DNA from: Candidatus Dormiibacterota bacterium
GTDB taxonomy: Bacteria > Chloroflexota > Dormibacteria > Aeolococcales > Aeolococcaceae
Direction of reading: 5' to 3'
DNA: 33,524 nt
Assembly: GCA_003141695.1 (NCBI GenBank)
Contig: PLNE01000107.1
Location: 17,915 to 51,438 of the forward strand
In this document: piece after piece, positions 1-33,524 of the stretch
How the letters are laid out: every line of letters begins with the position of its first letter
How positions within the stretch are numbered: position 1 is the stretch's first letter
Notes under the pieces: generated by a model
The model's input: only the letters and a program-made list of their open reading frames with translations
Told to the model about the DNA's origin: nothing
Database searches by the model: none
Made by a program: the position numbers and the translations under genes

Positions 1-2088
1 GACCGATGGATCGAGATCTGGAACCTGGTCTTCATGGAGTTCGACCAGGCCGAGGACGGCTCCAGGGCGCTCCTGCCGAAGCGCACTGTGGACACCGGCA
101 TGGGCCTGGAGCGGATCGCCTCGGTCCTCCAGGGGGTCCGCTGCGACTACGACACCGACCTCTTCGCCCCCATCGTGGCCGGGCTCGACCGTCGGGCCGC
201 CGGCGGCGCCGACCCGGCCCGGCGGGCACGCTCCCTCCGGGTGCTCGCCGACCATGCGAGGGGTGCGACCTTCCTCATCGCCGAGGGCGTCCTGCCCAGC
301 AACGAGGGGCGCGGCTACGTGCTCCGGCGGGTCATCCGGCGGGCGGCGCTCCACGCTCGGAGGGTCGCGCTGGAGGGCGGCCTCGCCGCGTCGGTCGGCG
401 ACGTGGTGGCGACGCTCCAGGACGCCTATCCGGAGCTGGTCCAGCACCGAACCCTGGCCGTGGCGACCATACGGGGGGAGGAGGAGGTCTTCGCCCGGAC
501 CGTCGAGGCGGGCACCGACCGGCTGGAGGCGCTCCTCGCCGGCGGGGCGAGTGGGATCTCCGCAGACGACGCCTTCCGGCTCTATGACACCTTTGGGCTC
601 CCCGTGGAGTTAACCGTCGAGATGGCAGGGGAACGCGGGCTCTCGGTGGACCGGGCCGGCTTCGACGCCGCTCTTCAGGCTCAGCGCGAGCGCAGCCGTG
701 CCGGCCGCTCAGGCGGCGGTTGGAGCGTCCCGGCGAGCGGCTCTCTCGGCTTGAGCGGCGAACTAGAGGCCATCCTGACCGTCGCGACCCAGTTCGTCGG
801 CTACGAGTCGCTTGAGACCAGCGCGTCGGTAAAGCGCATCGGCGCCGCCGCCGAGCGCGCATCCTTGGGGGTGGGGGAGGAGGATGTGGTCTTCCTCGAC
901 GTCTCCCCGTTCTACGCGGAGGCCGGCGGTCAGGTCGGTGACACGGGGACACTCACCTGGGAGGGTGGGCGCGCCGCGGTGCTCGATTGCCTCCAGATCG
1001 TCGACGGCCCCGTCCGGGGACGGGCGCACCGGGCCCGGGTCGAGGCCGGCACCCTGCACCGGGGCGAGGCGGTGACCGCCGAGGTCGATCGCGATCGTCG
1101 CGGCGCGACCGCACGGCACCACAGCGCCACCCACCTCGTCCACAAAGCCCTCCGCGAGACCCTGGGCGAGACCGTCGTCCAGCGTGGATCGTTCGTCGGG
1201 CCCGAGCACGCCACCTTCGATTTCAGCTTCCCCCGCGGGCTGAGCCCGGAGGAGATCCAGACCGTCGAGCAGCGCATCAACGCCGCAGTTCGTGACAACC
1301 TCGTCCGCAACGTGCGGGAGATGCCGGTCGCCGAGGCGCGGGCCTCGGGGGCGATGGCACTCTTCGGCGAGAAGTACGGCGACCTGGTGAGGGTGGTCGA
1401 GTTCGGCGGCTGGTCCCGCGAGCTGTGCGGCGGCACCCACGTCGGCCGGAGCGGCGACATCGGGGCAGTCATCGTCCTCTCCGAGACCTCGATCGGGCAG
1501 GGCACACGGCGCATCGAGATGGTGGCCGGCGGCGCCGCGGTGCGGCGGTGGGAGGAGTCGGAGGCGCTGCTCCGGGAGACTGCCCGGACGCTCAGGGCGC
1601 GCCTCGACGAGGTCCCGGACCGAGTCGCCCGCCTGCTCGAGCAGAACCGTGAGCTGCAGCGCAGACCCCGCGAGGGTGGGGGAGACGCGGTGAGTGCCGC
1701 ACTCCGCGCCGTCGAGGTGACCCACGCCGGCGCCGTCGCCGTGGCGCTATGGGACGACACGGCGCTGAACGGGGACGATGCGGTCGCCCTGGTGGACCGG
1801 CTTTTCGCGGAGCGGCTCGGTGGCGACGGCGTTGCCGTCGTCTTCGGGCAGGCGATCGTCTGCGTCAAGGTAAGCGAGAGCGCGATAGCGGCGGGGATGA
1901 ACGCGGGGCGACTTGCATCGGTTGCGGCGGTCGCGTCTGGCGGTCAGGGCGGGGGGAATAACGCTTTCGGCCGCGGCGGGCTGAAGGACCCTTCGCGGCG
2001 CCAGGCGGCGCTCGACGCCTTCCAAACCGCGCTTGAGGGTCGGGTGATCGAGGCTTTCCGGCAGGGCCTGGAGGGCCTCGAACGATGA
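1..2088 (+). CDS. alaS: Alanine--tRNA ligase, 5'-truncated by the window edge
   Basis: Charges tRNA-Ala with alanine in the cytoplasm and hydrolyses mis-charged Ser/Gly-tRNA-Ala. The reading frame is open from base 1 and begins in the class II core with IEIWNLVFMEFDQ, a typical AlaRS segment, so the ATP-binding motifs 1 and 2 lie outside the window. What remains is 695 codons of a family of about 870-900 residues. Two editing-domain signatures are visible: HHSATH (window residues 373-378) and CGGTH (476-480), which together supply the zinc ligands. A coiled-coil-like stretch near 520-555 leads into a DHHA1-type C-terminal domain with the glycine-rich GGQGGGNNAFGRGG. The stop overlaps the next gene's ATG (ATGA). 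An internal ATG at base 34 is not the true start, because homology continues upstream of it. Confidence 0.97.
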   Translation, partial: DRWIEIWNLVFMEFDQAEDGSRALLPKRTVDTGMGLERIASVLQGVRCDYDTDLFAPIVAGLDRRAAGGADPARRARSLRVLADHARGATFLIAEGVLPSNEGRGYVLRRVIRRAALHARRVALEGGLAASVGDVVATLQDAYPELVQHRTLAVATIRGEEEVFARTVEAGTDRLEALLAGGASGISADDAFRLYDTFGLPVELTVEMAGERGLSVDRAGFDAALQAQRERSRAGRSGGGWSVPASGSLGLSGELEAILTVATQFVGYESLETSASVKRIGAAAERASLGVGEEDVVFLDVSPFYAEAGGQVGDTGTLTWEGGRAAVLDCLQIVDGPVRGRAHRARVEAGTLHRGEAVTAEVDRDRRGATARHHSATHLVHKALRETLGETVVQRGSFVGPEHATFDFSFPRGLSPEEIQTVEQRINAAVRDNLVRNVREMPVAEARASGAMALFGEKYGDLVRVVEFGGWSRELCGGTHVGRSGDIGAVIVLSETSIGQGTRRIEMVAGGAAVRRWEESEALLRETARTLRARLDEVPDRVARLLEQNRELQRRPREGGGDAVSAALRAVEVTHAGAVAVALWDDTALNGDDAVALVDRLFAERLGGDGVAVVFGQAIVCVKVSESAIAAGMNAGRLASVAAVASGGQGGGNNAFGRGGLKDPSRRQAALDAFQTALEGRVIEAFRQGLEGLER

Positions 2089-3350
2089 TCGGGCGCAAGA
2101 AGTTCACGATCCTGCGCCGCCGCGGGGAGTTTCACAGCCACTACACCGTGCTCGACATCGGCACCGAGTTCGTCAAGGCGCTAGTGGTCAAACGGGAGGA
2201 GGGAGCGGGCATCGTCATCGGCGTCGGCAAGGTGCGCCAGTCCCTCTCCGACATGCAGTCGGGGGCGGTCGCCGACATCCAGGGCGTCATCGACAACTGC
2301 GATCGGGCGCTCACCGAGGCCGAGGACATGTGCGGGACGATCCCCGGCCAGGTGGTGATGGGCATCGCCGGGGAGCAGGTGCGCGGCTTCAGCACCACCA
2401 TGACGATGCCGCGCTCCCAGCCGCAGGCCCGGATCACCCAGGCCGACGTCGCCACCGCGCTCCAGGCGGTCCAGCGCCGCGCTCTCAAGGAGGCGGTGCG
2501 CCAGATGTCCCACGAGCTGGGCGTGGCCGAGGTCAACGTCAAGCTGGTCCACAGCAGCATCACCTCGGTGCACATCGACGGCTACGCAGTGACCAACCCC
2601 CTCGACTTTCAGGGCCAGGTGCTGGAGATATCCGTCTTTAACACTTTCGCCCCGCTCACCCACATCGGGGCCCTCCAGACCATCGCCCAGGAGCTGGACC
2701 TGGAGCTGGTGGCGACCGTCGCCGAGCCCTACGCGCTCACCCGCGGCTGCGCGACCGAGGATGTGTACGAATTCGGGGGCATCTACATCGACGTCGGCGG
2801 CGGCACCACCGACATCGCCGTCGTCCGCCGCGGCATCGAGGCGATCCGGATGTTTGCCCTGGGAGGTCGCTCCTTCACCCGCCGGCTCGCCAACGAGATG
2901 GGGATGAGCCTGGAGGAGGCCGAGCGCTTCAAGCTGGCCCACGCCGAGGGCCGGCTCCCCGCCGAGCAGGACGCCCTCGCCCGCGCCACTCTGGAGCCGA
3001 CCGCGGAGGTGCTCGCCCAGGGGGTTGCACTGACCCTCGAGGAGCTGTCCGGCAAGGAACAGCTGCCTCCCGCGCTCTATCTCGGTGGCGGCGGGGCGGC
3101 GTTGCCCGAGGTCGCGGAGCAGCTGTCGGCCCTGGACTGGACCGAGGTTCTGCCGATGAGCCGCCAGCCGACGGTCAGGGTGCTCGGCCCCGGCGACGTC
3201 CAGGGGATCCACGATTCGACCGGCCTTCTGGTCGGGAGCCAGGATGTGACTCCGATGGGGCTTGCGTATCATGCGGTGTCCCTGGAAGATGACGCGGACC
3301 AGCCTCTGGGCGGCCTGATGCGCCGCGTCATGAAGGCGATGAAGGTGTGA
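2085..3350 (+). CDS. FtsA/PilM-like actin-fold ATPase
   Basis: A 421-residue protein of the FtsA/PilM branch of the actin/Hsp70 ATPase superfamily. A phosphate-1 motif lies at residues 24-31 (DIGTEFVK) and a phosphate-2 motif at about 235-243 (IDVGGGTTD). Between them, roughly 80-200, is an SHS2-type insert of the FtsA kind, including DGYAVTNPLDFQGQVLEISV. The C-terminus (GGLMRRVMKAMKV) is short, basic and hydrophobic, and could be an amphipathic membrane-targeting helix as in FtsA. The N-terminus is also basic. The length matches E. coli FtsA (about 420), but there is no ftsQ or ftsZ beside it. It overlaps alaS by 4 bp and is followed 13 bp later by a single-pass membrane protein. I infer that it is the cytoplasmic partner of that protein, as PilM is of PilN. 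It could still be a divergent true FtsA. Confidence 0.85.
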   Translation: MIGRKKFTILRRRGEFHSHYTVLDIGTEFVKALVVKREEGAGIVIGVGKVRQSLSDMQSGAVADIQGVIDNCDRALTEAEDMCGTIPGQVVMGIAGEQVRGFSTTMTMPRSQPQARITQADVATALQAVQRRALKEAVRQMSHELGVAEVNVKLVHSSITSVHIDGYAVTNPLDFQGQVLEISVFNTFAPLTHIGALQTIAQELDLELVATVAEPYALTRGCATEDVYEFGGIYIDVGGGTTDIAVVRRGIEAIRMFALGGRSFTRRLANEMGMSLEEAERFKLAHAEGRLPAEQDALARATLEPTAEVLAQGVALTLEELSGKEQLPPALYLGGGGAALPEVAEQLSALDWTEVLPMSRQPTVRVLGPGDVQGIHDSTGLLVGSQDVTPMGLAYHAVSLEDDADQPLGGLMRRVMKAMKV

Positions 3351-3363
3351 TGGGGCCTGCTGA

Positions 3364-5547
3364 ATGGCCAAGAGACTGATTCACGTCGGCCCGGAGGACG
3401 ACGTCGCGGATCTGGCCGGGCAACTGCAGGCTGCCCATCCCGGCGACGAGATCGCGCTCACGGTGGCGCCCGGCGCCCAGGCCTTCCAGACCCCGCTCAA
3501 CCTCCGCCTCCTGCGGAGCGTCGCGATGAAGCGCGGGCTGACCACGACGATCGTCAGCCCGGATCCGCGCATCCAGCAGGTGGCACAGAGCGTCGGACTG
3601 GTCGTCTACAGCTCGGTGGCGGCGCTCGAGGGCGGAGTTCCGGTCGACTCGCCGCGTCCCGGCTTCCGCCCGGCGGGGCCAGCGTCCCGGCCCCAGGCGC
3701 CGTTCCTGCCCGGGCCGCCGGCGCCGGCCCCGGGTGGGGCGAGCTCGGTGGCCGCCCCGCCGTTCGAGTACGTGCTGCGGCCCCTGACGCCCCCGGCGTC
3801 CGCCGGCGCCGATCTGCCTGTGACCCCGTCGGCGGCCGCGCCCGGAGCCGTCCCGGCCCCCCGGACCGGGCCATGGGGCGCACCGATCGTCCCGGCCCGG
3901 CCACCGGCTACACCCGAGCCCGTGGTGCCGGCCTGGGAGGCGCCCGTCAGCTTCGTTCCGACCCCGCGTGCGGCGGACCTGGGCTACATCGCGTCGCAAC
4001 CGGCGGGCCAGATCTCCCCGGCCTCGCCGCCATATGCCCCGTTCCTGCCCGCGTCGCCCGCCGGACCGCCGCCCCGACCGGGGGGCTCGTGGAGCTCCCT
4101 CTCCGAGATCCCTGACGAGGAGGAGCCGTCGTCGCCCTGGGGGGCGGCGCGAGCCGCGGTCGCTCCCGCGATGGCCGCCGGGGTGATCGCCACGCCGGCG
4201 GCTCCGCCCTCGATCCCGGCGCCGGCAACGGCCTCACCACCGAGGACCGCGCCGTCCAGCCGCCGGCAGCCGTCGCCCCCGCCTCCGACGTCCACGGCGG
4301 GACGGATCCGCCTGCCGTCGCGCCGGGTCATCTACGGCATCGTGGTGGGGGCGCTTGCGCTCGGCATCGTCCTCTTCCTGCTCCTCGGCACATCCGCCAC
4401 GGTCACCATCACGGTGGCCGAACAGCCGCTCACCGTCACCCCGACGATCCAGGGGACGACCTCGACGGCCCAGGCCGGCCAGGCCAACTACATCCTGAGT
4501 AAGCAGATCACCGACACCGCGAGCCAGACCTTCCAGGCCACCCCCACAGGGAGCCAGCCGGTGCCGGCGGTGGCCGCGACCGCCGTCGTGGTGCTGACCG
4601 CGGGTGCACAAGGTGAGTGCGCCAACGGATGCAGTTTCACGCTCACTTCAAAATACCAGTTCGAGACCGCCACCACTCCGTCGATCGTTTTCGGCGTTTC
4701 GGGCCAGACAGGGGTGACGATCCCCGCGGGCGGCGGCACGAGCAGCGCCATCCCGGTTACGGCCCTGACGACGGGAAGTATCGGGAACGTCCCCGCCGGC
4801 GCGATCAGCCTCTGCCCGTCCACATCGGCCTCGGGTGACTGGTGCACAACCTTGGACCTCCAGGCCACCAACCCGGCCGCGGCCACGGGTGGCGTGGATG
4901 GTGGCGCTCAGACCGTGGCCAGCGCCTCCGACATCGCCAACTGGCAGGAGCAGCTCGGCCAGGTCGAGAACCAGCTCGGCGCCAAGGCCGCTTCGTACCT
5001 CACCACCAAGGCCGGCCAGGAGAAGGTCGCCATCGACCCCAACGGCGGGGGCAAGAGCCTCACCTTCGTGGTCAGCCCCTCCACCTTCCCCCCGGCCAAC
5101 CCGAGCACGGTGATGACCGCCACGACGGTGACGGTGACCATGACCGCGCAGGAGACCCTCTACAACCCGGCCGATCTCAATGCGGTGGTGCTCAAGGACC
5201 TGCAGGCCTCCTCCAACCTCCCCGCGGGGGACAGCCTGGTGCCCGCCCAGCTCCAGCTCAACAACGTCCAGATCATCCAGGCGGGGAGCGACGGCAGCTT
5301 CGCCCTGTCGCTGTCGGCCGTCGACTACTACCACGGCAAGGTCGACCTCACGCAGCTCAAGAGCCAGCTCAGCGGGCGCAGCCCAGGCAGCGTGCCGGGG
5401 ATCGTCAAGCAGGCGATCCCGAACGTCCACAGCGTGACCGTCGACGAGACCCCGGTCCAGTTCCTCTTCATGCCGTTCTCCGGCTCCAGCATCCACATCG
5501 TGGAGACCTTCGTGACCGGCGGCTCCGGGTCGAGTGCGAGCGGCTGA
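3364..5547 (+). CDS. Single-pass membrane protein with proline-rich linker and baseplate-J-like outer domain
   Basis: 727 residues in four parts. Residues 1-95 form a compact alpha/beta-looking cytoplasmic domain with no signal peptide. Residues 96-318 are a long low-complexity linker rich in Pro, Ala and Ser. Residues 322-343 are one hydrophobic transmembrane helix (IYGIVVGALALGIVLFLLLG). Residues 344-727 are a Thr/Ser/Gly-rich, beta-looking region expected outside the membrane. Around 452-483 it carries the VTIPAGGGTSS...GSIGNVPAGAI pattern typical of phage baseplate-J/gp47-like proteins. Its end (SQLSGRSPGSVPGIVKQAIP, then PVQFLFMPFSGSSIHI) resembles the tail of chromosomal baseplate-J-like membrane proteins of Chloroflexota and Patescibacteria, as I remember them. 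Four outer cysteines could form disulfides. No phage genes are nearby, so a phage tail role is unlikely. The function is unknown; the FtsA-like gene just upstream is the probable partner. Confidence 0.75.
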   Translation: MAKRLIHVGPEDDVADLAGQLQAAHPGDEIALTVAPGAQAFQTPLNLRLLRSVAMKRGLTTTIVSPDPRIQQVAQSVGLVVYSSVAALEGGVPVDSPRPGFRPAGPASRPQAPFLPGPPAPAPGGASSVAAPPFEYVLRPLTPPASAGADLPVTPSAAAPGAVPAPRTGPWGAPIVPARPPATPEPVVPAWEAPVSFVPTPRAADLGYIASQPAGQISPASPPYAPFLPASPAGPPPRPGGSWSSLSEIPDEEEPSSPWGAARAAVAPAMAAGVIATPAAPPSIPAPATASPPRTAPSSRRQPSPPPPTSTAGRIRLPSRRVIYGIVVGALALGIVLFLLLGTSATVTITVAEQPLTVTPTIQGTTSTAQAGQANYILSKQITDTASQTFQATPTGSQPVPAVAATAVVVLTAGAQGECANGCSFTLTSKYQFETATTPSIVFGVSGQTGVTIPAGGGTSSAIPVTALTTGSIGNVPAGAISLCPSTSASGDWCTTLDLQATNPAAATGGVDGGAQTVASASDIANWQEQLGQVENQLGAKAASYLTTKAGQEKVAIDPNGGGKSLTFVVSPSTFPPANPSTVMTATTVTVTMTAQETLYNPADLNAVVLKDLQASSNLPAGDSLVPAQLQLNNVQIIQAGSDGSFALSLSAVDYYHGKVDLTQLKSQLSGRSPGSVPGIVKQAIPNVHSVTVDETPVQFLFMPFSGSSIHIVETFVTGGSGSSASG

Positions 5548-5569
5548 ACCTCCGGCGGGGATCGGCACC

Positions 5570-5593
5570 GTGAACGTGAACGTGAGCGTGAGC
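5570..5593 (+). repeat. Four tandem GTGAAC/GTGAGC hexamers at the ruvX start
   Basis: GTGAAC occurs twice and then GTGAGC twice, directly in tandem. Each unit carries an in-frame GTG, so ruvX has four equivalent starts encoding Val-Asn/Val-Ser repeats. Changes in copy number would not shift the frame. Confidence 0.8.
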
Positions 5594-6022
5594 GCCACCT
5601 GCGCCGCCATCGGCGTCGACTTGGGGGCCCGCCGGGTGGGCCTCGCCGGTGCCGATCCCACCGGCACCATCGCCACTCCCCTGACCACGCTGGAACGCCG
5701 GCATCCCAAGTTCTGGTCGGCGCTGGAGCAGGCCTGTGTGGAGCGCGGCTGCCGCCTGCTGGTGATCGGCCTGCCCCGTCGCCTCGACGGGGGTGAAGGC
5801 GATGCGGCGGCGGTCGCACGTCGCTTCGCCGCCGACGCCGGGCGCCGTCTCGGGCTGGAGGTGACCATGTGGGATGAGTGGTTGACCACCGCCCAGGCGG
5901 AGCGCGCGCTTATCGCCGGAGGGGTCCGCCGGGCGCAGCGGAGGAGTACGGTGGACGCGGTGGCCGCCACCCTGATCCTCCAGAGCTACCTCGACGCCCA
6001 CCCCCGGAGCCCTTCGCCGTGA
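5570..6022 (+). CDS. ruvX: YqgF/RuvX-type Holliday-junction resolvase-like nuclease
   Basis: RNase H-fold protein of the RuvX/YqgF family, linked to Holliday junction resolution and to 16S rRNA 5'-end processing. It shows the first catalytic Asp in GVDLGARRVGLA, the VIGLPRRLDGGEG segment, a WDEWLTT segment (most members have DER), and the final STVDAVAATLILQSYLD with its Asp. I chose the GTG at 5570 because a GGCGGGG purine tract sits about nine bases upstream, and the resulting 150 residues fit the family length (about 138-150). An upstream GTG at 5534 would overlap the previous gene by 14 bp. The start lies in a run of four in-frame GTGAAC/GTGAGC hexamers, so starts at 5576, 5582 and 5588 are also possible. 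The stop overlaps mltG. Confidence 0.9.
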   Translation: MNVNVSVSATCAAIGVDLGARRVGLAGADPTGTIATPLTTLERRHPKFWSALEQACVERGCRLLVIGLPRRLDGGEGDAAAVARRFAADAGRRLGLEVTMWDEWLTTAQAERALIAGGVRRAQRRSTVDAVAATLILQSYLDAHPRSPSP

Positions 6023-7047
6023 GGCGCGGCGAGAGGGGCCGGCTCGGCGTGCTCTTCGCACTCATCGGGGTGGTCGTGGTCGTGGCCCTGCTCGCCGGGG
6101 CGGTCTTCGTCTACGGCCGCATCCAGCTCGAGGCGGCGGACACCGGGAGCGAATCCGCGACCGTGGTCACGGTCACGCCGGGGGAGAGCCTCGACCAGCT
6201 GGCGACCAGCCTCGAGAACCAGGGGCTGATCAAGAGTGCCCTCTTCTTCTCGGCCTATGCCCGGATCCGCGGCGTGCAGCTCCACGCCGGCTCGTACCAG
6301 GTGGATTCGGCGATGGCGGCGAGCGAGATCATCAAGGTCCTCGAGGGCCCGCGGTACTGCGCGCCGGTAACCTTCGTCATCCCCGAGGGCTTCACCATCG
6401 ACCAGATCGCCGAACGCATCGCGGCGACCAAGGGACTGGACATCACCAAGGCCGACTACCTCGCCGCGCTCACCCAGAGCGGATACACGGCGACCTTTCT
6501 CAGCATTCGCCCGGCGGGTGACACCTCGCTGGAGGGGTTCCTCTTCCCGGCCACCTACGTGGTGCCGGACTGCGCCACCGCCCACCAGGTGGTGCAGCAG
6601 CAGCTGGACGCCTTCAAGGGCAACATCGCGCCGAAGCTCCCGTCGTCCCCGACCCAGGCCTACGACGATCTCATCACGGCCTCCATCATCCAGGCCGAGG
6701 CCCGGTTCGCCGCCGACTTTCCGCTGGTCGCCTCCGTGGTCAACAACCGGCTCGTCGCCCACATGGACCTCCAGATCGACGCCATCGTGATGTACGGGCT
6801 GCACCTGTCCGGGGAGCCGATGTCGACGGCCGACGAGGGCATCAACACCCCCTACAACAGCTATCTCAACCCCGGCCTTCCGCCCACCCCGATCGACTCT
6901 CCCGGGCTCGCCACCCTGGGCGGCGCGCTCGCCCCGGCCTCGACCTCATACCTCTTCTACGTGACCGACACGTGCGGACACAACCACTATTCGGTCACCG
7001 AGGCCGTCCACGAGCAGCAGGTTTCTCAATATGAGGCCTCCTGTTGA
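6019..7047 (+). CDS. mltG: Endolytic murein transglycosylase MltG
   Basis: Inner-membrane lytic transglycosylase of the MltG/YceG family, which cuts nascent peptidoglycan glycan strands and so sets their length. The GTG start at 6019 overlaps the ruvX stop (GTGA) and gives 342 residues, a usual length. One transmembrane helix lies at about 9-34 (LFALIGVVVVVALLAGAVFV). It is followed by a LysM-like segment (VTVTPGESLDQLATSLENQG) and the catalytic domain with the conserved Glu227 in ASIIQAEARF. The ending SYLNPGLPPTPIDSPGLA and the FYVTDTCGHNHYS block are family hallmarks. The ruvX-mltG-aroE order is known from many Gram-positive-type bacteria. The frame runs open upstream of 6019 through ruvX, but that part is ruvX read out of frame. 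Confidence 0.95.
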   Translation: MRRGERGRLGVLFALIGVVVVVALLAGAVFVYGRIQLEAADTGSESATVVTVTPGESLDQLATSLENQGLIKSALFFSAYARIRGVQLHAGSYQVDSAMAASEIIKVLEGPRYCAPVTFVIPEGFTIDQIAERIAATKGLDITKADYLAALTQSGYTATFLSIRPAGDTSLEGFLFPATYVVPDCATAHQVVQQQLDAFKGNIAPKLPSSPTQAYDDLITASIIQAEARFAADFPLVASVVNNRLVAHMDLQIDAIVMYGLHLSGEPMSTADEGINTPYNSYLNPGLPPTPIDSPGLATLGGALAPASTSYLFYVTDTCGHNHYSVTEAVHEQQVSQYEASC

Positions 7048-7912
7048 TCGGTACGGCGGGCCGACGATGCCAGTAGCGCCGCCAAAGTGGCTTCAGCTCG
7101 GTTTGATCGGATCGGGGATACGGCACTCGCCGAGTCCCGCGATGCATCGTGCCGCGCTCCACGCCCGCGATCTCCAGGGCGACTACATCCCCCTGGACGT
7201 GACCGCGGCTGAGCTTCCCGGGCTGCTCCGGCAGCTTCGCAGCGGGGAGATCAGCGGGTGCAATGTCACCGTCCCCTACAAGGCGGCGCTGGCGGCGGCC
7301 TGCGACCGGCTGGAGGGTGATGCCGCCGTCTGCCAGGCCGTCAACACCCTCCTCGTCCAGGAGGGGGAGCTGATCGGCGAGAACACCGACGCCCGCGGCT
7401 TCGAGCTCGCGCTGAGCTACCAGCGACTCCGTCCAGAGCCGGGGGCCCATGCAATCGTGCTCGGAGCGGGCGGCGGCGCCGCCGCCTGCGTGCTCGCCCT
7501 CTGCCGGATGCGGGTGGATGAGGTCGTGGTCGTTGCCCGGCGTCTCGAGCAGGCGCAGGAGCTCTGCCTGCGCGTCTCACCCGACGACGCCCGAGCCGTC
7601 GACTGGAAGGACACGGAGGCGGTCCAGGCCGCCGCCCGTCAGGCCGGCATCCTGGTCAACGCCTCGTCGACCGGGGTCTCCGGCATCCCCGTGCCGGTCC
7701 AGCTGCTGCCGGCCGGCTGCATCGTCACCGACCTCCGGTACCGACCCCGCCCGGTTGACCTCGTGGCTGCCGCTCAGGCGCGCGGCCTCCGGGCCGCCGA
7801 CGGCGCGGAGATGCTCCTCTTCCAGGGAATGCTCAGCTTCCAGCGTTGGACCGGTGTCGATCCTCCGTGGCACGCCGCCCGCGCCGCGCTGGAGGAGGCG
7901 CTCGCCGGGTGA
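7031..7912 (+). CDS. aroE: Shikimate dehydrogenase
   Basis: Reduces 3-dehydroshikimate to shikimate with NADPH, the fourth step of the shikimate pathway. The N-terminal substrate domain shows the Ser pair in HSPSPAMH, the catalytic Lys in NVTVPYKAAL and the conserved Asn/Asp in ENTDARGFELAL. The NADP-binding loop is GAGGGAAACVLAL, followed by the VVVARR strand. The C-terminal substrate-contact Gln is in LFQGMLSFQRWTG. The ATG at 7031 overlaps mltG by 17 bp. An in-frame ATG at 7067 (MPVAPPK) sits closer to the first conserved strand and is a plausible alternative that would remove the overlap. The length, 293 or 281 residues, is normal. The gene opens the aro set, but four unrelated genes separate it from aroC. 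Confidence 0.95.
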   Translation: MRPPVDRYGGPTMPVAPPKWLQLGLIGSGIRHSPSPAMHRAALHARDLQGDYIPLDVTAAELPGLLRQLRSGEISGCNVTVPYKAALAAACDRLEGDAAVCQAVNTLLVQEGELIGENTDARGFELALSYQRLRPEPGAHAIVLGAGGGAAACVLALCRMRVDEVVVVARRLEQAQELCLRVSPDDARAVDWKDTEAVQAAARQAGILVNASSTGVSGIPVPVQLLPAGCIVTDLRYRPRPVDLVAAAQARGLRAADGAEMLLFQGMLSFQRWTGVDPPWHAARAALEEALAG

Positions 7913-7949
7913 CCGGGCCGTCCGCGAACCGCGCCCCCAGCAGCCGTCG

Positions 7950-8714
7950 ATGAATCTCGCCTTCACGCTCGCCGCGGGGGCGGCGGGCGCCGCCGTGGGG
8001 CTCGGCACCGGATGGCTCAACGTCTTCCTGGAGCGGTTGGAGCGGCTCCGCCCGGAGGAGGACGAGGAGCGTGCCGAGTACGAGGCCGAGGTCGCCAAGG
8101 CGGCGGACGCGGCCAGGGAGCGGGGGGAAGAGCCCGAGGCGGCAGCGCCGTGGTTGCCCGAGCAGTACGGGTGGACCTGGCTGGAGTGGGGCCTGGCCCC
8201 AGTGCTGGGCGCCTTTGCCTTCAGCCTCTTCGCGGGGCACCAGTCGCTCACCTGGGGCGCTGCCGAGACCTTCCTCTGGATGGCCGTGTTCGTCCAGATC
8301 GTGCTCTTCGACCTCAAGCACCGGCTGATCCTCGACAAGATCACCTACCCGGCCATCGTGGTGGCCGTGGGGCTCTCCGCCGTCACTCCTGGGCTCTCGT
8401 TCACCCGGTCGCTCACCGGCGCCCTGGTGGTCGGCGGTTTCTTCGTGCTCTTCCACCTGATCTCACGCCGAGGGATCGGGCTGGGCGATGCCAAGCTGGG
8501 TGCCCTGATCGGCGCCGTGACCGGGCTCGGGTTGGACAGCCCCGATCATCTGCAGGCGATCTACGCGGTGACCGGCGGCATCTTCCTGGGCGGTGCCGTC
8601 GCGCTGCTCCTCCTGCTGACCCGGGTTCGGAGCCTCAAGGACCCGATTCCCTACGGCCCGTTCCTCTGCGCCGGTGCCGTGCTGGTGCTGTTTCAGAGCC
8701 TTCCCCTCACCTGA
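7950..8714 (+). CDS. A24-family prepilin peptidase
   Basis: Membrane aspartyl protease of the type IV prepilin peptidase (A24) family, which would cleave prepilin-like leader peptides. The two catalytic aspartates are visible: Asp121 in FDLKHRLI and Asp180 in GIGLGDAKLGA (the GxGD motif). About six hydrophobic segments are present in 254 residues. The N-terminus (GTGWLNVFLERL) matches the start of the usual N-terminal domain. The following cysteine-rich loop of that domain is replaced by a charged Glu/Ala/Arg stretch at about 32-66, so the methylase activity may be missing. The ATG at 7950 lies 37 bp after aroE; the frame is open further upstream, but that part is aroE out of frame. A peptidase at this place beside aroE is also known in Actinobacteria. 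No pilin gene is visible in the window. Confidence 0.9.
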   Translation: MNLAFTLAAGAAGAAVGLGTGWLNVFLERLERLRPEEDEERAEYEAEVAKAADAARERGEEPEAAAPWLPEQYGWTWLEWGLAPVLGAFAFSLFAGHQSLTWGAAETFLWMAVFVQIVLFDLKHRLILDKITYPAIVVAVGLSAVTPGLSFTRSLTGALVVGGFFVLFHLISRRGIGLGDAKLGALIGAVTGLGLDSPDHLQAIYAVTGGIFLGGAVALLLLLTRVRSLKDPIPYGPFLCAGAVLVLFQSLPLT

Positions 8715-8725
8715 GATACGCCCGC

Positions 8726-9313
8726 ATGTCGCATCATTGCGGCGGCATGGCGCCCCACCTCCTGAGCGGCGAGACCGTGGTGACCACGGAGCGCCAGCAC
8801 CTCGCGGTGCTGGTGCCCGTAACGCTGCTCGCCGTGATCTGCCTGGGCCTGCCCCTGGTCCTGATCCAGCTCGTGCCCAACCAGGTGAGCGGCACCGACG
8901 TCAGCGGGGCGAAGGCGATCGCCGACGCGGTGGTGGCGGTCGTGGTGGCGGCCTGGTACCTGCTCCGCATTCTGCGGTGGCGCTTCCAGACCTACACCCT
9001 CACCACCCACCGGATCGTCCTCTCCCACGGGGTGGTCTCCCGGGTCACCGAGTCCATCGCCCTCGATCGGATCCAGGACACCGTGGTCCGCCGCCCCCTC
9101 GCCGATCGGCTCATCGGGGCGGGCTCGCTCGAGATCCAGTCCGCGGGGCGCGACGGCACCGAGGTGCTCCGCCTCGTCCCCAAGCCCGACCGCTTCTACA
9201 CCCAGATCCTGCAGGCCATCGAGGACTACCGCGTCATCGCCTACCCGGGCGGAGCCGAACAGGGCGAGCGGACCGCACCGCCGGCCCCCCAGGCGAGCGC
9301 CGGCGGAGTCTGA
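8726..9313 (+). CDS. Small membrane protein with bacterial PH domain (YdbS/YdbT-like)
   Basis: 195 residues. Two hydrophobic helices (about 28-51 and 64-86; LAVLVPVTLLAVICLGLPLV and then AIADAVVAVVVAAWYLLRIL) precede a domain of the bacterial pleckstrin-homology type (bPH2). The signature runs from YTLTTHRIVLSHGVVSR through SIALDRIQDTVVRRPLADRL to GAGSLEIQSAGRDG. Such proteins sit in the cytoplasmic membrane, and their substrate is usually unknown. I chose the ATG at 8726, 11 bp after the peptidase gene; the ATG at 8747 (MAPHLLSGE) is nearly as good, and neither has a strong ribosome site. The C-terminal 25 residues are Ala/Pro/Gly-rich. The longer open frame upstream of 8726 is the peptidase gene read out of frame. 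Confidence 0.8.
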   Translation: MSHHCGGMAPHLLSGETVVTTERQHLAVLVPVTLLAVICLGLPLVLIQLVPNQVSGTDVSGAKAIADAVVAVVVAAWYLLRILRWRFQTYTLTTHRIVLSHGVVSRVTESIALDRIQDTVVRRPLADRLIGAGSLEIQSAGRDGTEVLRLVPKPDRFYTQILQAIEDYRVIAYPGGAEQGERTAPPAPQASAGGV

Positions 9314-9373
9314 TCGCTGACCGGCTTCCTGGGGCGTCGCCCGAACGCGACCATCGTCGCCGTCAGTGCCCTG

Positions 9374-10792
9374 GTGGCCGCAGCGCTGGACGCCCTCCAG
9401 CTCGCCCGGCCGGGTTACCTCCTGGGCGGGACCCCGGACATCAGCGTCTACCTGGGGACCGCGATAAGGCTCGTCCACGGCGTCCTCCCGTACCGCGACT
9501 TCGTGCTGGTGCAGCCTCCGGGGGGCACCCTTCTGCTCAGTCCGGCCGCGTTGCTCTCGGACCTGGTCGGCACCCGCTGGGCCCTGGCCATGGTCCGGCT
9601 GGGGGCCATCCTCGTGGCTGTCGCCAACGTCCTTCTCGTGGGCAGGCTGGTCCGCCACCACGGCCGGCTTCAGACCCTGGTCGCCTGCGGGGTGATGGCG
9701 GTCCTTCCCGCAGAGGTCTACGCCCTCAACGCAGGACTGCTCGAGCCCCTGGTGGACCTCTTCTGCCTGCTCGGGGCGGCGATCGTCCTCGACAGCGGTG
9801 CGCTGTCGTCCTCGTGGCGGCGGTGGCTGATCGGCGGGGCGGCGATCGGCTTCGGCGTCGCCGTCAAGCTCCCCGCGGTCGTCCCCGCTCTTGTCCTCGG
9901 CGCAGCCTGCCTTCCCGAGGTGCGCCGCCGGCTGGTGCCCTTCGGGGGCGGAGTGGTCGCCGGTTTCGCCCTGCCCTCCGTCGCCTTCATCGCCGCCGCG
10001 CCGGGGTCGTTCTTCCGCGACGTGGTGGGCGGCCAGCTCGGCCGAGTCCCCGATGCGAGCCGCGCATCGGTGGCGACCCGGCTCGCCGGGATCACCGTGG
10101 GCGGAGGCGGCGACGTCGCCGTCGGCATCACGCTCGCGCTGCTCGCGGTGATCGTGCTCGGGCTGGCGGTTCGCGGCAGGCGGAGGGACGCGAGCGAGTG
10201 GTTCGCCATCGCCGCGGCGCTGCTCGTCGCCGGTGTCCAGTTCGTACCGTCCCAGTACTACCCGCAGTACGCCGCGCTGCTCGCGCCCTTCCTGGCGCTC
10301 AGCCTGGCCACCGCCGTCGACCGTCTCGCCGGCCTGGTCAGGCGGCGGGTGCTCGTCCTCGCCGCGGTGGCGGCATGCCTGGCTGCCGTCCTTGCCGGAC
10401 AGGTGGTCGCCATCGAGGCCTCCTCGGTCAGCGACCCGGCCGCCGCCGTCGATGCGGTCGTGCCTCCCGGGGGATGCACCCTCTCCAACGGGCCGCGGAT
10501 GCTCGTCCCCAGCGACCGCTTCGTCTCGACCACGCCGGGCTGCACTGCCATGGTCGATCCCTTCGGCACCATGCTGACGTTCGCCGGCGATGACGGCGCT
10601 GGAGTCGCCCTCTTCCGGGCCGCGATATCTCACGCGGACTACCTGGTGCTGACCGGCGGTGTCGCCGGCTGGCTGAGCGGTCCGTACACGCCCCTGCAGG
10701 CCGTGGTCACCGGCGACTTCCACCTGGTCCGTTCCGGTGATCTGTGGATCTACGTGCGGGACGGGTCCCCGGTGGGGGGAGGCGGGCGATGA
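9374..10792 (+). CDS. GT-C-type polytopic membrane protein (glycosyltransferase 39-like), first paralog
   Basis: A polytopic membrane protein resembling GT-C glycosyltransferases of the ArnT/PMT/DUF2029 kind. A first-loop acidic motif (GTPDISVYLGTAIRLVHG) is followed by LPYRDFVLVQPPG, the pattern seen in lipid-linked sugar transferases. About nine or ten hydrophobic helices come next, then a soluble tail of about 130 residues with two cysteines 22 residues apart. The sugar and acceptor are unknown. The coordinates use the first conventional start (GTG 9374). The upstream in-frame residues RRPNATIVAVSALVAA, however, align with RRDPATTVVVVMALVAA of the next gene, so translation probably starts earlier, perhaps at CTG 9317, and this call trims about 19 residues. 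It overlaps the next gene by 4 bp (ATGA). Confidence 0.75.
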   Translation: MAAALDALQLARPGYLLGGTPDISVYLGTAIRLVHGVLPYRDFVLVQPPGGTLLLSPAALLSDLVGTRWALAMVRLGAILVAVANVLLVGRLVRHHGRLQTLVACGVMAVLPAEVYALNAGLLEPLVDLFCLLGAAIVLDSGALSSSWRRWLIGGAAIGFGVAVKLPAVVPALVLGAACLPEVRRRLVPFGGGVVAGFALPSVAFIAAAPGSFFRDVVGGQLGRVPDASRASVATRLAGITVGGGGDVAVGITLALLAVIVLGLAVRGRRRDASEWFAIAAALLVAGVQFVPSQYYPQYAALLAPFLALSLATAVDRLAGLVRRRVLVLAAVAACLAAVLAGQVVAIEASSVSDPAAAVDAVVPPGGCTLSNGPRMLVPSDRFVSTTPGCTAMVDPFGTMLTFAGDDGAGVALFRAAISHADYLVLTGGVAGWLSGPYTPLQAVVTGDFHLVRSGDLWIYVRDGSPVGGGGR

Positions 10793-12294
10793 CCACGGGG
10801 ACCGTCACCCCCGCGACGGGAGGCCGATGGCGGGCCGCGGCGCGGCGCGACCCGGCCACCACCGTGGTGGTGGTCATGGCGCTGGTCGCCGCCGGGCTTC
10901 AGGTGCTGACGCTCGCCCGCCCCAACTTGCTGCTGGACGGCCATTCCGACACCAGCCTCTACCTGGGAGCGGCGATCCGGTTCGTTCATGGCGCCCTTCC
11001 CTACCGCGACTTCGCGATGGTCCAGCCGCCCGGTCTGGTGCTGCTGTTCAGCCCGTTCGGCCTGCTCTCGATGGCGGTCGGCTCCCGAGTGGCCCTGATG
11101 GCCGTCACCGGCTGCACCCCGCTGCTTGCCGCCGCCAACGTGGCCCTGGTCGGGAAGCTGATCGCTCACCGCGGATGGCGCGCGACCCTCGCCGCCTGTG
11201 GACTGATGGCCGTCTTTCCGGCGACGTACGTCGCCCTCGGGGACGGCATGCTCGAGCCGCTCATGTGCTTCTTCTGCCTTCTGGGCGCTGTCCTGGTCTT
11301 CGACCGGGACGGTCTCGCCGGACGGCGCCGGCTGGGTGCGGGAGGCATCGCCTTCGGCTTCGGGGGGTCGGTCCTGATCGCCACCGCCCTCCCGGCGCTG
11401 GTCGTGATGGCGCTGTGCTCGGGCCGCCTGAAGCGCCGGCTGCTGCCCTTTGCGGGAGGGGTCGCCGCCGGCTTTCTCATTCCGGTGATCCCCTTCTTCG
11501 TGGCGGCGCCCGCCGCCCTCGTCCACGACACCGTGGTCAGCCAACTGGAGCGCGTCTCGGGGGGCGGCCGCACCCCGGTGGCGGACCGGCTCATGTACAT
11601 GACGTTTGCCCCCGATGGGGGCCGGGTGATATGGGCCGTCGTCGCCCTGGCGGTGCTGGGAGTTGTGATCGTTGCGGGGCTGGCTGCGGTGCGGCGCCGC
11701 CTCACGGCGCTGGACTGGTTCGCCGTCGGCGGCACGCTCAGCCTCGGCGCCGTCCAGTTCACCATCGCCATCTACTTCAACCACTTCCCCGCCATGCTGG
11801 TGCCGTACCTCGCGCTGCTCCTGGGCATCGCGGTGGGGCGGCTCAGCTCGTGGCGGGCGCCGCGACTGATGGCGGCGGTGGCCGCCCTTGCCGTGGCCGG
11901 TCTGGTGGTCGCCCAGGCGTCCCGCATCGAGACCGAGTCGATCGTGGACGTGGGTCCGTGGGTGGACGCCGTCGTGCCTGTGAATGGGTGCGCCATCGCC
12001 TCGCTCACATACCTCGTGGTGACGAGCAACCGCTTCGAATCGTCGGTTGCCGGGTGCACCACGTTCACCGACCCGGGATCGACGCGGCTCGTCGACCACG
12101 ACAGCCCGGGCGGCCCGGTGCCGGCGTTCCGAACGGCGCTGGAGCACACCGACTACCTGGTTCTCGACCGGACTCTCCGCCAATGGCTCTCTGGGGCGTA
12201 TGCGCCGCTCCAAGGGTACGTCACCCAGGATTTCCACCTGATCCGGTCCGGAGCTCTGTGGATCTACGTTCGCGACGGCTACCAGGTGGGGTGA
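10789..12294 (+). CDS. GT-C-type polytopic membrane protein, second paralog
   Basis: 501 residues, clearly a tandem duplicate of the gene before it. The shared blocks are LARPNLLLDGHSDTSLYLG, LPYRDFAMVQPPG, the GDGMLEPLMCFFCLLGAVLV helix, and the tail ending DFHLIRSGALWIYVRDG. The fold is again GT-C-like: an acidic residue in the first outer loop, many hydrophobic helices, and a soluble C-terminal domain with Cys pairs at the same 22-residue spacing as the first copy. It is probably a transferase acting on lipid-linked sugars at the outer face of the membrane; the substrate is unknown. The ATG at 10789 follows a strong purine tract (GGGGGGAGGCGGG) and overlaps the previous stop. It is followed by a 194-bp gap, so this gene may end a transcription unit. 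Confidence 0.8.
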   Translation: MTTGTVTPATGGRWRAAARRDPATTVVVVMALVAAGLQVLTLARPNLLLDGHSDTSLYLGAAIRFVHGALPYRDFAMVQPPGLVLLFSPFGLLSMAVGSRVALMAVTGCTPLLAAANVALVGKLIAHRGWRATLAACGLMAVFPATYVALGDGMLEPLMCFFCLLGAVLVFDRDGLAGRRRLGAGGIAFGFGGSVLIATALPALVVMALCSGRLKRRLLPFAGGVAAGFLIPVIPFFVAAPAALVHDTVVSQLERVSGGGRTPVADRLMYMTFAPDGGRVIWAVVALAVLGVVIVAGLAAVRRRLTALDWFAVGGTLSLGAVQFTIAIYFNHFPAMLVPYLALLLGIAVGRLSSWRAPRLMAAVAALAVAGLVVAQASRIETESIVDVGPWVDAVVPVNGCAIASLTYLVVTSNRFESSVAGCTTFTDPGSTRLVDHDSPGGPVPAFRTALEHTDYLVLDRTLRQWLSGAYAPLQGYVTQDFHLIRSGALWIYVRDGYQVG

Positions 12295-12488
12295 CGCCAA
12301 GGAAGGAGAGGTTCCTCCAGAACAGGGCGTATGTTGTGGCGACGGGGAATCGGGCCCCCTGACCCGTAGAATCGCTGGCGCAGCCAGCGGCGCCGACCGC
12401 GCCCCAGCGAGAGTGAGCTTCCCACCTTGATGACGTCTCCGCGACCGACCCGCCGAGCGGGCCTCCGGTCTCAATCGAAGCCGCGGCC
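12295..12488. other. Intergenic stretch before aroC with a perfect hairpin
   Basis: The longest non-coding gap in the window (194 bp). It holds a perfect 7-bp stem with a 3-base loop (CGCTGGC at 12373-12379, GCCAGCG at 12383-12389) with no T-run after it, so it is not a classic terminator. A TAGAAT at 12367-12372 could be a -10 box, but I see no matching -35 at the right spacing. A 24-residue Arg/Pro-rich reading frame at 12430-12504 overlaps the aroC start and lacks a ribosome site. A promoter for the aroC group probably lies here, but I cannot place it. Confidence 0.4.
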
Positions 12489-13643
12489 ATGCTCCGCTTC
12501 CTGACCGCCGGGGAGTCCCACGGTCCCCAGCTGACCGTCATCGTCGAGGGGCTGCCCGCCGGGCTGCGTCTCGACGCCCGCCGCGACATCGACCCGCACC
12601 TCCGCCGCCGCCAGGGCGGATACGGCCGGGGCAAGCGCCAGCAGATCGAGCACGACCACGCCGACATCGTGGCCGGGGTGCGTGGCGGCCTCACCCTCGG
12701 CTCGCCGGTCGCCCTGGTGATCACCAATCGCGATTGGGACAATTGGCGGGGGCCGATGCAGGTCACCGCCACCGGGTTCAAGCGCAAGCCGGTGAGCCGC
12801 GTCCGGCCCGGGCACGCCGACCTCGCGGGCATGCTCAAGTACGACCTGGATGATGCTCGCGACGTCCTGGAGAGGGCCAGCGCGCGCGAGACGGCCGCAC
12901 GGGTCGCCGCCGGGGCGGTGGCCATGGCGCTGCTGGGACGGCTCGACGTCCGCGTCACCTCGTGGGTGCAGCGGATCGGGGTCGTGGCCATCGACTGGCG
13001 GGAGGACGTGGATCCGATCGCGGTCGAGGCGTCGCCGGTGCGGTGCCCCGACCCCGGGGCCTCGGAGCGGATGGTGGCGGCCATCGACGCCGCCCGCGAG
13101 CGGGGGGACACCCTCGGGGGCAGCGCGGTGGTGACCGCCTCCGGTGTGGTCGCCGGGCTGGGCAGCTACGCGCAGTGGGACAGGAAGCTGGACGGTCTGA
13201 TAGCTCAGGCCCTCTGCAGCATCCCGTCGGTCAAGGGCGTCGAGATCGGGGCCGCCGCGCTCGCCGCGCGGTCGCCGGGCTCCCAGGTCCACGACTCGCC
13301 CCGGTACATCGAGGGCGAGGGTTTCCGCCATCTCAGCAATCGCCAGGGCGGTCTCACCGGCGGGGTCACCGACGGCGAGCCGGTGTGGGCGACCGTCCAC
13401 TTCAAACCGATCTCGACGCTGCTCTCCCCGCTGCGCTCGGTCGATGCCCACACTGGCGCGGAGGTCAACGCCCACTACGAGCGGAGCGACATCTGCGTGG
13501 TGCCGGCCGGTGCCGTGGTCGCCGAGGCCATGCTCGGCTGGGTGATCGCGGCGGCCATGGCGGAGAAGCTCGGAGGCGACTCGCTGGCTGAGATGCGCCG
13601 CAACCTGGCCGGCTACCGGCGAAGCACGAGGCGGCTCCGTTGA
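12489..13643 (+). CDS. aroC: Chorismate synthase
   Basis: Converts EPSP to chorismate with reduced FMN, the last step of the shikimate pathway. The 384-residue length is typical of the monofunctional type. Family blocks in order: TAGESHGPQLTVIVEGLPAG at the N-terminus, RRRQGGYGRGKRQQIE (phosphate and FMN contacts), RPGHADLAGMLKYD, the SARETAARVAAGAVA helix near residue 135, and GGLTGGVTDGEPVWATVHFKP followed by RSD-type contacts near the end. The ATG at 12489 begins right before the conserved LRFLTAGESHG, so the start is secure. The stop overlaps the TTG start of aroKB (TTGA), which points to translational coupling. Confidence 0.97.
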   Translation: MLRFLTAGESHGPQLTVIVEGLPAGLRLDARRDIDPHLRRRQGGYGRGKRQQIEHDHADIVAGVRGGLTLGSPVALVITNRDWDNWRGPMQVTATGFKRKPVSRVRPGHADLAGMLKYDLDDARDVLERASARETAARVAAGAVAMALLGRLDVRVTSWVQRIGVVAIDWREDVDPIAVEASPVRCPDPGASERMVAAIDAARERGDTLGGSAVVTASGVVAGLGSYAQWDRKLDGLIAQALCSIPSVKGVEIGAAALAARSPGSQVHDSPRYIEGEGFRHLSNRQGGLTGGVTDGEPVWATVHFKPISTLLSPLRSVDAHTGAEVNAHYERSDICVVPAGAVVAEAMLGWVIAAAMAEKLGGDSLAEMRRNLAGYRRSTRRLR

Positions 13644-15235
13644 TCGCGCCAACCGCGGCCGGCTCGCGGCCGGTGGCCCTGGTCGGCCTTCCCGGGACGG
13701 GCAAGACCACCTTGGGGCGGCGGCTCGCCGAGCGTCTCGGCTGGGAGCTCTGCGACACCGACGCTGAGATCGAGCGCGGCACCGGGCGGAGCCCGGCCCA
13801 GATCATCGACCTGGACGGGGAGGACGCGTTCAGGCGGATCGAGCTGGCCACCCTGACCGAGCTGCTGGAACGCCCCCGGGCGGTCGTCATCGCCTGCGGC
13901 GGAGGGCTCTTCGGCGAACCCGCCGCGCGCCGCCGCCTGCTGGAGGCCGCCTGGGTGGTGGCCCTCGATGCCCCCGACAGCACCCTGCTCGAGCGGCTGG
14001 GCTCGGCCTCGGACCGCCCCCTGCTCCGGGGTGACGTCAGTGGCCGGCTCGCCGAGCTGCGGCGGCGCCGGCAGCGCGCCTACGCCGAGGCCCACCTCCG
14101 CATCGACACCGGTCGCACCTCGCCGGAGGAGGCCGAGGCCGCGATCCGCCCCCTGGCCGGCTCCATCCCGGTGCCGACCGCCGGCTCCGCCTACCCGGTG
14201 ATCGTCGGCGAGGATGCCGCAGGCAACCTCGAAACGCATCTCCCCGCCGACTGCCGGCGGGTCGCCGTGGTCACCGACCGGAGCGTCGAGCCCGCCGCCC
14301 GCCGTCTCGCCACCCGCATCGCCGCGTCCGGCCGGGAGGCTCCGGTGGTGAGCCTGGCCGGCGGCGAGACTGCCAAGAGCTGGGCGTCGGCGGGGCGGCT
14401 GATCGAGCGGTTGGCCTCGCTGGAGCTGGGGCGGCGCGACGCCCTCGTCGCGGTGGGTGGCGGCTCGGTGGGCGACCTCACCGGGTTCGCAGCCGCTACC
14501 TACTGCCGGGGGATCGCCTGGCTGGGCGTGCCGACCACCCTTCTCTCCATGGTCGACAGCTCCATCGGGGGCAAGACCGGTGTGAACCTGCGTGCCGCCA
14601 AGAACCTGGCCGGCGCCTTCTGGCAGCCGCGGGCGGTTCTCGCCGACCCCGCCCTGCTGCGCGGCCTCCCATCCCGGGAGCTCGCCTCTGGTCTGGGGGA
14701 GGTCGCCAAGTACGCGATGATCGCCAACACCGACCTCCCCGCCCTCCTCGACGACGGTGTGGAGAGTGCCGGAGCCGGCGATGTCGAGACCCTCACCCCG
14801 ATCATCGAGCGCTGCGCGGCGATCAAGGCGGAGGTGGTGGGCCGCGACCCTCGCGAATCCGGTCTGAGGGCCGTCCTCAACTACGGGCACACGGTCGCCC
14901 ACGCCATCGAGGCGGCCACCGGCTACGGCACAGTCACCCACGGCGAGGCGGTGGCGGCGGGGATGCGCGTCGCCGGCCGGCTCTCGACCGAGATGGTGGG
15001 GCTCTCCGCGGCCGACCGGGAATGGCAGGACCGCCTCCTCGACCGGCTCGGCCTCCACCCCCTGCCCCCCGTCGAGGCCGCGGCCGTGCTGCGGCGACTC
15101 GCCCATGACAAGAAGGCGGTGGGCGGCGAGGTGCGCTGGGTGCTCCTGGCCCGGCGCGGCGAGCCGGTCCTGGACCAGAGCGTGCCCGCCGACCTGGTGC
15201 GCGAGACGCTCGAGGAGGTACTGCAAACGAGATGA
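13640..15235 (+). CDS. aroKB: Fused shikimate kinase / 3-dehydroquinate synthase
   Basis: One 531-residue polypeptide carrying two shikimate-pathway enzymes. Residues 1 to about 165 are shikimate kinase: P-loop GLPGTGKTT, the substrate Asp in CDTDAEIE, CGGG, and the lid DRPLLRGD. Residues of about 180-531 are 3-dehydroquinate synthase: GGGSVGDLTGFAAATY (NAD), PTTLLSMVDSSIGGKTGVN, and the zinc ligands in SGLGEVAKY, LNYGHTVAHAIE and THGEAVAAGM. The TTG at 13640 overlaps the aroC stop and has a GAGG tract just upstream; a GTG at 13673 would remove 11 residues before the P-loop. The two enzymes catalyse non-consecutive steps (2 and 5). Separate aroK and aroB genes are the usual arrangement at this place in Actinobacteria. 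All key residues are present, so both halves should be active. It overlaps aroQ by ATGA. Confidence 0.95.
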   Translation: MIAPTAAGSRPVALVGLPGTGKTTLGRRLAERLGWELCDTDAEIERGTGRSPAQIIDLDGEDAFRRIELATLTELLERPRAVVIACGGGLFGEPAARRRLLEAAWVVALDAPDSTLLERLGSASDRPLLRGDVSGRLAELRRRRQRAYAEAHLRIDTGRTSPEEAEAAIRPLAGSIPVPTAGSAYPVIVGEDAAGNLETHLPADCRRVAVVTDRSVEPAARRLATRIAASGREAPVVSLAGGETAKSWASAGRLIERLASLELGRRDALVAVGGGSVGDLTGFAAATYCRGIAWLGVPTTLLSMVDSSIGGKTGVNLRAAKNLAGAFWQPRAVLADPALLRGLPSRELASGLGEVAKYAMIANTDLPALLDDGVESAGAGDVETLTPIIERCAAIKAEVVGRDPRESGLRAVLNYGHTVAHAIEAATGYGTVTHGEAVAAGMRVAGRLSTEMVGLSAADREWQDRLLDRLGLHPLPPVEAAAVLRRLAHDKKAVGGEVRWVLLARRGEPVLDQSVPADLVRETLEEVLQTR

Positions 15236-15687
15236 CCAGGATTCTTGTCCTCAACGGTCCCAACCTGGGGAGCCTCGGGCGCCGGGAACCCGAGCTGTAC
15301 GGCGACCGCACCCTCGCCGAGGTCGACACCGATCTCCGCGAGCGTGCCGCGGCGATGGGTGTCGATATCCGCACCGAGCAGTGCAACGGCGAGGGCGAGC
15401 TGATCGACCTCATCGAGGCGGAGACGGGGCACTCCGACGCCGTGGTGATCAATCCCGGGGCGTACAGCCACACCAGCGTCGCCCTGCTCGACGCGCTCCG
15501 GGCGTTCCCCGGGGTGGTCGTCGAGATCCACCTCACCAACACCTTCCAGCGCGAGAGCTACCGGAAGGTCATGCTCACCGCGGAGGCCGCCGATTCGGTC
15601 ATCCTGGGGCTCGGGGCCTCCGGGTACGCGGTCGCCCTGGAGGCAGCCACCCGGATCGTGCGAGAGAGAAGAGAATTGAACCAATGA
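15232..15687 (+). CDS. aroQ: Type II 3-dehydroquinate dehydratase
   Basis: Removes water from 3-dehydroquinate to give 3-dehydroshikimate, the third shikimate-pathway step; the type II enzyme forms a dodecamer. The 151-residue length is typical. The N-terminal LNGPNLGSLGRREPELYG contains catalytic Tyr23 on the flexible lid. NPGAYSHTSVAL carries the substrate Asn, EIHLTN the catalytic His100, and FQRESYRK holds Arg107 and Arg111; most relatives have HAREEFR here. GLGASGYAVALEA closes the domain. It overlaps aroKB upstream and efp downstream (ATGA). Confidence 0.97.
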   Translation: MTRILVLNGPNLGSLGRREPELYGDRTLAEVDTDLRERAAAMGVDIRTEQCNGEGELIDLIEAETGHSDAVVINPGAYSHTSVALLDALRAFPGVVVEIHLTNTFQRESYRKVMLTAEAADSVILGLGASGYAVALEAATRIVRERRELNQ

Positions 15688-16241
15688 TCAGTGCAGGCGA
15701 CCTCCGTCCCGGGGCCACGGTGGAGAGGGGCGGTCAGCTCCTCCAGGTCCTCGACTTCAACCACATCAAGCTGGGCCGGGGCACCGCCATCGTGCGCACC
15801 AAGATGAAGAACCTCTCGACCGGGGCGGTGACCGAGGAGACCTTCCGCCCCGAGGAGAAGTTCGGCCGCGCGCGGATCGAGCGCAGCGAGGCGCAGTTCC
15901 TCTACAAGGACGGCGACGCGTACGTGGTCATGGACACGACCACCTACGACCAGACGCCGCTCTCTCCCGAGCAGGTTGGCGAGGGTGCTCGCTGGCTCAA
16001 GGAGAACGTCAACCTCACCCTGCTCATGTACGACGACAAGGTCCTCGGCGTCGAGCTGCCCACCTCGGTGGAGCTCGAGGTGGTGGAGACGGATCCGGGA
16101 TTCAAGGGCGACACCGCCAACGCGGCGACCAAGCCGGCCACCCTGGAGACCGGGGCCACCGTCGACGTCCCGCTCTTCGTCAACGCCGGCGATCACGTCC
16201 GCGTCGACACCCGCACCGGACGGTACCTGGAGAGGGCGTGA
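15684..16241 (+). CDS. efp: Elongation factor P
   Basis: Binds ribosomes stalled at consecutive prolines and restores peptide-bond formation. 185 residues with the three-domain EF-P layout: ISAGDLRPGATV at the start, the acceptor loop at 27-34, and the OB-fold end with GATVDVPLFVNAGDHVRVDTRTG. The loop reads HIKLGRGT and puts Arg at position 32, where many bacteria have Lys in HVKPGKG. The usual Pro at 30 is Leu here. An Arg32 loop is the type that is rhamnosylated by EarP in Pseudomonas and Neisseria, but no earP is in this window. The start overlaps the aroQ stop; the stop shares a base with the next gene. Confidence 0.97.
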   Translation: MISAGDLRPGATVERGGQLLQVLDFNHIKLGRGTAIVRTKMKNLSTGAVTEETFRPEEKFGRARIERSEAQFLYKDGDAYVVMDTTTYDQTPLSPEQVGEGARWLKENVNLTLLMYDDKVLGVELPTSVELEVVETDPGFKGDTANAATKPATLETGATVDVPLFVNAGDHVRVDTRTGRYLERA

Positions 16242-16630
16242 TGGACGCACCGGCCGACGCCGCGACCAACGGGCACCGTCCCGATCTCCGCCAGCCGCTC
16301 GGCGTGACCCGGGTCGCCAACGAGGTCGTGGCCTGGATCGCCGTGCTCACCGCCCTCCAGGTCGAGGGCGTCCAGGCCATGTACCAGGCGACCGGCCAGT
16401 CGCTGGAGCGCATCCTGCGCCGCTCCGCGGCTCACCGCGGCGCCAGGGTCGAGCTGCGCGACGACAGCACCCTCGACATCGACCTCTGGGTGGTGGTGCT
16501 ATCCGGTCACTCCGTCCCCAAGGTCGGCGCGGAGGTGCAGCAGCGCGTCGCCGACGCCGTGGAGCGGATGTTGGGCCTGGACGTGGGCACCATCAACGTG
16601 CACGTCAGCGAGGTCGTCTTCGCCCCATGA
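16241..16630 (+). CDS. Asp23/Gls24-family protein
   Basis: 129 residues of the Asp23/Gls24 (DUF322) family, small cytoplasmic or membrane-associated proteins often encoded between efp and nusB in Gram-positive-type bacteria. Recognisable parts are RVANEVVAWIAVLTALQVEGV at the start, the DIDLWVVVLSGHSVPKVGAEV strand-helix segment, and GLDVGTINVHVSEVVF at the end. The biochemical role is unsettled; links to cell-wall stress are known for some members. The ATG at 16241 overlaps the efp stop by one base (TGATG). A GTG three bases earlier (16238) is an equal alternative. It overlaps nusB by ATGA. Confidence 0.88.
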   Translation: MDAPADAATNGHRPDLRQPLGVTRVANEVVAWIAVLTALQVEGVQAMYQATGQSLERILRRSAAHRGARVELRDDSTLDIDLWVVVLSGHSVPKVGAEVQQRVADAVERMLGLDVGTINVHVSEVVFAP

Positions 16631-17043
16631 GCCGCTCCGCGGGGAGGCGGCGCCGGGGACGTGAGCTCGCGCTGCGCGTCCTCTTCGAGCTGGAGGGGAC
16701 CGAGAAGGAGCCGTGCCCGGCCCTCGAGTATCAGGCCGACGACATGGGTGCGCCCCGGGACACCGTCGAGTTTGCCCGCACCCTCGTGGAGGGGACGCTG
16801 GAGCACGTCGTCCACATCGACGCGGCCATCTCCGAGGCGAGTGTCAACTGGGACCTCGTCGACTACGGCAAGGTGGAGAGAGCGGTGCTGCGGCTCGGGA
16901 CATACGAGGTCCTCTATGAGCCGGCCACCCCGGTCGCGGTGAGCATCGACGAGTCCCTGGAGCTGGCGCGGGTGTATGCCGGGGAGGAGGCGGTCCCCCT
17001 CGTGAACGGAGTGCTTGGCCGGATCGCCCGGGAGAGGGTGTGA
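16627..17043 (+). CDS. nusB: Transcription antitermination factor NusB
   Basis: RNA-binding helical protein that joins NusE (S10) on boxA RNA and supports antitermination of rRNA operons. 138 residues, a usual length. The N-terminal RRRGRELALRVLFELEG matches the first helix of the family. SVNWDLVDYGKVERAVLRLG and PVAVSIDESLELARVYAGEE followed by VPLVNGVLGRIARE are the conserved C-terminal helices. The ATG at 16627 overlaps the upstream stop. The frame is open further upstream only because efp and its neighbour are GC-rich. It ends the coupled efp group; a 174-bp gap follows. Confidence 0.95.
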   Translation: MSRSAGRRRRGRELALRVLFELEGTEKEPCPALEYQADDMGAPRDTVEFARTLVEGTLEHVVHIDAAISEASVNWDLVDYGKVERAVLRLGTYEVLYEPATPVAVSIDESLELARVYAGEEAVPLVNGVLGRIARERV

Positions 17044-17137
17044 GCGCCGGCCGGCGGGGCGTGAGCTGATCGCTTCGGCCACCTCTGACCGCGTCGGAAC
17101 GGGGCTTGCGGCCCCGGCGGCGGCGGCGTCCTTTGAG

Positions 17138-17151
17138 CGATCATATGTTCG
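17138..17151. promoter_or_regulatory. LexA-box-like palindrome over a possible -10 upstream of xseA
   Basis: CGATCATATGTTCG differs by one base from the Gram-positive/actinobacterial SOS-box form CGAAC-N4-GTTCG. It is an AT-rich island in very GC-rich DNA. TATGTT (17144-17149) fits the TANNNT -10 pattern and lies inside the palindrome, as expected for a repressor site. No good -35 is visible. It sits 66 bp before xseA, a DNA-repair gene. Confidence 0.45.
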
Positions 17152-17155
17152 ATCG

Positions 17156-17221
17156 ATGAAACCGGCATCGCCTCTCGAGCACGACCCGGAGGGCCCCCCG
17201 CTCGGGGGCGGCCGCCGATGA
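17156..17221 (+). CDS. Possible 21-residue leader peptide before xseA
   Basis: ATG at 17156 opens a 22-codon frame that ends in TGA at 17219-17221, overlapping the xseA start (ATGA) just as real gene pairs here do. It lies six bases after the possible TATGTT -10, so it could be read from a leaderless transcript. It has no ribosome site, and its Pro/Gly-rich sequence has no recognisable domain. It may be chance. Confidence 0.2.
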   Translation: MKPASPLEHDPEGPPLGGGRR

Positions 17222-18615
17222 GCCTTCGCCAGGCGCTGACCGTCGCCCAGCTCACCGCGGTCATCCGCGGGGTGATCGCGCTCAGCCCCGACCTCGAGGA
17301 CGTGCTGGTCGAGGGGGAGATCAGCAACCTCTCGATGCCGGCCTCGGGGCACCTCTACTTCACCCTCAAGGACGCCAACGCCTCCCTGAACTGCGTCGTC
17401 TGGCGATCGCAGCGGGCCGAGATCCCCTTCCGGCCGGAGAACGGGATGACGGTGATCGTCCACGGCCGGATCGAGGTCTATGACGCCCAGGGGCGCTACC
17501 AGCTCTACGCGGACCGGCTGGAGCCCTCGGGCGTCGGTGCTCTCGCTCTGGCCGTCGAGCAGCGCCGCCGCGCGCTTGCGGCCGAGGGTCTCTTCGATGA
17601 GGCGCGGAAGCGGGCGCTGCCGCTCCTCCCCCGAAGGGTGGTGGTGGTGACCTCCCGCAGCGGGGCCGCGCTGCGCGACGTCCTGACGGTGGTCGGCCGG
17701 CGCGCGCCCGGCGTCGACCTGGTGCTCTCCCCGGCGACCGTCCAGGGGGAGGGGGCGGTCGATACCCTGGTCCTCGCCCTGGAGCGGGCTCAGTCGGTGA
17801 GCGGCGCCGAGGTGGTGCTGCTCGTCCGCGGTGGTGGTTCGCTGGAGGACCTGATGCCCTTCAACGACGAGCGGCTCGCCCGGGCCATCCGGGCCGGCCG
17901 GCTGCCGGTGGTCTCCGGCGTCGGCCACGAGACCGACACCACCATCGCCGACCTCGCCGCCGACCGCCGGGCGGCCACGCCCTCCGCCGCCGCCGAGCTG
18001 GTGGCGCCCGACGCCCGCCGCTTGGGGGCCGAGCTGGGCGCGCGACGGGCCCGCCTCGGAGCCGCGGCGCGCCAGGAGCTCTCGGTCAAGCGGGGCTCCC
18101 TCGAACGTCAGCGGCTGCGCCTCGACAGCGCCTCGCCGCTCCGGCGGTTGCCCAGTCACCGCCAGGAGCTGGACCTCCGCGCCGAACGCCTGCGGGCGGG
18201 CCTGCTCGCCTCGCTGACGGCCAAGCGGCGGCGCCTCGACGCTGCCACGGCGAGACTCCGCCTCGCCTCCCCGGGCCAGCGGGTGGGTCTGGAGCGCCAG
18301 CGCCTCGGCGGGCAGCGCCGACGGCTGGCCCGGGTGGTCGGCGAGGCCCTGGTGCAGCGGCGCCAGGAGGTGCGCGCCCGGCATGACCAGCTCGAGGCGC
18401 TCTCACCGCTGCGCGTGCTGGAGCGGGGCTATTCGATCACCATGGAGGCGGCGAGTCGCGCGGTGCTCACCGACCCGGCTTCGGTCCGTGCCGGGCAGCG
18501 CCTCCGCACCCGTCTGGCTCAGGGCTTCGTGATCAGCACGGTCGAGTCCGCGGGCTCGACAGACCAGGACGAACGCCTGTACGATACCGGGCACGACACT
18601 CGGGAGAGAGGATGA
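17218..18615 (+). CDS. xseA: Exodeoxyribonuclease VII large subunit
   Basis: Catalytic subunit of exonuclease VII, which degrades single-stranded DNA from both ends and works in mismatch repair and recombination. 465 residues. The N-terminal OB-fold (about 1-105) shows VEGEISNLSMPASGHLYFTL. The nuclease core follows with RRVVVVTSRSGAALRDVL, VLLVRGGGSLEDLMPFNDE and VSGVGHETDTTIADLAADRR. A long Arg/Leu-rich coiled-coil region lies at about 260-400, and the final LERGYSI segment is typical. The ATG at 17218 begins just before the conserved N-terminal helix. It overlaps xseB by 4 bp. A LexA-box-like site lies upstream, so SOS control is possible. Confidence 0.96.
   Translation: MSLRQALTVAQLTAVIRGVIALSPDLEDVLVEGEISNLSMPASGHLYFTLKDANASLNCVVWRSQRAEIPFRPENGMTVIVHGRIEVYDAQGRYQLYADRLEPSGVGALALAVEQRRRALAAEGLFDEARKRALPLLPRRVVVVTSRSGAALRDVLTVVGRRAPGVDLVLSPATVQGEGAVDTLVLALERAQSVSGAEVVLLVRGGGSLEDLMPFNDERLARAIRAGRLPVVSGVGHETDTTIADLAADRRAATPSAAAELVAPDARRLGAELGARRARLGAAARQELSVKRGSLERQRLRLDSASPLRRLPSHRQELDLRAERLRAGLLASLTAKRRRLDAATARLRLASPGQRVGLERQRLGGQRRRLARVVGEALVQRRQEVRARHDQLEALSPLRVLERGYSITMEAASRAVLTDPASVRAGQRLRTRLAQGFVISTVESAGSTDQDERLYDTGHDTRERG
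18556..18585 (+). promoter_or_regulatory. Weak candidate promoter inside the xseA 3' end
   Basis: TCGACA (18556-18561), an 18-base spacer and TACGAT (18580-18585), one mismatch from TTGACA and a TANNNT -10. It could give extra xseB transcript, starting about 20 bases before the xseB ATG. It is based on pattern only. Confidence 0.2.
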
Positions 18616-18992
18616 AAGGCGACGGCAGCGAGGCCGCCGGCGGACCACGACCCGCCGGAGAGGACATCGAAGGATTGAGCTACGAGCGGGCGCTCGCTGA
18701 GCTCGACCAGATCATCGAGCGGCTGGAGCGCGGAGCCGTGGCCCTGGACGAGGCCATCGCCGCCTACGAGCGGGGGGCCCGGCTGGCCCAGCACTGCGGC
18801 AGCCTGCTGGACCGCACCGAGCGGAAGGTCACCCAGCTGGTGGTCGGAGCCGGCGGGCGGATCACGGAGAAGCCGCTGGAGCCGGAGCGCGATGTCGTCG
18901 CGCTCCCAGTGGTTCCCCCCGGTGCGCCACTCACGCCGCTTCCGGCGCGGCGCGATGTGATGGACATCGATCCTGACGAGATCCCCTTCTGA
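18612..18992 (+). CDS. xseB: Exodeoxyribonuclease VII small subunit
   Basis: Small helical subunit that wraps the coiled coil of XseA in exonuclease VII. The core at about 23-75 (LSYERALAELDQIIERLERG, then LDEAIAAYERGARLAQHC) is characteristic. At 126 residues it is longer than the usual 70-85. The N-terminal 20 residues and the C-terminal 45 residues (proline-rich, ending MDIDPDEIPF) are extra. The acidic tail could be a protein-binding peptide, but I recognise no motif. The ATG overlaps xseA (ATGA). Confidence 0.93.
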   Translation: MKGDGSEAAGGPRPAGEDIEGLSYERALAELDQIIERLERGAVALDEAIAAYERGARLAQHCGSLLDRTERKVTQLVVGAGGRITEKPLEPERDVVALPVVPPGAPLTPLPARRDVMDIDPDEIPF

Positions 18993-19128
18993 TGGCGTCG
19001 CTCATTTCCGTCCAGCTCCGCGTCAGCTTCGCCGCTCGCTCGGTCACGCACGTTAGTGCGCTCCCTCACTCCGCGGCTCGCTTCCTTGATCTGAACGGCC
19101 TGAGCGCCGCCATCACCGGCTGTCGCGC
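18993..19128. repeat. Non-coding gap with a REP-like hairpin
   Basis: A 136-bp gap where many relatives carry ispA and dxs. It holds CGCAC-GTTA-GTGCG (19047-19060), flanked by similar segments CGCCGCTCGCTCGG and CGCGGCTCGCTTCC. The stretch from about 19030 to 19085 looks like a dispersed hairpin repeat rather than coding DNA. I cannot count copies elsewhere from one window. Confidence 0.35.
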
Positions 19129-19905
19129 ATGGCGGTGACAGCGCAGCGACTGGACGTCGTCCTGGTGGAGCGGGGCATCGCCGCCAGTCGCGAGCGCGCG
19201 CAGGCGCTGGTCGCCGCCGGCATGGTCGAGGTGAACGGGCAGCAGGCCCGGAGTGCAGCGCAGCGTGTGGGTGAGGCCGCGGAGCTGCGCATGGTGGGGG
19301 AGGGCAGTCCGTGGGCGAGCCGTGCCGGGGAAAAGCTGGTCGCCGCTCTCGACACCTTTGGTGTCGACTGCCAGGGCCGGGTCTGCCTCGACGCCGGAGC
19401 GTCGACCGGAGGCTTCACCGATGTCCTCCTCTCCCGGGGAGCGGCGCGGATCTACGCCGTCGATGTCGGCCACGGCCAGCTCCTCACCCGTCTGACCGAT
19501 GACCCACGGATCTCGATCCTGGACCGGACCAACCTGCGCTACTTGGAGAGGCTCCCGGGCGAGGCTCCGACCCTCGTCACCCTCGATCTCTCCTTCATCT
19601 CGCTCCGGCTCGTCCTGCCCGCGGTGGCGCGACTCGCACCCGGGGCCGAGGTGGTCGCCCTCTTCAAGCCCCAGTTCGAGCTGGGCCGCGATGCCGTCTC
19701 TCGAGGCGGGATCGTCCGGGACCTGGCGGCGGCGGAAGCCGCAGCTGTCGCCTTCTTGCAGTGGTGCGTGAGTGAGCTGGGGGCCTCGGAGGCGGCGGGA
19801 CCGATCCCTGCGCCGATCCGCGGCACCCGGGGCAACCAGGAGCTGCTCATCCGCTTCCTGCTGGCCAAGGCGCAGCCGGCGGGCGGCCCTGGAGTTGAGC
19901 GATGA
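19129..19905 (+). CDS. tlyA: TlyA-family rRNA 2'-O-methyltransferase
   Basis: TlyA-type protein: an N-terminal S4 RNA-binding domain (about 5-65; QRLDVVLVERGIAASRERAQ) joined to an FtsJ-like methyltransferase. The SAM loop is CLDAGASTGGFTDVLL, followed by IYAVDVGHGQL. The K-D-K-E-like residues of FtsJ folds appear around TLDLSFISL and ALFKPQFE. Mycobacterial TlyA methylates cytidines of 16S and 23S rRNA and is needed for capreomycin sensitivity; family members are often mislabelled haemolysin. 258 residues, normal. The ATG at 19129 precedes the conserved S4 start. It overlaps nadK by 4 bp. Confidence 0.95.
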   Translation: MAVTAQRLDVVLVERGIAASRERAQALVAAGMVEVNGQQARSAAQRVGEAAELRMVGEGSPWASRAGEKLVAALDTFGVDCQGRVCLDAGASTGGFTDVLLSRGAARIYAVDVGHGQLLTRLTDDPRISILDRTNLRYLERLPGEAPTLVTLDLSFISLRLVLPAVARLAPGAEVVALFKPQFELGRDAVSRGGIVRDLAAAEAAAVAFLQWCVSELGASEAAGPIPAPIRGTRGNQELLIRFLLAKAQPAGGPGVER

Positions 19906-20795
19906 GCAGGGGTGCCATCGGTTTCCTTCTGCACCCGGGGGAGAGCCCCGACACCGTGACCGCCGCGGCGGAGGCCGCGGTCCGCTGCGGGTACCGCACC
20001 TGGACGACCAAGGTCCGCCCGGTCGAGGACGTGGCCGAGCACGCCGAGGGCACTGATCTCCTGGTCACCCTCGGGGGAGACGGGACGTTCCTCTTCGGCG
20101 CCCGTCTGGCCGCGCCGCGCGACATCCCCGTCCTCGGTGTCAACCGGGGCAGGCTCGGATTCCTCACCGACATGGAGCTGGAGGAGTTGCCGGCTGCCAT
20201 CGAGGCGTTCGCCGATGGCCGGACCGTCCGGCAACGGCGGGGCATGCTTGCGGCGGAGATCGTCCCGGGCGACGGGGGCGGCGAGGATGGCACCGGCGAG
20301 ATTCGCGTCCTGGTGGCGCTCAACGACATCGCCCTGAAGTCCCCCGAGGTGGTCGTGGTGCGCCTCCGAGTGGAGGCGGACGGGGAGCTCCTCGGCGAGT
20401 TCGACGCTGATGGGGTGGTCGTCTCCACCGCCACCGGGTCCACCGGATACTCGCTGAGCGCCGGTGGGCCCCCCATCGACCCCCGGGTGCGTGCCATCAC
20501 GGTGGTCCCGCTCGCCCCGCACGCCGTCATCACCCGGCCCATCGTGCTGCCCGAGGTCACCGTGGTGGAGGTCACCGTGGTTCACGGTCGCGTTCACGTG
20601 GCCGCGGACGGTCAGTACCAGGGCAACCTCATGGCCGGGGGCAGGGTGCGCATCGGCCCCGGGCCCGAGTTGACGGTCATCCGCTGCGCCGACTCCCCCT
20701 CGTTTCTCCGCCAGCTGCGCGACAAGGTCCATTTCGGTCTGCCGCTCAAGCCGGCCGACCGCGCCCCCCGTGACAGGGACAGCGAGCCGCAGTGA
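19902..20795 (+). CDS. nadK: NAD kinase
   Basis: Phosphorylates NAD to NADP. The diagnostic LGGDGTFLFGAR motif places the catalytic Asp at residue 60. GVNRGRLGFLTDMELEEL and the NAD-binding DGVVVSTATGSTGYSLSAGG block follow. 297 residues, normal. The start aligns with the first beta strand (IGFLLHPG), so ATG 19902 is well placed. It sits between tlyA and recN, the usual place in Firmicutes and Actinobacteria, and overlaps both neighbours by 4 bp. Confidence 0.97.
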   Translation: MSRGAIGFLLHPGESPDTVTAAAEAAVRCGYRTWTTKVRPVEDVAEHAEGTDLLVTLGGDGTFLFGARLAAPRDIPVLGVNRGRLGFLTDMELEELPAAIEAFADGRTVRQRRGMLAAEIVPGDGGGEDGTGEIRVLVALNDIALKSPEVVVVRLRVEADGELLGEFDADGVVVSTATGSTGYSLSAGGPPIDPRVRAITVVPLAPHAVITRPIVLPEVTVVEVTVVHGRVHVAADGQYQGNLMAGGRVRIGPGPELTVIRCADSPSFLRQLRDKVHFGLPLKPADRAPRDRDSEPQ

Positions 20796-22510
20796 CCCGG
20801 CTCCTCGAGCTTCGACTCCGCAATTTCGCCCTAGTGCGGGACGCGCGCCTCGACTGCGATCCCGGGTTCGGAGCCCTGAGTGGAGAGACCGGCGCCGGCA
20901 AGTCGCTCTGCATCGCGGCCGTGCGCTGGGCGCTCGGAGCGCGGGTCGAAGGCGAGGCGGTGGGGGAGGGGACCTCGGTCCGGGCCGTCTTTGAACCGAG
21001 CTCAGAGAGCGTCGTCCTGCTGGCAGGGCTCGGCATCCCCGTCGACGACCTGGTCACGCTCACCCGCGATGCGGGGAGCTCGGGGCGCTCGACCTGCCGG
21101 GTCAACGGCGCCCTCGTCTCCCAGGCGACCCTGCGGGAGCTCGGCGAGCAGCTCGCCGAGGTCACGGCACAGGGGGCCAGTCACCGGCTGCTGCAGCGGG
21201 CGTGGCAGCGCAGAGCGCTCGACGATTCAGGGGGCGATCCCGTCCTCCAATGTCGGGCGGCGATGGCGGACGCGCACCGGCGCCTGCGCAGCGCCGAGGC
21301 GGCGCTCACCGCGGCGCGAGCGGCGAGCCGCAGGACCGCCGCGGAGCTGGCCGAGGCGGAGGCGAGCATCGCCGAGCTGGAGCCGCTGCGGCTCCGCGAG
21401 GGCGAGGAGGACGATCTCGGCGCGGAGCGGCTGCGCCTCCGCCATGCCACCGGCATCGCCAGTGCCGCCACCCTGCTCGGGGAGGCGGCGACCGGCGATG
21501 AGGCGGGCGCCGCGGATCTTCTCGAGCGTGCCCTGATCGGTGTCGAGGCCTTGAGCGGGGTCGATCCGGCCCTGGCCGACCTCGGCGGGGAGGGGGCCGC
21601 GCTGGCCGCGGCACTGCGCGATCTCGGCGTCTCGGCCCGGCGCATGGCCGACCGGGTGGAGGTGGACCCCATCCGGCTGGAGGCGGTCGAGGAGCGCCTC
21701 GACGCGCTGGCCCGGGTGCGTCGCCGTCATGGTTCGATCCGCGCCGCCCTCTCGGTGCTCGAGGGTGCCAGGGGGATCTGCGACGCCGCTCGCGGCGGCC
21801 TGGACATCGCCAACCTGGAGGTGGACGCTCGGGCCGCCCAGGCCGGCGCCGCCACGGCCGCGCGGCGGCTCAGCGCCTCCCGGCGCGAGGCGGGCCACGC
21901 GCTGGAGCAGGCCGTGGAGCGGCACCTGGCCGTCCTCGAGCTCCCGGATGCCCATTTCCGCGTGACCCTCGGCGTGGTCGCCGATGCCGACGGCGTCGAC
22001 CTGGGTGACGGCCCGCTCCGCTGCGACGCCGACGGCGTCGACCTGGTGGAGTTCCGGCTGGCGGCCAATCGCGGTGGGGTGCCGCTGCCGCTCGACGAGG
22101 GCCCGTCCGGGGGAGAGCTCAGCCGGTTGGCCCTGGCGCTCGCTGCCGCCGGGGGAGGGGGTGGCCAGCCCCTGATGGTCCTGGACGAGGTCGACACCGG
22201 TGTGGGCGGCGAGACCGCGGCGCGGGTCGGCGACCTCCTCGCCGACATCGGCAGGGGCCGCCAGGTCCTCGCCGTCACCCACCGCCCCGAGATCGCCTCC
22301 CGCGCCGGCTGGCACCTCCTGGTCTCCCGTCTGGGAGGCGGCGACGCCGTGGAGAGCACCGTGCGCCGGGTCGACGGCGAGGAGCGGGTGTCGGAGATCG
22401 CCAGGATGATGTCCGGCCGGACCACCGCGGCTGCGATGGCGCGCGCCGGAGAGCTGCTCCGTGAGGGCAATGCCAGCTCCGGTGCTGGCGCTCGCTCACG
22501 CGCGGGATGA
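20792..22510 (+). CDS. recN: DNA repair protein RecN
   Basis: SMC-like ATPase that gathers broken DNA ends in recombination repair. 572 residues. The Walker A GETGAGKS has Lys37. The N-terminal LLELRLRNFALV is typical. Two long Ala/Glu/Arg-rich coiled-coil arms occupy about 150-215 and 285-375. The ABC signature is GPSGGELSRLALALAAA and Walker B is LMVLDEVDTGVGGETA, followed by the AVTHRPEIASRA switch. A 19-bp direct repeat near 21986-22046 encodes DADGVDL twice, just before the VEFRLAANRGG strand. The GTG at 20792 overlaps nadK; no other start fits the conserved first strand. It overlaps the Fic gene by 4 bp. Confidence 0.96.
   Translation: MTRLLELRLRNFALVRDARLDCDPGFGALSGETGAGKSLCIAAVRWALGARVEGEAVGEGTSVRAVFEPSSESVVLLAGLGIPVDDLVTLTRDAGSSGRSTCRVNGALVSQATLRELGEQLAEVTAQGASHRLLQRAWQRRALDDSGGDPVLQCRAAMADAHRRLRSAEAALTAARAASRRTAAELAEAEASIAELEPLRLREGEEDDLGAERLRLRHATGIASAATLLGEAATGDEAGAADLLERALIGVEALSGVDPALADLGGEGAALAAALRDLGVSARRMADRVEVDPIRLEAVEERLDALARVRRRHGSIRAALSVLEGARGICDAARGGLDIANLEVDARAAQAGAATAARRLSASRREAGHALEQAVERHLAVLELPDAHFRVTLGVVADADGVDLGDGPLRCDADGVDLVEFRLAANRGGVPLPLDEGPSGGELSRLALALAAAGGGGGQPLMVLDEVDTGVGGETAARVGDLLADIGRGRQVLAVTHRPEIASRAGWHLLVSRLGGGDAVESTVRRVDGEERVSEIARMMSGRTTAAAMARAGELLREGNASSGAGARSRAG
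21986..22046 (+). repeat. 19-bp direct repeat in recN
   Basis: GCCGACGGCGTCGACCTGG occurs at 21986-22004 and again at 22028-22046, 42 bp apart, so the frame is kept and residues DADGVDL are repeated. It may be a small internal duplication. Confidence 0.6.
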
Positions 22511-24021
22511 TGGGCGAGATGACGAACCTGCCAGATGGTCAGGGCGTCGAGGTGCGTCCGGGGAACCCGCTTGACGTGGCCTTGCTCTATGCGCGTCTGT
22601 CGGCGCTCGACGCCGACTACGTTCCGATGGAGCGCAGCGACGCCTGGTCGGGCTTGGTGGCCGACGCCGTGCAATGGGACCACGTGTTGCAGACCATGCA
22701 GGCGACTCGAGAGCGATCAACGACGCAAGATCATCGGCGGGCTATCGAGGTGGCCATGCGTGCTGCCGCCGTCGACACAGGCGCCATCGAGGGCCTCTAC
22801 GAGGTCGACCGGGGCCTGACCTTGAGCGTGGCCACCCAGGCCACCGCGTGGCAGGCGTCCGTGATGGAGAAGGGCCAGACGGTGCGCGACCTCTTTGAGG
22901 CGCAGCTGCAGGCGTACGAGCTGGCCCTCGATGTCGCCACTCGCTCGATCCCGATCACCGAGGCCTGGATCAGGCGCCTGCACGAGGTGCTCTGCGCGCC
23001 GGAGCAACGCATCAACGGGCTGACCTCGCAAGGATGGCAGGAGCAACCCCTTCTGAAGGGCGAATACAAGCGCACTCCGAACCACGTTCTGCAGCTGGAC
23101 GGCAGCTGGTTCGCCTACGCACCGGTCATGGATACTCCGGCAGAGATGCACCGGCTCGTCGAGGAACTGTCCCACCCGGGCTTCCTGGCCGAGCATCCGG
23201 TGGTTCAGGCCTCGTACGCGCACCACGCCTTCGTCCGGATCCACCCATTCCAGGACGGGAACGGAAGGGTCGCCCGGGCCCTCGCATCGGTATTCCTCTA
23301 CCGGGCGGCCACCGTCCCGTTGGTGATCTTCGCCGATGAGAAATCCGAGTACCTGGCGGCGCTGCGCGCCGCCGACCGCGGAGAGCGGCAGGTCCTGGTC
23401 GGATTCATTGCCGAGCGAGTCGCGGGGGCCGTCCAGCTGGTCGCCGAGCAGGCGGGTGGGGACCTTGAGCAGCGGGTGACCGAGTTGCGCAGCCTCCTCT
23501 CCACGAGGAGCGGGCTGGCCCACGCAGAGATCGACGCGCTGGCCCGCAGGCTCGTCAATGCTGCGCACGCGGCGGGGGAACTCGAGATCCGAGGTCTGGC
23601 CCTGCCTGCGGGTGCGCGCCTGTATTCGCAGGCCAACGACCCCACATCGGAGGCGCACAGACCGCCGCCTCCGGGCGGCTACCGTCCCATCTCTTCCCCG
23701 CATCAGGCCGGTGCCGGGGTCTATCTCTGGGGCGAGGTCGAGTCGCCTGCGCAGGCGCATGCGCAACGCGCGATCCGCGTATACGCCCGCGTGGACGGCG
23801 AAGCCGAAGGCCTCTTCCGCCTGGTCGCCGGTGGTGGTCAGGCACTGGACATCAATTTGGGGGATGTCCAGCCTGATATCCGCACCTCCTTTGATCTGCG
23901 GCTCAGGGCATGGGTGAGGCGGGTGTTGGAGAGCGTCGTTGACGAGATGGCCTCTCAGGCCCGCGAGGCGCTGAAGAGCGCGGGTTACCAGAGCAACGAT
24001 GACCCGACGAGTGGGGGCTGA
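22507..24021 (+). CDS. Fic-domain protein (probable AMP transferase) with N-terminal inhibitory motif
   Basis: 504 residues. The core motif HPFQDGNGRVAR (246-257) is a complete Fic active site with catalytic His246 and the Arg pair, so transfer of AMP or a similar group to a protein hydroxyl is likely. Upstream at 91-96, TGAIEG fits the (S/T)xxxE(G/N) inhibitory helix; Glu95 would block ATP, as in class II Fic proteins. About 200 residues after the Fic fold include a helical segment that may be a winged helix and a part (about 380-504) that I do not recognise. The gene lies between recN and scpA, where relatives carry core genes. It uses more A/T third-position codons than its neighbours (acg, cga, ttg, aaa, caa), suggesting transfer. 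No partner antitoxin gene is visible. ATGs at 22510 and 22519 are alternative starts. Confidence 0.92.
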   Translation: MMGEMTNLPDGQGVEVRPGNPLDVALLYARLSALDADYVPMERSDAWSGLVADAVQWDHVLQTMQATRERSTTQDHRRAIEVAMRAAAVDTGAIEGLYEVDRGLTLSVATQATAWQASVMEKGQTVRDLFEAQLQAYELALDVATRSIPITEAWIRRLHEVLCAPEQRINGLTSQGWQEQPLLKGEYKRTPNHVLQLDGSWFAYAPVMDTPAEMHRLVEELSHPGFLAEHPVVQASYAHHAFVRIHPFQDGNGRVARALASVFLYRAATVPLVIFADEKSEYLAALRAADRGERQVLVGFIAERVAGAVQLVAEQAGGDLEQRVTELRSLLSTRSGLAHAEIDALARRLVNAAHAAGELEIRGLALPAGARLYSQANDPTSEAHRPPPPGGYRPISSPHQAGAGVYLWGEVESPAQAHAQRAIRVYARVDGEAEGLFRLVAGGGQALDINLGDVQPDIRTSFDLRLRAWVRRVLESVVDEMASQAREALKSAGYQSNDDPTSGG

Positions 24022-24130
24022 TCAGGCACCCCACTTCGGTCGCCACGGCGCCCATCGCGCGCAGTGCTCACCTCCGTGTATGGCAGCGAGCCTGCGGCCG
24101 GCCTCGGGTTCGCCCGGCTGGGCGACCACG

Positions 24131-24136
24131 TACCAT
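24131..24136 (+). promoter_or_regulatory. Candidate -10 box for scpA, leaderless type
   Basis: TACCAT fits TANNNT and ends eight bases before the scpA ATG, the spacing of leaderless promoters in high-GC Gram-positive-type bacteria. A weak TTCGCC at about 24109 is the only -35 candidate. A promoter is expected here, because the Fic gene separates scpA from recN. Confidence 0.3.
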
Positions 24137-24144
24137 GGGCCGCC

Positions 24145-24885
24145 ATGAGTGACAGCGCGCCCGTCGGCGGCCGCTCCGGGTGGCCCCGCCGCTTCCCGGT
24201 CGAGGTGGGTGGGTTCAGCGGCACCCTGGAGGAGCTGGTCCTCGCCGCGCAGCGTGGCGACGTCGACCTGCGTGACCTCCCGGTCGCTCAGGTGACCACC
24301 CAGGTGAGCCGGCAGCTCACCGGGACGGAGCTCGGAGGGGACCTTCGCGACGCGGCCGAGGCATTGGGGCTGCTGGCACGCCTCCTCTCCATGAAAGCGG
24401 CCAAGGTCACCGAGGGCACCGCCGAGCTGGACGACGAGGAGGAGGTCGTCGAGGCCGAGGCGGGGAGGCGACTCGCCGAGTACCGGCTGTTTCGAGAGGC
24501 CATGGAGGCACTCCTGCTTGAGCCCGCCGAGACCGGCCAGCGCAGCTTCCTCGGCCTGGTTGCCCCCGAGGTCCTCCCCCTGGAACGGCTGCGCATCCCC
24601 CCCGACCGGCTGGCGGCCGCCTTCCGGCGGGTGCTCGAGCGCCTCCAGGACACCGCCCCCCTCCCCGTGGGGATGGTCACCTTCTCGGTCGAGGAGAAGG
24701 TGGCATGGCTTGTCGAGCTGCTGGGCCGCGGGGCGGTGGAGTTCGAGGCGATGTTCGCCGAGGTCACCACCCGCCTGGAGGCGGTCGCCTGCTTCCTCGC
24801 CCTGCTCGAGCTGCTGAAGCGCGGTCTGGCGGTGGTCGACCAGCCCAAGCCCTTCGGTCCCATCCGGGTGCGGACCAGTGACTGA
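24145..24885 (+). CDS. scpA: Segregation and condensation protein A
   Basis: Kleisin subunit that bridges the SMC dimer and recruits ScpB. 246 residues, normal. Family features: FSGTLEELVLAAQRGDVDLRDLPVAQV at the N-terminus, which binds the SMC neck; the LLARLLSMKAA helix; an acidic middle segment (AELDDEEEVVEAEAGRRLAEY); and a C-terminal winged-helix region with FAEVTTRLEAVACFLALLEL. I chose ATG 24145 because the conserved part starts soon after it; an ATG-less extension to 24064 has no similarity. It overlaps scpB by 8 bp. Confidence 0.94.
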   Translation: MSDSAPVGGRSGWPRRFPVEVGGFSGTLEELVLAAQRGDVDLRDLPVAQVTTQVSRQLTGTELGGDLRDAAEALGLLARLLSMKAAKVTEGTAELDDEEEVVEAEAGRRLAEYRLFREAMEALLLEPAETGQRSFLGLVAPEVLPLERLRIPPDRLAAAFRRVLERLQDTAPLPVGMVTFSVEEKVAWLVELLGRGAVEFEAMFAEVTTRLEAVACFLALLELLKRGLAVVDQPKPFGPIRVRTSD

Positions 24886-25651
24886 GGACCTGACCCTCAG
24901 CGCCGTGCCGGGCGAGGCCCCCCCGGGAGAGCACCTCGAACCGGCGGGCGCGCTGGCAAGCCTGCCCCTCGACGGGGAGGACGACGGGGAGGAGGGCTTC
25001 ACCCTCGAGCTCGACGAGATCGGCCGCCCCCGGGTGCCCGACTGGGTGGCGGGCAGCGAACCCGAGGACCTGGCCCTGGCCCTCGAGTCCGTCTGCTTCG
25101 TGCTCAACCGTCCGGTGACCGTCAGCGAGCTCTCCGGGATACTGGGACAGCCTTCCCAGCGCGTCGACAGGGCTGCCGAGGCGCTCGCCGGGCAGCTGCG
25201 CGGGCGCGGCCTGATGCTCCAGCGCCACCGCGACCAGGTGCAGCTGGTGACCCGCCCGGAGACGGCGTGGGCCGTCCAGCGAGCCCTGAGCCCCGAGCGC
25301 CCGGCGCGGCTCAGCCGTCCGGCGCTCGAGACCCTCGCCATCATCGCCTACCGGCAGCCGGTGACCCGTGCACTGATCGAGTCGATCCGCGGAGTCAACT
25401 GCGAGGCGGTGCTGGAGAGCCTGGAGCGGCGGGGCCTGATCGCGGAGATCGGCCGTGCGAGCACCCCCGGGCAGCCCCGTCTCTTCGGGACGACCCTCCG
25501 CTTCCTGCAGCTCGTCGGCTTGGAACGGGTCGACCAGCTCCCCCCACTTGCAGGAGGCATTGGGCTTCCCGAGGAGCAGGAGCGGGCGTGGTCCGAGGCC
25601 CTGGCCGCTCCTCAGGAGGAGGAGGAGCCGGCCCCGCCGGGCTCGATCTGA
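24878..25651 (+). CDS. scpB: Segregation and condensation protein B
   Basis: Winged-helix dimer that binds ScpA within the SMC condensin. Two winged-helix domains are visible: the first around LALESVCFVLNRPVTVSELS, and the second with the family hallmark ETLAIIAYRQPVTRALIESIRG (about 150-172) and GQPRLFGTTLRFLQLVGL. 257 residues. The first 65 or so are a poorly conserved acidic extension and the last 30 a Glu/Pro-rich tail, so the folded part is about 165 residues. The GTG at 24878 overlaps scpA. The stop shares a base with rluB (TGATG). Confidence 0.95.
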   Translation: MTEDLTLSAVPGEAPPGEHLEPAGALASLPLDGEDDGEEGFTLELDEIGRPRVPDWVAGSEPEDLALALESVCFVLNRPVTVSELSGILGQPSQRVDRAAEALAGQLRGRGLMLQRHRDQVQLVTRPETAWAVQRALSPERPARLSRPALETLAIIAYRQPVTRALIESIRGVNCEAVLESLERRGLIAEIGRASTPGQPRLFGTTLRFLQLVGLERVDQLPPLAGGIGLPEEQERAWSEALAAPQEEEEPAPPGSI

Positions 25652-26385
25652 TGGCGGCCACCCGAGAGCGGCTCAATCGGTACCTCGCCCGACGTGGAGT
25701 GGCGTCCCGGCGCGGGTCGGACAGCCTCATCGACGCCGGGCGAGTCAGGGTCAACGGCACCCAGGCCACCCTCGGCGCCACCGTCGACCCGCAGCGTGAT
25801 CGGGTCTCGGTCGACGGCAGGCCGGTCGCAGGCGGCCATCGCATCGAGACCCTGATGCTCAACAAGCCGGCCGGGGTGGTGACGACGGTTCGCGATCCTC
25901 ACCGCAGGCCGACCGTGATGGGGCTGCTCCCCGAGGCGGTGCCAGGGCTGGTGCCGGTCGGGCGGCTCGACGCCGACAGCCGCGGGCTCCTCCTGCTCAG
26001 CTCGGACGGAGACCTGGCCCACCGGCTCACCCATCCCAGCTACGGCGTGTCCAAGCGGTACCGGGTGGTCCTCGCCAGCGGCCTGAGCGATGCCGGCATC
26101 GAGCACCTGCTCCAGGGTGTGGAGCTGGAGGACGGGCTCGCCCGGCCGCTCGGCGTGCGCCGGCCGAGCCCGGGGCGGGCTGACCTCATCGAGGTGACCA
26201 TGGGCGAGGGGCGCAAGCGGGAGATCCGCCGCCTCTGCGCGGCCCTGGGCGCTCCCGTTCTGGACCTGGTCAGGATCGGCCTCGGCCCTCTCAAGCTCGG
26301 CCATCTGGAGGAGGGGCGGGTCCGGCTCCTGACCCCCACCGAGCTCGAGGCGCTCTACACGGCGGTGGGGATGACCGCGCCATGA
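25651..26385 (+). CDS. rluB: 23S rRNA pseudouridine synthase, RluB/RsuA family
   Basis: Isomerises a uridine in ribosomal RNA, most likely in 23S (RluB group) judging by its scpB-cmk context. The N-terminal S4 domain (about 6-60; RLNRYLARRGVASRRGSD) is followed by the catalytic domain with Asp107 in GRLDADSRGLLLLSSDGDLA, and KRYRVV and GEGRKREIRR blocks. 244 residues, normal. The ATG at 25651 shares its A with the scpB stop. The upstream open frame is scpB read out of frame. It overlaps cmk by 4 bp. It could belong to the RsuA subgroup instead. Confidence 0.94.
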   Translation: MAATRERLNRYLARRGVASRRGSDSLIDAGRVRVNGTQATLGATVDPQRDRVSVDGRPVAGGHRIETLMLNKPAGVVTTVRDPHRRPTVMGLLPEAVPGLVPVGRLDADSRGLLLLSSDGDLAHRLTHPSYGVSKRYRVVLASGLSDAGIEHLLQGVELEDGLARPLGVRRPSPGRADLIEVTMGEGRKREIRRLCAALGAPVLDLVRIGLGPLKLGHLEEGRVRLLTPTELEALYTAVGMTAP

Positions 26386-27044
26386 GCCTTCCCATCGTCA
26401 CCGTCGACGGGCCGGCCGGGAGCGGTAAGACGACACTCGGACGCCGGCTCGCCCTGGCCCTCGACCTCCCCTTCATCGACACCGGCCTCTTCTACCGCGC
26501 CGTCATCGTCGCAGCGAGCCGGGCCGGCCTCGGAGCCGGCGACCTCGATGGCATCGCCGATCTCGCCACGGGCGTCGCCATCGAGGTCAACACCGCACCC
26601 GACGACGACAGCTGGCAGGTGCGTGTGGACGGGACCGATCCCGGAGCAGAGATCCGCGATCCCCGGCACGCCGGGCTCCTCACCGCGGTCAGCCAGCTCC
26701 CCGACGTCCGCCGCCATCTCCTCTCCCTGCAGCGTGCGCCGGCGGCCCGGGGGGCGGTCGCGGTCGGGCGAGACTGCGGCACCGTGGTCTTCCCGGAGGC
26801 GGCGGTCAAGCTGTACCTGCAGGCGACGGCAGCGCTCCGCGCCGCCCGGCGTGCGGCACAGCTCGAGGGAGAGGGCGCGGCCGTCGACCCCGAGACGCTC
26901 GAAGCGGAGATCTCGGGGCGCGACAGCGGCGACGCCCCGGCGATGGCGGCGGCTCCCGACGCGGTGGTCATCGACACCGGGGCCCACGGCATCGACGAGA
27001 TGGTGGAGATGGCACTCGCCCTCTGCCGGGGTGCCGGCCTGTGA
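26382..27044 (+). CDS. cmk: Cytidylate kinase
   Basis: Phosphorylates CMP and dCMP. The P-loop DGPAGSGKTTLGRRLA has Lys16. FIDTGLFYRAV is the CMP-binding segment; many members read LDTGAMYRA. VGRDCGTVVFPEAAVKLYLQAT is the usual nucleotide-binding and lid lead-in. 220 residues, typical. It overlaps rluB (ATGA) and plsC (GTGA). The scpA-scpB-rluB-cmk order is standard in Gram-positive-type genomes. Confidence 0.95.
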   Translation: MSLPIVTVDGPAGSGKTTLGRRLALALDLPFIDTGLFYRAVIVAASRAGLGAGDLDGIADLATGVAIEVNTAPDDDSWQVRVDGTDPGAEIRDPRHAGLLTAVSQLPDVRRHLLSLQRAPAARGAVAVGRDCGTVVFPEAAVKLYLQATAALRAARRAAQLEGEGAAVDPETLEAEISGRDSGDAPAMAAAPDAVVIDTGAHGIDEMVEMALALCRGAGL

Positions 27045-27751
27045 CCCGCACCCACCTCTCGCCCTCCGGGCTCGACCTCAACTACCGGTGGATGACGGCG
27101 GTGTCCCGGCTCGTCTGCCGCGTGGTCGTCGGTGATCTCCTCGACATCGCCGGCACTGAGAAGGTCCCGCCGCGAGGCGGGCTGCTGGTGGTGAGCAACC
27201 ACGTCGGCGCCGCGGACCCGCCCATCTCGGGCGCCTACATGCCCCGCCGGGACCTCTATTTCATGGCCAAGAGCGACTACTTCCACTCCCCGCTCAGCCG
27301 CTTCTTCATCGTCGGCTACCACGGCTTCCCGGTCGTGCGCGGCACCGCGGATCGGGCGGCGCTCCGTCAGGCGGTGGGACTGATGCGTCAAGGGCATGCC
27401 GTGCTGGTCTACCCGGAGGGCCACCGGAGCCCGGACGGGGTGCTGCAGCGTCCCCACCCGGGCGCCGGGTTCCTGGCCCGCGCGGCCGGGGTGCCGATCC
27501 TCCCGGTGGGCATCTGGGGCACCGAGCGCGCCCTGCCGATCGGCTCGGTCCGGCCCCGCCACGCGCCGGTCCACCTCCGGTTCGGGCGCGCCGCCCCGCT
27601 ACCCCCGGAGCACCCGGACGGCCCGCGCCGGTCCCACCAGGAGATCTCGGACCTCCTGATGGAGCGGATCGCGGAGGTCCTTCCTCCCTCGCGCCGGGGC
27701 ATCTTCGACGGGATGACGGACTACCGGGCGGTGACGCCGCCTCCCGCCTGA
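27041..27751 (+). CDS. plsC: 1-acyl-glycerol-3-phosphate acyltransferase-like protein
   Basis: PlsC-type acyltransferase, probably adding the second acyl chain in phosphatidic acid synthesis at the membrane surface. The catalytic NHVGAAD (His54, Asp59) fits NHx4D. Block II is GYHGFPVVRGTADRAALR. Block III reads YPEGHRSPDG (Glu126), with His where most have Thr (FPEGTRS). Block IV is GVPILPVGIWG. 236 residues with no clear transmembrane helix. The GTG at 27041 overlaps cmk; plsC next to cmk is common in relatives. The acceptor lipid is inferred, not shown. Confidence 0.9.
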   Translation: MTRTHLSPSGLDLNYRWMTAVSRLVCRVVVGDLLDIAGTEKVPPRGGLLVVSNHVGAADPPISGAYMPRRDLYFMAKSDYFHSPLSRFFIVGYHGFPVVRGTADRAALRQAVGLMRQGHAVLVYPEGHRSPDGVLQRPHPGAGFLARAAGVPILPVGIWGTERALPIGSVRPRHAPVHLRFGRAAPLPPEHPDGPRRSHQEISDLLMERIAEVLPPSRRGIFDGMTDYRAVTPPPA

Positions 27752-30540
27752 TGACCGCCGAAATCGTCTCCTTCGACCTCGAGACGACCGGGCTGTCGCC
27801 CAAGAGTGAGCGGGTCATCGAGATCGGCGCAGTCCGTTTCGGGCAGGACGGGGTGACCCTCGGCGAGCTCCAGCTCCTCGTTGACCCGGGCATCCCGATC
27901 CCGCTCCCGGTCCAGCGGCTGACCGGTATCACCAGCGCCGATCTCTTCGGCCAGCCGTCGCCGCTCGAGGCCATGGCCCAGCTCGCCGAGTTCTGTGAGG
28001 GCGCCTATCTGGTCGGCCACGGGACCGGCTTCGACCTCGCCTTCTGCAGCCAGCTCCTCCCCGATACATTTGGTCGGAGAGATGCGATGGATACGCTCGA
28101 GCTGGGACGTATCCTGCTGCCGCTCGCGGGCAGCCACAACCTCGGGGCACTGAGCCGCCAGCTCGGGCTCCACCACGAACGTCCCCACCGCGCCCTGAGC
28201 GACGCTCAGGCGACGGCGGACCTCTTCCGATGGCTGCTCGTGGAGGCGGCCTCACTACGAGGGTCGACCTTCGCGGAGATGTACCGGGTCGCCGGCCAGG
28301 CCGGGGAGTCGCTCCGGCACTTCTTCGACCTCGTCGCGGCCGAGCGGAGGGAGCACCCCGAGATCGAGGCCCGACCCCACCCGGGCGGCGAGGGCCCGGC
28401 CACGCTGGCTGGTCCAGGACCGGAAGCGGCGGCCCCCGCCACCCCCGGCGCCGAGGACGCCGCCCGCGGCGAACGCGAGTCGCTCCTCTCCGGGCCCCTG
28501 GCCGACGCCGCCGTGCGACTGATCGGGCCCGGAAGCTCGCTCGCCGAGCGCCCCGGTTACGAGTATCGGGAGACCCAGGAGCAGATGGCACGGGCCGTGG
28601 CCCAGAGCCTGGAGCGCGGCGGACGCCTCCTCGTGGAGGCGGGGACGGGGGTCGGGAAGACGCTCGGCTACCTCGCCCCCCTCGCCCTCTGGATCGAGCG
28701 GGGTCGCGGTCGGGCCGTGGTCGCCACCCACACCATCACCCTCCAGGAGCAACTCGCCTCCCGGGAGCTGCCCGCGCTGCAGCCTCACCTCCCCCGGCCC
28801 CTCGGCTGGGCGATGCTGAAGGGCCGCAGCCACTACATCAGCCTGCGACGTTTTCAGCGCCACCTTCGCCGTGGCGACGTCGGCCCCCACGGCCCGGACC
28901 TCGATGTCATCCGGTTCAAGCTCAAGCTGCTTCGCTGGCTCGACCTGACCCGCACCGGGGACCGGGCGGAGCTGCATCTCGGCGCCTTGGAACGCGAACT
29001 CTGGCGTGCCGTCGAATCGACCGGGGACGACTGCCTGGGCGGCGCCTGTGCCAACTGGGGGAATGGCGCGTGCTACATGGTCGCGGCGCGCCGGACGGCG
29101 GCCACTGCCGAGCTGGTCGTGACCAACCATGCCCTCCTGCTCAGCGACGAGGCCGCGGCGGGGCACCTGCTCGGCGACTACTCGGCCCTCGTCGTCGACG
29201 AGGCCCACCACCTGGAGGAGTCGGCCACCCAGGCCGGCGGCCACCACCTCCGGGGCGCGGATGTCCTCCGGGCCCTCGATCGCCTCCCCGACGTCCTGGA
29301 CCCCGGCCTGGCCAGTGCCCTCGACGCCTGCCGCGACGCCACCACCCGGCTCTTCGGCGAGACCAAGGGGCTGCTCGCCGAACGCCTCGGCGCGGGAGGG
29401 GGAGTCCCGACCGGGAGCCTGAGCGTCACCGACGACCTGCTCATCGAGCCGCGGCTGCAGCCCCTGATGCGGAATGCGCACCACGCCGTCTCCGTCCTCC
29501 GCCGGGCTGCGGAGGCTCTCCGGGCGGCGGGCCCGGCCTCCCTCGAGACCGATCTGCTCCCGCAGCCGGATCGAGAGGAGGAGGAGCTGGCGCTGGCGGC
29601 GTCCGCCCTCGAGGGATCGGCGGGCGCCATCGACGACGTGCTCCTTCGCCGGCGGGAGGGACATGTCGCCTGGATGGAGCTGCGCGCCGAGCAGGCGGAG
29701 TTGCGCGACGCGCCGGTGGCGGCCGGGACCGCCCTCGGAGAGGGGCTCCTGGACGCGGCGCGCACCGTCGTCCTGACCTCGGCCACGCTCGCCATCGCCG
29801 GGGACTTCGGCTTTGTCCGGGAGCGGCTCGGGCTCGGCGCGCGGACCGAGGAGCTGGCCCTGCCGTCGCCGTTCGACTACCTGAACCAGGCCCTCTGCAT
29901 CGTGGTCACCGATATCCCTCCCTACGACGATCCCGAATACGAGCAGGCGCTGGCAGCCATCACCGCCGGCATCGGGCGGCGGCTGGGCGGCCGCACCCTC
30001 GGCCTCTTCACGGGGTACGGGGCGCTCCGCCGCGTCCGCGACCTGGTCGGGCGGCGGCTTGCGGGCACCCAGATCTCCGTCGTCGCCCAGGGTCTCGACG
30101 GCACCCGGCGCCAGCTCCTGGCCTCCTTCGTCGAGAACCCCCGCACCCTGCTGCTCGGCACCAGCACCTTCTGGGAGGGGATCGACGTCCCCGGCGACGC
30201 CCTCCAGTGCGTGATCATCGCCAAGCTCCCCTTCGCCGTCCCCACCGACCCGCTGGTCCGTGCCCGTACCGCCGAGATGCGTGATCCCTTCGGGAGCTAC
30301 GTGCTGCCCGAGGCGGTCATCCGGCTGCGCCAGGGATTCGGCCGGCTGATCCGCTCGGGCACCGATCGGGGAGTGGTGGTGATCGCCGACTCCCGCCTGC
30401 AGAGCCGGGACTACGCGCGACGCTTCCTGGAGGCGCTGCCGCCGGCCAACGTGGCCCGCGAGCCGGTCTCGGGGGTGGTCGCCCGGGTCGCCGAGTTCGT
30501 CGGCGGCACCGTCGATGGCGGAGAATCGACCCCATGGTGA
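27751..30540 (+). CDS. dinG: DinG-family helicase with N-terminal DEDDh exonuclease
   Basis: 929 residues in two parts. Residues 1 to about 175 are a DnaQ-like exonuclease: Asp9 and Glu11 in FDLETTG, GHGTGFDLAF, and HRALSDAQATADL, so all DEDDh positions are filled. Residues of about 260-929 are an XPD/DinG-type superfamily 2 helicase: Walker A EAGTGVGKTLGYLAP (about 291-305), DEAH box 483-486, and the late motifs GLFTGYGALR, STFWEGIDVPGD and QGFGRLIRSGTDRG. The iron-sulfur site has Cys428, Cys433 and Cys441, but the first ligand position in LKGRSHYIS is Ser364, where E. coli has Cys in KGRGNYVC. So only three of four cysteines are present. The TGATG overlap with plsC is one base, and the gene overlaps the amidase by 7 bp. 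Confidence 0.94.
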   Translation: MTAEIVSFDLETTGLSPKSERVIEIGAVRFGQDGVTLGELQLLVDPGIPIPLPVQRLTGITSADLFGQPSPLEAMAQLAEFCEGAYLVGHGTGFDLAFCSQLLPDTFGRRDAMDTLELGRILLPLAGSHNLGALSRQLGLHHERPHRALSDAQATADLFRWLLVEAASLRGSTFAEMYRVAGQAGESLRHFFDLVAAERREHPEIEARPHPGGEGPATLAGPGPEAAAPATPGAEDAARGERESLLSGPLADAAVRLIGPGSSLAERPGYEYRETQEQMARAVAQSLERGGRLLVEAGTGVGKTLGYLAPLALWIERGRGRAVVATHTITLQEQLASRELPALQPHLPRPLGWAMLKGRSHYISLRRFQRHLRRGDVGPHGPDLDVIRFKLKLLRWLDLTRTGDRAELHLGALERELWRAVESTGDDCLGGACANWGNGACYMVAARRTAATAELVVTNHALLLSDEAAAGHLLGDYSALVVDEAHHLEESATQAGGHHLRGADVLRALDRLPDVLDPGLASALDACRDATTRLFGETKGLLAERLGAGGGVPTGSLSVTDDLLIEPRLQPLMRNAHHAVSVLRRAAEALRAAGPASLETDLLPQPDREEEELALAASALEGSAGAIDDVLLRRREGHVAWMELRAEQAELRDAPVAAGTALGEGLLDAARTVVLTSATLAIAGDFGFVRERLGLGARTEELALPSPFDYLNQALCIVVTDIPPYDDPEYEQALAAITAGIGRRLGGRTLGLFTGYGALRRVRDLVGRRLAGTQISVVAQGLDGTRRQLLASFVENPRTLLLGTSTFWEGIDVPGDALQCVIIAKLPFAVPTDPLVRARTAEMRDPFGSYVLPEAVIRLRQGFGRLIRSGTDRGVVVIADSRLQSRDYARRFLEALPPANVAREPVSGVVARVAEFVGGTVDGGESTPW

Positions 30541-31460
30541 AGGCAGCGCCCGAGGTGACCGAGGCGAGGGCAACCGGGCCGAGCGGCGAGATCGTCGTCG
30601 CTCTCGCGCAGATGGCGCCCCGGCTGGGCGACCTGGGTGCCAACCTCGCCCGCCACCTGGAGCTGATCGGCACCGCCGCGGCGGGTGGAGCCGACCTGGT
30701 GGTCTTCCCCGAGCTCTCGCTTACCGGCTACTTCCTCAAGGACCTGGTCACCGAGACCGCCCTGCGCCTCGACAGCCCGGAGATTCAGGCCCTCGCCGAG
30801 GCGTCACGGGAGGTGGACGCCGTGGTCGGCTGCATCCTGGAGAGCGACGACCATCGCTTCCACAACGCGGCCCTCTACCTCTCGGGGGGAGAGGTCGTCC
30901 ACGTCCACCGCAAGGTGTACCTGCCCACGTACGGCCTCTTCGACGAGGCCCGGGATCTCGCCCCCGGCAACCGGTTCCGGGCCTTCGAGGCCCCGCTCCG
31001 CTCCGCCGGACCGCGCCGCCCCTGGCGGGCGGGAGTGCTCCTCTGCGAGGACCTCTGGCACCCGAGCTCGGCGTACCTGCTCGCCCGCGCCGGCGTCGAC
31101 CTCATCATCTGCCCGTCGGCCTCGCCGGGCCGGGGGGTGGGACACGGGTCGGAGCTCGGCACCGCGCAGAGCTACGACGTGATCACGCGCACCTACGCCC
31201 AGCTCTTCACCGCCTACGTCGTCTACTGCAACCGCGTCGGCTACGAGGACGGCATCAACTTCTGGGGAGGCTCCCGGGCCGTCGATCCCGAGGGGCACCT
31301 GGTCGGCGAGCCCGCCGGGCGCGACGAGGCGATGCCCCTGCACCGCCTCGACCTCGCCGCCCTCCGGAGGGCCCGGATCGCCAACCCCATGCTCCGTGAC
31401 GAGCGCCACGACATCGTCGACGCCGAGAGCCGGCGGTTGCACCGTCGCGAACGTGACTGA
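30534..31460 (+). CDS. Nitrilase-fold glutaminase partner of NAD synthetase
   Basis: 308-residue carbon-nitrogen hydrolase with the full Glu60 ([11 protein letters not shown]), Lys127 ([15 protein letters not shown]) and Cys171 (LLCEDLWHP) triad. The sequence style matches the glutaminase half of glutamine-dependent NAD synthetase, which makes ammonia from glutamine. In most bacteria this half is fused to the synthetase; here it is a separate gene that ends 8 bp into nadE. The C-terminal [17 protein letters not shown] is where the linker would begin in the fused form. The ATG at 30534 overlaps the dinG stop by 7 bp. A stand-alone amidase with another role cannot be excluded, but the next gene makes the NAD role likely. 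Confidence 0.85.
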
Positions 31461-32313
31461 GACCGCGGCCGGGTTGAACGACGACGCCCCGCCCGGCGCG
31501 CTGGCCGTCGACTGCGCCCTGGTCACCGAGATCCTGACCGGATTTGTCCGCGAAGAGGTCCGCAAGGTCGGCTTCGAGCGGGGCGTGGTCGGTCTCTCCG
31601 GGGGCATCGACTCCGCGGTCACCCTGGCCGTGGTCTGCCGTGCCCTCGGGCCGGAGAACGCGATCCCCGTGGTCATGCCCTACCGGGCGAGCAGCCCCGC
31701 ATCGGAGCGCGACGCCCGCCTGGTCGCGGCTCAGCTCGGGACCACCCCGCTGGGCGTCGACATCTCGCCCCAGATCGACGCCTACTTCGATCGCCACCCG
31801 GACGCCGACCGCACCCGCCGCGGCAACAAGATGGCGCGCGAGCGGATGTCGATCCTCTACGACCTCTCCCTGGCGCGGGGCGCACTCGTTGTCGGGACGT
31901 CCAACAAGACCGAGCTGCTGCTCGGCTACGGGACCATCTACGGCGATATGGCCCACGCCCTCAATCCGCTCGGCGACCTCTACAAGACCCAGATCTTCGC
32001 CCTCGCGCGGCATCTCGAGCTGCCCACGGCGGTGATCGAGAAGGCGCCCTCCGCCGACCTCTGGGAGGGCCAGTCGGACGAGGACGAGCTCGGCTTCGAG
32101 TACGCGGCGGTCGACCAGCTGCTCCACCAGATGATCGACGAGCGGCGCACCCGGCCCGAGCTGCACGCGCTCGGCTACGACGATGCCTTCGTCAAGCAGA
32201 TCCACCGGCGGGTCAGGGACAGCCAGTACAAGCGCCGGCCACCGCTCATCGCCAAGCTCTCCAACCGGACCATCGACCGCGACTTCCGCTACCCCCGCGA
32301 TTGGGGCCGCTGA
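31453..32313 (+). CDS. nadE: NAD(+) synthetase, synthetase subunit
   Basis: Amidates nicotinic acid adenine dinucleotide to NAD using ATP. The PP-loop SGGIDS (49-54) is followed by [18 protein letters not shown] and [19 protein letters not shown], and the acyl-adenylate contacts near [18 protein letters not shown]. 286 residues, the size of a stand-alone synthetase. I chose GTG 31453, which overlaps the amidase stop by 8 bp; a GTG at 31396 would add a Thr/Ser-rich stretch that looks unlike protein. The product and its partner gene together replace the usual fused enzyme. A 13-bp overlap leads into rsmI. Confidence 0.95.
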
Positions 32314-33002
32314 CGAACGCGGAAACGCCGGCGGGGGCGCGGCTCACGGTCCTGGCGACACCGATCGGCAACCTGGAGGACGTCAGCCGCCGCGCCGAAC
32401 GTGCGCTGCGCGAATGCGACGTCGTGGTCGCCGAGGATACCCGGCGCACCCGCATCCTGCTGCGCTCGCTGGGCATCGAGCGTCCGGTGATCTCCCTGCC
32501 CGCCTTCGACGAGGAGCGCCGGATCCCCGGCCTGCTGGCCAGGCTGGAGGCCGGCCAGCGTCTCACCCTCTGCACCGACGCCGGCACGCCCGCGATCAGC
32601 GACCCTGGCAGCCGGCTGGTCGCCGCCGCCCACCGGGCCGGGATCACGGTCACCGTGGTCCCGGGCCCGAGCGCGGTCACCGCCGCCGTGAGCGGCAGCG
32701 GGCTGGGCGGGGGCGGTGGCTTCGTCTTCTTGGGCTTCCCGCCGCGCTCCCCCGGCAGGCTGCGCCGCACGGTCGAGGCGGCCCTCGGACTGGGTGTGCC
32801 GGTGGTTCTCTTCGAGGCCGCCAACCGGCTGGCCAAGACCCTGGAGCTGATCGAGCCGCTTCTCGGCGAGCGGCCGGTCGTGGTCGCCCGGGAATTGACT
32901 AAAGTCCACGAGACCTTCCACCGCGGCACCGCCCGGGAGCTGGCCGAGGAGCTACGCCGGCAGCCCCCGCGGGGCGAGTGCACAGTCGTGATCGGGACAT
33001 GA
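32301..33002 (+). CDS. rsmI: 16S rRNA 2'-O-methyltransferase RsmI
   Basis: Methylates the ribose of C1402 in the 16S decoding centre. The tetrapyrrole-methylase fold is clear: [17 protein letters not shown] at the start, [55 protein letters not shown] and the final [13 protein letters not shown]. 233 residues; E. coli and B. subtilis forms are about 286-292, so the small C-terminal helical domain is missing here. The TTG at 32301 is the only conventional start near the first strand and overlaps nadE by 13 bp; CTG 32310 is possible. It overlaps metG by 4 bp, a common pairing. Confidence 0.93.
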
Positions 33003-33524
33003 GCAGCACCTTCTACGTCACCGCCGCCATCGACTACGTCAACGGCGACCCCCACCTCGGCCACGTCTATGAGAAGGTCGGCTGCGACGTCCTCGCCCGC
33101 CATCACCGGCTGCGCGGCGACGACGTCCGCTTCACGGTCGGGACCGACGAGCACAGCCAGTCCGTGCTCCGGGCCGCTCGGGACCGGGGCGTGAGCCCCG
33201 AGGAGTTCGTCGCCTCCCAGGCGGAGAGGTTCCGCTCCCTCTGGGCGTCGCTGGACATCGACTACACCGCCTTCGTGCGCACCAGCGGCGACGCCAACCG
33301 GCGCAGCACCGATCGTCTGATGCAGGCGGTCCACGACGCCGGATTCATCTACAAGGGCTGGTACCGGGCCTGGCTCTGCCCCTCCTGCGAGCGCTACTAC
33401 TCCGACAAGGAGCTGGTCGCGGGGCTCTGCCCGGTCCACGAGCGCCCGGTCGAGCTGGTGGAGGAGGACAACTACTTCCTCCGTCTAAGCGACTTCCAGG
33501 ACCGCCTCCTCGACCACCTCGAGA
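32999..33524 (+). CDS. metG: Methionine--tRNA ligase, 3'-truncated by the window edge
   Basis: Charges tRNA-Met, including initiator tRNA. 175 codons are visible. The class I HIGH-type motif is HLGH (19-22), preceded by YVTAAIDYVNGDP. GTDEHSQSVLRAA is the substrate region. The zinc knuckle in the CP insert has Cys127, Cys130, Cys144 and His147 (CPSCERYYSDKELVAG, then LCPVH), followed by EEDNYFLRLS. The KMSKS motif and anticodon domain lie beyond the window. The ATG at 32999 overlaps the rsmI stop. Confidence 0.96.
   Translation, partial: MSSTFYVTAAIDYVNGDPHLGHVYEKVGCDVLARHHRLRGDDVRFTVGTDEHSQSVLRAARDRGVSPEEFVASQAERFRSLWASLDIDYTAFVRTSGDANRRSTDRLMQAVHDAGFIYKGWYRAWLCPSCERYYSDKELVAGLCPVHERPVELVEEDNYFLRLSDFQDRLLDHLE

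Follow-up and report, generated by a model that had tools for sequence, protein, structure and literature searches.

An FtsA-superfamily ATPase and a membrane protein with a baseplate-J-like ectodomain form a conserved gene pair in Chloroflexota and Patescibacteria

Introduction

What is the role of an actin-like ATPase encoded next to a membrane protein with an outer region like that of a phage baseplate protein? The question arises from a stretch of 33,524 nucleotides (the window) of Candidatus Dormiibacterota contig PLNE01000107.1, whose host genome belongs to the Chloroflexota (3.09 Mb, 79.6% complete). A first-pass annotation of these letters suggested that the ATPase may bind the inner domain of its neighbour and may drive or scaffold an envelope structure, a reading that we keep in the conditional. 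The literature that we searched contained no description of the ATPase and its bitopic partner, here called PART, as a pair; its coverage of subscription papers and preprints was thin, and an earlier notice is possible. Among the NCBIfam models none is dedicated to, or names, either protein.

Results

Gene order and neighbourhood

The first-pass annotation had placed the pair at 2085-5547 with a 13-bp spacing, and both reading frames (2085-3350 and 3364-5547) were found there (Table 1). The ATPase frame overlaps the alaS stop by four bases, and downstream of PART the window continues with ruvX, mltG, aroE and then a prepilin peptidase gene (7926-8711). Those window genes that could be identified are housekeeping genes, and none of them is a phage tail gene, in agreement with the earlier remark that such genes are absent nearby. 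Elsewhere in the window a Fic-domain protein (22507-24021; Fic 6.8e-18) lies between recN and scpA, and two adjoining GT87-type membrane glycosyltransferases (9374-12294), probably tandem paralogues, lie between a PH-domain protein and aroC.

Table 1. Features of the ATPase-PART locus, in window coordinates
Feature	Position	Strand	Basis or remark
alaS	34..2088	+	conserved upstream neighbour of the ATPase
FtsA-superfamily actin-like ATPase, 421 aa	2085..3350	+	Pfam FtsA/PilM_2, AF2, PDB match, own clade
Phosphate-1 loop LDIGTE..K	2145..2183	+	D24, G26, T27 and K31 invariant in 18 sequences
Phosphate-2 loop IDVGGGTTDIA	2784..2822	+	D236, G238-G240 and T241 invariant in 18 sequences
C-terminal amphipathic basic helix GGLMRRVMKAMKV	3303..3347	+	helix 407-420 in the AF2 model
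PART, bitopic membrane protein, 727 aa	3364..5547	+	ORF, Pfam, AF2
Predicted cytoplasmic STAS-like alpha/beta N-domain, aa 1-96	3364..3651	+	pLDDT about 89
Pro/Ala-rich disordered linker, aa 97-318	3652..4317	+	pLDDT <50, 27% Pro
Single TM helix, aa 319-342	4318..4389	+	AF2 helix 320-342; RIRLPSRR just before
gpJ/gp47-like ectodomain, aa 343-727	4390..5544	+	pLDDT mostly 80-90 over aa 344-720; Foldseek, viral library, profile
ruvX	5534..6022	+	conserved downstream neighbour of PART
mltG, endolytic transglycosylase	6019..7047	+	YceG 2.5e-66; ORF open from 5878; conserved second downstream neighbour

Linkage across phyla

A strong ATPase match (E below about 1e-40) was found in 62 of 221 sampled Chloroflexota genomes, and in at least 59 of the 62 PART follows directly downstream on the same strand; PART also adjoins the ATPase at L117, a locus outside the 59 counted. 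Among 192 Patescibacteria genomes of the group of G262 (ATPase threshold E below 1e-45) we found PART in 186 and the ATPase in 110, the two adjoining in at least 89 of the 110 among the matches listed, where the median distance between their aligned parts is 40 bp. Named matches come from Howlettbacteria, Peribacteria, Moranbacteria, Saccharibacteria, Dojkabacteria and Halothermothrix sp. DTU029. The usual order is alaS-ATPase-PART-ruvX-mltG, followed in several Patescibacteria by a LysM-CHAP protein gene and obgE. Since this order recurs in three phyla the pairing is not due to chance, and the two families, whose co-occurrence the first-pass annotation had left to be surveyed, are indeed regular neighbours in both groups. 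The one Halothermothrix (Bacillota) genome with the pair (L145) has it in the same alaS-ruvX-mltG setting, perhaps through transfer or mis-binning.

The partnership is not exclusive. Many Chloroflexota have PART at the same place without the ATPase, and we rejected the idea of an exclusive couple, PART being the wider of the two. The N-domain is kept in nearly all of these cases, from which it follows that it has another use or partner. A gene of 387-389 aa between alaS and PART (L230, L231, L233 and L235) was considered as a diverged ATPase, but its sequence, when read, rather suggests a sugar-phosphate isomerase, and the idea was dropped.

Domain anatomy of PART

AlphaFold2 agrees with the anatomy first proposed for PART, namely a cytoplasmic domain, a Pro-rich linker of about 220 residues, one transmembrane helix and an outer region, and by the positive-inside rule the protein is predicted to be oriented N-in. 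The N-domain, which is conserved across Chloroflexota and Patescibacteria, gave a Foldseek match to 3mgl (probability 0.99, E 0.053) with other alpha/beta folds next, lending modest support to a STAS-like model. A baseplate-J-like outer region had also been proposed, and this is borne out at the family level and by the predicted fold. By itself the window PART, with an E-value of 0.0021, falls short of the Pfam cut-off for Baseplate_J; across the family 33 of 39 members match that model (PF04865; E up to 0.01, best 2.2e-12), members also match the phrog_6 baseplate wedge (best 2.8e-17), and a profile search returned gp47 (9ki1, E 0.0018). Foldseek aligned the modelled ectodomain with baseplate proteins (9gb2, 8kea, 9euf) over about 370 columns at E 3e-6 to 5e-4, and baseplate proteins were matched in a viral library as well. 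Superposition over the whole length is poor (RMSD >30 A), probably owing to a different orientation of the domains; about 120 residues form a core that superposes at 4-5 A. The start of the transmembrane helix varies among members from residue 107 to 598; ectodomain length is nearly constant, with a median of 363 residues where the ATPase is present and 350 where it is not. PART thus shares fold and sequence motifs with the gpJ/gp47/gp6 baseplate wedge proteins, but differs from them in being membrane-anchored with a cytoplasmic domain and in having no tail genes around it.

A separate ATPase clade in the FtsA superfamily

The actin-fold ATPase of FtsA/PilM type that the first-pass annotation had recognised is placed in that superfamily by both Pfam (FtsA 2.7e-11; PilM_2 2.2e-8 over a partial stretch; both above cut-off) and NCBIfam, where it scores 105.2 bits against the FtsA model TIGR01174, under the equivalog cut-off of 175.85, and 23 bits against the PilM model TIGR01175, whose cut-off is 133. 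In a maximum-likelihood tree of 56 FtsA, PilM and pair ATPase proteins, three separate clades were recovered (FtsA 98/99, PilM 100/100, pair ATPases 99/97), L091, L092 and L094 being long branches of uncertain position. The host genome's own FtsA and one from Peribacteria fall in the FtsA clade. Grouping with true FtsA was one of the two outcomes named in advance as speaking against an undescribed system, the other being that the families seldom adjoin, and the window ATPase lies outside that clade. We therefore rejected its identity with FtsA, given the separate clade, the alaS-ruvX-mltG locus and the existence of another FtsA beside FtsZ, and with PilM, given the clade, the TIGR01175 score and the gene context. 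An ATPase search matched all 61 relatives, most of which have at least two matches, a strong orthologue and a weak one; the weak match was true FtsA in each of the five cases read, with a full ftsZ adjoining in four. For the host genome's own FtsA the neighbouring stretch ends at the contig end. Viral contigs scanned with the ATPase alignment gave no relative.

The AF2 model of the ATPase (pLDDT 91) has FtsA as its closest PDB fold, the FtsA-FtsN complex 7q6i being best, followed by PilM and, far more weakly, MreB. In its two phosphate loops the residues listed in Table 1 are invariant over a set of 18 members that spans Chloroflexota, Patescibacteria and Halothermothrix. In family f2 (L039, L040) the second loop is degenerate (VDIGARTT), with PART still adjoining. 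The C-terminal helix (moment 0.73, net charge +3), where pLDDT drops to about 75 and lower still at the final residue, is a possible membrane anchor by analogy with that of FtsA; most members have such a basic amphipathic helix, but none was seen in the proteins of Dojkabacteria and Halothermothrix.

These similarities might mean that the ATPase is a second FtsA of the divisome, binding FtsZ, with PART as an FtsN-like activator. The closest solved folds and the amphipathic tail fit such a role, as does the finding that FtsN and PilN each use a short cytoplasmic tail to bind FtsA and PilM, respectively (PMC7613929). Against this, a separate FtsA exists beside FtsZ, the pair lies outside the dcw cluster in every locus read, and for PART, with its folded, possibly STAS-like N-domain and its gpJ-like ectodomain, neither Pfam nor NCBIfam gave a match to FtsN or SPOR. 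We regard a divisome role as unlikely.

Evidence bearing on contact between the two proteins

One line of evidence comes from nine long PARTs of 724-760 aa in a single Patescibacteria group (L221-L229, all inspected), which begin with a shrunken ATPase homologue where the separate ATPase gene is gone. HHalign aligned the first 255 residues of these long PARTs with the pair ATPase at E 2.3e-14 over 221 columns, and the fused stretch with FtsA and PilM at 1.4e-3 and 0.049; judged by these alignments, the long forms are a natural fusion of a reduced ATPase to PART. GspL of type II secretion offers a parallel to this fused arrangement. Having neither the inserted subdomain nor the GGGTTD loop, the fused homologue is probably inactive, and since that loop is lost here and degenerate in f2, ATP turnover may be dispensable. 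Five further Patescibacteria whose ATPases have diverged also have a shortened PART N-domain.

Over a set of 37 genomes, distances between the ATPases correlate with those of the N-domain (partial r 0.76 given alaS, 0 of 999 permutations), against 0.06 for the ectodomain. When fast lineages are removed the values become 0.37 and 0.33; with the difference gone, the co-divergence must stem from a few joint accelerations. Fusion, joint divergence and linkage across phyla give good, if indirect, support to contact between the ATPase and the cytoplasmic end of PART, and the two may bind each other directly.

A possible link to the cell wall

PART was found in 130 of 194 MurG-positive Chloroflexota genomes and in 3 of 27 MurG-negative ones (Fisher p 2.7e-8, kinship ignored), a contrast that is not independent of descent, as a single family, f8, supplies many of the MurG-negative genomes. 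The 64 MurG-positive genomes that gave no PART match perhaps reflect profile sensitivity. At two Patescibacteria loci the LysM-CHAP protein, likely a peptidoglycan hydrolase, is encoded downstream of the pair with mltG on one side and obgE on the other (L131:10679-11839 and L141:8387-9478). In the one fused-PART locus scanned a sortase gene follows PART (L221:6042-6740); genes of similar size occupy that position in most of L222-L228, identity having been read at L221. Proximity to mltG proves little by itself, since alaS-ruvX-mltG is a conserved housekeeping string. From the gene neighbours (mltG, the hydrolase and the sortase of the fused-PART locus) together with the near-absence of PART from MurG-less genomes, the cell wall appears to be the best-supported target of the pair.

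Discussion

Beside the computed findings of a separate family, a conserved linkage, a recurrent domain anatomy and a natural fusion, we set a proposal to which we give an even chance of being right: that the pair is a trans-envelope module in which a membrane-bound actin-like scaffold organises PART and thereby cell-wall remodelling. The analogy behind it is with FtsA, to which the partner FtsN binds by its cytoplasmic tail. The ATPase would assemble at the membrane as an actin-like scaffold, both anchoring and assembly being conjectural, and would hold PART by its cytoplasmic end; the long linker and transmembrane helix of PART would carry the gpJ-like ectodomain into the wall zone. By gathering or positioning PART, which would contact the wall or wall enzymes (MltG, and in several Patescibacteria the LysM-CHAP hydrolase), the scaffold could govern the placing or timing of local peptidoglycan cutting.

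This proposal overlaps with one in which PART is a wall-sensing receptor, its ectodomain reading the wall and a cytoplasmic module (the STAS-like domain, the actin-like partner or the kinase of a paralogue) acting as output. Such a receptor would suit the putative STAS-like N-domain, the many PARTs without an ATPase, and a protein of family f17 in which a protein kinase domain (Pkinase 1e-41) is attached to an ectodomain of this type (L121:5743-8430). Family f17 also has several extra PART paralogues. However, the ATPase retains its nucleotide-binding motifs and membrane tail, and no effector gene recurs consistently in its neighbourhood, and sensing as the chief function seems to us improbable.

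More doubtful still is a pilus role, in which the pair would form a base like that of PilM-PilN for a type IV pilus or a related filament. Like PilM-PilN it combines an FtsA-like cytoplasmic protein with a bitopic partner, and its PilM_2 similarity, the prepilin peptidase gene downstream in the window, and a pilB-pilC-pilin-pilT cluster in the same genome (L057, C184, 9334-16622) that has no recognisable pilM, pilN or pilO all lean this way; a PilM_2 search of the 79.6% complete host genome returned nothing besides the pair ATPase. Yet pair ATPases and PilM occupy separate clades, no pilN or pilO was identified beside the pair, and full-length PilB was matched in 11 of 31 relatives, whereas nearly every relative has the pair; in G010 (98% complete) the pair is present without a full-length PilB. 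A separate strong PilM is moreover present in 8 of 12 Patescibacteria or Halothermothrix genomes tested, and the pilus loci of Saccharibacteria TM7x have their own pilM1 and pilM2 (PMC12206443). As for a remnant of a phage or a component of a contractile injection system, suggested by the gpJ/gp47-like ectodomain, we rejected it as close to refuted: the contractile sheath gene is absent from G000 and from 23 of 28 genomes of these lineages (it is present in five), all nine Patescibacteria/Halothermothrix genomes being among those without it, and tail genes were not recognised at any locus read.

Returning to the scaffold proposal, the ATPase and its bitopic partner resemble FtsA-FtsN and PilM-PilN but belong to neither. 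With FtsA-FtsN they share an FtsA-fold ATPase ending in an amphipathic helix and a bitopic partner that would bind the ATPase through its cytoplasmic end; they differ in clade, in coexisting with the cell's own FtsA and in not lying beside ftsZ, as they differ from PilM-PilN in clade, in coexisting with PilM in most Patescibacteria tested and in occurring without pilB. MreB-RodZ of the elongasome likewise joins an actin homologue to a bitopic partner tied to wall growth; the pair ATPase, however, matches the FtsA-type fold, with MreB far weaker, and its partner is a different protein. Going further, one may picture a third FtsA-lineage cytoskeleton, ancestral to Chloroflexota and Patescibacteria, which exapted a baseplate-type ectodomain for wall remodelling and could be indispensable to many Patescibacteria, an idea that we hold tentatively and lean against as a whole.

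If the scaffold reading is true, a cytoskeleton-like element would be added to the envelope of Patescibacteria, and a phage-baseplate-type fold would be serving as a bacterial envelope domain. Growth and host attachment in Patescibacteria are poorly understood, and the pair would then be a defined object of study in the genetically tractable Saccharibacteria.
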